From positions 1-45,039 of the forward strand of contig JAUIGU010000033.1 in assembly GCA_030432595.1 (NCBI GenBank): 45,039 nt of DNA, in the 5' to 3' direction. The position numbers and the translations under genes were made by a program. Below the pieces are notes generated by a model that saw nothing but the letters and a program-made list of their open reading frames with translations, was not told the DNA's origin and did no database searches. This stretch comes from Phycisphaerae bacterium. Its GTDB lineage: Bacteria; Planctomycetota; Phycisphaerae; Phycisphaerales; Phycisphaeraceae. This document shows, one piece after another, positions 1 through 45,039 of the stretch (position 1 is its first letter; every line of letters begins with the position of its first letter).

Positions 1-30
1 GGGTGCCACAGTCGCTTTCTCGCGGAGGGG

Positions 31-470
31 TCATGGGGCGGCGTTCCGGAGTTTGAGCCGTGCGTGGTCGAGGGCGATCTTGGCGGTGAGGTGGAACGCC
101 CTGATTATCCCGGTGTGTTCGGTCAACGCGTGCATCTTGTAGCCGCGCGAGAACCTGCCGGTCCCCCCGGAAGTTGTTTTCTTCGGCCGGCGGTGGGGTT
201 CAGGTCGGCCAGTCGTTGCTGGGTGCGCGTGATCATCGCGACGACGCGCGGGGCGTGCAGGCGTTTGCAGAACTAGCTGTTGGACGGCAGACGTCGCGGG
301 CAAAAGAGCCGGCCCGGGTAGCTGTCGCGGCGTGTGGCCCAGGAGCGTGGCCGGTCGTGCGCGACGGACCAGAAGAACATCTTGACGACGAGCCGGTCGC
401 TGACGGTGGGGCGTCGGCGGAGCGGATGGCGTCACGCACGGTCTTCCAAAGATTGCCATCCACACTTGTC
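31..470 (-). pseudogene. Remnant of an IS4/IS5-type DDE transposase
   Basis: Read on the minus strand, the start of a planctomycete-type IS transposase is visible but split over frames. One frame gives SDRLVVKMFFWSVAHDRPRS and then PRRLPSNS, an in-frame TAG (plus 273-275) and FCKRL. Around position 160-180 the homology moves to another frame, which gives RFSRGYKMHALTEHTGIIRA before ending at 31-33. The second and third catalytic acids and the C-terminal half are missing. An amber stop, a frameshift and the truncation make it non-functional. The boundaries of the parent element cannot be seen because the window starts here. The family assignment rests on the RGYKxHAL and DRLxVKxxxW patterns and is fairly secure; the precise IS subgroup is not. 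Confidence 0.7.
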
Positions 471-479
471 GCCTGTTGG

Positions 480-651
480 TTCTGCCCGAACCGGGAGCAA
501 GTGTGGCATCGGCAACGCGTTAGCGCAAATACGCAAGACCGTGGCGCGAAAACGTCCGTGGTACCCATTTCGGAAGCCGTTCGCCGGCCGTGCCCGATAA
601 TGCGAATGCGTCCAGCACGCTCACGGCGGCGCGCGGGGTGCCCGATAGTCG
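480..651. other. Intergenic stretch with no recognised gene
   Basis: I see no gene, tRNA or convincing promoter between the transposase remnant and the small membrane protein at 658. The open frames here are short and overlap each other on both strands, as expected in high-GC DNA. Possibly it is the flank of the decayed insertion sequence. Confidence 0.4.
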
Positions 652-657
652 GTGGTG

Positions 658-945
658 ATGCCCGAACTGCCGCTGTGGCTGGGACTGATCCTCGGGGCGC
701 TGGTCTACGCCCTGGTGACCGCCGTGCTGACCGTGCTGGCCCACCGCAGCCACATGCGCACGCGCCGCCACGACCTGCTGGTCAACATCAAGACCCGCCG
801 CCTCGAATACGAACGCCAGCTCATGGACCGCCAGCGGGCGCTCCAGGCGGACTACGCCAAAAGCGACGTCGAACTCATCGAGGACGACCCGCCCGCGCTC
901 GCCGGCTCGATCACGCCGGCCGGCGAAACCCGCGCCGCGGCGTAA
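658..945 (+). CDS. Small single-pass membrane protein, function unknown
   Basis: A 95-residue protein with one strongly hydrophobic segment near the N terminus (about residues 4-28, LPLWLGLILGALVYALVTAV). A basic stretch (HRSHMRTRRHD) and a charged, probably helical cytoplasmic tail follow. The tail ends in an acidic and Ala/Pro-rich piece. The ATG at 658 was chosen; two GTG codons just before it could also start the protein. There is no clear Shine-Dalgarno sequence, but a GATAGT -10-like box lies at 644-649. It is followed by the MGS/amidohydrolase gene in the same direction, 89 bp downstream. I do not recognise the family. Strand composition and clear topology suggest a real gene. Confidence 0.6.
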   Translation: MPELPLWLGLILGALVYALVTAVLTVLAHRSHMRTRRHDLLVNIKTRRLEYERQLMDRQRALQADYAKSDVELIEDDPPALAGSITPAGETRAAA

Positions 946-1034
946 CGCTGCAAACCCTTGCAAAAAAAACGTGAACACGCCGGCCGCCGGACGTGCGATA
1001 CTGCCCGCGCCCACCGACGCCGGAGCCGCCGTTC

Positions 1035-2525
1035 ATGCCCCCGGAACACGCCCCCCCCGCCGTTCGTCCGACCCCGCCCGGACCGATCAACCCCGCCGGG
1101 CCCAACCCGCTCGACCTGCTGGCGTTCAACGTCAAGCTGCTCGGCCGGCAGTCCGACAAGCACGTCCTCATCTCCGCGGGCAAGGTCAGCGACAAACAGC
1201 GAATCCTGCCCGCCGTGCAAGAGCTCGCGAAACTCGGCCACGTCAAGCTCTTCGCCACGCCCGGCACCCACGCCTTCTTCAACGAGCACGGCCTGGACAA
1301 CACGCTCGTCCACAAAATCACCGAGCACCGCGATCCGAACATTCTGTCGCTGCTCCGCGAGTCACGCTTCGACCTGGTCATCAATGTCCTCACGGGCGAC
1401 CCCGACTACGACGAGGCCAGCGACGTCAAACTCATCCGCTCGCTGTCCATCACCAACGGCATCCCGCTGATCACCGACCCCGACGTCGCGATCGCCACGC
1501 TCAAGCAGGTGGTGAAGGACTGGCAGGCGCAGACCTTCGCCTACCGCATCGCCGACAAGGCCGAGCCGTGGAACATGCGGCTGGAGTTCTTCGACATGGT
1601 CGCGAACCACGGCGGCCTCGCCGTGCACCACGCCCACTTCGACAAGGCGTACCTCATCAACCTCGAAAACCTGCGCCTCTCGCAGATCGACATGCAGCGC
1701 AAGTGGACGCTGTATCGCCACCTCAAAGAGAACTACACCCACGAAGATTTGGTGGAACGCATCGGGCGCGGGTTGCAATCGATGGTGGACCAGGGCGTGA
1801 CGTACTGCCGGACGATGGTCGATGCCGACCGCATCATCGGGCTTAAAGGTGTGAAAGCGGCGCAGGAAGTCAAGCAGCGCTTCGCCGGGCAGATCGACTT
1901 CGAGTTCGGCATCCAGCCGCTCGAGGGCGTGCTCGAACCCGAGTCGCGGAAGATGTACGAAAAGGCCTGCGAACTGGCGGATTTCTGTGGCGGCCTGCCT
2001 TCGCGCGACCGGCCGACGCCGGAGAAACACCTCGACATCATCCTGCAGATCGCCAAGGACCAGGGCAAGAGCGTGGACGTCCACATCGACCAGGAAAACA
2101 ACCCCGACGAGCACGAGACCGAGATGCTCGCGCTCAAGACGCTCGAGCACGAGATGCAAGGCCGGGTCTACGGCGTCCACGCCGTGTCGCTCGCCGCCCA
2201 GCCCGACCACGAGCAGGACCGCGTCATCGCGCTGTGCAAAGAGGCCGACATGGGCATCATCGTCTGCCCCTCGGCGGCGATCTCGATGAAGATGCTCGAC
2301 AAGGTCGGGCCGCTGCACAACGCGATCGCGCCGTACCCCAAGCTGCGCGAGGCGGGCGTGCGCTGCTTCCTGGGCGTGGACAACATCCACGACTTCTTCA
2401 TGCCGATGGTGGACGGCGACGTGTGGACCGAGTGCCGGATGCTGATGGAGGCCTGCCGGTTCTACGACCTGGACGCGGTCGCGGCGTGGGCGTGCAGCAA
2501 AATCGGCGTACCCGTGGCGGTGTGA
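1035..2525 (+). CDS. Fusion of a methylglyoxal-synthase-like domain and a cytosine-deaminase-type amidohydrolase
   Basis: A 496-residue protein in two parts. Residues ~40-165 are an MGS-like domain of the CarB/PurH/MgsA fold: VLISAGKVSDKQ, then FATPGTHAFFNEHG at the phosphate-binding turn, then FDLVINVLTGDP. Residues ~190-496 look like a CodA-type metal-dependent amidohydrolase. They carry an HHAHFDK motif (two His ligands, about 199 and 201), a third His in VDVHIDQE, a GVHAVSLAA His, and a late Asp in FLGVDNIHDFF. The ATG at 1035 follows GGAG (1022-1025) at good spacing; an upstream in-frame start would only add a Pro/Arg-rich leader. The likely role is an allosterically regulated deaminase or hydrolase acting on a nucleobase- or purine-like substrate in the cytoplasm. 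The substrate is not predictable from neighbours. It converges with the small membrane gene at 2539. Confidence 0.8.
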   Translation: MPPEHAPPAVRPTPPGPINPAGPNPLDLLAFNVKLLGRQSDKHVLISAGKVSDKQRILPAVQELAKLGHVKLFATPGTHAFFNEHGLDNTLVHKITEHRDPNILSLLRESRFDLVINVLTGDPDYDEASDVKLIRSLSITNGIPLITDPDVAIATLKQVVKDWQAQTFAYRIADKAEPWNMRLEFFDMVANHGGLAVHHAHFDKAYLINLENLRLSQIDMQRKWTLYRHLKENYTHEDLVERIGRGLQSMVDQGVTYCRTMVDADRIIGLKGVKAAQEVKQRFAGQIDFEFGIQPLEGVLEPESRKMYEKACELADFCGGLPSRDRPTPEKHLDIILQIAKDQGKSVDVHIDQENNPDEHETEMLALKTLEHEMQGRVYGVHAVSLAAQPDHEQDRVIALCKEADMGIIVCPSAAISMKMLDKVGPLHNAIAPYPKLREAGVRCFLGVDNIHDFFMPMVDGDVWTECRMLMEACRFYDLDAVAAWACSKIGVPVAV

Positions 2526-2538
2526 TTCGTCTGTCGGA

Positions 2539-2805
2539 TCAACCCCGACTAACCCGGTTCATCAACGCCGACACCACCAGCCCGAACGCGGCGAGCGCCG
2601 CCCCGCAGAACACGCCCCCGGCCGCACCGATCACCACGGCGGTGCCGACCGGCTCGAGGTCTTCCCACGGGATCAGCTTCGCGAACAGCGTCGGCGCCAG
2701 CGACGCGGCCGCCCACCCGAACAGCCCGCCCATGACCATCCCGGCCAACGCGCCGGCGGTGACCTGAACGAACACGGAAACCGGGGTCCAACGCTTCATG
2801 CCCAT
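2539..2805 (-). CDS. Small two-pass membrane protein, function unknown
   Basis: An 88-residue protein with two Gly/Ala-rich transmembrane segments (about residues 9-35 and 48-78) and a short basic tail (MNRVSRG). It has no cofactor or enzyme motif. The ATG at 2805 lies 17 bp after the stop of the zinc-ribbon/SHOCT gene upstream on the same strand, so the two are probably co-transcribed. A longer version starting at 2862 would overlap that gene and adds only a charged leader, so it was not chosen. A second ATG two codons later (2799) is equally possible. The Gly-rich helices suggest packing against a partner membrane protein, possibly the upstream gene product; this is inference. Confidence 0.65.
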   Translation of the reverse strand: MGMKRWTPVSVFVQVTAGALAGMVMGGLFGWAAASLAPTLFAKLIPWEDLEPVGTAVVIGAAGGVFCGAALAAFGLVVSALMNRVSRG

Positions 2806-2822
2806 GGAGTTCTCGCCCGGCG

Positions 2823-4388
2823 TCACTCGATCACCGCGTTGCCCACCGCGTCGCGCTGCCACGTGCGGTACAGGCTCGTCGAGCCGGCGAACCAGTAGAC
2901 CACCGCGTAGCCGTCCTGGATGCCGGTGAGCATCATGATGCGGTTGCGGCGGTCGTCGCTGGTGATGCTGTCTTCAAAGAACTCGAGTTCGCCGAAGCGG
3001 CTGGTGCGGTCCGCGATGTCGGGACGCGAGCGGGTGAACTCGCTGTCGTTGGCGAGGGTGTTGACCAACGCCTGACGGATCTCGTTCTGGTACTTCTGAA
3101 ACTCGAGGTCGTCGTGGCCGGTGACGGACGGCCCGATGCCGACGCCGACGGTGGCGCTGAGGTTGCCCTGCGCGAGCGACTTGGTCATGTCGGTGTGCCG
3201 GGGGAACAGCCGGACGTCGCCGCCGTCGGGCAGCATGACCGGCCAGAACGCGATCTTGCCTTTGGCCCCCGGCGTCGAGGATGCCACCGCCGGGCGGCGC
3301 GGCGGCGCGGGCGGGTCGGGCCGCTCGGTTTGGCGCGGCGCCACCGTTTCCTCGGGCTCTTCAAAGATGGACACCGCGGGCGGGTCGGGCGCGGGCCCCG
3401 GCTGCCCGGGCATCACCATCACCACCTCGCGGGCCCCGGGCCCCAGCTCCGGCAGGCGCGACGCCCAGGTCACGACCTCCGGCTCGGGCTCGGGCTCCAC
3501 CGTCTCGGTGGTTTCCGTGTCGCGGTCGCGGTTGCGCGTGTTGGTGGCGTCGGCTTGCTGGGTGTTCTTGGGATCGGCGTCGCCGCCGGGTGTCGAGGTG
3601 TCCTGCATGGGCTTGAGGGCGTACGTCCAAACCAGGTACACGCCCAGAAACACGATGCCCACCGCGATCAACGCCTTGAGGAACCCCGGGATCGCCGGGC
3701 CGTCGTTGACGCGGATCGCCCGGTCCGACGCCCCGCCCGCCGACCGGCTCATCGCCTTGCGGGCCATGGAGGCGCTCGACGACGACCCGCCCGCGTAGAT
3801 CTCCGCCTTCCGCCGGCGGTATTCCTCGTCGCTGATCGAGCCCTCGGCCTTGAGGTCGTTGAGCTGACGCAGTTCCTGCATCTGGTCCTGCGCGTTGCCG
3901 ACAAACCCCGACCCGGCCCGCGACCCCGTGTGCGTGCCCGTACCGGTCAGCGCCGCCACCGAGCCCAGCGCCCCGCCCGACAGCGAGTCGTGCAGCAGCG
4001 ACGGCTCGCCCACCGGGTCCAGCGACAGGTGCTTGAGGTCGATCGTCGAGCCCGGCGTGTCCGGCAGCGTCGCGATGTCCACCTTCAACGGCGCTTTGCA
4101 CTTGGGGCAGGGCGTCACCGTGTTGAGCTTGTTCTCGGGGATGTGGATCGTCTTCTCGCACGCCCCGCAGCCGATCGCGATCGACCGCAGCTTCCGCGGC
4201 GCGGCCTTGGCCTCCCCGCCGGACATCGAATCGTCGAGCAAGGAAAGGTCCAGCCCGCCGCCCGCGTCCGGCCGTTCACCCGGCACCGTGATCGCCTTCC
4301 CGCAGCCGGGGCACTTCACCCGCTTGCCGACGTACTGGTCCGGCACCCGCACCTTGGAATCACAGAACTCGCAGGCAAACGTCGGCAT
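2823..4388 (-). CDS. Membrane protein with two zinc ribbons, a SHOCT domain and a C-terminal extracytoplasmic domain
   Basis: A 521-residue multi-domain protein. Residues ~4-34 form a zinc ribbon (CEFC and CPGC pairs) and residues ~80-110 a second one (CGAC and CPKC). A SHOCT motif follows (LNDLKAEGSISDEEYRRRKA, ~180-200), then a Ser-rich linker, one transmembrane helix (~245-265, ALIAVGIVFLGVYLVWTYAL), a long Pro/Glu/Thr-rich spacer and a C-terminal domain. That last domain, rich in DDRRNRIM and GYAVVYWFAG-type sequence, is not recognised. The predicted topology is zinc ribbons inside and C-terminal domain outside. The ATG at 4388 has AAGGGG 8 nt upstream; an upstream in-frame start at 4451 lies inside the probable leader. 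The function is unknown. SHOCT often mediates oligomerisation, so a sensor or assembly scaffold is plausible. Confidence 0.75.
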   Translation of the reverse strand: MPTFACEFCDSKVRVPDQYVGKRVKCPGCGKAITVPGERPDAGGGLDLSLLDDSMSGGEAKAAPRKLRSIAIGCGACEKTIHIPENKLNTVTPCPKCKAPLKVDIATLPDTPGSTIDLKHLSLDPVGEPSLLHDSLSGGALGSVAALTGTGTHTGSRAGSGFVGNAQDQMQELRQLNDLKAEGSISDEEYRRRKAEIYAGGSSSSASMARKAMSRSAGGASDRAIRVNDGPAIPGFLKALIAVGIVFLGVYLVWTYALKPMQDTSTPGGDADPKNTQQADATNTRNRDRDTETTETVEPEPEPEVVTWASRLPELGPGAREVVMVMPGQPGPAPDPPAVSIFEEPEETVAPRQTERPDPPAPPRRPAVASSTPGAKGKIAFWPVMLPDGGDVRLFPRHTDMTKSLAQGNLSATVGVGIGPSVTGHDDLEFQKYQNEIRQALVNTLANDSEFTRSRPDIADRTSRFGELEFFEDSITSDDRRNRIMMLTGIQDGYAVVYWFAGSTSLYRTWQRDAVGNAVIE

Positions 4389-4451
4389 CAATAAAACCCC
4401 TTCGGAATCCTGTTTAGCGGAGATGCAGGCCTCGGGTCCGTCCGTCACCAA

Positions 4452-4480
4452 GGTCTAAGTCACGGAACCAACGCCGTCAA
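4452..4480 (-). promoter_or_regulatory. Sigma-70-type promoter for the zinc-ribbon/SHOCT gene
   Basis: On the minus strand TTGACG (plus 4475-4480) and TAGACC (plus 4452-4457) are separated by exactly 17 nt. This places the start of transcription about 55 nt upstream of the ATG at 4388, leaving room for the AAGGGG ribosome binding site. Confidence 0.6.
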
Positions 4481-4606
4481 GCGGTTTTTGTTGCGTCTTT
4501 GCGGGTTCGGCCGGGTTTATACAGTTCTGGGACGTCGTGGCTGACATGGTCGCAATCCGGCGAACCGCCACCCCGCGTTGGACGGCCCGCCTACCCCAAA
4601 GTTCCG

Positions 4607-4618
4607 TAGACTCCACGG
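4607..4618 (+). promoter_or_regulatory. -10-like box directly before the RidA-family start codon (leaderless candidate)
   Basis: TAGACT (4607-4612) stands exactly 6 nt before the ATG at 4619, so transcription would start on or next to the A of the start codon. No Shine-Dalgarno sequence is present. No good -35 box lies at 16-18 nt; a TTGGAC sits 23 nt upstream. Confidence 0.4.
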
Positions 4619-5083
4619 ATGGACCTCCGTGCCCGCCTGCATGAACTGGACCTGACGTTGCCCGCACCCGGCCGGCCCGTGGCCGACTACGTCCCGGCGG
4701 TCCGCGCCGGCGGCCTGGTGATCGTCTCGGGGCAACTGCCGATGCGCGACGGGGCCATGCTCGTCACCGGGCCGGTCGCCGACGCGGTCACGGTCGAGGA
4801 GGCGGCGGAGGCGGCCGGGCAGTGCGTGCTCAACGGGCTGGCGGCGGCGGACGCCGTGCTCGACGGGGACTGGACCGGCTTCGACCGCGCGGTCCGGCTG
4901 GGCGTGTTCGTGGCCTCCGGCGACGGCTTCACGGACCAGCATCTGGTCGCCAACGGGGCCAGCGCGGTCCTGACCGCCGTCTTCGGTGAGGCGGGCCGGC
5001 ACGCCCGGGCAGCGGTGGGGGTCCCGAGCCTGCCGCTGGGGGCGTCGGTCGAGGTTGAGATGATGCTGGGGTTTTCCGCCTGA
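4619..5083 (+). CDS. RidA/YjgF/UK114 family protein
   Basis: A 154-residue cytoplasmic protein covering a full RidA-like domain. Recognisable features are VIVSGQLPMRDG near residue 40, FDRAVRLGVFVASGDGF in the middle and HARAAVGVPSLPLGASVEVE at the end. The Arg in the RAAVG segment corresponds to the Arg that binds the carboxylate of 2-aminoacrylate-type substrates in RidA. Length and the N-terminal extension fit the slightly longer subfamily rather than canonical ~128-residue RidA, so deamination of enamine/imine intermediates is likely but not proven. It is divergent from the zinc-ribbon gene. Its start codon follows a -10-like box at 6 nt, suggesting a leaderless mRNA. Confidence 0.85.
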   Translation: MDLRARLHELDLTLPAPGRPVADYVPAVRAGGLVIVSGQLPMRDGAMLVTGPVADAVTVEEAAEAAGQCVLNGLAAADAVLDGDWTGFDRAVRLGVFVASGDGFTDQHLVANGASAVLTAVFGEAGRHARAAVGVPSLPLGASVEVEMMLGFSA

Positions 5084-5164
5084 TCAAACTCTGACCAAGC
5101 TCGGACTCGGGCCTGACCGGGGTTCAGCCCCGGGACGCCGGTTGGGGCGTCCGTATCGCCCGCC

Positions 5165-5193
5165 TTGACGAAAACCCGATCCCACACGACACT
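5165..5193 (+). promoter_or_regulatory. Sigma-70-type promoter for the coiled-coil membrane gene
   Basis: TTGACG (5165-5170) and GACACT (5188-5193) are spaced by 17 nt, giving a leader of about 90 nt before the ATG at 5290. AGCGGAG stands at Shine-Dalgarno distance. A GC-rich pair of small hairpins lies upstream (about 5117-5151), between the RidA-family stop and this promoter. Confidence 0.5.
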
Positions 5194-5289
5194 TAACGAC
5201 TCGCGGGGCACGGGCGATCCCGGCCCCGGCCGTGCGGTCCCCCCGGCCGTTCGCCCCGCCGTCCCTCCCATCCCAAGCGGAGTTTTCTC

Positions 5290-6576
5290 ATGGCACGTGC
5301 TCGTTCTGGCGGCAGCCCCTCGGCCGCATGGGCCGTCACCCTCCTCGGGGCCGGCTTTTTCATCTGCGGCATCCTCGCGGTCCTGTTCTTCGCCCAGAAG
5401 GGAGGCGTGCAGGAAGAACTGGACGCCGCCGAGCGCGACCTGCGCGAGCTGGTCAACAACGCCGAGGCCAACAGCCCCGCCGTGCAGGAGGCCAAGAACA
5501 ACGACCAGGGCATGACCGCCGTGGGCTTCCTGCTCAACAAGGCCGACCAGGCCCGCAACGACCTGGCCACCGCCAACCAGTCGGTCAGCGACCTCCAGGT
5601 TCAGAAGTCCGACCTCGAAACCAAACTCAAGACCACTCAGGGCCTGCTCGAGCAAGCCCAGCGTGACGCCGCGGCCACCGCCGCCGGCCTGGCCGAAGCC
5701 CGCAGCGCCTTCGACGCCAAGGCCCAGGAACTCGAAGGCCGCGTCGCCGCGGCCGAGCAGACCAACACCGACCTCAAGACCCAGCTCGCCGAGTACGAAA
5801 CCGCCATCCGCGGCAGCACCGAAGAAGCCCGCCGGGCCCTTCAGAACAACATCGATCAACTCCGGGTCGACCTCGACGCCAGCCGGCGCGAGCTCGCCTC
5901 CGCCCAGGCCGAACTCGTCAACCTTCGCGGGGCCCGCGACGAAGCCATCGCCAAGATCGCCGACCCCGACGCCGACGTCGCCACCATCACCAACAACGGC
6001 AACACGGTCTACCTCAACATCGGCCGCAACCAGAAGGTCACGCGCGGCCTGACGTTCTCCATCTTCGACGCCGACGACCTGGTCAAGCTCGAGGGCGACC
6101 TCGAACTGGAACCCAAGGCCGTCGTCGACGTCTTCGAGGTCCTCGACAACTCCTCCACCGCCCGCGTCGTGCAGCGCCAGCTCGGCAAGCGCATCGACGT
6201 CGGCGACGCCGCCATCAACCTCGCCTTCGACCCCAACCGCGTGTTCCGGTTCTTCGTCTTCGGCGACTTCGACATCGACAACACCGGCGACGCCAACGAC
6301 ATCGACCGCATCAAGTCCCGCATCCGCCAGTGGGACAGCCAGGTCGCCGACGCGATCGACTACAACGTCGACTTCCTCGTGCTCGGCAAGCCCCCCGCCC
6401 TTCCCCGCGAGCTCACCGGCTCGGAACGCTCCGACCCGATCCGCATCCAGGAATACAACGCCCAGCAACGCAAATTCAACGAGTACAACGAGCTGCTCGC
6501 CCAGGCCAAGGAGTTCAACATCCCGGTCCTCAGCCAGAACCGCTTCCTCGCCCTGGTCGGGTACTACCAGCGCTGA
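5290..6576 (+). CDS. Membrane-anchored coiled-coil protein with a BRCT-like C-terminal domain
   Basis: A 428-residue protein. An N-terminal transmembrane anchor (about residues 14-37) is followed by a long heptad-rich coiled coil (~42-220, rich in Glu, Gln, Ala, Leu and Lys). Next comes a beta-rich domain (~225-310; TVYLNIGRNQKVTRGLTFSI) and a C-terminal part (~317-428). That last part reads FVFGDFD...RIKSRIRQWDSQVADAID..VDFLVLGKPP and ends IPVLSQNRFLALVGYY. This order (hydrophobic strand, helix, YxVDFLVLG strand, terminal IPVLSxxxFL) resembles a divergent BRCT fold. I therefore infer a BRCT-like module, which is unusual on a membrane-anchored protein. There is no enzyme motif. A role in envelope organisation is a guess. 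It has its own promoter and a strong terminator, so it is probably monocistronic. Confidence 0.75.
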   Translation: MARARSGGSPSAAWAVTLLGAGFFICGILAVLFFAQKGGVQEELDAAERDLRELVNNAEANSPAVQEAKNNDQGMTAVGFLLNKADQARNDLATANQSVSDLQVQKSDLETKLKTTQGLLEQAQRDAAATAAGLAEARSAFDAKAQELEGRVAAAEQTNTDLKTQLAEYETAIRGSTEEARRALQNNIDQLRVDLDASRRELASAQAELVNLRGARDEAIAKIADPDADVATITNNGNTVYLNIGRNQKVTRGLTFSIFDADDLVKLEGDLELEPKAVVDVFEVLDNSSTARVVQRQLGKRIDVGDAAINLAFDPNRVFRFFVFGDFDIDNTGDANDIDRIKSRIRQWDSQVADAIDYNVDFLVLGKPPALPRELTGSERSDPIRIQEYNAQQRKFNEYNELLAQAKEFNIPVLSQNRFLALVGYYQR

Positions 6577-6604
6577 GACCATCGGAAATCCCAACTCCCC
6601 CACA

Positions 6605-6628
6605 CCCCGCGTCCCCGCGGGGTTTTTT
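6605..6628 (+). terminator. Rho-independent terminator after the coiled-coil gene
   Basis: A perfect 7-bp GC stem (CCCCGCG at 6605-6611 with CGCGGGG at 6616-6622) with a 4-nt loop is followed by six T residues (6623-6628). It lies 29 nt after the stop codon. Confidence 0.9.
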
Positions 6629-6644
6629 CTTGTGGGTTTTTCGC

Positions 6645-6691
6645 AGCCGGGAGCCGGCGGCTCCCGGTCCGGAACCGGCCGGGTTCCGGCT
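6645..6691. repeat. 47-bp double hairpin (copy A)
   Basis: Two adjacent GC-rich hairpins share the frame AGCCGG...CCGGTCCGG...CCGGCT. A second 47-bp element with the same frame but different stem bodies lies at 7229-7275. In both, the stems remain complementary. Confidence 0.6.
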
Positions 6692-6724
6692 ATCCGTGCA
6701 AGAAACACGGATGATTTTGGGGAC

Positions 6725-7161
6725 GACAACGCCCCTCGGATTCACTTGTGAAAGAACGCCGTGTGCGTCTCTGGCGAGCCGGGCCGTGTCGGCCCGGTGT
6801 CCGGAACCCGGGCCGACACGGCCCGGCTCGCTTTGGGCTCGCTTTGAACTCGCTGCGAAACAATCCGGAGCGGGACCGCCGTCACGATCCAAACAGACCC
6901 CCGGCCGGCGTCGGTTTTTCAACCCGCCGTCACCGCGCTTCGGATGGGACTCGCTCGGGGGGTTCCGGCGGGAGACGGCGTGCAATCGAGGTCCGTCTCG
7001 ATTCACCCGCGTCCAAGGCCACACGGCATTTCGTGATTAAGGAACTCAAGCCCTCACCCACCTGGCACCCACGCGGAGGCCACGCCCCACTCTCGCTGTA
7101 TTCATTTTACCCACGGGTCAAGAACCCGCAGCAAAGTACCGGGCCAAGCGTGCGCAGCAAA
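6725..7161. repeat. Dispersed ~430-bp repeat, copy 1
   Basis: This stretch matches 43857-44280 in the same orientation over its whole length with scattered substitutions and small indels. Both start GACAAC.CCCCT, continue TTCACTTGTGAAAGAAC, contain SACCCACCTGGCACCCACGC-like and ACTCTCGCTGTATTCAT blocks, and end CCAAGCGTGCGCAG. Near the 5' end is a 24-bp inverted repeat (6774-6797 with 6808-6831) in which each arm is itself palindromic. No reading frame is conserved between copies because of indels, so it is probably non-coding: either a decayed mobile element or a structured regulatory/RNA element. Confidence 0.8.
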
Positions 7162-7228
7162 GAGACATATGCGGCGTGTGATCTTATTTAGTGCCAACGA
7201 ACGCCACGTACCACCCGCGTGGTCTCTC

Positions 7229-7275
7229 AGCCGGAACCGGGCCGGTTCCGGTCCGGACGCGGCCCGCGTCCGGCT
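7229..7275. repeat. 47-bp double hairpin (copy B)
   Basis: Same length and frame as 6645-6691 (AGCCGG...CCGGTCCGG...CCGGCT), with stem bodies that differ from copy A but are again self-complementary. Copies A and B flank the dispersed repeat at 6725-7161. Confidence 0.6.
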
Positions 7276-7609
7276 AACCGAACCATCGTGCAATCACGCC
7301 GCAATCGTCGTACAGGTCACGACATCGTCTATTCTGTCAGAGCCGGGAGCGTGAGCGACCGGTTGACGGGGGTTGACGGCCCGAACCGGTCGCTCACGCT
7401 CCCGGCTCTGAACAGGCGGAACCACCATTGACACGTGCGTGACCGGGATGCAGAATCGGATCGATGAGGCGGACATTATGTCGAATGAAGGCCCTGCTTC
7501 GAGTGGCACGGCTCGGCGCAGCCGACGTGTGGAGTACGCCAGATGATTCCCGACACGCATCATGCTGCGTGTGAGGTGTGGCAACTGAACAGATAGAAAT
7601 AGATCCGGT
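7276..7609. other. Intergenic stretch with hairpins and no recognised gene
   Basis: Apart from the long inverted repeat at 7338-7410, this stretch has no supported gene. Two small hairpins (CGGCT/AGCCG at 7509-7524 and ACGCA/TGCGT at 7555-7570) sit between GTGGCAC-type and GTGTGGCA-type ends. They faintly recall the palindromic element at 21850-21937. Confidence 0.4.
7338..7410. repeat. Long perfect inverted repeat, 27-bp arms
   Basis: Arms at 7338-7364 and 7384-7410 are perfectly complementary (CAGAGCCGGGAGC... and its reverse complement) with a 19-bp spacer. No T tract follows, so it is not a typical terminator. It is one of several large intergenic hairpins in the window. Confidence 0.85.
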
Positions 7610-8023
7610 ATGCAAGACCGTTCGATCTTCTTGGCGTTTTTGACTTGCTGGGGACTTTACCTCGTCGCTGTCTACGGGTACAGCCTATTTCGTCAAGCCT
7701 CATTGATTGCCGCGACGGCATCACACATCGTCCCGACCGCAACGGCAATGATGATGATTCGAATATTTATCGTGGGTCACGGATCGACGATTGCACAGTT
7801 TGTTGCAGGCTCGGATAAAGGCAGAGAGCTTTGGTCGCTCTGGTTCCATCTCTGGCCATGGTTACTGCTTATTTCTTTCCTGTCGGCGATGGTGCTCTTG
7901 ACTTGTACGGCAGTCGTCATCTGTCGATCCGAGTTACGGAAGTACATCCCGGTGACCGTTGGCGGTGCTCTTATGTCGGGATTCTGTTTCTTCACCGTCG
8001 CCGCCAACTTCCCAGACGCCTAA
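7610..8023 (+). CDS. Four-helix membrane protein, function unknown
   Basis: A 137-residue hydrophobic protein with about four transmembrane segments (residues ~6-28, ~42-56, ~77-102, ~110-132) joined by short polar loops such as GSDKGREL and RSELRKY. Base composition is clearly less GC-rich than the neighbours, and the codon choice differs, suggesting recent acquisition or relaxed selection. The upstream sequence has no strong ribosome binding site. The gene sits between the hairpin-rich intergenic region and the convergent end of the HEAT-type lipoprotein gene. I do not recognise the family. A long overlapping ORF on the same strand from 7959 is a shadow of the minus-strand gene. Confidence 0.6.
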   Translation: MQDRSIFLAFLTCWGLYLVAVYGYSLFRQASLIAATASHIVPTATAMMMIRIFIVGHGSTIAQFVAGSDKGRELWSLWFHLWPWLLLISFLSAMVLLTCTAVVICRSELRKYIPVTVGGALMSGFCFFTVAANFPDA

Positions 8024-8108
8024 CCCAAAGTTTGGGTTGACCAGCAACGACCGCAAAGAAGCTCGCGGCAGCCGATTGGCTGTCTGCGGACGCAGACGAC
8101 ATTCCATG

Positions 8109-10376
8109 TCACGATGCGTCGCGGCTCGACGTCGTGCGACGGCGGCTGCTGCTTTCGTTGTCGCCGTTGCCGTTGGCGGTTTCGTGGGTGGCGCGTTGTT
8201 CGACGTTGCTGATGCGCAGGGCGACTTCGGGCTTCATGGTCGGGCCCAGCAGGAGGCGGACGCCGTCGAGGATTTCGCGGGCCTGGGTGCGTCGGCCCTG
8301 GTCGACCTGTTCGCCGGCGGTCTGGATGAACAGGTCGATGACGGGGTCGTCGGAGGCGGGCTGGATGAGGGCGCCGTTGGGGCCTTCGAAGAGCTTGCGG
8401 GCGACGCCGAAGGCTTTTTCGTGCTGGTTGGTGAGCAGCGCGGCGCGGATGAGGCCGCGGTGGAGGCGGTCGAGCTGGGGGGCGGTGAGGCGGTCGGCGT
8501 GGGGGACCAGGCCCTCGAAGTCGAGCACGGCGACGCGGGGGCGGTCGGTGGCGAGGCGGAGTTCGCCGCGCTCCAGGAGCAGCGCGAGGTAGGCGCCGCT
8601 GGGTTGGGCGTCGGAGGCCTGGTTGTCGAGCGCGGCGGTGAGGACGGCCTCGCGGAGTTCGGCCAGGCCGGGGTTGCGCAGGGCCGCGGCGGCTTCGAGG
8701 GCCTGGGCCTGATCGACGCGCTGGGCCATGGCGACGATGGCGCGTTCCCACGCGTCGCGGGTCGGGCCGGCGGCGGGCGGGAAGAGGGCGAGGGTGCGGA
8801 GGGCCTGGGGGTCTTTGCCGCGCTGCTCGGCGGCGGTGATGACGATGGGCTGGATGACGGGGTCGTCGGCGCGTTCGGCCAGGGGCAGGAGGGATCGGGT
8901 GGAGTCGGCCCAGGCCTGGGCGGCGGCGCGGCGGATCGTGGTGTCGGGGTGGTCGAGGCCGAGGGCGATGCGGTCGTCGAAGTCGCGGTCGTTGCCGACG
9001 CGGCCCAGGAGGGTGATGAGCTGGGGCGCGGGGCTGGGGCCGTTCTGGTCGAGGATGTTGCGGAGGTCCTTGGCGATGCGGGCGGCGCGGTTGTCCGAGA
9101 GCAGGCCGGCGCGGGCGGCCTCGGCGAGGGCGGCGGCGGCCTGGGGCTGCATGGCCTGGTCGGCGAGCAACGCCTGGGCGGGCTCGACGGCCTGGGCGCG
9201 CGGCATGCGGGCGATGAGCACGAGGTAGGCGCGGAGGACGGCGTCGACGTTCTCGTCGCCCTCGGCGAGGCGGGTGGCGACCAGGTCGGCCGCGGGCTCG
9301 TCGGCAAGGTCGCGCAGCAGCGTCGCGGCGCGGAGGCGCAGGTCGGCGGCGTCAGAAGTCAGGTTGTCGCGCAGCGCCGCGCGGAGCGGTTCGTTGAACG
9401 CCCCGCCGGCGGAGACGCGCTGCTCGGCGAGGGTCATGCCCAGCTCGCGCAGCGGCATGAGCGACTCGGTGAGCATGTCGGCCAGGACGCGGGGCTTGTC
9501 CTTGTCCTGGGCCAGGCGGAAGAACGTGGTGTACACCTCGCGCAGGCGGTCGACGACCTGGTCGGTGGAGATCTCTTCGGCGGCCTCGCGGCGGACGAAG
9601 TTCTGCGTGAGTTGGCGTTCCCAGCCGGCGGCGTCGAGGCCGCGCACCTCGTCCCACCACTGCCGCCAGGCGAGGCGGTCTTCGCCCAGGTCGGTGCGCC
9701 CGGTGAGGGTCGCCAGCGCGGCGAAGGCCGCGCCGCGGACGCCGGGGGGTTCGGTCGAGTCGGAGAGCCTGACCAGCACCTCGGCCACGGGTTTGGTGCG
9801 CCGCCAACCCAGCGCGGCGATCACGCGCTGCCGCTCGACCGGATTGCCGTCGATGGCCTGGGCCTGCTTGACCAGGAGTTGCGTGAACTTGGGGTCGTCG
9901 AACCGCGACAGCGCCCGGGCGAAGTCGTCTTCCAATCCGGGCGCCAGCGTGTCCGCGCGGCCGACGATCGGCCACCACAGGTCTTCGTCCGGCGGTATCG
10001 GGGACGCAAACACGCCCTGCAGCACGGCCTGGTTCACGCCGCGCGGGCGGGACTCTTCAATCGCCCAGGCGACCACTTCGTTCGCTTCGTCAGACCCGTC
10101 CGCCAGGAGCGACTCGACCGCCGCGGACCGCTCGTCGAGGTACCCGCCCGGCGAGGACAGCACGGTGTACGCCCCGCGCACGTCCGGCGGCAGGGTCGCG
10201 GGGTCGATGGTTAAAGGCTCGTCGCCCAGGCGCGACGCCTGGCAGCCGATCAACACCGCGGCGAACCACGCCGAGGCGAACAGCACGGCGGCGACGCCGC
10301 GCCACCGTGGCCGGCCGAGCCTGGCCGTGCGCCGCGGAGCCGAGTTGGTGTGCGGTCCTGGTTTCATCGCGTTCAT
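8109..10376 (-). CDS. Large lipoprotein with HEAT-like helical repeats
   Basis: A 755-residue protein starting at ATG 10376 (alternative 10367). The signal peptide is Arg-rich, then hydrophobic, and ends AAVLIGC, a lipobox with the lipidated Cys near residue 45. The rest is helical and Ala/Leu/Arg-rich, with recurring patterns such as VRGAAFAALATLTG, LRLRAATLLRDLAD and IRRAAAQAWADS typical of HEAT/Armadillo scaffolds. The C-terminal third (RVAVLDFEGLVPHADRL and following) may be TPR-like. The C terminus is polar and Ser/Arg-rich. A periplasmic scaffold role is likely; no enzyme motif is visible. It is divergent from serS. An upstream in-frame start at 10481 would place the signal peptide too far inside. 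Confidence 0.8.
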   Translation of the reverse strand: MNAMKPGPHTNSAPRRTARLGRPRWRGVAAVLFASAWFAAVLIGCQASRLGDEPLTIDPATLPPDVRGAYTVLSSPGGYLDERSAAVESLLADGSDEANEVVAWAIEESRPRGVNQAVLQGVFASPIPPDEDLWWPIVGRADTLAPGLEDDFARALSRFDDPKFTQLLVKQAQAIDGNPVERQRVIAALGWRRTKPVAEVLVRLSDSTEPPGVRGAAFAALATLTGRTDLGEDRLAWRQWWDEVRGLDAAGWERQLTQNFVRREAAEEISTDQVVDRLREVYTTFFRLAQDKDKPRVLADMLTESLMPLRELGMTLAEQRVSAGGAFNEPLRAALRDNLTSDAADLRLRAATLLRDLADEPAADLVATRLAEGDENVDAVLRAYLVLIARMPRAQAVEPAQALLADQAMQPQAAAALAEAARAGLLSDNRAARIAKDLRNILDQNGPSPAPQLITLLGRVGNDRDFDDRIALGLDHPDTTIRRAAAQAWADSTRSLLPLAERADDPVIQPIVITAAEQRGKDPQALRTLALFPPAAGPTRDAWERAIVAMAQRVDQAQALEAAAALRNPGLAELREAVLTAALDNQASDAQPSGAYLALLLERGELRLATDRPRVAVLDFEGLVPHADRLTAPQLDRLHRGLIRAALLTNQHEKAFGVARKLFEGPNGALIQPASDDPVIDLFIQTAGEQVDQGRRTQAREILDGVRLLLGPTMKPEVALRISNVEQRATHETANGNGDNESSSRRRTTSSRDAS

Positions 10377-10503
10377 CCCGTCCGCCGCGCCGGACCGGCC
10401 GGGCGCAATCACACCATCGTAGCCACGCCCTTGGATGCTTATCGCCCAAACGCAACGCCGCCCCATAAAACGCCCCCGCACGCCCCATTACCATGCCCGC
10501 ACC

Positions 10504-11916
10504 ATGATCGACCTTCGTGACCTGCGGGACCGGCCGGACCACTACCGGGCCGGCGTAACGAACAAGAACGGCGACGCCGGCGTCATCGACCGGCTGCTCG
10601 CCGCCGACGAGGCCCTCCGCGCGCTCATCACGCAGGAGCAGTCGCTGACCGCCGAGAAGAACGCGATCGGCAAGCAGATCGGGCAGCTCGCGGGGAAGAT
10701 CAAGAAGGCCTCGCCGGACGAAAAGGCAGCGCTGCAAAGCGAGATGCAGGCGCTCCAGACCCGGCCCAACGCGATCAAGGCCGAGCAGGACGAGATCGTC
10801 CCCAAGCGTCGCGAGGCGGAAACGAAGCGCGACGAACTCTGGCTCGAAGTCCCCCAGCCCGCGGACGCGGACGTGCCGGTGGGCAAGTCGGCCGAGGACA
10901 ACGTCGAGCTGCGCCGCTGGAACCCAGACGCCTTCGACCCGACGAAAACCTTTGAAGACAACAAGGGCTTCAAAGCCAAGACGCACCTCGAACTGTGCGA
11001 CGCGCTCAACCTCGTGGACTTCGAGCGCGGCACGAAGGTCTCGGGGTCGCGCAGCTACGTGCTCACCGGCGACGGCATGCGGCTGCACCAGGCGGTGCTG
11101 CGCTTCGCGTTCGACTTCATGACCGTGGACCACGGCTTCACCCCCCTGTCCGCGTCGTGCATCGTCAAGCACCCCACGCTCGTGGGCACGGGCTTTTTCC
11201 CGCACGGACGCGAGCAGGTCTACGACATCGCCAATCCGACCTCCGAAGACGGCCTCGCGCTCACCGGCACCGGCGAGGTCGGGCTCATGGCCTACCACAT
11301 GGACGAGATCCTCTCCGCCGACGAGTTGCCCAAGTGCTACACGACCGTGTCCACCTGCTTCCGCCGCGAAGCGGGCAGCGCCGGCAAGGACACCGCGGGC
11401 CTGTACCGCATCCACCAGTTCGACAAGGTCGAGCAGGTCGTGATCTGCGAAGCCAACGAACAGACCAGCCGGGACTGGCACCGGAAGATGATCGGGTTCG
11501 TCGAGGCGCTCCTTCAGAAGCTCGAGCTGCCGTACCGGCTGCTGCAGTGCTGCACGGGCGACTTGGGCCCCAAGAACGCGGACATGATCGACCTGGAATG
11601 CTGGATGCCGTCCCGCGCCGACGGACCCGCGGCCCCCGAAGGCCAAACCGACACTTCCGGCGGCTGGGGCGAGACGCACTCGGCGTCGCGGCTGTACGAC
11701 TACCAGACCCGCCGGCTGAACCTGCGCTACCGCGACCCGGCCGACCCCAAGGGCAAGAAGACCGTGTTCTGCCACAGCCTCAACAACACGGTGGCGGCGT
11801 CGCCGCGGCTGCTGATCCCCCTGCTGGAGGTCCACCAGAACGCGGACGGGTCGGTGACGGTCCCGCCGCCGCTTCGGCCGTACATGCAGGGCCAGGAGCG
11901 GATAGGGCCGGCCTGA
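10504..11916 (+). CDS. serS: Seryl-tRNA synthetase
   Basis: A 470-residue class II synthetase that charges tRNA-Ser with serine. Residues ~1-110 form the N-terminal tRNA-binding coiled coil (LRDRPDHY..., LTAEKNAIGKQIGQLAG). The catalytic core has motif 2 at FRREAGSAGKDTAGLYRIHQ and motif 3 at NNTVAASPRLLIPLLEV. In motif 3 the usual GR before the conserved Arg region reads SPR; the Arg is kept. The ATG at 10504 begins MIDLRDLRD, the typical serS start; an upstream in-frame TTG would only add a basic leader. There is no Shine-Dalgarno sequence, but a TACCAT box (10489-10494) lies 9 nt before the ATG. It is divergent from the HEAT-type lipoprotein gene. Confidence 0.97.
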   Translation: MIDLRDLRDRPDHYRAGVTNKNGDAGVIDRLLAADEALRALITQEQSLTAEKNAIGKQIGQLAGKIKKASPDEKAALQSEMQALQTRPNAIKAEQDEIVPKRREAETKRDELWLEVPQPADADVPVGKSAEDNVELRRWNPDAFDPTKTFEDNKGFKAKTHLELCDALNLVDFERGTKVSGSRSYVLTGDGMRLHQAVLRFAFDFMTVDHGFTPLSASCIVKHPTLVGTGFFPHGREQVYDIANPTSEDGLALTGTGEVGLMAYHMDEILSADELPKCYTTVSTCFRREAGSAGKDTAGLYRIHQFDKVEQVVICEANEQTSRDWHRKMIGFVEALLQKLELPYRLLQCCTGDLGPKNADMIDLECWMPSRADGPAAPEGQTDTSGGWGETHSASRLYDYQTRRLNLRYRDPADPKGKKTVFCHSLNNTVAASPRLLIPLLEVHQNADGSVTVPPPLRPYMQGQERIGPA

Positions 11917-12041
11917 CGCAGGTATTCGGCCGTGATACACCCCCGAATGCCCGGATCACCTGTCTTATCCACTTGTCAAGCCAACGCGTTATAGAAAAAA
12001 CTGCCGATCTGGCACATTCACCTCAAATCGGATGATTCCGG

Positions 12042-12066
12042 TAACTTCTGTCATACCATGAAGTTA
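12042..12066. promoter_or_regulatory. Inverted repeat upstream of the folC promoter, possible operator
   Basis: TAACTTC (12042-12048) and GAAGTTA (12060-12066) form a 7-bp dyad with an 11-nt gap, ending 11 nt before the -35 box of folC. A further ACTTCAT (12081-12087) overlaps the -35 box and repeats the half-site. This is an AT-rich patch in a GC-rich genome, so chance is not excluded. Confidence 0.35.
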
Positions 12067-12077
12067 AACACGATGAA

Positions 12078-12106
12078 TTGACTTCATTAAGCGATTTTGC
12101 TATGCT
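12078..12106 (+). promoter_or_regulatory. Strong sigma-70 promoter of folC, near-leaderless
   Basis: TTGACT (12078-12083) and TATGCT (12101-12106) are spaced by 17 nt. Only 8 nt separate the -10 box from the ATG at 12115, so the mRNA would begin at, or within 1-2 nt of, the start codon. Confidence 0.75.
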
Positions 12107-12114
12107 GGCGGGTT

Positions 12115-13593
12115 ATGGCACCGTCGACGAAAAGGTCCTCGAAAAAACCTAACAAAACCTCCGGGAAAGGCACTAAAACGGCCACGCGATCCGGCGGCAA
12201 GACGTCCCGCGCCTCCACCAAAACCCGCGTCCGGGCCCCCAAGCTGGGCAACTACCAGGACGCCAAGGCCTGGCTGTTCGACCACGTCGATCACGAGCGG
12301 GCCCGTGCGGTGCGTTACGACACCAAGACGTTCGGCCTGAACCGGATGCGCAAGCTCCTGGCCGAACTGGGCGACCCGCACACGCAGATCAAGGCGGTCC
12401 ACGTGGCCGGCACCAAGGGCAAGGGCTCGACCTGCGCCATGGTCGCCTCGATGCTCCAGGCCTGCGGGTACACGACGGGCCTCTACAGCTCGCCGCACCT
12501 GGTGGACCTGCGCGAGCGGATCAGCATCGACGGGCAGATGATCTCGTACCACGCGATCGGCGAGATCTTTCAGCAGATCGCGCGGGCCGAGGTCAAGGCC
12601 GGGTTACAACTGACGTACTTCGAGATCATGACCGCGGCGGCGTTCCTGCACTTCGCGGAACAGGCCGTGGACATCGCCGTCCTCGAGGTCGGGCTGGGCG
12701 GCCGGCTGGACTGCACGAACGTCTGCGACCCGGTGGTCACGGCGATCACGTCGCTCTCGCTGGACCACACGCACATCCTCGGCGAGACGGTCGAGGAGAT
12801 CGCCAAGGAGAAGGCCGGCATCTTCAAGGAGGGCGTGCCGGCGATCAGCGTGGACCAGGACACGTCGGTCCGCGAGGTGCTCAAGCAGTGTGCCGAAGAG
12901 GCGGGCACCACGATCGAGTTCTCCGGGCGCGACATCGACTTTTCGTACCGCTTCGAAGCCAACCGCGAGCTGGGCCCGCACACGCGCGTGTGTTTGACGA
13001 CCGACCGCAGCCGGTTCGAGCACCTGGCCGTGCCGCTCAAGGGCGAGCACCAGGCGCACAACTGCGGGCTGGCGTTGTCGATCATCGACAAGCTCCGCGG
13101 CGCGGGCTTCACGATGAGCGAAGACGACGCGGTGCGCGGCCTGGACGCGACCGACCTGCCCGGCCGGATGGAAGAGGTCTGGCAGGCGCCGCGGGTGATC
13201 CTCGACGGGGCGCACAACGAGGCGTCGATCCAGGCGCTGATCCGGGCGCTGGGCGCGCACGTGACCTACGACTCGCTGGTCATGGTGTTCGGCTGCGGCG
13301 AGGACAAAGACGTCAACGGCATGCTCAAGCAGGTCGCGCTGGGCGCGGACAAGGTGATCTTCACCCAGGCCCAGAGCAACCCGCGGGCGATGGAGGCGGA
13401 CGACCTGATCCGCCGGTTCTCCGAGTTGTCGGGCAAGATGGCGCAGACCGCGCGGAACCTCGACGATGCGCTGGGCCTCGCCGCCCGGGCGGTGTCGCGC
13501 GAGGACCTGATCGTGGTCGCGGGGTCGTTCTACCTGGTCGGCGAGGCGCGGAGCTATTTCCAGAAGCTGCTGACCAAGAAGCGCGGCGCGTGA
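12115..13593 (+). CDS. folC: Bifunctional folylpolyglutamate/dihydrofolate synthase family (FolC)
   Basis: A 492-residue Mur-ligase-family enzyme that adds glutamate to folates (and in many bacteria to dihydropteroate) using ATP. The P-loop is VHVAGTKGKGSTCAM (~residues 97-111), followed by YSSPHLVDLRERI, the FEIMTAAAFLHF helix, VLEVGLGGRLDCTN and SLDHTHILG...EKAGIFK. The C-terminal domain carries DGAHNEASI. A Lys/Ser/Thr-rich extension of about 45 residues precedes the normal start and is atypical. If translation instead began later, around GNYQDAKAWL, the extension would vanish, but the promoter geometry favours 12115. No Shine-Dalgarno sequence is present. A terminator follows at 13638-13664. 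Confidence 0.92.
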   Translation: MAPSTKRSSKKPNKTSGKGTKTATRSGGKTSRASTKTRVRAPKLGNYQDAKAWLFDHVDHERARAVRYDTKTFGLNRMRKLLAELGDPHTQIKAVHVAGTKGKGSTCAMVASMLQACGYTTGLYSSPHLVDLRERISIDGQMISYHAIGEIFQQIARAEVKAGLQLTYFEIMTAAAFLHFAEQAVDIAVLEVGLGGRLDCTNVCDPVVTAITSLSLDHTHILGETVEEIAKEKAGIFKEGVPAISVDQDTSVREVLKQCAEEAGTTIEFSGRDIDFSYRFEANRELGPHTRVCLTTDRSRFEHLAVPLKGEHQAHNCGLALSIIDKLRGAGFTMSEDDAVRGLDATDLPGRMEEVWQAPRVILDGAHNEASIQALIRALGAHVTYDSLVMVFGCGEDKDVNGMLKQVALGADKVIFTQAQSNPRAMEADDLIRRFSELSGKMAQTARNLDDALGLAARAVSREDLIVVAGSFYLVGEARSYFQKLLTKKRGA

Positions 13594-13637
13594 CGCGCCG
13601 GTACCTGATCGGGGGACATCACACGAGATGGGATAAG

Positions 13638-13664
13638 CCGGGCCGCTCGAAGGCCCGGTTTTTT
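13638..13664 (+). terminator. Rho-independent terminator of folC
   Basis: CCGGGCC (13638-13644) pairs with GGCCCGG (13652-13658) over a 7-nt loop and is followed by six T residues. Confidence 0.9.
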
Positions 13665-13673
13665 GTTTCCTGA

Positions 13674-13765
13674 AGTGGCACCGGCATCTTGCCGGTGGTT
13701 CGCCGAAGGCGAAGCATGAGCCCCTGGGCCTTTCGGCCGACCACCGGCAAGATGCCGGTGCCACT
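13674..13765. repeat. Nested palindrome with perfect 25-bp arms
   Basis: Arms 13674-13698 (AGTGGCACCGGCATCTTGCC...) and 13741-13765 are perfectly complementary. Each arm also contains its own small palindrome (CCGGCA/TGCCGG), so the element can fold as one long hairpin or as two short ones. The 42-bp spacer has further small hairpins. The architecture resembles REP doublets/REPINs. Confidence 0.85.
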
Positions 13766-13787
13766 GAAAACGCACGGGTTGCCGCGG

Positions 13788-13817
13788 TTGGACCGGGCGG
13801 CGTGGGTCCGATAAACT
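13788..13817 (+). promoter_or_regulatory. Sigma-70-type promoter for the BY-kinase gene
   Basis: TTGGAC (13788-13793) and TAAACT (13812-13817) are spaced by 18 nt. The resulting leader is about 165 nt before the ATG at 13991. The leader (13825-13990) is GC-rich with no recognisable riboswitch or ORF. Confidence 0.45.
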
Positions 13818-13990
13818 CGCCGCCCAAGGAGGCAAGGGAAAGCCTCGCGATTCGGGTGTGCCGGTGCCGCCAGGGCCGAGCCGTGCCGTCGGGCGGGTCG
13901 GGCGTTGGGTCCGGTGCCGATCCGTGTCGCGAATCCCGCCAAGGCCGGCCCGTCGGTTTCCGTTCGGAGACCGTCCCCGGCTCGTGACGC

Positions 13991-16657
13991 ATGAGCCGAT
14001 CAGACTCCCCGATGCCCGTGTTGTGGCGTGACCGGCAAGGCGGCGCGGTGGGTGCCTACCACGGCCCGCCGGCGACCGCCGAACCCGCGCCGCGCCCGCC
14101 GGTGCCTTTCTGGTGGCCGATGCGCGGGCGCTGGTGGCACGCGCTCGCCGCGGCGCTGATCGGCGCCCTGCTCTTGGGTTTGATCGGGTGGTGGACCTCG
14201 ACCGTGCGTTACGCGGCGACCGGTCGGGTCGAGACGCAGCCCTACCAGACCGGCAGCGACGACCGCCGGCCCGACGCGGCGCTGCTGGCCGGGGTGGTGG
14301 AACGTGAGGCCGAACAACTCCGCGAGCTGCTCGGGAAGCACGCGCCGCGGGCCTTCGGCGAGATCGTCGCGACGCCGCCGTCGGGCGTGACGCTTACGGT
14401 GGTGACGTCGTCGCCGGCGGCGGCGAAGGCGGCGGTGGAGGACACGCTCGCGTCGTACAAAACGCAGAGCGCGCTGCTGAGCGAGGTCGAACTGGCGCGG
14501 CAGGTCGGACAGCAACTGACGGACCTGGATGCGTTGCGGGCCGCGCGGGACGAGATTCAGCAGCGGATCGACGTGCTGGCATGGAACGAAGACGACGTGG
14601 CGCTGCCCGCAGCGTTGGAGTCGGCGCAGCGCGAGGTCTCACGGGCCGAGGCGCGGCACGCGCAGCTCCGGAACTGGCAGGAGCGCACGCTGGCGCTGAA
14701 GGTCAGCCGCGAGACGGGTTTGACCGTGCTGGCCGAGAACGACCCGGAGGTCTCGGCGATGCTCGTCGAGCGGGCGGAGTTGTTGATCGATTTGCTCTCG
14801 GCGCTGCAGGACGAGAACAAGGAGGCGGGCCCGGAACTGCGCCGGCGGTGGTCGGCGGTGCAGGCCCGACTGGACGAGATCGCCGCGGACACGCGGGTGA
14901 TGCCGTCGGCGTGGGTGGGCGCGCCGCACGACGAGCAGCGGCTGGTGGCGGTGCGTCTGAGCCAGCTGGACGCGCAGATCGCCGGCGCCGCGGCCGAGGC
15001 CGACGAAGCCCGCGCGACCGCCGCCGTTCTGGAAGAACGGCATGAACAGGTGCGCGAGCTGCGGTCGCGCTGGCGGGATGCGCAGCGGCAGGTGCAGAAC
15101 GCCGAGCAGGCGTTGGCGGCGCTCACGGACCGCCCCGCCGCGGTGCTCAAGCTCGATACCGAAAAAACTCGCTTGGCCTCGACGGAACAAGAGATCGCCG
15201 CGCCCGTGTTCGACAACCGTCCGGAGCGCATCACGGCGTTCGCATTGCCGGGCGCGTTGGTGGGGTTCCTTGGTGTCGCGGCGTTCGCGTTTCTCGACCG
15301 GCGCTGCCGCCGGCCCGACCCCGAGCCGTGGACCGTGCGCGACGCGCCGCTGGTGGGCGTGGTCCCCGAGGTCAACACCGGCACGCCCGGCGACCCCGAC
15401 CCCACACCCGACCAGGCCGCCGCGATCCAGCGCGATTTGTCGCGCTTGGCCGACTCGGTCCACGCGATCCGCGCCGTGATCGAGGCGCAGATCCGGGCGG
15501 ACACGGCCAAGACGATCTGCATCACCAGCGCCCAGCCGCACAGCGGCAAGACGAGCCTGACCGTCGGGCTCGCGTCGTCGCTGGTCATGGGCGGCATGAA
15601 GGTGCTCGTGGTCGATGCCGACCTGACCGGTCGCACGACGCGCAACGCGTCTGCGACCGAACACGCGGGCCCCGAGCCGTTTTCGCAGACGCTCGATGAC
15701 GTGCTGATCGCGATGGGGTACCTCGAGGCCGAGGACCGCGAGCTGCTGAGCTTCCCCGATGACGAAGTGCCGGTGGGGCTGGGTGCTTACATGCGGGGCG
15801 CGCCGCTGGAGGCGTGCGTGATCCGGACGCGCATCCCGGGGCTGGCGCTGCTCAGCGGCGCGCAGGTCAAGCCGGGCGACGCGGGACGCATCTCCCGGCC
15901 GTTCATGCAGCAGCTCGCCGACGAAGCAAACACGGACTTCGACGTGGTGCTCTTCGACACCGGCTCGATCCCGCGCTGCGTCGAGGCGTTGTTTGTGGCC
16001 GGTGCGTGCCACGGGGCGCTGATCGTCGTGGGCCAGGGCGAGAACCGCCGCCCGGTCGATCACGCGTTGGAGCGGCTGCGTCTGGTCGGCGCGCACGTAC
16101 TGGGCACGGTGTTCAACCGCGACACGACGCCGGCCGACCCGAAGACCCACGCGGACACCGGCGGGACGATCGACCCGTCGTGGCGGGACCAGGGCTCGGG
16201 CATGTTCGCCGCCGCCGTCCGCACGCACGGCGGGCAGGACGAGGTCTACACCCCGCCGCGCGGGCAGACGGGCATGTACCGCGGCAAGCGCACCGCCAAG
16301 GAGGCCGCCGCCAGCGCCGCCTCGGCCGCAGGCCCGATCGACTTCGGGGCCGGCTCCAAACCCAAGCCCCCGGCAAACCCGACGCCCGATCAGACCGACG
16401 ACCCCGCGCTCGCCGACGCCGACGACTCCTGGGCGGGCCACGAGTTGGCCGAGCCCGACCTCCGCGCCGACGCCAACCCCGAGAGCGACCCGCTCGCCGA
16501 CACCGGCGAGCTGCCCGACGCCCGCGCCGACGGACTCATCGACCAGTACATCGACTCGGTCCTCGACGCCGCCGGCAAACCCGACCCGCACCGACCCGAT
16601 CCCAAGAAGACCCCCGCGCCCTCGACGTCGGCCACGGACGCCGCTTCCGACGATTGA
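13991..16657 (+). CDS. Wzc/ExoP-like polysaccharide co-polymerase with BY-kinase-type ATPase
   Basis: An 888-residue inner-membrane protein. Transmembrane helix 1 is at ~47-69, a long periplasmic coiled-coil region at ~150-395 (with LARQVGQQL and REVSRAEARHAQL), and helix 2 at ~410-432. The cytoplasmic P-loop domain has Walker A SAQPHSGKTSLTVG (~510-522), Walker A' VLVVDADL (~538-545) and Walker B VVLFDTGS (~651-658). This is the layout of chain-length regulators/tyrosine autokinases of exopolysaccharide systems. The long C-terminal tail (~700-888) is Asp/Pro/Ala-rich and lacks the Tyr cluster that BY-kinases autophosphorylate; only isolated Tyr residues remain (VYTPP, GMYRG, DQYIDS). Kinase activity is therefore uncertain. 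The next gene, 57 bp downstream, is a kinase-like protein. Confidence 0.85.
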   Translation: MSRSDSPMPVLWRDRQGGAVGAYHGPPATAEPAPRPPVPFWWPMRGRWWHALAAALIGALLLGLIGWWTSTVRYAATGRVETQPYQTGSDDRRPDAALLAGVVEREAEQLRELLGKHAPRAFGEIVATPPSGVTLTVVTSSPAAAKAAVEDTLASYKTQSALLSEVELARQVGQQLTDLDALRAARDEIQQRIDVLAWNEDDVALPAALESAQREVSRAEARHAQLRNWQERTLALKVSRETGLTVLAENDPEVSAMLVERAELLIDLLSALQDENKEAGPELRRRWSAVQARLDEIAADTRVMPSAWVGAPHDEQRLVAVRLSQLDAQIAGAAAEADEARATAAVLEERHEQVRELRSRWRDAQRQVQNAEQALAALTDRPAAVLKLDTEKTRLASTEQEIAAPVFDNRPERITAFALPGALVGFLGVAAFAFLDRRCRRPDPEPWTVRDAPLVGVVPEVNTGTPGDPDPTPDQAAAIQRDLSRLADSVHAIRAVIEAQIRADTAKTICITSAQPHSGKTSLTVGLASSLVMGGMKVLVVDADLTGRTTRNASATEHAGPEPFSQTLDDVLIAMGYLEAEDRELLSFPDDEVPVGLGAYMRGAPLEACVIRTRIPGLALLSGAQVKPGDAGRISRPFMQQLADEANTDFDVVLFDTGSIPRCVEALFVAGACHGALIVVGQGENRRPVDHALERLRLVGAHVLGTVFNRDTTPADPKTHADTGGTIDPSWRDQGSGMFAAAVRTHGGQDEVYTPPRGQTGMYRGKRTAKEAAASAASAAGPIDFGAGSKPKPPANPTPDQTDDPALADADDSWAGHELAEPDLRADANPESDPLADTGELPDARADGLIDQYIDSVLDAAGKPDPHRPDPKKTPAPSTSATDAASDD

Positions 16658-16714
16658 CGCGGCGTTTTGTGTTCGTTTTTTCGCCTCGGCAACGCCCACG
16701 GACCCGGGCCCACC

Positions 16715-18193
16715 ATGGCCAAGCCCCCCCGGACTTCGAGCCCCGCGACCGACCGCCCCGCCGCCCCGCCGGGCTACGGCCACGCCGCGCACCGCGCCAC
16801 GCTGCGCGACGCCTTCGTCCACACCGACGCCGACCGGCTCCGCCTGAAACGCGACGCCCGCCACGACGACCCGCACGTGCCCGTCGACTGGCTGTTCGTC
16901 GCCGACCCCGACGCCGCGACGCCCGCGCAGCTCTTCCACCGCCTGCGTTGGGGCGGACAGGCCGTCGTCGCCGCCAAGACGCCGCGCCACGCCGAAGAGC
17001 TGCTGCGTTTGTTCCGCAGCCGTGACGAGTGGCGTCTCGACGAGGACCCGCGCCCCATCGAGTACGGCAAGCCGCGCTGGTGGCAGCCGTGGAAACAGAC
17101 CACCGCCACCGCGTTCGTCGTCCGCAAGGTCCTGCTCGAGCTGCCGGAGAACCCGACGCTGCGGCATTCGTACGACGTCCGCCTCGAGCCCTGGCCCGGC
17201 GTGGCCAACGGGTACTGCGTGCAGAAGCGCATCCCCATGCCCGACCAGATCCGCCGCCGCCTGCTCGCGAACCTGTCGCTGCAGCAGCGCCCCGACGACG
17301 CGGGCCTGGAGCGGATGATCAAGAAGCTCCGCACCAAGGTCTTCCCGCTGTTCCTCACGCGCGAGGCCGGCTTCCTCAAGATCCTCCAGCGCGACCTGCC
17401 CGAGAAGTACCGCGCGTTCGTGCCCGACGTGCTCGACCTCGAGTACGGCGACAAGGGCTACGTCTGCACGCTGCGCTCGCGCTGGCTGCGCCTCGGCGGC
17501 GAGCCGATCTCGCCCATGACCTTCGCCCAGCACGCCGCCGAGATCGTCCAGCAGATCCACGAAGCGGTCGGCGTCGTCCACCTGGACCTGCGCCTCGACA
17601 ACTTCCTCATCACCGAGCAGGGCGTGAAGGTCGTCGACTTCGGCTCGGCCGTCCGCCAGGGCGAGGACATCACCTCCAGCGCGATCCTCACCAAGCTGTT
17701 CACCGAGATGCTCTCGGCGTCGCAGATCCGCCGCGACCTGATGCGCATGATCGACAAGGGCCGCATCACCTCCAGCGCGTTCGTCGGCGCCTACTCGCCC
17801 CCCGGGCCCGCCGCCGACCTGTTCAGCGTCGTCAACAACTTCGGCCGGCTCGGCGAACACCCCGACTTCCGCGGCCTCGTCCGCCCCAACCCCACGCAGG
17901 AAGCCACGCTCAACCGCATCCGCCGCGAAGTCTTCCGCCCCGCCGACATCGACGCCCCCGGCGTCGTGCGCATCCACGACCTGCTCCGCCGGCTGCTCGA
18001 CCCGGCCGACCGCCCGCGTTCGGTGCCGCTGCGCGACGGCGCGGTGCGCATCGACATCCCGCACGAGCCCTCGGCCGAGTCGCGCCTGGAGCTCGACGCG
18101 TTCGCCGACACCGCCGTGCCCTCCGACGAGATCGCCGCGTCGCAGCCCTCGCTGCCGTTCTCACTGGCGGTGCCCGCGGCGGATGAAGACTGA
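16715..18193 (+). CDS. Hanks-type kinase-like protein next to the BY-kinase
   Basis: A 492-residue protein. The recognisable core is the catalytic loop VVHLDLRLDNFLI (~286-298; HxDLRxxN as in lipopolysaccharide/RIO-like kinases) followed by VKVVDFGSA (~304-312), giving both catalytic Asp and metal-binding DFG. An upstream helix-rich part (~190-260, including RTKVFPLFLTREAGFLKILQ) probably supplies the N-lobe. The first ~130 residues (VPVDWLFVADPD..., RLRWGGQAVVAAK) are not recognised. Substrate may be a protein or a sugar/lipid core; the HxDLR form is common in LPS-core kinases, and the chain-length regulator next door supports an envelope polysaccharide role. The ATG at 16715 lies 57 bp after the upstream stop. 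It converges with the PilZ gene. Confidence 0.75.
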   Translation: MAKPPRTSSPATDRPAAPPGYGHAAHRATLRDAFVHTDADRLRLKRDARHDDPHVPVDWLFVADPDAATPAQLFHRLRWGGQAVVAAKTPRHAEELLRLFRSRDEWRLDEDPRPIEYGKPRWWQPWKQTTATAFVVRKVLLELPENPTLRHSYDVRLEPWPGVANGYCVQKRIPMPDQIRRRLLANLSLQQRPDDAGLERMIKKLRTKVFPLFLTREAGFLKILQRDLPEKYRAFVPDVLDLEYGDKGYVCTLRSRWLRLGGEPISPMTFAQHAAEIVQQIHEAVGVVHLDLRLDNFLITEQGVKVVDFGSAVRQGEDITSSAILTKLFTEMLSASQIRRDLMRMIDKGRITSSAFVGAYSPPGPAADLFSVVNNFGRLGEHPDFRGLVRPNPTQEATLNRIRREVFRPADIDAPGVVRIHDLLRRLLDPADRPRSVPLRDGAVRIDIPHEPSAESRLELDAFADTAVPSDEIAASQPSLPFSLAVPAADED

Positions 18194-18226
18194 CCACCGG
18201 CTCGTTTCTTTTTAAGTTCTATTCCG

Positions 18227-18565
18227 TCACGCCGCGACGTACACCCGCGCCACGCTCGTGCTGTCCGCCGCCCCCGCCGTCCGCGCGTCGATCCACGCCT
18301 GCAGCGTCGCCGGCACGTCCTTCAACTCCAGCCCCAACTCGACGCCGCGCGGCCCGACCGGGTCCAGCCGCTTGACGTGCCCCAGCACCGGCTCGATCCG
18401 ACCGTCGAACGCCACCGCCAGCCGAAGGTCGTGCCCGACCTCCACCACCGGCCGACGCTTGCAGTACACGCCCAACCCCGACGCCGACACGTTCACCACC
18501 TCGCCCAGCGGCGAGGACATCCCCGACGGTCCAACTCGGCGATGACGGCGGCGTTCAAAAAACAT
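18227..18565 (-). CDS. PilZ domain protein
   Basis: A 112-residue single-domain protein. The N-terminal ERRRHRRVGP supplies the RxxxR motif, and VVNVSASGLGVY gives the [D/N]xSxxG motif of c-di-GMP-binding PilZ. The Asp is replaced by Asn here, which many PilZ proteins tolerate. LGHVKRLDP and GVELGLEL complete the barrel. It probably reports c-di-GMP levels to a partner, perhaps exopolysaccharide production given its convergent neighbours, but this is inference. The ATG at 18565 follows GGGAG at 7 nt, which decides against a longer start at 18763 that would run back through the tRNA terminator. Confidence 0.85.
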   Translation of the reverse strand: MFFERRRHRRVGPSGMSSPLGEVVNVSASGLGVYCKRRPVVEVGHDLRLAVAFDGRIEPVLGHVKRLDPVGPRGVELGLELKDVPATLQAWIDARTAGAADSTSVARVYVAA

Positions 18566-18707
18566 GACGGGCTCCCGAGGCGTGCGCTCGACCGTGAGAC
18601 GCCCCTGCTCTTGCAAGATCGGCCAAGCCCACCGCCAACTTGGACGCACCGATCCCGGGTTATCGGCCGCTCGTGATCCACGCGACGGACACGAGACACC
18701 CGACACG

Positions 18708-18740
18708 AAAAACCCCGCCACCGGCAGGCCGGACGCGGGG
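18708..18740 (-). terminator. Terminator of the tRNA-Arg transcript
   Basis: On the minus strand CCCCGC and GCGGGG (plus 18735-18740 and 18713-18718) form a stem around an inner CCGGCCTGCCGG hairpin, followed by a run of five T (plus 18708-18712). It lies about 30 nt downstream of the tRNA. Confidence 0.75.
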
Positions 18741-18771
18741 TGAGGGTTGGGTCGAAGAAACAAAAAGGCAA

Positions 18772-18845
18772 TGCACTGGGGAGGATTCGAACCTCCAACC
18801 TGCGGTTCCGTAGACCGCTGCTCTATCCAATTGAGCTACCAGTGC
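18772..18845 (-). tRNA. trnR: tRNA-Arg (anticodon ACG)
   Basis: Read on the minus strand, the 74-nt sequence folds as a full cloverleaf. The acceptor stem is GCACTGG/CCAGTGC with discriminator A. The D arm is GCTC...GAGC. The anticodon stem GCGGT/ACCGC encloses loop CTACGGA with anticodon ACG (read as ICG, decoding CGN arginine codons). The T arm is GGAGG TTCGAAT CCTCC. No 3' CCA is encoded. Confidence 0.97.
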
Positions 18846-18944
18846 GGCGCTCGCCCGACCCGCCGGGGCCGACCGGGCGAATCGGAGAAGATACTTCACC
18901 GCCGGGGCTCGATCAAACCGGTGCGCCGCGAGCGGGGACCCGCG

Positions 18945-18956
18945 TACCATGCCCCC
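18945..18956 (+). promoter_or_regulatory. -10-like box directly before the larE start codon (leaderless candidate)
   Basis: TACCAT (18945-18950) is exactly 6 nt before the GTG at 18957, and no Shine-Dalgarno sequence precedes the gene. No good -35 box is visible. Confidence 0.35.
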
Positions 18957-19823
18957 GTGACCGACGCCGCCCCGAGCCCGACCGCCCCGCCGCCCGCGAC
19001 GGCCGAGACGCTCCAGGCCCGCCTCGCCGACGCCATCCAGCCCTACGGCCGGCTGCTCACCGCGTTCAGCGGCGGCGTGGACTCCACCCTCGTCGCCGCC
19101 GCCGCCCGCCGCACCCTCGGCAAAGCCCACGCCCCCGCGGTCATCGGCGACTCCGCGTCCCTGCCCCGCCGCGAACTCGCCGACGCCATCAAACTCGCCC
19201 AGCACCTCGACCTCGACCTCCACGTCGTCTCGCCCGGCGAACAGGCCGACCCCGGCTACCAACGCAACGCCGGCGACCGCTGCTACTTCTGCAAGACCCA
19301 CCTCTACGACATCCTGCAGAAAACCGCCGCCCAACTCGGCGTCAAGTACATCGCCAACGGCACCAACGTCGACGACCTTGGCGACCACCGCCCCGGGCTC
19401 AAGGCCGCCGACGAAGCCGAAGTTGTTTCCCCCTTGATTGACGCGGGCTTCGGAAAACACGAAGTCCGCCAACTCGCCGAACACTTCCGGCTTCCCAACG
19501 CCGACAAACCCGCCGCCGCCTGCCTCGCCTCGCGCATCCCCTACGGCACCGAAGTCACCCCCGAAAGACTCGAACAGGTCGAAGCCGCAGAACAAGCGCT
19601 CCACGACCTGGGCTTCACCGGCTTCCGCGTCCGCCACCACGAACAGGTCGCCCGCCTCGAAATCCCCTGGGACCAGATGCCCCGCCTCATCGACGACGAG
19701 ATGCTCCGCGCCTCCGTCGTCGCCGGCGTCAAACGCGCGGGCTTCACCTACGTCGCGTTCGACCTCGAAGGCTTCCGCTCGGGCAGCGGGAACGCGGCGC
19801 TGACGATTTCGGTCGCCAAATAG
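18957..19823 (+). CDS. larE: ATP-dependent sacrificial sulfur transferase LarE
   Basis: A 288-residue PP-loop enzyme that adds sulfur to the pyridinium dicarboxylate precursor of the nickel-pincer nucleotide cofactor of LarA-type racemases. Seen here are the PP-loop FSGGVDSTL (~37-45), GDRCYFCKTHLY (~103-114), ANGTNVDDLGDHRPGL and KPAAACLASRIPYGTEV (~183-199). The C-x2-C pair plus the Cys in the ACLASR segment give three cysteines, the pattern of the iron-sulfur-dependent LarE type rather than the single sacrificial-Cys type; this is inferred. No larA, larB or larC is next to it. The GTG at 18957 was chosen because the upstream in-frame region overlaps the tRNA on the other strand. Confidence 0.9.
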   Translation: MTDAAPSPTAPPPATAETLQARLADAIQPYGRLLTAFSGGVDSTLVAAAARRTLGKAHAPAVIGDSASLPRRELADAIKLAQHLDLDLHVVSPGEQADPGYQRNAGDRCYFCKTHLYDILQKTAAQLGVKYIANGTNVDDLGDHRPGLKAADEAEVVSPLIDAGFGKHEVRQLAEHFRLPNADKPAAACLASRIPYGTEVTPERLEQVEAAEQALHDLGFTGFRVRHHEQVARLEIPWDQMPRLIDDEMLRASVVAGVKRAGFTYVAFDLEGFRSGSGNAALTISVAK

Positions 19824-19857
19824 CCCGATTTGCCGTTCCTCCCTCTTTCACTTCGCG

Positions 19858-19886
19858 TTGAAGTCTGGTCCGCGCATTCCTAGCAT
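19858..19886 (+). promoter_or_regulatory. Sigma-70 promoter of mcsA-mcsB
   Basis: TTGAAG (19858-19863) and TAGCAT (19881-19886) are spaced by exactly 17 nt. The leader is about 33 nt and contains a GAAGGGA ribosome binding site before the ATG at 19926. Confidence 0.65.
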
Positions 19887-19925
19887 GCACTCGGCAAACG
19901 TTGAAACCGAAGGGACTCCCCGGCC

Positions 19926-20438
19926 ATGAAACGCAAATGCGACAAATGCTCCCGGCCGGCGACGCACCACTCCGTCGAGATCGTCAAGGGCGAGAAGATC
20001 GAGAAGCACCTCTGCGACGCCCACGCCGCCGAGGAGGGCCTGTCGCTCCAGGCCGTGCACACGCCGATCAACGAGCTGCTGACCAACTTCGTCAAGCTCC
20101 ACGCCGGCGTGGAGAGCGACGACGACACCAAGACCGCCGGAGACCTCGTGTGCGACCAGTGCGGCATCACCTTCAGCGACTTCCGCGAGTCGTCGCTGCT
20201 GGGCTGCCCGCACTGCTACACCACGTTTGAAGCCCCGCTCGGACCGCTGCTCGAACGCGCCCACGAGGGCGGGACGCACCACATCGGCAAGGTCCCGCGC
20301 CGCGCCGGCGTCGCCGAGCAACGCCAGGCCCAACTCTCGCGCCTGCGCCGCCGGCTGGACGACGCAGTGGAAGCCGAGGACTACGAACTCGCCGCGCAGT
20401 TGCGCGACGAACTGACCACCATGGAGGACCCGTCGTGA
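19926..20438 (+). CDS. mcsA: McsA-like zinc protein, activator of protein arginine kinase
   Basis: A 170-residue protein. It has an N-terminal zinc pair (KRKCDKCSRPATHH) with a CDAH motif further on (about residue 36), a second set CDQCGITF and GCPHCYTTFE (~78-102), and a C-terminal UvrB/UvrC-type helix pair (LRRRLDDAVEAEDYELAAQL, ~139-160). This is the domain order of McsA, which binds and activates the arginine kinase McsB. Its stop overlaps the GTG of mcsB by 4 nt, indicating translational coupling. In Firmicutes the pair marks misfolded proteins for ClpCP; ctsR and clpC are not adjacent here. Confidence 0.9.
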   Translation: MKRKCDKCSRPATHHSVEIVKGEKIEKHLCDAHAAEEGLSLQAVHTPINELLTNFVKLHAGVESDDDTKTAGDLVCDQCGITFSDFRESSLLGCPHCYTTFEAPLGPLLERAHEGGTHHIGKVPRRAGVAEQRQAQLSRLRRRLDDAVEAEDYELAAQLRDELTTMEDPS

Positions 20439-21496
20439 CGCCCGGCCGCATGGTGGAACAAGCCGGCGAGTGGCTGCGCGGGTCCGGCCCGCAGAGCGAC
20501 ATCGTGATCTCCTCGCGCATCCGCCTCGCGCGCAACCTCGCGGGCTACCCGTTCGTCAACCGCGGCAGCCGCCGGCAGCACCACGACCTGCTCGACGCCT
20601 GCCGCAAACGCATCGTCGACAAACGCCTCGCCGAGAACATCCTCTGGGTGCCCATCGACGACGCCCTGCCCATCGACCGGCAACTGCTCGTCGAACGCCA
20701 CCTCATCTCCCGCCCCTTCGCGGCCGGCAAGAACAACGTGCCCCGCGGCGTCGCGGTTGGTGGCGACGAGACCTTCGCCATCATGGTCAACGAGGAGGAC
20801 CACCTCCGCATCCAGGTCCTCCGCTCGGGCATGCAGCTCACCGAGGCCTTCGACCAGATCAACCGCATCGACAACGTGCTCGAAGAGTCCGTCGACTACG
20901 CCTACTCCCGCCGGTTCGGCTACCTCACCGCCTGCCCCACCAACGTCGGCACGGGCATCCGCGTCTCCGTCATGGTCCACCTGCCCGCGCTGCGCCTCAC
21001 CGGCGAGATCGAAAAGGTCAAACGCGCCGCCCAGCAGATGCACCTGGCCGTCCGCGGCATGTTCGGCGAGGGCAGCGAAGCCCAGGGCGACCTCTACCAG
21101 GTCTCCAACCAGACCACGCTGGGCAAGACCGAGCAGGAGCTGCTCGCCGACTTCGAGCACACCGTCGTGCCGCAGATCGTCGCCTACGAGCATCAGGCCC
21201 GGCAGCTGCTGATCAAGCAGCGCCCGCACCAGCTCGACGACCGCATCCACCGCGCCTGGGGCACGCTCACCCACGCCCGCGTGCTGGGCACCGACGAGGT
21301 GCTTCAGTTGTTGAGCCATGTCCGCCTGGGCGTGAACCTCGGCCGACTCGAAACCACCGACATCCGCACCGTCAACGAACTCTTCCTGCTCACCCAGCCG
21401 GCCCACCTGCAAAAGATCACCAACGAAGCCATGAACCCCGCGGCGAGGCGCGTGGCGCGGGCGAAGATGATCCGGCAGCGGCTGGGGGCGCGGTGA
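20435..21496 (+). CDS. mcsB: Protein arginine kinase McsB
   Basis: A 353-residue phosphagen-kinase-family enzyme that phosphorylates arginine residues of proteins using ATP. Recognisable are IVISSRIRLARNLAGYPF (~24-41, phosphagen-kinase start), MVNEEDHLRIQ (~116-126, the catalytic NEEDH loop) and TACPTNVGTGIR (~167-178, with the family's reactive Cys). There is also a C-terminal extension (~270-353), as in McsB. The GTG start overlaps the mcsA stop (GTGA). Length matches Bacillus McsB. Its presence in a planctomycete suggests arginine phosphorylation in protein quality control; the adaptor and protease partners would be elsewhere. Confidence 0.95.
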   Translation: MTPGRMVEQAGEWLRGSGPQSDIVISSRIRLARNLAGYPFVNRGSRRQHHDLLDACRKRIVDKRLAENILWVPIDDALPIDRQLLVERHLISRPFAAGKNNVPRGVAVGGDETFAIMVNEEDHLRIQVLRSGMQLTEAFDQINRIDNVLEESVDYAYSRRFGYLTACPTNVGTGIRVSVMVHLPALRLTGEIEKVKRAAQQMHLAVRGMFGEGSEAQGDLYQVSNQTTLGKTEQELLADFEHTVVPQIVAYEHQARQLLIKQRPHQLDDRIHRAWGTLTHARVLGTDEVLQLLSHVRLGVNLGRLETTDIRTVNELFLLTQPAHLQKITNEAMNPAARRVARAKMIRQRLGAR

Positions 21497-21507
21497 AGGA
21501 TCGCGAC

Positions 21508-21846
21508 ATGCTTGATCAGTTGATCACGGCAAGTCTGATCTGCAACGCAATCTTACCTTTTCTTAGCGCAGCACTTTTTTTCACTTCGCGGCGAAACTCT
21601 AGGCCTCGTCGAAGTTTCTTGGTGTACTTCATCGCCCCTTACTTCTGGGCGGCTCTCGTCATTGCGTTTTTATTGGTTCTCAAACTTTTCGGCGTTGAAC
21701 TCGATATCTACACCGGAGGAATAATGATTCTGGGGTCCATTGCGATCTTCCTTTTGTTTACCTTTATCGCCTTGTGTGCTTTTCTCTATCTCGCGGTCGT
21801 TTGGCGGCCAGACTTTGAGGGATTTCGACGCAAGCCAAAATGGTAA
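21508..21846 (+). CDS. Small three-helix membrane protein after mcsB
   Basis: A 112-residue protein with three hydrophobic segments (residues ~4-24, ~35-60, ~66-96) and a polar, basic C-terminal tail (RPDFEGFRRKPKW). The ATG at 21508 follows GAAGGA at 7 nt; a GTG at 21493 overlapping the mcsB stop is the alternative. Base composition is clearly less GC-rich than mcsAB, so it may be a later insertion into the end of the operon. There is no recognised motif; co-transcription with mcsAB is likely from spacing, but a shared function is not implied. Confidence 0.65.
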   Translation: MLDQLITASLICNAILPFLSAALFFTSRRNSRPRRSFLVYFIAPYFWAALVIAFLLVLKLFGVELDIYTGGIMILGSIAIFLLFTFIALCAFLYLAVVWRPDFEGFRRKPKW

Positions 21847-21849
21847 GCC

Positions 21850-21937
21850 GGGTGCCACACCTCATGCGAAGCATGATGTGTGCGAGTGACCGCGCCATCG
21901 GGCGCACACATCGTCCTACGGACGACGTGTGGCACCC
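21850..21937. repeat. Cloverleaf-like palindromic element (GGGTGCCAC family)
   Basis: The outer ends GGGTGCCACAC and GTGTGGCACCC are complementary, as are the inner TGTGTGCG/CGCACACA blocks. Between them each half carries a small hairpin, TCATGC/GCATGA on the left and TCGTCC/GGACGA on the right. The two halves differ in sequence but each is self-complementary. A related degenerate element is at 25354-25419, and the first bases of the window (GGGTGCCACAGTCGCTT) match its terminal motif. Confidence 0.75.
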
Positions 21938-21946
21938 AGCAGACAA

Positions 21947-23179
21947 CTATTTGAGCAACGTCAAAGCGGTCAGTTGCGGTTTCGCCAGCGGCAGGTCGTG
22001 GAGTTCGTCGGGGCGGCGCCACTGGCCGGTTCGGGGTTTGAGGCGGCCGGCTTTTGCGGAAGTGCGGTAGACGCGGAAGGTGATGGTGCGGTGGGTGGTT
22101 TGGTGTTTGAATACATCGACGAACCCGGGCGCGGCGACGTTCAGGCCGAAGCGCTCGCGGAGGTGTGCTTTTAACGCCCCTCCCGCCGGGAGGGGTTGGG
22201 GGAGGGTGCTCGAGGCTTCGGGTTTATCCGAGTGCGCGCGATATGTTTTTGGTTTCGGCACCCTCCCCCGGCCCCTCCCGGCGGGAGGGGAGTCAGAATC
22301 ACGCGCTTCCGGGGGCAGCTCCCACGTCGGCAGTTGCCACATGTTGGACCACAAACCTTTGGGCGGGCGCTGCTCGAACAAAAGCTTGCCGTTTTTCTCT
22401 ATGGCGACGACAAGGTGCGTCACGGCGGTGGGCTTCTTCTTCGGCGTCTTGACCGGAAGCTGCTCGACACGCCCGTCCGCAAACGCTCGGCAGTCGTTGC
22501 CCAGCGGGCAATACAGACACTTGGGACTTCCGGGGGGCGGGGTGCAGATCAGTGCGCCGAGTTCCATGAGCGCCTGATTGAAGTCGCCACGCGACGCTTT
22601 GGGGGCGCTCTGCACAAGTTGCTCGGAGCGCGCCCAGAGTTGCTTCAGGGTGAGTGGGTCGTTGACGGGTGTTTCGATGCGGTCGAAGCGGGCCAGGACG
22701 CGGGCGACGTTGCCGTCGAGGATGGGGGCGGGCTGGTTGTGGGCGATGGAGGCGATCGCCCCGGCCGTGTAGCGCCCGACCCCCGGAAGGTTCAAGAGGT
22801 CGTCGACGGTGCATGGGACTTTGCCGTCGTGCTGCTCGACGATGGTTTGCGCGGCGGCGTGGAGGTGCCGGGCGCGGCGGTAGTAGCCCAGGCCCTGCCA
22901 GAGCTTGAGCACTTGCTGCTCGTCCGCGGCGGCGAGGTCGTGGACCGTCGGGAACGCCGCGACGAAGCGCTCGAAGTACGGCACGACCGTCGCGATCTGC
23001 GTCTGCTGGGCCATCGCCTCGGACAGCAGGACGTGGTAGGGGTTCACCACCACGCCCGGGTCGGTGTTTGTTTTCTTCCGCGGGCGCCAGGGCAGCTTGC
23101 GGCGGTGCTGCCGGTACCAGCGCAGCAGGCGGCTGTGGGGGAAGTCCGGCGGGTCGAGGTGTTCTTTTTTCGCGGGCAA
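21947..23179 (-). CDS. mutY: Adenine DNA glycosylase MutY with an in-frame palindromic insertion
   Basis: A 410-residue base-excision-repair glycosylase that removes A opposite 8-oxoG. The HhH-GPD domain is intact: SEAMAQQTQIATVVPYFERF (with the catalytic Glu), NLPGVGRYTAGAIASIAH, then PILDGNVARVLAR with the catalytic Asp. The [4Fe-4S] ligands are spaced C-x8-C-x2-C-x5-C (CTPPPGSPKCLYCPLGNDC), two residues longer than usual in the first gap. A C-terminal NUDIX-like 8-oxoG recognition domain begins at ~245 but is interrupted at ~297-335 by 38 residues encoded by an inverted-repeat element (22177-22290). Translation appears to start at TTG 23179, 6 nt after a TAGGAT box. It converges with the small membrane gene. 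Confidence 0.92.
   Translation of the reverse strand: MPAKKEHLDPPDFPHSRLLRWYRQHRRKLPWRPRKKTNTDPGVVVNPYHVLLSEAMAQQTQIATVVPYFERFVAAFPTVHDLAAADEQQVLKLWQGLGYYRRARHLHAAAQTIVEQHDGKVPCTVDDLLNLPGVGRYTAGAIASIAHNQPAPILDGNVARVLARFDRIETPVNDPLTLKQLWARSEQLVQSAPKASRGDFNQALMELGALICTPPPGSPKCLYCPLGNDCRAFADGRVEQLPVKTPKKKPTAVTHLVVAIEKNGKLLFEQRPPKGLWSNMWQLPTWELPPEARDSDSPPAGRGRGRVPKPKTYRAHSDKPEASSTLPQPLPAGGALKAHLRERFGLNVAAPGFVDVFKHQTTHRTITFRVYRTSAKAGRLKPRTGQWRRPDELHDLPLAKPQLTALTLLK
22177..22290. repeat. 114-bp palindromic element inserted in frame in mutY
   Basis: Arms 22177-22209 and 22258-22290 are near-perfect reverse complements, and each contains the self-palindrome CCCCTCCCG/CGGGAGGGG. The length is exactly 38 codons. 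On the mutY strand it is read as SPPAGRGRGRVP...TLPQPLPAGG, the proline/glycine-rich peptide typical of such elements when translated. A single-arm relative lies at 30744-30777. Confidence 0.85.
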
Positions 23180-23191
23180 GGCCCGATCCTA
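23180..23191 (-). promoter_or_regulatory. -10-like box directly before the mutY start codon (leaderless candidate)
   Basis: On the minus strand TAGGAT (plus 23186-23191) is exactly 6 nt before the TTG start (plus 23177-23179). No Shine-Dalgarno sequence is present. The -35 region is weak. Confidence 0.35.
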
Positions 23192-23273
23192 AGCCGGTCG
23201 CGCCGCGTTAACATGGTGGACGTTCCGCCCCGCGAAACTCACCAACCGCCCCGCTTTTTCGGAGACGCCACGG

Positions 23274-23696
23274 ATGGCCCCACCCACCCCGGCAAGCCCG
23301 CCCGCCCCGGCCGCGACCACCGACCCCGACGCCGACTTCACCGCCGTCCGCCACAGCCTCGAGGCGACGCGCGAATCGATCACGCACAAGTTCCAGATCA
23401 TGGGCCACGAGGGCTACCTCACGATCGGCCTGTTCGACAACGGCCAGCCCGGCGAGCTGTTCGTCAAGATGGCAAAAGAAGGCTCGACGCTGTCGGGGTT
23501 GATGCAGGCGTTCTGCCGGGCGTTCTCGCTGGCCTTGCAGTACGGGCTACCGCTGGAGGAGGCCTGCCGACGCTTCAAGGACATGCGCTTCGAGCCGATG
23601 GGCATGACGACCAACCCGGACATCCCGGAGGCGAAGTCGATCATCGACTACGTGGCGCGGTACCTGGAGGTGGAGTTTGTGGAGAAGGCGCGTTGA
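23274..23696 (+). CDS. Free-standing C-terminal domain of class II (B12-dependent) ribonucleotide reductase
   Basis: A 140-residue protein. After a Pro/Ala-rich leader (~1-22), the rest matches the extreme C-terminal domain of NrdJ: ITHKFQIMGHEGYLTIGLFD, GQPGELFVKMAKEGST, LALQYGLPLEEACRRF, RFEPMGMTTNPDIPEAKSII and a final DYVARYLEVEF. In most NrdJ enzymes this is fused to the catalytic barrel; here no barrel is adjacent. It may be the small subunit of a split class II reductase (as in NrdJa/NrdJb) or an independent adaptor. The ATG at 23274 is preceded by GGAGA. It is divergent from mutY and followed by a 23-bp inverted repeat before purF. Confidence 0.85.
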   Translation: MAPPTPASPPAPAATTDPDADFTAVRHSLEATRESITHKFQIMGHEGYLTIGLFDNGQPGELFVKMAKEGSTLSGLMQAFCRAFSLALQYGLPLEEACRRFKDMRFEPMGMTTNPDIPEAKSIIDYVARYLEVEFVEKAR

Positions 23697-23712
23697 GAGT
23701 TGTTTCGACGTC

Positions 23713-23786
23713 AGCCGCGTTGCCACGCAACGCGGACCCACCGCGAGTTGACGAGCGTACGGACCGCGTTGCGTGGCAACGCGGCT
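23713..23786. repeat. Nested palindrome with perfect 23-bp arms before purF
   Basis: Arms 23713-23735 (AGCCGCGTTGCCACGCAACG...) and 23764-23786 are perfectly complementary with a 28-bp spacer. Each arm is itself nearly palindromic (GCGTTGC/GCAACGC). The element ends 29 nt before the purF ATG, so it lies in or next to the purF promoter/leader and might affect expression. Confidence 0.85.
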
Positions 23787-23815
23787 AAAGTGTTTCGCTT
23801 TCCCGGAATCCGCGC

Positions 23816-25342
23816 ATGTGTGGCATCGTCGGCATCGTCGGAACCCGGCCGGTTGCACCGCAGCTCTACGATGCGCTGACCGTGGTGCAGCACCGCGGGC
23901 AGGACGCGGCGGGGATCGCGACCGACGACCACGGGCGGTACCAGCAGCGGCGCGACAACGGGCTGGTGCGCGACGTGTTCCGGCAAAAGCACATGGACCG
24001 GCTCGCGGGGCGGATGGGCGTCGCGCACTGCCGGTACCCCACGGCGGGCTGCGAGTCGTCGGCCGAGGCGCAGCCGTTCTACGTCAACTCGCCGTACGGC
24101 ATCGCGATCGCGCATAACGGCAACCTCACGAACCACAAGCAGCTCGTCGACGACCTGTTCCGCACGGACCGCCGACACATCAACACGACCTCGGACAGCG
24201 AGGTGCTGCTGAACGTGTTCGCGCACGAGCTGGCGGAGACGGCGGGCGATGCGCCCACGCCCGAGGACGTGTTCGCGGCGGCCGGCGGCGTGTACCGGCG
24301 CTGCCGGGGGGCGTACGCGGTGGTGGCGATGATCATCGGGCACGGCGTGGTGGCGCTGCGCGACCCGCACGGCATCCGGCCGCTGTGCCTGGGCAAACGC
24401 GACGACCTGCACGGCACGGAGTGGATGTTCGCGTCCGAATCCGTCGCGCTCGACGCACTGGGGTTCGAGTTCGTGCGCGACGTCGCGCCCGGCGAGGCGG
24501 TGTACGCGGACGTGCACGGGCAGTTGCACGCGCAGGTGTGCGCGCCCGAGGCGAGCTTGACGCCGTGCATTTTCGAGCACGTGTACCTCGCCCGGCCCGA
24601 CTCGATGATCGACGGCATCAGCGTGTACAAGGCGCGGCTGCGTATGGGTGAGAAACTCGCCGAGAAGGTGCTGCGCGAGTGTCCGGACCACGGGATCGAC
24701 GTGGTCATGCCGATCCCGGATTCGGGGCGCACCGCGGCGCTGGCGATGGCGGGCCATTTGCGCGTGAAGTTCCGCGAGGGGTTCATCAAGAACCGGTACA
24801 TCGGGCGGACGTTCATCATGCCCGGCCAGGCCGAGCGGCGCCGCAGCGTGCGGAAGAAGCTCAACCCCATCGACCTGGAGTTCCGCGGGAAGACGGTGTG
24901 CCTCGTGGACGACTCGATCGTGCGCGGCACGACGTGCGGGCAGATCGTGGCGATGGCGCGCAAGGCCGGGGCCAAGCGCGTGTTCTACTGCTCGGCCGCC
25001 CCGCCGGTGCGGTACCCGAACGTGTACGGCATCGACATGCCCTCGGCGCCGGAGCTGATCGCCCACGGCAAGACCGTCGAGCAGATCGCCGCCGAGATCG
25101 ACGCGGACTGGCTGGTGTACCAGGACCTCGACGACCTGATCGAGTGTGCCCAGGAAGGCAACCCGGCGATCGAGCAGTTCGAGTGCTCGATCTTCAACGG
25201 TCAGTACGTGACCAATGACGTGGACGACGCGTACCTCACCGGGCTGGAAGCGGCGCGGAGCGACACGGCGAAGACAAGCCGGAACAAGAAACGGCAACAC
25301 GAGCCGGATGATCTATTGTTGGAGACGCGGGCGGGGGATTGA
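23816..25342 (+). CDS. purF: Amidophosphoribosyltransferase
   Basis: A 508-residue enzyme catalysing the first committed step of purine synthesis (PRPP + glutamine to phosphoribosylamine). Cys2 of MCGIVGIVG is the N-terminal nucleophile with no propeptide, as in the E. coli-type enzyme. The glutaminase domain shows [21 protein letters not shown] and IAHNGNLTN. The phosphoribosyltransferase domain has [14 protein letters not shown] and the PRPP loop [13 protein letters not shown] (~360-372). The basic/acidic tail after ~480 is variable. There is no Shine-Dalgarno sequence before the ATG. The long inverted repeat upstream lies where the promoter should be. It converges with the DUF4340 gene. 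Confidence 0.97.
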
Positions 25343-25353
25343 TTGTGGATGCG

Positions 25354-25419
25354 GGGTGTGGCCGTTGCTTACGACCGTGCCCCATGCCGACAGCACGGTC
25401 GCAAGCGACCGTGGCACCC
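25354..25419. repeat. Degenerate GGGTGCCAC-family palindrome
   Basis: The left half (GGGTGTGGCCGTTGCTTACG...) and the right half (reverse complement GGGTGCCACGGTCGCTTGCG...) match imperfectly, and the inner ends ACCGTGC/GCACGGT match exactly. It shares the terminal motif with the element at 21850-21937 and with the first bases of the window. Confidence 0.6.
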
Positions 25420-25428
25420 GAGACTTCG

Positions 25429-25448
25429 TTGTTTTCCCCTGAAAACAA
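25429..25448. terminator. Possible bidirectional terminator between purF and the DUF4340 gene
   Basis: TTGTTTTC (25429-25436) and GAAAACAA (25441-25448) form a perfect 8-bp AT-rich hairpin with loop CCCT between two convergent genes. The stem is AT-rich and no strong T tract follows, so confidence is low. Confidence 0.3.
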
Positions 25449-25468
25449 AGCGTTTTCTTGTTGATGGT

Positions 25469-26803
25469 TTACCGCGCTTCGAGCACGGGGCGGACGGCCG
25501 CGGTGGACAGCGTCATGCCGTCGGGTTCGTCGCGGCGCAGCGCGACGTAGTTGTCGCCGTCGACGTAGAGGTCGACCACGGTCTCTTTCGTGACGCCCCA
25601 CCGCAGCGTGACGGTGGCGATAGCTTCGGTGAAGGGCTGGTAGTCGCCGACGAATTGGCCCGCCTCCCACAGGAGCAGGCGACGGACGGTGTCCTGCGCC
25701 TGACCCGGGTCAGCGGTTTGATCCGCATCCGTCGCGGCGAATGCGAGGCCGCTGCCGGCGTCTTCGATGGTGTAACCGTTCGCGCCGGTTGCTTCGACGT
25801 GCAGCGAGCGGACCTGCGCGGCGTCGGTGGCGAACACGCGGCGGTCGCGAAAGTCGGTCCAGGGCTCGAAGGCGACCGCGGCCGCTTCGGCGGGGATGGT
25901 CATGACCGGCCCGGGCGTGTCGCCGCGCGAAAGCCGGGCGAAGATCGTCTCGGACTTGAGCGCCGAGGCGCGGCCCAATTCGAGGGTGTGGGTGGTGTCG
26001 TCGGCGGAGCGCAGGACGATCCGCGCCCGGGGCGTGTCGAGGCCGTAGCGGCGGCCGGGCGTAACCGATGGATCGTCGGTCTGCCGACCCGGCGGCGCGT
26101 CGGCAAAGGAGAGGATCGGCGTCTCGGCGAGCAGGCGTTGCAGGGCTTCGACGACGCGCGGCGACACGCGGCGGATGCGGTCTGGCGTCAGCGACCAGTC
26201 GCCGTCGATGCGGTCGAGCGTCACCGGTTCGCGCGGCCGATCGATCAGGATGGACGCCACCGACGCCACCGGCGGCCCGGGCATCGTCCGCACGTAGCCC
26301 TCGGGAAGCCGCGCCTGGAACGCGAGCGTGTGCAGGCCATCGGGGACGACGAAGACCCGGCCGTCGTCGGTGCGGACATAACCCGTATGCGACACGGTCT
26401 GGTCGCCGAGCGCGAGGTGGAACGCGCCGCGGTCGGTGATGAGTTCGACCTCGGCGGTCGGTGGCGCGAGCGACAACTCGGCCAGCCCGGGCGTGTCGTC
26501 CACGCCGGGCATCAACTCGCGCTGCGGGATCAGTCCGCGCACGGCCGCCGCCCAGACCTGCCCGGCTTCGGAGGTGAGCGGGAACCAGTGTGGCGCGGTC
26601 TGCTCCCAACCGGCCGCGCCTTTGCGTAACTCGAACGTGGTGTCGCCGCGCGTGACCTTCACGTTGACGAGCCCCCCCGGCACGAGCGGGTCGTGCGAAA
26701 CCTCGGTGCCCGGCGTTTGCAGCAGGCCTCCACGCGTCAACAGATACACCCCGCCGAGCACGGCCAGGCACACGATCAGGATGGCGGTGGTGCGAAAGTT
26801 CAT
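25469..26803 (-). CDS. DUF4340-type protein of a Gld-like ABC operon
   Basis: A 444-residue protein with one N-terminal transmembrane helix (TTAILIVCLAVLGGVYLL, ~4-21) and a large extracytoplasmic beta-rich domain. Repeated segments such as VKVTRGDTTFELRKGAAGWE and GDWSLTPDRIRRVSP, where short beta-strands surround a Trp, are typical of DUF4340. This family regularly follows GldG-like genes in ABC operons, which is the case here: the gene is last of four, 40 bp after the GldG-like gene. It probably acts as a periplasmic component of the complex; the transported substrate is unknown. The ATG at 26803 was chosen; an in-frame start 21 nt upstream is possible. Confidence 0.8.
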   Translation of the reverse strand: MNFRTTAILIVCLAVLGGVYLLTRGGLLQTPGTEVSHDPLVPGGLVNVKVTRGDTTFELRKGAAGWEQTAPHWFPLTSEAGQVWAAAVRGLIPQRELMPGVDDTPGLAELSLAPPTAEVELITDRGAFHLALGDQTVSHTGYVRTDDGRVFVVPDGLHTLAFQARLPEGYVRTMPGPPVASVASILIDRPREPVTLDRIDGDWSLTPDRIRRVSPRVVEALQRLLAETPILSFADAPPGRQTDDPSVTPGRRYGLDTPRARIVLRSADDTTHTLELGRASALKSETIFARLSRGDTPGPVMTIPAEAAAVAFEPWTDFRDRRVFATDAAQVRSLHVEATGANGYTIEDAGSGLAFAATDADQTADPGQAQDTVRRLLLWEAGQFVGDYQPFTEAIATVTLRWGVTKETVVDLYVDGDNYVALRRDEPDGMTLSTAAVRPVLEAR

Positions 26804-26843
26804 CGGTGTGCACCCGCGATTCAACGCACGGCGACGGCGAATC

Positions 26844-28937
26844 TCACCCCCGGCGTCGGACCCCCCAGACCGCGATGCCGGCCAGCAGCGACCCGGCCGG
26901 CACGGCCGACAACACGAGCCAGCGCACGGCCGACCGCTGTGTGTCTGTCATCGGCCCGATGCGTTGTCGGCCTTGCGTCCGCGGTGACCGGCCGATCGCG
27001 TCGTCCAGGCCCGCCAGCCAGTACGCCAAGTTCGCGAACAACTCCGCGTTGCCGCCGGCGCGGCGGTTGAGGATCACGGTGTCGGTCGCCCAGAACTCGT
27101 CGGCGACGACCGCGAGCCGGCCGGGCACGTTCAACTCCGCGATCGCGCCGACGGTTTGCGTCTCGGTTTTTTCGTCGTCTTCGGGTGTGGACGCCGAGAG
27201 TTCGCCGCCGGCCAGGGGTTCGTCTTCGACCCAGAAGTCGCCGGCGACTTCGACGATCGGCGTCACGCTCTGCGGCTTCGTGATCGTCACGGGCAGCGCG
27301 AGTTCAAGCCAGAACTCTCGGCCGCGTAACGAACCCGTCACGTCCGACGCCGGCCAACGCTCGAGCCGGAATGTGCCGTCGGCGCGGAGTTGGCTGTTGC
27401 TCTCCGCAACCTGTCGCAGCAACACCGAACCCGGGTCCACTTGAATCCCCGCCGACTCGGCAATGGCGAGCACCGGGTCCACCGCCGCCACCGACGCGTC
27501 CCGCCGCAGCCCGGGGATCAGCAGCACGCCGTCGCCTGCTTCAAGACGATCCAGCAGCGCGGCGGCGATGCGCTCCTTGCTCGGCGCGTCCGTGGTCCGC
27601 GACGGGTCCGCCGGCACCACGACCCACACGGCCTTTCGGTCCGCAGCGATGCGCGGCGCGGCGGTAATCGACTGACCGTCCTCCCCCACGACCGACCACG
27701 CCGACACCTCAAACCCCGACGCCCGCGCCCGCTCGGCCACGTATTTGAACCGGCCCTGCTGCCCCAAGACCGGCCGGCCATCGCCCGACACGAACACCAG
27801 CACCGGCGGCTGCGCCAATCCGGCGCTCACAATCGCGCCGGTCAACCGTTCTTCCCCCAGGAAACGCACGGGCATCGTCTCCGCCGCCGTAGCTTCCGCG
27901 CCAGGCCCCGCACCGGCCTGCTCCGAAAGAAACATGTCGCTCAGCGCGACCACGCGCACACGCTCCGCCTGCCGCACCACAACACACGCCCTTTCCCGCA
28001 GCACGCCGCGCAGCCGCTCGTAGTCTGGCGAGACCGCCACCGACGACAACGCAGACACCGTCCGCGCCAAGGTCGAATCAACCCCTTCGAGCGCCCGACG
28101 GTTGCGCAGCGCCGCGTCGCGCACGGCCACGGGGAGGTCGCGGTTGCGGCTGTAATCGTTCAGGAACCGGCTCAACTGCGGCAGCCGACGCGTCTGCGAA
28201 TCGTTCAACAACCCAAACAACTGCCCGCGCAGATACGCCAGCGGCGGCAACGGCTCGTCCAGCAGCAAGCGTGTATTCGTCACCGCCAGCCGGTACTCGT
28301 CGATCCACCCGACCATCGCGCCGATAAGCCCGTCGACCACGCCCACGCCACCGCGCTGCCCCGCGTCGGTCGGGTCCAGGCCCGCCGCGACGGACTCCAA
28401 ATCATCGACCCGGGCCTGCAGCGCGTCGGCCAGCTTCTCCAGTTCGGCGACGCCCGCGTCGATCGCCGCACGCGCGTCGCCCTGCCCAGACGCGTCGGCG
28501 AGCCCGGATTCGATCGCTTCATAAAGCTCGCGCAGCGCCGCCGGGTCCGTCTCGGGTTGCAACCGACGCACCGACACCGCGGACGACGTCCGCGCGTACT
28601 CGTCGAGCAGGTCCGTCACCGCTTGCGCCTCGGCCGCGCCGTCCCGATATACACCGACCAACTCGACCGGCGTATCCAGCCCCGACAACACCCGCCGCGT
28701 CTGCGGCGACAGCGTGTAGCTCCGCGTCGCCGTCAGGTCGTAACGCACCCACGGCCGAACCCCCGCGGGCAAACGCCCGAACGCCCACACCGCGAACCAG
28801 TTCACCAGCAGCACCAGCACCAGCGCGACCGCCAACGCGACCGCCACGTTCACGCCGTACAACGCCCGGCGCCGGCCCTGGCCGCTCACCGCCCTTCCAG
28901 GCGCAGCGGTATTGCTTTCGGGGGGGGTCACCGCCAT
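26844..28937 (-). CDS. GldG-like extracytoplasmic component of the ABC transporter
   Basis: A 697-residue protein with an N-terminal transmembrane helix (~27-52), a large periplasmic region and a C-terminal transmembrane helix (~665-690, WLVLSAVPAGSLLAGIAVWG). Early residues read RYDLTATRSYTLSPQTRRVLSGLDTPVEL, characteristic of the GldG/ABC_transp_aux family. Later VLVFVSGDGRPVLG and AWSVVGEDGQSI resemble the IFT52-like fold of that family. An Ala/Leu-rich coiled segment (~160-260) is an extra. The ATG at 28937 overlaps the permease stop by 10 nt, so the genes are coupled. It works with the permease and ATPase upstream; the function of the complex (secretion or motility) is not visible. Confidence 0.85.
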   Translation of the reverse strand: MAVTPPESNTAAPGRAVSGQGRRRALYGVNVAVALAVALVLVLLVNWFAVWAFGRLPAGVRPWVRYDLTATRSYTLSPQTRRVLSGLDTPVELVGVYRDGAAEAQAVTDLLDEYARTSSAVSVRRLQPETDPAALRELYEAIESGLADASGQGDARAAIDAGVAELEKLADALQARVDDLESVAAGLDPTDAGQRGGVGVVDGLIGAMVGWIDEYRLAVTNTRLLLDEPLPPLAYLRGQLFGLLNDSQTRRLPQLSRFLNDYSRNRDLPVAVRDAALRNRRALEGVDSTLARTVSALSSVAVSPDYERLRGVLRERACVVVRQAERVRVVALSDMFLSEQAGAGPGAEATAAETMPVRFLGEERLTGAIVSAGLAQPPVLVFVSGDGRPVLGQQGRFKYVAERARASGFEVSAWSVVGEDGQSITAAPRIAADRKAVWVVVPADPSRTTDAPSKERIAAALLDRLEAGDGVLLIPGLRRDASVAAVDPVLAIAESAGIQVDPGSVLLRQVAESNSQLRADGTFRLERWPASDVTGSLRGREFWLELALPVTITKPQSVTPIVEVAGDFWVEDEPLAGGELSASTPEDDEKTETQTVGAIAELNVPGRLAVVADEFWATDTVILNRRAGGNAELFANLAYWLAGLDDAIGRSPRTQGRQRIGPMTDTQRSAVRWLVLSAVPAGSLLAGIAVWGVRRRG

Positions 28938-29647
28938 CGCCGGCTCTCCAACAGCTTGACCGCCGCGTACAGGAACCACACGGTGCCGGTGACGAAGTAC
29001 ACGAAGTGCCGGACGTCAATCAACCCTTTCGCAAAGTCGGCGTACTGCCGATTGAGGTTCGCGTAGTGCATCACCGCCTGGGCATTCGGCCCGACCCACG
29101 GGCTCTGCGGCAAAAAGAACAGCACAAACGTCAACGCGCAGTTGATGAACACCGCCGCCATGAACGCCACGACCTGGTTTTGCGTCGTCGCCGACGCAAA
29201 CACCGCGATCGCCGCGTACAGAGCACCGACCAGCAGCAAACCAAGCAACCCCGTGAACACCGGCCCGTAGTCCGGATCGCCGAACCACTCCAACACCGCG
29301 ACCGGCAACAGCAACGTCGCCAGCATCACGACGAGGAAACACACCGCCGCCAGCCACTTGCCCGCGACGATCTGCGCCTCACTGATCGGCAGCGTCATCA
29401 GCCGCTCCACCGTGCCCCGCGCGAACTCCTCGCTGAGCAGCCGCATCCCCACCGCCGGCACCAGGAACACCAGCAGCCACACCACCGCGTCGAACACCGT
29501 CCGCATCGCCGCGTCCTGCCCCGGCACGAACCCGACGAGGAACACCATCCCCGCCCCCAACGCGAACAACCCCAACAACACGTACGCGATCGGCGAATAA
29601 AACAGCGCCGCGAGTTCCCGCCGCGCAATCGTCCACATCCCACGCAT
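28928..29647 (-). CDS. ABC-2 type permease, GldF-like
   Basis: A 239-residue integral membrane protein with six hydrophobic segments. It shows the ABC-2 hallmarks ARRELAALFYSPIAYVLL at the start, LLSEEFARGTVERLMTLPIS (the conserved coupling-loop region) and a C-terminal helix ending in LLESRRWR. It pairs with the ATPase encoded just upstream. The ATG at 29647 overlaps the ATPase stop as TGATG; a GTG one codon earlier (29650) is an alternative. Second gene of the operon. Confidence 0.9.
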   Translation of the reverse strand: MRGMWTIARRELAALFYSPIAYVLLGLFALGAGMVFLVGFVPGQDAAMRTVFDAVVWLLVFLVPAVGMRLLSEEFARGTVERLMTLPISEAQIVAGKWLAAVCFLVVMLATLLLPVAVLEWFGDPDYGPVFTGLLGLLLVGALYAAIAVFASATTQNQVVAFMAAVFINCALTFVLFFLPQSPWVGPNAQAVMHYANLNRQYADFAKGLIDVRHFVYFVTGTVWFLYAAVKLLESRRWR

Positions 29648-30678
29648 CACCCACCCCCTTTCGCAATAATCTCGCCCGGACTGGTCGCTTCAGGGACCAG
29701 TCCCCCATCCCTATCCCCATCCCCCCGCCCCGCGTCCGTCACCCGAATAAAAAACTCCTCCAACGTCGGCGCCTCCCGCCGGATCTCCCGCACCAGCAGT
29801 GAAGACGCCGACAACATCGCCGCCGCGTCCGCCCGCACGTCCGCGCCGCCCTCCGGCACCAGCCACGCATCGACCCAGCCCGCTTCGTCCGCCTCCGCCG
29901 CGTCGAACTCCGCCACCGCCGGCACCCCGCGCAGCACCGCCTTCACCTCGTCCACCCCGCCGCGCACCTCCACCAACACCGGCCCCCACCCGCCCGAAGG
30001 CGCCGTTTGCACCGCCTGCTCGCGCAACTCGTCGAGCGTCCCGTCTGCCACCACCTTCCCGTTCGCAATGATCACCGCCCGGTCACACACCCGCTGGACC
30101 TCCGGCAGCAGGTGCGAAGACAGCAACACCGTCCGCCGCCCCTTCATCCCCCGCACCAGGTCGCGCACCTGCGACATCTGCCGCGGGTCCAGCCCGCTCG
30201 TCGGCTCGTCCAGAACCAGCACCGGCGGGTCGTGCAACAACGTTGACGCCAACCCGCACCGCTGTCGGTTGCCTTTGCTTAGCCGCCCGATCGTGCGCCG
30301 CACGACCTTCTCCAACCCGCACTCTTCGACCACCACGCCGATGCGCTGACGCCGTTCTTGGCGCGACATGCCCTGCAACCTTCCGACAAAGTGCAGGTAC
30401 TCCACCACCCGCATCTCAGGGTACAGCGGCGTGCTCTCGGGCAGATACCCCAGCCGCCGCCGCGCCGCAAACGGGTCGGTCAACAAGTCGTGCCCCGCGA
30501 GCGTCGCCTTCCCCGATGTCGGCGGCAGGTACCCCGTCAGCATCCGGATCGTCGTCGACTTCCCCGCGCCGTTGGGCCCGAGGAACCCCACCACGCTCCC
30601 AGCCTCAACCGTGAACGACACGTCGTCCACCGCCAGCGTCGGCCCGTACCACTTGGTCAATTGCTCCGCGTGGATCAT
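29647..30678 (-). CDS. ABC transporter ATPase, GldA-like
   Basis: A 343-residue cytoplasmic ATPase. Walker A is LGPNGAGKSTTIRML (~33-47), the signature LSKGNRQRCGLAS (~134-146), Walker B VLVLDEPTSGLDP (~154-166), and the switch His is in SSHLLPEVQR. The last ~100 residues form the C-terminal regulatory domain found in ABC-2/Gld-type ATPases. They end with a polar tail rich in Gly and Asp. First gene of the four-gene operon and divergent from the nucleoside hydrolase-like gene. The start codon is preceded by a GACAAT box about 11 nt upstream and no evident Shine-Dalgarno sequence. Confidence 0.95.
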   Translation of the reverse strand: MIHAEQLTKWYGPTLAVDDVSFTVEAGSVVGFLGPNGAGKSTTIRMLTGYLPPTSGKATLAGHDLLTDPFAARRRLGYLPESTPLYPEMRVVEYLHFVGRLQGMSRQERRQRIGVVVEECGLEKVVRRTIGRLSKGNRQRCGLASTLLHDPPVLVLDEPTSGLDPRQMSQVRDLVRGMKGRRTVLLSSHLLPEVQRVCDRAVIIANGKVVADGTLDELREQAVQTAPSGGWGPVLVEVRGGVDEVKAVLRGVPAVAEFDAAEADEAGWVDAWLVPEGGADVRADAAAMLSASSLLVREIRREAPTLEEFFIRVTDAGRGDGDRDGGLVPEATSPGEIIAKGGG

Positions 30679-30743
30679 GCGAACCGGGCATTGTCGGCCC
30701 TATCCCCACCGTCCGCAACCGCGCCGCCGACGTCTCATAACTC

Positions 30744-30777
30744 CCCTCTTTCCGGGAGGAGCCGGGGGAAGGTGCCG
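30744..30777. repeat. Single-arm relative of the mutY palindromic element
   Basis: This 34-bp stretch (CCCCTCTTTCCGGGAGGAGC...) matches one arm of the 22177-22290 element at most positions and keeps the imperfect CCTC/GAGG palindrome. The second arm is absent. It lies between divergent genes. Confidence 0.6.
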
Positions 30778-30835
30778 GGCGTGGGGACCAATCCAAGCGA
30801 CCAAACCCGACATTCCTGACCCCGACACCGACACT

Positions 30836-30847
30836 TAAACTGCCCCC
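30836..30847 (+). promoter_or_regulatory. -10-like box directly before the nucleoside hydrolase-like gene (leaderless candidate)
   Basis: TAAACT (30836-30841) stands exactly 6 nt before the ATG at 30848. The -35 region at 17 nt (TTCCTG) is poor. There is no Shine-Dalgarno sequence. Confidence 0.4.
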
Positions 30848-31843
30848 ATGCTCGCACTCACCAACGTCAAGCCCCGCTGCCGCGTCATCGTCGATAACGA
30901 CTTCGGCGGCGACCCCGACGGCCTGTTCCAACTCGCCCACCACCTGCTCAGCCCGGCCTGCGACATCCGCGGCGTGATCGCCTCGCACCACCACGCCGGC
31001 AACTTCTACGGCTCGCCCGGCACCTCCGCGCACAGCGCCAAAGTCGCGCGCGAACTGCTCGACATCCTCGACCCCGACGGCCGCATCCCGCTCATCCCCG
31101 GCTCAGAACCACCACTCACCGACCCCAACTCCTCTGCCGATTCCGACGCCGCGCGGTTCATCATCGACGAAGCGCTGCGCGACGACACCGACCTGCCGCT
31201 GGTCCTCTGCTGCGGCGCCGGCCTCACCGACACGGCAATCGCGTTGATGCGCGAACCGCGCATCGCCAAACGCCTCCGCATCGTCTGGATCGGCGGCTGC
31301 GAGTACGACGGCCTGGGCATCCCCTCGCCCAACGGCCCGCACCCCGAATACAACTTCACCATCGATTCCGTCGCCGCGCAGATCGTGTTCCAACAACCCG
31401 AAGGGCAGCTGTGGCAGATCCCGCGCAACGTCTACCGCCAGACGCTCGTCTCCCACGCCGAGCTGCTCGAACGCATCGACCCCAAAGGCCAACTCGGCGG
31501 GTTCCTGCTGACCAAGCTCGGCAACCTGATCGAAGCCGCCGGCCACTCGTTCGGCGAAGCCTTCGCCCTGGGCGACAGCCCGCTCGTCCTGCTCACCGCG
31601 CTCACGTCCGCGTGGGAGCCTGACCCTTCTTCGAGCGAATACATCACCCGCCCCGCGCCAAAGCTCGCCGACGACGGTCGATACCTCGACCACCCGGACG
31701 GCCGACCGATCCGCGTCTACCACCGCGTCGACAACCGCCTGATGTTCGAAGACCTGTACGCGAAGGTCGCGCGGTTCGACCGACAAGGGCATGAGGTCGA
31801 TGAAGGAAACATCGCGCCGCCTCCACACAGCACCACAAATTGA
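30848..31843 (+). CDS. Nucleoside hydrolase-like protein (IU-NH/DUF1593-type)
   Basis: A 331-residue cytoplasmic protein without a signal peptide. The N terminus reads RVIVDNDFGGDPDGLFQLAHHL, a variant of the DxDxxxDD Ca-binding motif of inosine-uridine nucleoside hydrolases (DTDPGIDDA in the classical enzymes). GVIASHHHAGN, LVLCCGAGLTDTAIALM, RIVWIGGCEYDG and PEYNFTIDSVAAQIVF follow in the usual order, the last containing the late Asp ligand. The motif departs from classical enzymes, so hydrolysis of a nucleoside or another N-/O-riboside is plausible but unproven. It precedes a carbohydrate-related cluster. It converges with the beta-solenoid gene, the two stops being 13 bp apart. Confidence 0.75.
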   Translation: MLALTNVKPRCRVIVDNDFGGDPDGLFQLAHHLLSPACDIRGVIASHHHAGNFYGSPGTSAHSAKVARELLDILDPDGRIPLIPGSEPPLTDPNSSADSDAARFIIDEALRDDTDLPLVLCCGAGLTDTAIALMREPRIAKRLRIVWIGGCEYDGLGIPSPNGPHPEYNFTIDSVAAQIVFQQPEGQLWQIPRNVYRQTLVSHAELLERIDPKGQLGGFLLTKLGNLIEAAGHSFGEAFALGDSPLVLLTALTSAWEPDPSSSEYITRPAPKLADDGRYLDHPDGRPIRVYHRVDNRLMFEDLYAKVARFDRQGHEVDEGNIAPPPHSTTN

Positions 31844-31856
31844 CCAGACGTCCGCG

Positions 31857-33779
31857 TTACGACTCTCGGACCGCACGCAAACCACGGAGCAGCAGTTCCA
31901 ACAAAACCAGAAACCCCAGCGCCGCGACCACCGTGCTCGGCTCGGGCACCAGCGTTACGGTCACGGTGGCGTCGGGGTGTAGGGCGGCCGATGCACCGCG
32001 GCCACCAATTTGGCCCACAAAGCTGAACGACGAGCCATCGGACAGTATGCCGGAGATTGCTTCACCACGTTCGGTGATCGTATATGGTTCGCCCGGGACC
32101 AAGCCTGCAATCGATTCTCCGCCAATCCTGAACTCGCTCCCATGCAAATGGAGTTCACTCTCCGCGAAGGCTCGAAATAAATTGCCAAGACTCCCGCCGC
32201 TGATATTCACGACGCTGCCTGGTAGGGCCAAGATATTGGTGCCGACGCTGCCGCCGCTGATGTTGACCACCCCTTCGGACACCTCGAGGTAGTCGCCGAC
32301 TACTCCGCCGTCAATGTTGAGGGTTGCGCCGACCACGGCGAAGTCGCTATCGAGCACCCCGCCGTCCCGGACCGTCAGCGTCTGACCGGCGCGGAGCCCG
32401 GAAGGGTCGGCACCGGCCGGTGCCGTGAGCACCATCGGTGTCGGGTCGGCCGGCGGCAACGCCTGGGTCGGGGCGGCCAAAGAGACCCCGCTTAACGCGT
32501 CATTAGAGTAGGCGTTGAACACGAAGACCGAGCCGTCCGCCAGAGTGCCGGTGAAGACATCACCCAAGTCGAGCGTGACGGTTGAACCGCTGTAGACCGC
32601 GCCGTTGAGCCGAAACTCGCCGCCGATCAGTTCAACGTCGCTGCCGACGTTTGTCTGAAACGCTCGGCCGAAGGTGCCGCCCTGAATGGTCACGACGCTG
32701 CCGTCACCCGCCGTGAATCTTGTACCAAAGCGACCACCGGTGATATTCACGTCGCTGCCAGCCCCCGCTTCGAAGAAAGAATCGACCTCTCCACCGCTGA
32801 CTGCCACGACGCTGCCGGCGTGGGCCGAGAAAAAGGTACCCACCCGGCCGCCGCTGATGGTCACCTCGCTCCCGACGTAGGCGCCGCTGAGGCCCACCGA
32901 ACCCGCGGTGATGTTCACCACGCTCTCGACCACTTCGAGGCCGGCAGCGATCTCACCGCCTTCGACATTCAGCGTGGCCCCAACCGCCCCAAAATATTCT
33001 CCAAGCACGCCGCCGTCACGAACCGTGAGGGTCTGACCCGCCCGCAGGCCCGACGGCCCGTCCGTCATGGCGGTGGTCAGCACGCGCGGGTTGAGATCGG
33101 GCGGGGGCAACGGCACGGGCGGCGCGGTCAGCGTCACCCCGCTGAGCGAATCCCCGCCTAGCGGACTGAAGATGAAGACCGAGCCGTCTTCCAGGGTTCC
33201 CGTAAAAAGGTCGGCGTCGTTAAGCGTGATGACCGATGCGTTGTAGCTGTTCTGGTTCAAGCGGAACGCCGCGCCGATCAGTTCCACGTCGCTGCCGGGC
33301 ATCGCTTCAAATAACCTTCCGAAGCTGCCGCCACGGATGCTCACCACGCTGCCCGCGTCGGCATCAAAGCCCCCGCCCAGCCGACCACCACTCATGTTGA
33401 CTTCACTGCCGGCAAAAGCTTGGAAATTCGAGCCCACCACGCCGCCGCTGATATTGACCTCGCTGCCGCTTCTCGCATCAAAAGAAGAACCCACCACGCC
33501 GCCACGCACGTTCACCTCGGTGCCGGCGATGGCATCGACAACGGTCCCGATGCGGCCGCCCTCCGAGAGATTGAGTTGCGTCGTTGATCCGAAGGCAGAG
33601 CCGATCTGTTGACCTAACTCTATGTCGGGGTCGGGCGGCAAGTTCAGCACCGTATCGAAGCGCGACGGATCGTCGGGGCCGGAGTTGAAAACCTGGGCAA
33701 CCGACGGAGAAACCACCGCAGCGCAAATCCACACCGTCACCACCGGAGCCCGCATCCACCTCAGCAACCGGCAAAACAT
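31857..33779 (-). CDS. Secreted beta-solenoid repeat protein with PEP-CTERM tail
   Basis: A 640-residue protein with a signal peptide (RAPVVTVWICAAVVSPSVAQ, cleavage near 29) and a C-terminal VPEPSTVVAALGFLVLLELL followed by basic residues, the PEP-CTERM exosortase signal. The middle consists of many ~20-residue units of the type GSVVNISGGSVG / GSEVNVSGGRLG, predicting a right-handed beta-helix. The units are arranged in three modules separated by LEDGSVFIF, LADGSVFVF and LSDGSSFSF blocks; the first two modules end in SLSGVTL/SLA-type strands. SGLRAGQTLTVRDGGVL is duplicated. A ribosome binding site GGGAGAAG precedes the ATG at 33779. It is probably a cell-surface or matrix protein; no catalytic residues were found. 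Confidence 0.85.
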   Translation of the reverse strand: MFCRLLRWMRAPVVTVWICAAVVSPSVAQVFNSGPDDPSRFDTVLNLPPDPDIELGQQIGSAFGSTTQLNLSEGGRIGTVVDAIAGTEVNVRGGVVGSSFDARSGSEVNISGGVVGSNFQAFAGSEVNMSGGRLGGGFDADAGSVVSIRGGSFGRLFEAMPGSDVELIGAAFRLNQNSYNASVITLNDADLFTGTLEDGSVFIFSPLGGDSLSGVTLTAPPVPLPPPDLNPRVLTTAMTDGPSGLRAGQTLTVRDGGVLGEYFGAVGATLNVEGGEIAAGLEVVESVVNITAGSVGLSGAYVGSEVTISGGRVGTFFSAHAGSVVAVSGGEVDSFFEAGAGSDVNITGGRFGTRFTAGDGSVVTIQGGTFGRAFQTNVGSDVELIGGEFRLNGAVYSGSTVTLDLGDVFTGTLADGSVFVFNAYSNDALSGVSLAAPTQALPPADPTPMVLTAPAGADPSGLRAGQTLTVRDGGVLDSDFAVVGATLNIDGGVVGDYLEVSEGVVNISGGSVGTNILALPGSVVNISGGSLGNLFRAFAESELHLHGSEFRIGGESIAGLVPGEPYTITERGEAISGILSDGSSFSFVGQIGGRGASAALHPDATVTVTLVPEPSTVVAALGFLVLLELLLRGLRAVRES

Positions 33780-33934
33780 CTTGACTTCTCCCAATCCGTA
33801 CTGGAGCACGCAATAAACCGAACGTGCAGGCTCGCGCGGAAAACCGAAAGTGTACCCGGCCTGCGGGGAATCACCAGCCTTCTCAAATATAAGTCGATTG
33901 GCGTTATTCCACGCTCAAAGTCGCAAGAAAAAGG

Positions 33935-33963
33935 TTGGGACAACGGATGCCCGATGATACTAT
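33935..33963 (+). promoter_or_regulatory. Sigma-70 promoter of the GHL10-dockerin gene
   Basis: TTGGGA (33935-33940) and TACTAT (33958-33963) are spaced by 17 nt. The short AT-rich leader ends in a near-perfect ribosome binding site GGAGG six nt before the ATG at 33998. Confidence 0.6.
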
Positions 33964-33997
33964 CTACATAATTCTAGAATTATTACGGAGGCAATTG

Positions 33998-36067
33998 ATG
34001 CCATATCGCCTGCAACCAATCCTTCAGTCCGCGGCCTTGGCGGGGGTCACCGGCGTGGTCGCCGCGGTGGGCACGCCCGCCACCTCCGCCCCCACCGGCG
34101 GCCCCGACGCCGCGTTCCGTGACACGCGGTCGCTGTGGATGTCGCGCTTCGAGTTCACGACCGAGGCGCAGATCCGTGAGCGCGTCGAGGCCATCGCCCA
34201 GGCCGGATTCACCGACCTGTACTTCCAGGTCCGCGGGCAGGGCGACGTGCTCTACCCCTCGGCCATCGAGACGTGGGACAACAAATACGGCGGCGGCATC
34301 GGCGCCGGGACCGGGCCGGGCTTCGACCCGCTCGCGGTCGCGCTCGACGAGGCGAATCAGCACGGCCTGGACCTGCACGCGTGGATCAACGCCATCCCCA
34401 TGTGGCGCGACTCGTCCTCGCCGCACACCGCGCCCAGCGACCCCAACCACTTCTACAACCAACGCCCGGACCTGCGGCTCAAGGACGTCAACGGCAACGA
34501 CATGCCCCTGTCCACCGGACAATACGTCGGTGTCAACCCAACGCACCCCGACACCGCCGACCACATCGCCGACCTCGCGGCCGAGCTCACCACCAACTAC
34601 GGCGCGCTCGGCCTGGACGGCGTGCACCTCGACTACATCCGCATGGTCACCAACAGCGCGTTCAGCCCGCTGACCTACCCGCAGGACCCCGCGACCCGTG
34701 CCCGCTTCAACTCAGAGACCGGGCTCAACGCGGCGAGTTCCCCCGACGCCTACAAGGAGTGGGTCGGCGGCAAGATCACCACGCTCGTCGAGCAGGTCCG
34801 CGACACGATCCACGCCATCGACCCGCAGGCCGAGCTGAGCGCCGCGGTCTGGCGGGACTACGACATCGGCAGCCGGGACTACCAGCAGTTCGCCGACGAC
34901 TGGGTGGAGAACCAGTCGCTCGATGTGGCCTACCCGATGGTCTACACGACCAGCGATTCGCTGTTCCGCGACAACGTGCTCAAGTGGAAAGCGCTGAACC
35001 AGCAGACCCCCGTCGCCATCGGCCTGGGCTCGTACCTGCACGGCGGCAGCCAGCAGACCATCGACCAGCTCGAAACCGCCCGCTACCTCGGCGCCAACGG
35101 GTTCAACATCTTCTCCTACGGCACGCTGTTCTCCGGCGGCTCGCTCACCTCCTTCGGCCAGGACGTCAAAGACTACATCGACACAATCGCCGCGCGGCCC
35201 GACGACAACCTGCCCATCACGACCTTCGAGCCCGGCGACACCAACTACTTCGACATCTCGCCGCAGCTCTCCGGCTCGAACGTCGGCATCGGCGAGAACA
35301 CCACGGCCACGCTCGTCACCGACACCGTCTTTGAGGGCACCACCGCCCAACGCCTCGACATCGACGGCGACCCCGGCGGCTGGCTGCTGCGTCATTTGTC
35401 CGGTTCGTCGTCCGGCATCGCCAACCCCGACGGCAACCGCGAGTTGATCGCCGAAGGCTACCTGGGTTTCTGGCTGCGCACGCTCGACGCGGGCATCACC
35501 GTGCGCATCGCCGTCGACGACGTCGAGGGCACCGCCGAGCGCGGCCTTGAAAAACCCGTCATCGCCGACGGCACCTGGAACCTCTACCAGTGGGACCTCG
35601 GCGACGACGCGCAATGGGAGGGCTGGGTCAACGGCAACGGCGAAATCAACGGCCAAACCGTTACGCTCGACTCGATCCAGTTCTTCGGTGCCGGCGACGC
35701 GACCGTCTGGCTCGACGCCGTGATGTTCAACCCGTTCGGCACGCTCAGCGACGCCGTGTCCATGCTCGCCGGCGACTACGACGGCAGCGGCCAGGTCGAA
35801 CAGGCCGACCTCGACCTCGTGCTCCAGAATTGGGGCATCGACGCCGATGCCAACGGCGTCCCGACGGGCTGGACCCACGACCTGCCCGACGGCCTGATCG
35901 ATCAGGCGGAGCTCGACGGCGTGTTGCTCAACTGGGGCGACACGGCCGCGCCGGATTTCCACGGCATCAACGTGCCTGAACCCGCGACCGCACTGACCGT
36001 GATGCTCGCGCCCTGGGCCTTGTCGCGGCGCACCAAGGAGCATCGGACTCGGCACCCCGCATCCTGA
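33998..36067 (+). CDS. Secreted GHL10/DUF187-type glycosidase-like protein with dockerin-like module and PEP-CTERM tail
   Basis: A 689-residue exported protein. After a signal peptide (~1-30), residues ~45-385 form a TIM-barrel of the glycosyl-hydrolase-like 10 family: DTRSLWMSRFEFTT, GFTDLYFQVRGQGDVLYPS, GLDLHAWINAIPMW, GVHLDYIRM and LDVAYPMVYTTS. A jelly-roll-like carbohydrate-binding region follows (~400-580, FEPGDTNYFDI to VWLDAVMFNP). A dockerin-like EF-hand pair begins near 592 (GDYDGSGQVEQADLDLVLQN; second half DGLIDQAELDGVLLNWG). The end is VPEPATALTVML with a basic tail, a degenerate PEP-CTERM. Substrate unknown; the position in a glycosidase cluster suggests polysaccharide or peptidoglycan breakdown at the surface. 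The start is set by the strong ribosome binding site. Confidence 0.85.
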   Translation: MPYRLQPILQSAALAGVTGVVAAVGTPATSAPTGGPDAAFRDTRSLWMSRFEFTTEAQIRERVEAIAQAGFTDLYFQVRGQGDVLYPSAIETWDNKYGGGIGAGTGPGFDPLAVALDEANQHGLDLHAWINAIPMWRDSSSPHTAPSDPNHFYNQRPDLRLKDVNGNDMPLSTGQYVGVNPTHPDTADHIADLAAELTTNYGALGLDGVHLDYIRMVTNSAFSPLTYPQDPATRARFNSETGLNAASSPDAYKEWVGGKITTLVEQVRDTIHAIDPQAELSAAVWRDYDIGSRDYQQFADDWVENQSLDVAYPMVYTTSDSLFRDNVLKWKALNQQTPVAIGLGSYLHGGSQQTIDQLETARYLGANGFNIFSYGTLFSGGSLTSFGQDVKDYIDTIAARPDDNLPITTFEPGDTNYFDISPQLSGSNVGIGENTTATLVTDTVFEGTTAQRLDIDGDPGGWLLRHLSGSSSGIANPDGNRELIAEGYLGFWLRTLDAGITVRIAVDDVEGTAERGLEKPVIADGTWNLYQWDLGDDAQWEGWVNGNGEINGQTVTLDSIQFFGAGDATVWLDAVMFNPFGTLSDAVSMLAGDYDGSGQVEQADLDLVLQNWGIDADANGVPTGWTHDLPDGLIDQAELDGVLLNWGDTAAPDFHGINVPEPATALTVMLAPWALSRRTKEHRTRHPAS

Positions 36068-36104
36068 CGGGTCGTCGCGTGGTCGTACGAGGCCCGTCGA
36101 AGTT

Positions 36105-36764
36105 TCAAGCGGTCCCACGCCGACGCCGTGCGAACGCGAGCAACGCCGCCAGCGCGGCCGCGCCGGCGGGTTCGGGCACGTAGGTCACGTCGAAGTACGA
36201 GCCGGGCAGGATGTCGAGGTAGTCGTCCGCCCCCGCGGCGGGGTCGGTGTTGAAGAGGCGCAGCGACTCGGGGGCCATCCACCGGATCGGGCCGACGCCC
36301 CCGCCCTGAACCTTCGCGCCGCCGTCGTGGCCGAACAGGACGAACGCGTCGGGGCCGGCGGAATACGTCCCGCCGTTGGTGGTGACGAGCATGTTGCGGG
36401 TGGCGATATCGCGGTGAACGATGCCTTCGGCGTGGAGGCGCGGCTCGCCGAAGGTGACCAGGTCGAACGTGAACGCTTCAACGCCGTCCGGGTCGCCGGG
36501 CGGCGCGGCCCCGTTGTAAATCGCGTTGGTGACCTGGTGGGTCTGGCCCTGATAGAGCGGGTTCTCGCCGTCGCGCGTCTCGGAAAACGAAACGTCGGCG
36601 GTGAACGCCCCGATGAATTGGACCACGTTGGGGTGGTTACCCAGACGGGCAAGCACGTGGGCCTCGTGACGAAACTCCGCCTTCGCCTTCTCGTCGGCGA
36701 AACTCTGAGTAGCGACACCACCGAGAACCAACCACAGGAGCGCAAACACAAGACGAAATGACAT
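36105..36764 (-). CDS. Secreted kinase-like protein with PEP-CTERM tail
   Basis: A 219-residue protein with a signal peptide (~1-23) and a PEP-CTERM end (VPEPAGAAALAALLAFARRR, ~196-215). Between them are pieces of a eukaryote-like tyrosine-kinase fold. An alpha-C-like helix with Glu34 runs EFRHEAHVLARLGNHPNVVQ (~30-49). The catalytic loop is EGIVHRDIATRN (HRD at 117-119, Asn124). A P+1-like segment GPIRWMAPESL (~158-168) follows. The glycine loop and VAIK lysine are absent, DFG reads LFG (143-145), and residues ~55-100 replace the beta-sheet and hinge. It should therefore not bind ATP normally and would sit outside the cytoplasm. GGAGG six nt upstream sets the ATG at 36764. It lies 75 bp after the GH5 gene on the same strand. 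Function unknown; an exapted pseudokinase is an inference. Confidence 0.7.
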   Translation of the reverse strand: MSFRLVFALLWLVLGGVATQSFADEKAKAEFRHEAHVLARLGNHPNVVQFIGAFTADVSFSETRDGENPLYQGQTHQVTNAIYNGAAPPGDPDGVEAFTFDLVTFGEPRLHAEGIVHRDIATRNMLVTTNGGTYSAGPDAFVLFGHDGGAKVQGGGVGPIRWMAPESLRLFNTDPAAGADDYLDILPGSYFDVTYVPEPAGAAALAALLAFARRRRGTA

Positions 36765-36839
36765 GAATCTCCTCCTTCTAACGCACTCAGCGTACCGGGA
36801 ACAGGCGTGACCTCCAAGCCCAAACACCGCCGATCTCGC

Positions 36840-38081
36840 TCAAGGGCCCGTCAGTAAATCGCGCAGCTTCTCGTTCTCCTCGATCTTCACCTCGGGCAGG
36901 CCGCGGATCCACGCCTCGATGGTTTCGAGCGGGTCTTCGCGCCAATTGGGCGATTGCATGGGCTCGGCGTTGGTCCACAGGCCCCACGACGCGTCACCGA
37001 TGCCACCCTGTTGTTTGTACTCCTTGAACGTCCAGGCACACATCGCCACGCCCGGGACGTCCGCAAGGTCGAAGTAACGCTTCATCATCTCGGCGCCGCC
37101 CGCCTCGTCGCGGACGACGTTGAACTCGCCGATCAGCAGCGGCGACTGCCACGCCTCCATCAACTCGACGTAGCGCGGCAGCGTGTCGGTGAAGAACGCA
37201 TCGTGCACTTCCGGCCTCGGCTCACCCCAGCCGAAAAACCCCGGGTAGAAGTGCATGTCGTACATGACATTCGTCTGCCCGAGTTCATGGGGGTCGCCGT
37301 ATACCCGGTCAAGACCGTTGGACCAGCCCGGGAAGCAGAGGATGACGTCCGGGTCGATTTCGCGCATCTCGTCGTACCACCGGTAGACGAAGTCGCGCAG
37401 CCGCCGCCGTCCGCCGCCCCAGGGCTCGTTGAGGGCTTCGTACGCGAACACGGCGGACCGGTCTTTGTAACGCTCGGCGATGGCTTTCCAGATATGCATG
37501 GCGCGGTCCTGCGCCGCCGGCTCCTCGAAGAAACGGTTGACGCCGGCCCGACCCGAGGGCCGATGGTTGTTCTGCCGACGCGGCGCACCGTGCATGTCGA
37601 TCAACACGTAGATGCCGCGCGCCTCGCACGCCGCGACCGCCCGGTCGAAGTGCCGGTACCAGTCGTCCTTGAGCACGCCGGGCTCGGCCTCGACCACGTC
37701 GTAATCGAATCCCAGCCGTACGAAGTTGAAACCGAACGCGCGGATGCGGTCGAAGTCCGCGTCGGTGAGGAAGCTCTCATACCACAACTCCATGAGTCGT
37801 TCGGCCTCGTCCTGCCCGAAACGCTCGACAAAGATCTGCTTGAGCGTCCAGCCGTCCGGCAGGCGGTGGGGGTTGTCCGGAAACACGCCCGGCTCGATGA
37901 GCAGCCAGTTCCCCAGATTCACACCGCGAAGCGGCAGAGCCTGGCCCGTCTCCGCCTCGACCACGGACGTCCCCCGCGCGGCCAGGCGAGGCATCGGCTC
38001 GGGCAGGGTGCACGCGGTCATGGTCAAACACACCAGAAATAACAAAAGCGAAAAACACAATGACGGGATCGATGGTTTCAT
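36840..38081 (-). CDS. GH5 family glycosidase lipoprotein (cellulase or exo-beta-glucanase-like)
   Basis: A 413-residue protein with a lipoprotein signal ending LVCLTMTAC (Cys near residue 24). The GH5 barrel shows LPLRGVNLGNWLLIEPGVFP (~45-64), FDRIRAFGFNFVRLGFDYDV, GIYVLIDMHGAPRRQNNHRP, the acid/base Glu in YEALNEPWGGG (~residue 217) and the nucleophile Glu in LLIGEFNVV (~residue 318). The GVNLGNWL start is typical of the exo-1,3-beta-glucanase/cellulase branch. It acts at the membrane surface on beta-glucans, judged by family. It is divergent from the GH43 gene across a shared 286-bp regulatory region and followed by the kinase-like PEP-CTERM gene, with which it may be co-transcribed. Confidence 0.9.
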   Translation of the reverse strand: MKPSIPSLCFSLLLFLVCLTMTACTLPEPMPRLAARGTSVVEAETGQALPLRGVNLGNWLLIEPGVFPDNPHRLPDGWTLKQIFVERFGQDEAERLMELWYESFLTDADFDRIRAFGFNFVRLGFDYDVVEAEPGVLKDDWYRHFDRAVAACEARGIYVLIDMHGAPRRQNNHRPSGRAGVNRFFEEPAAQDRAMHIWKAIAERYKDRSAVFAYEALNEPWGGGRRRLRDFVYRWYDEMREIDPDVILCFPGWSNGLDRVYGDPHELGQTNVMYDMHFYPGFFGWGEPRPEVHDAFFTDTLPRYVELMEAWQSPLLIGEFNVVRDEAGGAEMMKRYFDLADVPGVAMCAWTFKEYKQQGGIGDASWGLWTNAEPMQSPNWREDPLETIEAWIRGLPEVKIEENEKLRDLLTGP

Positions 38082-38318
38082 GTGATTCAGAACGCTGAAG
38101 GGCGTGAGGACATGCGACAGAACGGAGATTTGCCCCGATGATACGGAAATGGACATCGGCAGCCTTCCCGTGGCCCGATGCCTCGCTCCGATGGCGATCA
38201 GCCGGGCGGCAGAGGGTCGGCGGGAGGCTTTCGACTCGCCCGCCTCTTCGCACCCGACCGCCGAAACACCGATCCGGAAAAAGGCGGAAATCACGCGTTT
38301 ATCGGGTATCCTTGGGGC

Positions 38319-38344
38319 ATCTCATTTCGGCTCGGACGTGAGAT
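38319..38344. promoter_or_regulatory. Inverted repeat before the GH43 gene, possible operator
   Basis: ATCTCA (38319-38324) and TGAGAT (38339-38344) form a 6-bp dyad with a 14-nt gap, 23 nt before the ATG at 38368, in the region between the divergent GH5 and GH43 genes. No clear -35/-10 pair was identified. Confidence 0.25.
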
Positions 38345-38367
38345 TTGACCGAATCCCCGAGGTCTCA

Positions 38368-41300
38368 ATGAAACACCTGTGGAAGACGACGGCGGTGATT
38401 GCGGGCATGGTGTTTGGCCACGCCGGGAGATCGCACTCGCAGCTTTCGGGCGAACTGCTCGCCCACGACCCGTCGACCGTGCTCTTCGACAACGGGCGGT
38501 ACTGGTACTTCTCGACCGGCGACATGCTGGGCGTGCGCTCGTCGAGCGACCTGGTGAACTGGACCGGCGAGCCGACCGCGTTCAATGCGGTGCCTTCGTG
38601 GGTGCCGGCGCAGGTGCCGGGCTACTCGGGCAGCTCGCTGTGGGCGCCCGACGTCATCGAGCTCGGCGGGACGTACTACCTCTACTACTCCGCGTCGATC
38701 TTCGGGACCAAGCTCTCGGGCATCGGGTACGCGTCCAGCCCGACGCTCGACCCCGACGCGCCCGGTTACGGCTGGACCGACCACGGCCTGGTCATCGGGT
38801 CCAACCACGGCAGCCCGTACAACGCCATCGACCCGTCGATGATGCTCGACGAAACCACGGGCAAACTGTGGATGACCTGGGGGTCGTTCAACAACGGCAT
38901 CTACGTCAAAGAGATGAACCCGCTCACCGGCGCGCCTCTTTCGGGAAGTCCGGGCGTGAACGTCGCCGCGCCCGGGCCAACGCCCGAGATCGAGGGCGCG
39001 GCGATGATGCAGCACGACGGCTACTACTACATGTTCGTCAACTGGGGCGGCTGCTGCAGCGGCGAGAACAGCACCTACAACATGCGCGTCGGACGCAGCC
39101 TCAGCCCGACCGGCCCGTTCCTCGACCGCGACGGCGTCAACCTGCTCAGCGGCGGCGGCACGCTCTTCCTCGACGACGACGGCCGCAAGATCGGGCCCGG
39201 GCACTTCAGCCTCACCGACGTCAACGGCCAACAGAAGTTCAGCTACCACTACTACGACGGCGGCCGCGACGGCTTCCCCACCTTCGCCATCCGCGATCTG
39301 CACTGGACCGCCGACGGCTGGCCGAGCGTCTGGGAAGTCAACCCCAATTGGATCGGCGTCAGCGGCAGCACGTGGAACACCGCGAGCAACTGGACGAACA
39401 GCGAAATCCCCGACGGCGTTGGCCACGCCGTGAACTTCGCGTCGCAAAACGGCGGGCCGTTCTCCGTAGCACTCCCGACCGGCGGCGCGACGGTCGGCAC
39501 CGTCAACTTCCGCGGGTTCTCCAGCTACACCATCGGCAACACCGCCGGCCCGACGCTGACGATCGACGACACGAACGGCGAGTCCGCGACCATCAACGTC
39601 GCCGAAGGTTCGCACACGATCAACGCGCCGATCTCCGCCCAGGACACGCTCGAGGTCAACGTCACACCCGACGCCAGCAACCTCACGCTCGGCGGGCAGG
39701 TCAACGGCTCCGAGCTCCGCAAGTTCGGCGACGGCAACCTCGAACTCGCCGGCACCAACGTCTACTCCGGCACCGCCTTCGTCCACCACGGCACGCTCAC
39801 CATCACCGGCGGCACCACCATCGGCGGCTTTATCAGCGTCGGCCAGATCCTCGGCGACGACGGCACGCTGTCCGTTGAGGGCAGCGGCTCGCTCACCGCC
39901 TACTTCGACCTCAACATCGGCGACACCGGCGCGTCCGACCTCGACGCCACCGGCACGCTCTTCATCAAAGACCAGGCCAGCATCACCCTCAACACCGGCG
40001 GCGGCTTCTACGTCGGCTCGGGCTTCTTCAACAACACTCAGGCCCAGGGCATCGTCCACCAAAGCGGCGGCACCCTCACCGTCAACCGTCCCAACGACGC
40101 GTCGTTCGTCCTGGGCGGCCGCACCTCCGACGACGCCGAGGGCACCTACAACCTCACCGGCGGCACCGTGAACGCCAACACCAACGTCCAAGTCGGACGC
40201 TTCGGCCAAGGCACCGTCAACCAGAGCGGCGGCACGTTTAACGCCAACCAAGACGTTTCGATCGCCCAGCGCACCGGCTCGATCGGGCACTGGACCCTCG
40301 ACGCCGGCACGCTCAACCAGACCAACGCCGCCCGCATCTTCTTCATTGGTCAAGGCGGCGACGGCACGCTCACCGTCAGCGGCACCGGCGAGGCCAACAT
40401 CGCCGGCCAGGTCATCCTCGGGCAAACCTCCGTCGCCGACGGCACCCTCAACCTCGACGGCGGCGTCTTCACGGCCCAGCTCATTTCGCGCGGTACGGGC
40501 TCGGGCGTCGTCAACCTCAACGGCGGTGTATTGCGGGCCGGCACCGACCAGACCCCGCTGCTCCAGGCACTCACCGCCGTCAACGTGCAGGCCGGCGGCG
40601 CCGTCATCGACACGCAGAACTTCGGCGTCAACCTCGACCAACCGCTGAACCACGACCCCGCGCTGGGCGCGACCCCCGACGGCGGGCTGACCAAGCGCGG
40701 CGCCGGCACGCTCCGCCTCACCGGCAACAACGGCTACACCGGCGACACCGTGATCGAGGCCGGCACGCTCGTGCTGCTCAACTCGGGCTCGATCAACGAG
40801 TCGCCGATCCTCGACGTCCGCCCCGGCGCGACCCTCAACGTCGCCGGGGCCAACGGCTTCAACGGCGGCACCGTCGTCAGCGGCCAGGCCCTGATCAACG
40901 ACGGCACGGTCGATGGCGACATGGCCGGCCTCACCGGCGCGTCCGTCGCCGGCGCGGGACACTTCGCCAACCATCTGACGATGCAGGCCGGCTCGACGCT
41001 CAAGGTCGGACGGCTGAGCGACCCGCCGGACTTCATCACCACCGGCCCCGCGCCGCTCGGCGGGTTCTCGGCTGAGACGATGTCGGTCGCCGGCACGGTC
41101 CAGCTCGACAGCGGGGCCACGCTCAGCCTCGACATCGCCAACAGCGAGATCAACGACCGGCTCGTCGTCGGCGGCACGCTCAACGCCGGCGGCTTCCTGA
41201 ACGTCCGGCTCGACAGTTCGGGCACGCTCGGCCTCGGCGACAGCTTCGACCTGCTCGACTTCAACGCCGTCGCCGGGACCTTCGATTCGGTCATCCTCCC

Positions 41301-41688
41301 CGCGCTGAACGCCGACCTGAACTGGGACACGTCCGGCCTGCTGCTCGACGGCGTCATCCGCATCGTCGGCGACACGCTGTTCGGCGACTACAACGGCTCG
41401 GGCCAGGTCGAACAGGCCGACCTCGACCTGGTCCTCCAGAACTGGGGCGTGAACACCGACGCCAACACCGGCGGCGCCGTCCCGACCGGCTGGACCCACG
41501 ACCTGCCACAAGGCCTCGTGGATCAAGACGAACTCGACGGCGTGCTGCTCAACTGGGGCGACACCGCCGCGCCCGACTTCCGAAGCGTCAACGTCCCCGA
41601 GCCGACCACGCTCATCGCCCTCGCGCCTGCGCTGGGGTGTTGTTCACGCCGTCGCCGGTCAAATATCAAGCGGGCGCGGCCAGGCTGA
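38368..41688 (+). CDS. GH43-type arabinanase-like protein with beta-strand repeats, dockerin-like module and PEP-CTERM tail
   Basis: A 1106-residue exported protein. A signal peptide (~1-24) is followed by a five-bladed GH43 domain (~28-330). Its catalytic residues are readable: the base Asp in LAHDPSTVLF (~34), the pKa modulator Asp in AIDPSMML (~154) and the general acid Glu in TPEIEGAAMM (~208). The TPEIEGA form points to endo-1,5-alpha-arabinanase-type enzymes. From ~350 to ~1000 lie many autotransporter-associated beta-strand repeats (LTKRGAGTLRLTGNNGYTG, GTLTITGGTTIGG). A dockerin-like EF-hand pair starts near 1006 (GDYNGSGQVEQADLDLVLQN), and VPEPTTLIALAP plus a basic tail forms a PEP-CTERM. 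The start is set by GAGGT 5 nt before the ATG. The 3' end overlaps the convergent GH43-like gene by 23 bp. Confidence 0.9.
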   Translation: MKHLWKTTAVIAGMVFGHAGRSHSQLSGELLAHDPSTVLFDNGRYWYFSTGDMLGVRSSSDLVNWTGEPTAFNAVPSWVPAQVPGYSGSSLWAPDVIELGGTYYLYYSASIFGTKLSGIGYASSPTLDPDAPGYGWTDHGLVIGSNHGSPYNAIDPSMMLDETTGKLWMTWGSFNNGIYVKEMNPLTGAPLSGSPGVNVAAPGPTPEIEGAAMMQHDGYYYMFVNWGGCCSGENSTYNMRVGRSLSPTGPFLDRDGVNLLSGGGTLFLDDDGRKIGPGHFSLTDVNGQQKFSYHYYDGGRDGFPTFAIRDLHWTADGWPSVWEVNPNWIGVSGSTWNTASNWTNSEIPDGVGHAVNFASQNGGPFSVALPTGGATVGTVNFRGFSSYTIGNTAGPTLTIDDTNGESATINVAEGSHTINAPISAQDTLEVNVTPDASNLTLGGQVNGSELRKFGDGNLELAGTNVYSGTAFVHHGTLTITGGTTIGGFISVGQILGDDGTLSVEGSGSLTAYFDLNIGDTGASDLDATGTLFIKDQASITLNTGGGFYVGSGFFNNTQAQGIVHQSGGTLTVNRPNDASFVLGGRTSDDAEGTYNLTGGTVNANTNVQVGRFGQGTVNQSGGTFNANQDVSIAQRTGSIGHWTLDAGTLNQTNAARIFFIGQGGDGTLTVSGTGEANIAGQVILGQTSVADGTLNLDGGVFTAQLISRGTGSGVVNLNGGVLRAGTDQTPLLQALTAVNVQAGGAVIDTQNFGVNLDQPLNHDPALGATPDGGLTKRGAGTLRLTGNNGYTGDTVIEAGTLVLLNSGSINESPILDVRPGATLNVAGANGFNGGTVVSGQALINDGTVDGDMAGLTGASVAGAGHFANHLTMQAGSTLKVGRLSDPPDFITTGPAPLGGFSAETMSVAGTVQLDSGATLSLDIANSEINDRLVVGGTLNAGGFLNVRLDSSGTLGLGDSFDLLDFNAVAGTFDSVILPALNADLNWDTSGLLLDGVIRIVGDTLFGDYNGSGQVEQADLDLVLQNWGVNTDANTGGAVPTGWTHDLPQGLVDQDELDGVLLNWGDTAAPDFRSVNVPEPTTLIALAPALGCCSRRRRSNIKRARPG

Positions 41689-42652
41689 TCCGTGTCGGCG
41701 CGTCGCGGTCGCACGTCAGCCGCCCGGCCTTGAGCACCAATTCCGTGACTTGCACGACCGACCGGCGTTGTTGGTGAAGATTGCCGCCGGGCCCGTTGGT
41801 GCCGTCAAGGCGTCGGCCCGGGTGCGTGAAATAAAACAGGTACGCCCGTCCGTCGTTGACGACCACGTCTGCGTGATGGCCCGGCCCCGCGTCGTCTGCG
41901 CCCGTGCCCGCAACATTCAAAAGATTCGGTCCCTCCTGCCGCGTCCAACGATCGGCGCCGCCGCTGTGGTACACCCCCAGGCCCTTCCACTCATCGACGA
42001 TCAGCCAGAACCGATCTCCGAAAAAGAACGCGACCGGCCCCTCGCCCGGCGGCCCGTCGTAAGCCTTGCCCCGATCGGTCCACGCGAACAGGTCGTCGCT
42101 GTCCGCGAAACACACCGCCTTGTTGTCGCGCTCCTCGTTGTAGAACATCCGCCAACGCCCGTCCGGCAATCGGATGATGTCGGCATCAATCACGCGATCA
42201 CTCGCCAGTTCGATCGGCCCGACGACGTCCCACGCCTTGAGGTCCGGGCTGATCAGGTGCACGATCTGCCGCGGGTGTTTCCAGTCCGTGAACACGCCCG
42301 GCACGTGCGTGAGATACATGTGAAACACGTCTTCGTGCCGGAGGACCGCCGGCGCCCAGTGTGTCTGCGCCCCGCCGGCCGCGAGGTCGATGTCCGCGGT
42401 TCCGACGTAGCTCCAGGACGCGCCGCCGTCGGTGGACTTGGCGATCCCGATGCGCGTGCCGTGCACCCACGCCACGCCGTCGCCGGGCCCGGCGTCCGGC
42501 ACGCTGGCCCGCCGGTTGGTGTAGAGCATGAACCAGGCGTCGGCCGCCGGGTTTCAAACCACGACCGGGTCGGCCGCGCCGTCGTGCACCGGGTCAATAA
42601 ACAACGGCTTGTCCGCGAAACGCTCCCGAGAAGATTCGAACGGCAACGTCAT
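41666..42652 (-). pseudogene. GH43-like glycosidase gene interrupted by an in-frame TGA
   Basis: From the ATG at 42652 (GGTGGCGGG upstream) the frame reads PLFIDPVHDGAADPVVV, then TGA at plus 42554-42556, then NPAADAWFMLYTNRRA in the same frame and on to the end at 41666. GH43-like relatives usually have a Trp (TGG) at this place, so a single G-to-A change explains the stop. The rest is well preserved: GTRIGIAKSTDGGASWSYVG, THWAPAVLRH, VIDADIIRLPDGRW and GEGPVAFFFGDRFWLIVDEW. A protein restarted at the internal ATG (42529) would lack the HDGAADP segment with the presumed catalytic Asp. There is no signal peptide. It lies 29 bp after the secreted Cys/His protein gene on the same strand. Sequencing error or UGA readthrough are alternatives. 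Confidence 0.8.
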
Positions 42653-42681
42653 CCCGCCACCATACGCGACCGCCCGCACGG

Positions 42682-43710
42682 TCACCACGCGATCTTGTCG
42701 CCCGGCACGCGTCGGTTCACCGGCGTGGCCGGGTCGAACGAAAACAAGCGTTGCGGGTCCACCAGCCGGACGATCTTGACGTGGCGGATGCGGGAGAGCG
42801 GCACGAGCTGATCGCTCATGCCCTCGGTCGATTTCTGGCTCGACCAGTAGAGCAGGTGCGGCTGGCCTTCCGCGTCGCGGTGCCAACCGAGGAACACGAC
42901 CGAGTGCCCGCCGCCGTGGTCCCAGGTGATGTTCATGAAGTCGCCGGGCCGGGCGTTCTTCGGAAGCACCTCGCCGCCCATCCGCGAATACTGCACCAGG
43001 GCGAACTGGCTGCCGAACCCGTTGTCGTTCCAGTGCCCCCAGAACTTGATGCCGTCTTCGCGCCGCCCGCCGTCGGGTTCCTGCATGCGCATCGCCTCGG
43101 CGCGGAGCGGGTCGAGCGCGACCGGCGACGTGTTTGCCGGACGTTGCGGGTCGTACCGGCCATCTCCCGCCTGTGCCAGAACGTAGAGGTTCAACCCCTC
43201 GACAAACGCCGTGTAGCTCGCGCCGCTGCAGTAACTGGTCGTGCGCGGTGGCTCGAGCAGCTCCGTGCCCAGCAGGTTCAGCGCGTAGCCGATCGGCGAC
43301 TCGGCGGGCTCGGCGGTGATCCCGGTGAAGTACCCGCCGCCGTCCATCGCGCTGTTCTGCGCGACGTCGATCCCGGCCAGCACGTAGCGGTTGTACCCGT
43401 CCACCCTCGGACCGAAGTGCGCGAGGTGGTCCGTGTGTTTCGTGGCGTGCGGCAACTGCTCCGCGCTAAGCACAAACCACGAACCGTCGTCGGTCGTCGG
43501 CGCATTGGCGTGGACGCCGAGGAGGCCCTCGGCTTCTCCTGATTCTTCCGAGACAGCGACGTCAGGAGCGGCGGACGCGGTGACCACGGACGATTCTTCT
43601 CCGAAAGAAGACAGCGCGACGCCGGCCGAACACAAGGCCGCGGCGATGCCGACCCAGCGGCGCATCCAAGCAGAACACTCAACAGGTAACGCGAAGAAGG
43701 AACGGTTCAT
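42682..43710 (-). CDS. Secreted papain/NlpC-CHAP-like protein of unknown specificity
   Basis: A 342-residue protein with a signal peptide (~15-37, RWVGIAAALCSAGVALSS). A Cys in TSYCSGASYTAF (Cys161) is followed ~108 residues later by NARPGDFMNITWDHGGGHSV (His269) and a Gln/Ser in LLYWSSQ (~288-292). This Cys-His-polar order, together with GDF before the His strand, is like CHAP/NlpC-P60 amidases and peptidases. The family is not named with certainty. It could cut peptidoglycan or a glycopeptide, or be an amidase of the neighbouring polysaccharide locus. A good ribosome binding site GAGGAG precedes the ATG at 43710. The damaged GH43-like gene follows at 29 bp and was probably in the same operon. 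Confidence 0.7.
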   Translation of the reverse strand: MNRSFFALPVECSAWMRRWVGIAAALCSAGVALSSFGEESSVVTASAAPDVAVSEESGEAEGLLGVHANAPTTDDGSWFVLSAEQLPHATKHTDHLAHFGPRVDGYNRYVLAGIDVAQNSAMDGGGYFTGITAEPAESPIGYALNLLGTELLEPPRTTSYCSGASYTAFVEGLNLYVLAQAGDGRYDPQRPANTSPVALDPLRAEAMRMQEPDGGRREDGIKFWGHWNDNGFGSQFALVQYSRMGGEVLPKNARPGDFMNITWDHGGGHSVVFLGWHRDAEGQPHLLYWSSQKSTEGMSDQLVPLSRIRHVKIVRLVDPQRLFSFDPATPVNRRVPGDKIAW

Positions 43711-43856
43711 GGGTTGCTCCTCTGGCAGAAACCGGCCGCCGACCTACCGGCCCGGAACGGCCGACTCCGGGGCACGGGTCACCCATACATTATCCGCGCT
43801 GAAGCCCACGGCGTGAACCGCGGGCTTCTTCTCTTTTCTCGGTGCCATGGTGGAGT
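43711..43856. other. Intergenic region with an imperfect hairpin
   Basis: No gene seen. GAAGCCCACGG (43801-43811) pairs with CCGCGGGCTTC (43818-43828) with one mismatch and is followed by TTCTCTTTTC. On the plus strand this looks like a weak terminator, but no plus-strand gene ends here, so it may belong to the repeat landscape. Confidence 0.4.
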
Positions 43857-44280
43857 GACAACACCCCTGCTTCACTTGTGAAAGAACACCGTGTGCGCCT
43901 CTCAGCGAGCCGGGGCGTGTCGCCCCGGTGTCCGGGAACCGGGCCGACACGGCCCGGCTCGCTTTGGACTCGCTTCGAAACAAACCCGGGGCGGGACCGC
44001 CGTCGCGATCCACATAACCCCCAGCCGGCGTCGGTTTTGCAACCCGCCGTCACCGCGCTTTGGATGGGACTCACTCGGGGGGGTTCCGGCGGGTCGCGGT
44101 GTCGGCCGAGGTCCGTCCCGGCTTGCTCCACTTCCAGGCCACACGGCGATTCGTGATTAAGGAACTCTGCCCTCACCCACCTGGCACCCACGCGGAGGCC
44201 ACGCTCCACTCTCGCTGTATTCATTGTACCCGCCCGTCAAGACGCCGCGGCGAAGTACCGGGCCAAGCGTGCGCAGGAAA
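43857..44280. repeat. Dispersed ~430-bp repeat, copy 2
   Basis: Same orientation as 6725-7161 and alignable end to end. The 24-bp inverted repeat is at 43905-43928 and 43939-43962. Compared with copy 1, the left arm here carries two changes (CCGGGCC to CCGGGGC, and its partner GGCCCGG to GCCCCGG) that compensate each other within the arm. The copy ends 45 nt before the acyltransferase start codon. Confidence 0.8.
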
Positions 44281-44324
44281 CGCGATCCGTCGGGCCGGCC
44301 CGGAGCCGTTATCCTTGCCGACGC

Positions 44325-45039
44325 ATGGGCCAGAAGACCGCGTTCCAGACCTGGTGGGAGTACGGCGCCGCGCGGGCGCTGACGGCGGCGGTCGGGGCGT
44401 TCGACGTGGACACGAACTTGGGCACGGCGGAGGTGGCCGGGCGGGTGTTGGCGCACTTCGACAAGCGGCACCGTCGGCGGGGCGAGGCGAACGTCGCGCG
44501 GTCGTTCCCGGATTGGTCGCGGGAGCGCGTCGTCGAATGCAATCGGCAGAGCTTCGAGCACCTGGTGAAGCTGGCGTTCGAGGTGGTGCAGACGCCGCGC
44601 GAGATCAACGAGCGGAGCTGGCCGCGGCGGATCGTGCTGCACGAGAGCTTTACGAAGGCGGTGGAGGTGTTGAACCGCCCGGGGCCTTGCATGCTGCTCA
44701 CGGGGCACCTGGGCAACTTCGAGGTGCTGGGCTACACGCTGGCGGTGCTGGGCTACGACGTCGACGCGGTGGCGCGGCCGCTGGACAACGTGAAGCTGAG
44801 CGAGTGGCTGTTCGGCATCCGCGAGGCCAAGGGGATGCGGATGATCACGAAGTTCGACGCGACGGAGCACATGCTGGCGGTGCTACGGCGCGGCGGGTAC
44901 CTGGGGTTCACAGCGGACCAGAACGCCGGGCCCAAGGGCGTGTTCGTGCCGTTCTTCGGCAAGCTGGCGAGCACTTATAAGTCGATCGGTTTGTTGGCGC
45001 TGCGTTTCCGCTGCCCGATCCTTTGCGGGTACGCGCAGC
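44325..45039 (+). CDS. Lipid A biosynthesis (LpxL/HtrB-type) acyltransferase, N-terminal part
   Basis: The first 238 residues of an acyltransferase that continues beyond the window. The H-x4-E catalytic motif is TGHLGNFEVLG (~residues 125-135). Other typical segments are VARPLDNVKLSEWLFGIRE, GGYLGFTADQNAGPKGVFVP and FFGKLASTYKSIGLLALRF, as in late acyltransferases that add secondary chains to lipid A. The early part (NVARSFPDWSRERVVECNRQ) also fits. The ATG at 44325 is preceded by a TATCCT box 9 nt upstream and no Shine-Dalgarno sequence. The presence of this enzyme supports a Gram-negative type envelope. It lies directly after copy 2 of the dispersed repeat, which may therefore include its promoter region. 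Confidence 0.9.
   Translation, partial: MGQKTAFQTWWEYGAARALTAAVGAFDVDTNLGTAEVAGRVLAHFDKRHRRRGEANVARSFPDWSRERVVECNRQSFEHLVKLAFEVVQTPREINERSWPRRIVLHESFTKAVEVLNRPGPCMLLTGHLGNFEVLGYTLAVLGYDVDAVARPLDNVKLSEWLFGIREAKGMRMITKFDATEHMLAVLRRGGYLGFTADQNAGPKGVFVPFFGKLASTYKSIGLLALRFRCPILCGYAQ

Follow-up and report, generated by a model that had tools for sequence, protein, structure and literature searches.

A small planctomycete protein family with export-like ends and a middle that appears to derive from a tyrosine-kinase-type domain

Protein kinase domains are usually taken to be cytoplasmic switches, and a 2024 survey (PMC11032199) predicts that planctomycete kinases which span the membrane have their kinase domains on the cytoplasmic side. 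In a 45,039-nucleotide stretch of DNA from a Phycisphaerae bacterium (the window), a gene encodes a protein, P0001, in which kinase-like blocks stand in kinase order between a signal-like start and a PEP-CTERM-like tail. The locus raises the question whether this protein is a kinase, whether its middle descends from one, and what such a domain might do at the cell surface. Reading the window again bore out the frame, the coordinates and the motifs given in an earlier note on this DNA (Table 1). The gene is a single open frame of 219 codons, encoding 219 residues, with its ATG at 36764 and its stop codon at 36105-36107, and AAGGAGGAG lies four bases upstream of the ATG.

Table 1. Positions in the window of the P0001 gene, its parts and the neighbouring glycoside-hydrolase matches.
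Feature	Position	Strand	Basis
P0001 gene, exported-looking tyrosine-kinase-derived PEP-CTERM-type protein (putative), 219 aa	36105..36764	-	frame, Pfam match, relatives
AAGGAGGAG, likely ribosome-binding site	36769..36777	-	read from sequence
Signal-like stretch, residues 1-23, proposed cleavage after SFA	36696..36764	-	by eye; similar N-termini in 7/7 members
alphaC/beta4-like block, residues 28-52 (Glu34, HPNVVQFIG)	36609..36683	-	aligned to ROR2 and kinase profile; PN[VI]V[QR]F in 4/7 members
NPLY-x8-NAIY, residues 68-83, double NPxY-like module	36516..36563	-	N-to-N 12 in six long members; integrin beta tails best match, sub-threshold
Catalytic-loop block, residues 113-128 (EGIVHRDIATRNMLVT)	36381..36428	-	Pfam, ROR2, family and kinase-profile alignments
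Probable DFG position, here G137-P138-D139	36348..36356	-	alignments; L077 with DFG in that column
P+1 loop block, residues 158-168 (GPIRWMAPESL)	36261..36293	-	RW[MTS][AP]PE in 7/7 members
PEP-CTERM-type tail (borderline), residues 196-219 (VPEP, hydrophobic stretch, RRRR)	36108..36179	-	TIGR02595, scores in text
GHL10	in 33998-36064		Pfam
GH5	in 36843-38195		Pfam
GH43	in 38350-41685		Pfam
GH43 match below cut-off	in 41669-42529		Pfam

The segments from which the earlier note had proposed a kinase were all found, namely Glu34, HRDIATRN at residues 117-124 with Asp119 of the HRD and Asn124 of the catalytic loop, and GPIRWMAPESL. The profile search that it had suggested gave a match to the Pfam family PK_Tyr_Ser-Thr (PF07714) with an E-value of 3.1e-12 (46.8 bits, cut-off 23.1), the best stretch aligning residues 110-169 with positions 118-177 of the 258 in the profile. 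Pkinase (PF00069) scored slightly below its cut-off (5e-7; 29.8 bits, cut-off 31.7). The top match in the PDB was ROR2 (2.6e-9), and the best 60 of 1117 matches (E up to 10) were all tyrosine kinases. Judged by these scores, the kinase likeness of P0001 lies far beyond chance, and the alignments show its middle to derive, at the level of sequence, from the centre of a domain of the tyrosine-kinase type, reaching from about alphaC/beta4 to the P+1 loop.

P0001 is not an orphan. It belongs to what, by sequence, is a small, real protein family, since a few distant relatives share the same oddity. Six genomes together carry seven open-frame genes of the family, and genome G438 has a frameshifted copy besides; apart from P0001, five of the genes come from four further genomes of the window genome's order and one from a probably stray contig. 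A scan of genome_contigs with six exact 8-residue patterns returned 52 stretches, of which two were confirmed: P0002, a short relative of 127 residues on contig L057, and a Gemmataceae match (L058; 29% over residues 11-128). When P0002 was used as a query against 51 genomes, a full-length relative of 219 residues (P0003) was identified in G438, which belongs to the same family as the window genome, and P0003 in turn, searched against 400 genomes of the order, gave members in five (the window genome G000, G438, G580 with two genes, G476 and G640). A family profile found members in 3 of the 163 genomes of G580's family and in 2 of 397 genomes of the class, and no additional genome among either. 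Searches of the same-genus genome G001, among them those with P0002 and P0003, found no member. The counts for the phylum (with P0001, below), the order (with P0003) and the class (with the profile) rest on 7 first-look candidates scored per genome, and that for G580's family (with the profile) on 18, a depth at which weak members may escape. Zero matches were obtained among plasmids and phages with the full P0001 protein as query, and zero confirmed loci among the IMG/VR viral contigs with P0001, P0002, a WMAPE...YVPEP DNA pattern and the family profile. Candidates that were set aside include a PEP-CTERM-like protein without kinase motifs in G440 (L068), a frame in G036 that runs antisense to a PEP-CTERM-like gene (L069), and three loci in which the match is confined to the tail region (L070, L072 and L073). 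As far as our searches reach, the family has not been described before; among the matches listed for the open-licence PMC literature, no paper dealt with a kinase-derived PEP-CTERM protein.

Two members lie in settings of their own. The contig that carries P0002 (L057, 1-3016) is 3 kb long, is binned as Acidimicrobiales, and has a sulfatase-like gene (by eye) beside P0002. The genome of this bin has zero PEP-CTERM matches at E ≤ 0.1, and the contig is therefore probably stray in it. In G438, the second copy (L071, 1302-1694, reverse strand) lies at a contig end, shares 88-90% identity with L067 where the two match, and is frameshifted downstream of the APE block; it could be a duplicate, or the bin could contain a second strain. 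Both G438 copies are followed downstream by a PEP-CTERM-like gene (L067, 3-188, and L071, 550-1200, both on the reverse strand), which begins MAKKISGSVGKGGKN and has no obvious signal peptide; its complete version, at L071, matched no Pfam or NCBIfam family above cut-off.

The members are kinase-like to different degrees. E-values against PF07714 were 1.3e-9 for P0003, 1.9e-10 for L076, 7.8e-20 for L077, 6.8e-10 for L078 and 1.3e-9 for L080; P0002 (2.8e-4) remained below the cut-off. L077, the most kinase-like member, is covered by a single stretch (residues 43-181 against profile positions 58-180), and its residues 112-184 align without gaps to EphA5, through the DFG up to the P+1 loop. This continuous match, together with the DFG that L077 keeps, supports the descent from a kinase that the earlier note had suggested. 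The HRD and APE segments, whose conservation in homologues that note had made the touchstone of its reading, are retained: HRD is present in six of the seven members (P0002 has NFHLAARN instead), A[AT]RN in all seven, and RW[MTS][AP]PE likewise in all seven, one of them with PPE for APE. PN[VI]V[QR]F occurs in 4/7. The asparagine of RN and the glutamate of PE are 42, 44, 43, 43, 43, 43 and 40 residues apart in the seven members, and from this glutamate to the VPxP tail there are 30, 33, 29, 31, 29, 27 and 27 residues.

The kinase type was assessed by comparing the two Pfam models. PF07714 outscored PF00069 in 7/7 members (for P0002 only PF07714 was reported, below cut-off), and the reverse held for 10/10 ordinary kinases from the member genomes and related ones, both at full length and when trimmed to a 125-residue piece that includes the catalytic loop. 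The tyrosine-kinase form claimed for the motifs was thereby upheld. With the family profile as query, the best 60 of 1084 PDB sequences were all receptor tyrosine kinases, and the features of the tyrosine kinase group (an HRDLAARN-type loop, RW in the P+1 loop, a higher score with the TK/TKL model than with Pkinase) are found in the family. It resembles the eukaryotic (receptor) tyrosine kinase domain in its HRD[IL]A[AT]RN loop, its PxRWMAPES P+1 loop, the order and spacing of the blocks and, in some members, the alphaC/beta4 block. It belongs to the same superfamily as the planctomycete Ser/Thr kinases (PF00069), which are present in the same genomes, and differs from them in its catalytic loop: 44 of 47 planctomycete kinases have HRDxKPxN, and the remaining three HRDVSPGN, HRDVKTSN and HRDLKLAN. 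Of 392 genomes in the phylum, three matched a DNA pattern for HRDxA[AT]RN (HSD also allowed), and the control gave 2 hits; the matches were the P0001 gene, HSDVAARN in a multicopper-oxidase-like protein (by eye), and a short frame outside any kinase context. D[FLM]G after an AAR loop was seen, out of 110 loci, solely in L077 and in L083, a duplicate of that locus. Searching the 392 genomes with P0001 gave a match at E ≤ 1e-5 in 50; apart from the P0001 gene, those listed belong to open frames at least 336 residues long, and among the loci L009-L056 a kinase catalytic loop could be read for 47 of 48, with A[AT]RN in 0/47. According to a 2005 survey (PMC1262709), bacterial kinases are generally nearer to Ser/Thr than to tyrosine kinases, and the 2024 survey (PMC11032199) reports no or very few Ser/Thr kinases in Phycisphaera. 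Since no ordinary kinase examined carries the tyrosine-kinase signature, the kinase piece may come from a tyrosine-kinase-type gene that was probably transferred from outside the phylum. By what route this signature entered genomes where the ordinary kinases examined are of the Ser/Thr type is a question that the family would raise.

Of four catalytic features compared, the HRD aspartate with the catalytic asparagine is present, whereas the glycine loop with the VAIK lysine, the DFG aspartate, and an APE followed by alphaF-alphaI are not. With three of the four missing, P0001 is, as read from its sequence, kinase-derived and not a kinase by membership. In agreement with the earlier note, neither glycine loop nor VAIK lysine was seen in P0001, which leaves no space for them ahead of residue 24-30, nor in the other members, none of which has space between the signal stretch and the first block (7/7). 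At the other end APE is present in P0001, yet just 30 residues separate it from VPEP; since only 27-33 residues lie between APE and the tail throughout the family, alphaF-alphaI would be absent from all members. The profile alignments of L078 and L080 extend some 20-30 residues beyond APE at low score, possibly a trace of the next segment. 

The true DFG of L077, 13 residues downstream of the RN asparagine, also indicates where P0001 lost its own. In the family alignment, in the profile of 47 kinases and in the family profile aligned to EGFR, the DFG column falls on G137-P138-D139 of P0001 and not on LFG (residues 143-145). The lost motif therefore probably sits at GPD, and the earlier reading of LFG as its remnant is probably a misalignment; a counterpoint is P0002, which has DLG in the LFG column, six residues beyond the expected place. 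A true DFG at that place is thus kept in 1/7 members, and its absence from the other six, together with the missing ATP lobe and the short distance from APE to the tail, agrees with the loss of catalysis that had been proposed. L077 offers a concrete case for tracing how a kinase loses its catalytic parts. The two-lobed fold is retained in known pseudokinases. The family shares with pseudokinases such as ROR2, described as one in PMC13259870, a kinase-derived domain with an incomplete catalytic set, and is unlike them in missing both ends of the domain.

The tail places P0001 among PEP-CTERM-type proteins by a narrow margin. It reached 17.2 bits against TIGR02595 in a genome scan (cut-off 16) and 13.2 bits in a whole-protein scan, so that the PEP-CTERM anchor previously claimed stands in the one and falls short in the other. 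P0003 (17.1) is the second of the two members that pass the cut-off; P0002 (12.5) and L078 (14.9) stay below it, and the Pfam/NCBIfam scan gave no match to TIGR02595 or PF07589 for the tails of L076, L077 and L080. Other proteins of the genomes of these three carry VPxP tails of the same kind, and by eye all seven members have a signal-like start and a V/I-P-x-P tail. Residues 1-23 of P0001 resemble a Sec signal, likewise by eye; taken with the borderline family scores, this makes export plausible. In the window genome there are 132 matches to TIGR02595 at E ≤ 0.1, and an exosortase gene is therefore likely to be present. The family has in common with PEP-CTERM/exosortase proteins (TIGR02595, PF07589) the signal-like N-terminus, the VPEP/VPxP motif, the hydrophobic stretch and the arginine-rich end; it departs from them in its kinase-derived middle, and five of seven members are below cut-off or unmatched. 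PEP-CTERM proteins have no discernible homology beyond the tail and a Pfam match in fewer than 10% of cases, according to the founding paper (PMC1569441).

A second pattern, which like the family itself is absent from the earlier note, was found in the region that separates the first kinase block from the second. Six members (6/7), the long ones, have NP[LM][YF]-x8-N-x-x-[YH], a pair of NPxY-like motifs whose asparagines are 12 residues apart. A profile of this region against 177,635 PDB sequences gave 10 matches up to E 10, the first eight of which are integrin beta tails (best E 0.064). In Pfam, 4/6 segments match Integrin_b_cyt only (E 0.017-0.17, at most 15.3 bits against a cut-off of 23.4) and 2/6 have no match; two PDB searches, each with a single sequence, found nothing. 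The two motifs 12 residues apart are what the family shares with the integrin beta cytoplasmic tail (PF08725), from which its sub-threshold scores and bacterial, exported-looking context set it apart, and this likeness is a lead, not a result. Among the open-licence PMC papers searched, none mentions both planctomycetes and NPxY. Alternatively, the pair could be a drifted beta5/alphaD region, because it lies 47-54 residues ahead of HRD, about the spacing from beta5 to HRD in tyrosine kinases.

The six long members are 25-51% identical to each other, and this identity is unevenly distributed. In blocks picked once the alignment had been seen, mean pairwise identity is 0.62 for the HRD block, 0.67 for the APE block and 0.44 for the NPxY module, compared with 0.25-0.33 for the other mature blocks, 0.47 for the tail and 0.30 for the signal. 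At identical degenerate residues in the HRD, APE and NPxY blocks, 40-42% of codons differ. Block-wise conservation combined with synonymous changes fits selection on the protein. The most constrained blocks (HRDxA[AT]RN and PxRWMAPES, then NPLY-x8-NPxY) may be binding or structural surfaces.

Fold prediction, which the earlier note had proposed as a check on the kinase C-lobe, added little. AlphaFold gave a mean pLDDT of 37.5 with the seven sequences and of 37.4 with six mature sequences led by L077, both of low confidence; the latter consists of strands only, even at the expected helix alphaE. A Foldseek search of the PDB with this all-strand model returned 38 matches (best E 1.0), 0 of them kinase domains. 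Neither model has a kinase fold, and both are so weak that they say little. When relatives with the same scaffold and without kinase blocks were sought in five genomes, the matches listed were, besides kinases and generic tails, just one weak partial match, L090. L090 is an ordinary PEP-CTERM protein from the same genome; its weak alignment spans the part between the LFG region and the tail, with DPTRGVESLRL at the place of the family's GPIRWMAPESLRL.

Taken together, we consider it somewhat probable that P0001 is exported to the surface, has no catalytic activity, is made from a shortened domain of the tyrosine-kinase type, and acts by binding. The protein would leave the cytoplasm by Sec, an exosortase would recognise and cut its tail, and its body, at the surface of the cell or within the exopolysaccharide, would work by binding and not by phosphorylation. 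Speaking against this reading are the non-kinase AlphaFold models, the tails of which 2/7 pass the cut-off, the absence of HRD in P0002 and the patchy distribution (5/400). If the reading is correct, the family would show that part of a kinase domain can be reused in bacteria as a non-enzymatic extracellular module. A rather unlikely alternative is that a beta-sandwich surface protein, a usual kind among PEP-CTERM proteins, took up, or gained by selection, kinase-like blocks and an integrin-tail-like NPxY pair, imitating animal or protist adhesion signalling, and never kept the kinase fold itself. The all-strand hint and the weak L090 match keep this idea alive, and the integrin beta tails at the head of the matches to the NPxY module would suit it as well. 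L077, however, is kinase-like between the motifs too, with kinase spacing, as descent predicts, and the integrin matches are all sub-threshold, with two segments unmatched and the single-sequence PDB searches empty; nor was the membrane-near part of integrin tails seen in the family. The bacteria might also have taken up a eukaryotic-type tyrosine kinase gene, lost its catalytic ends, and now display the core and the integrin-tail-like NPxY pair at their surface, where eukaryotic PTB/FERM-type proteins or kinases would recognise them or be captured. We would give this proposal little credence; were it true, a bacterial surface protein would mimic two components of animal adhesion signalling simultaneously.

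Further explanations were weighed against the preferred reading of a binding protein. A kinase fragment accidentally fused between export signals and now decaying without selection would account for the patchy distribution, for the frameshift in one of the two G438 copies and for the widely varying kinase likeness of the members. It is nevertheless improbable, given seven open frames in six genomes whose long members have diverged so far, and the conserved blocks with many synonymous codon changes argue against a mere relic. HRD and the catalytic asparagine in six members and the DFG of L077 might suggest that the protein is exported as an active kinase whose ATP site is unusual. This we regard as very improbable, since all seven members lack space for the glycine loop and VAIK, one in seven has DFG at the expected place and no space is left for alphaF-alphaI; moreover, ATP is not known to be supplied outside the cytoplasm. 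A chance or convergent origin of the short motifs could at most be argued from P0002, the least similar member and the one below the Pfam cut-off, and is hardly worth entertaining in view of E-values down to 7.8e-20 and kinase spacing in all members.

In the window, the P0001 gene sits amid glycoside-hydrolase genes (Table 1). The open frames adjoining the other members differ from these (by eye), and we therefore propose no partner gene. G001 has a homologue of the GHL10 gene (80% DNA identity) flanked by other frames, and the stretch around it contains no match to the P0001 gene or to GH5. The frame at 31857-33809 on the reverse strand encodes a protein of 650 residues with imperfect internal repeats (GS.VNISGG.VG) and, by eye, a PEP-CTERM-like end; it had no Pfam match at 0.001. 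A C-terminal stretch (DYDGSGQVEQADLDLVLQNWG...), presumably dockerin-like, is present in the window at about 35763-36003 and 41382-41604, and recurs in the same genome (G000: C42, C33 and C36) with 81-88% DNA identity. Its identity to the genus relative G001 is 78-82%, so that the copies within the genome are about as close or closer, a hint that gene ends have been copied as cassettes or have undergone gene conversion.
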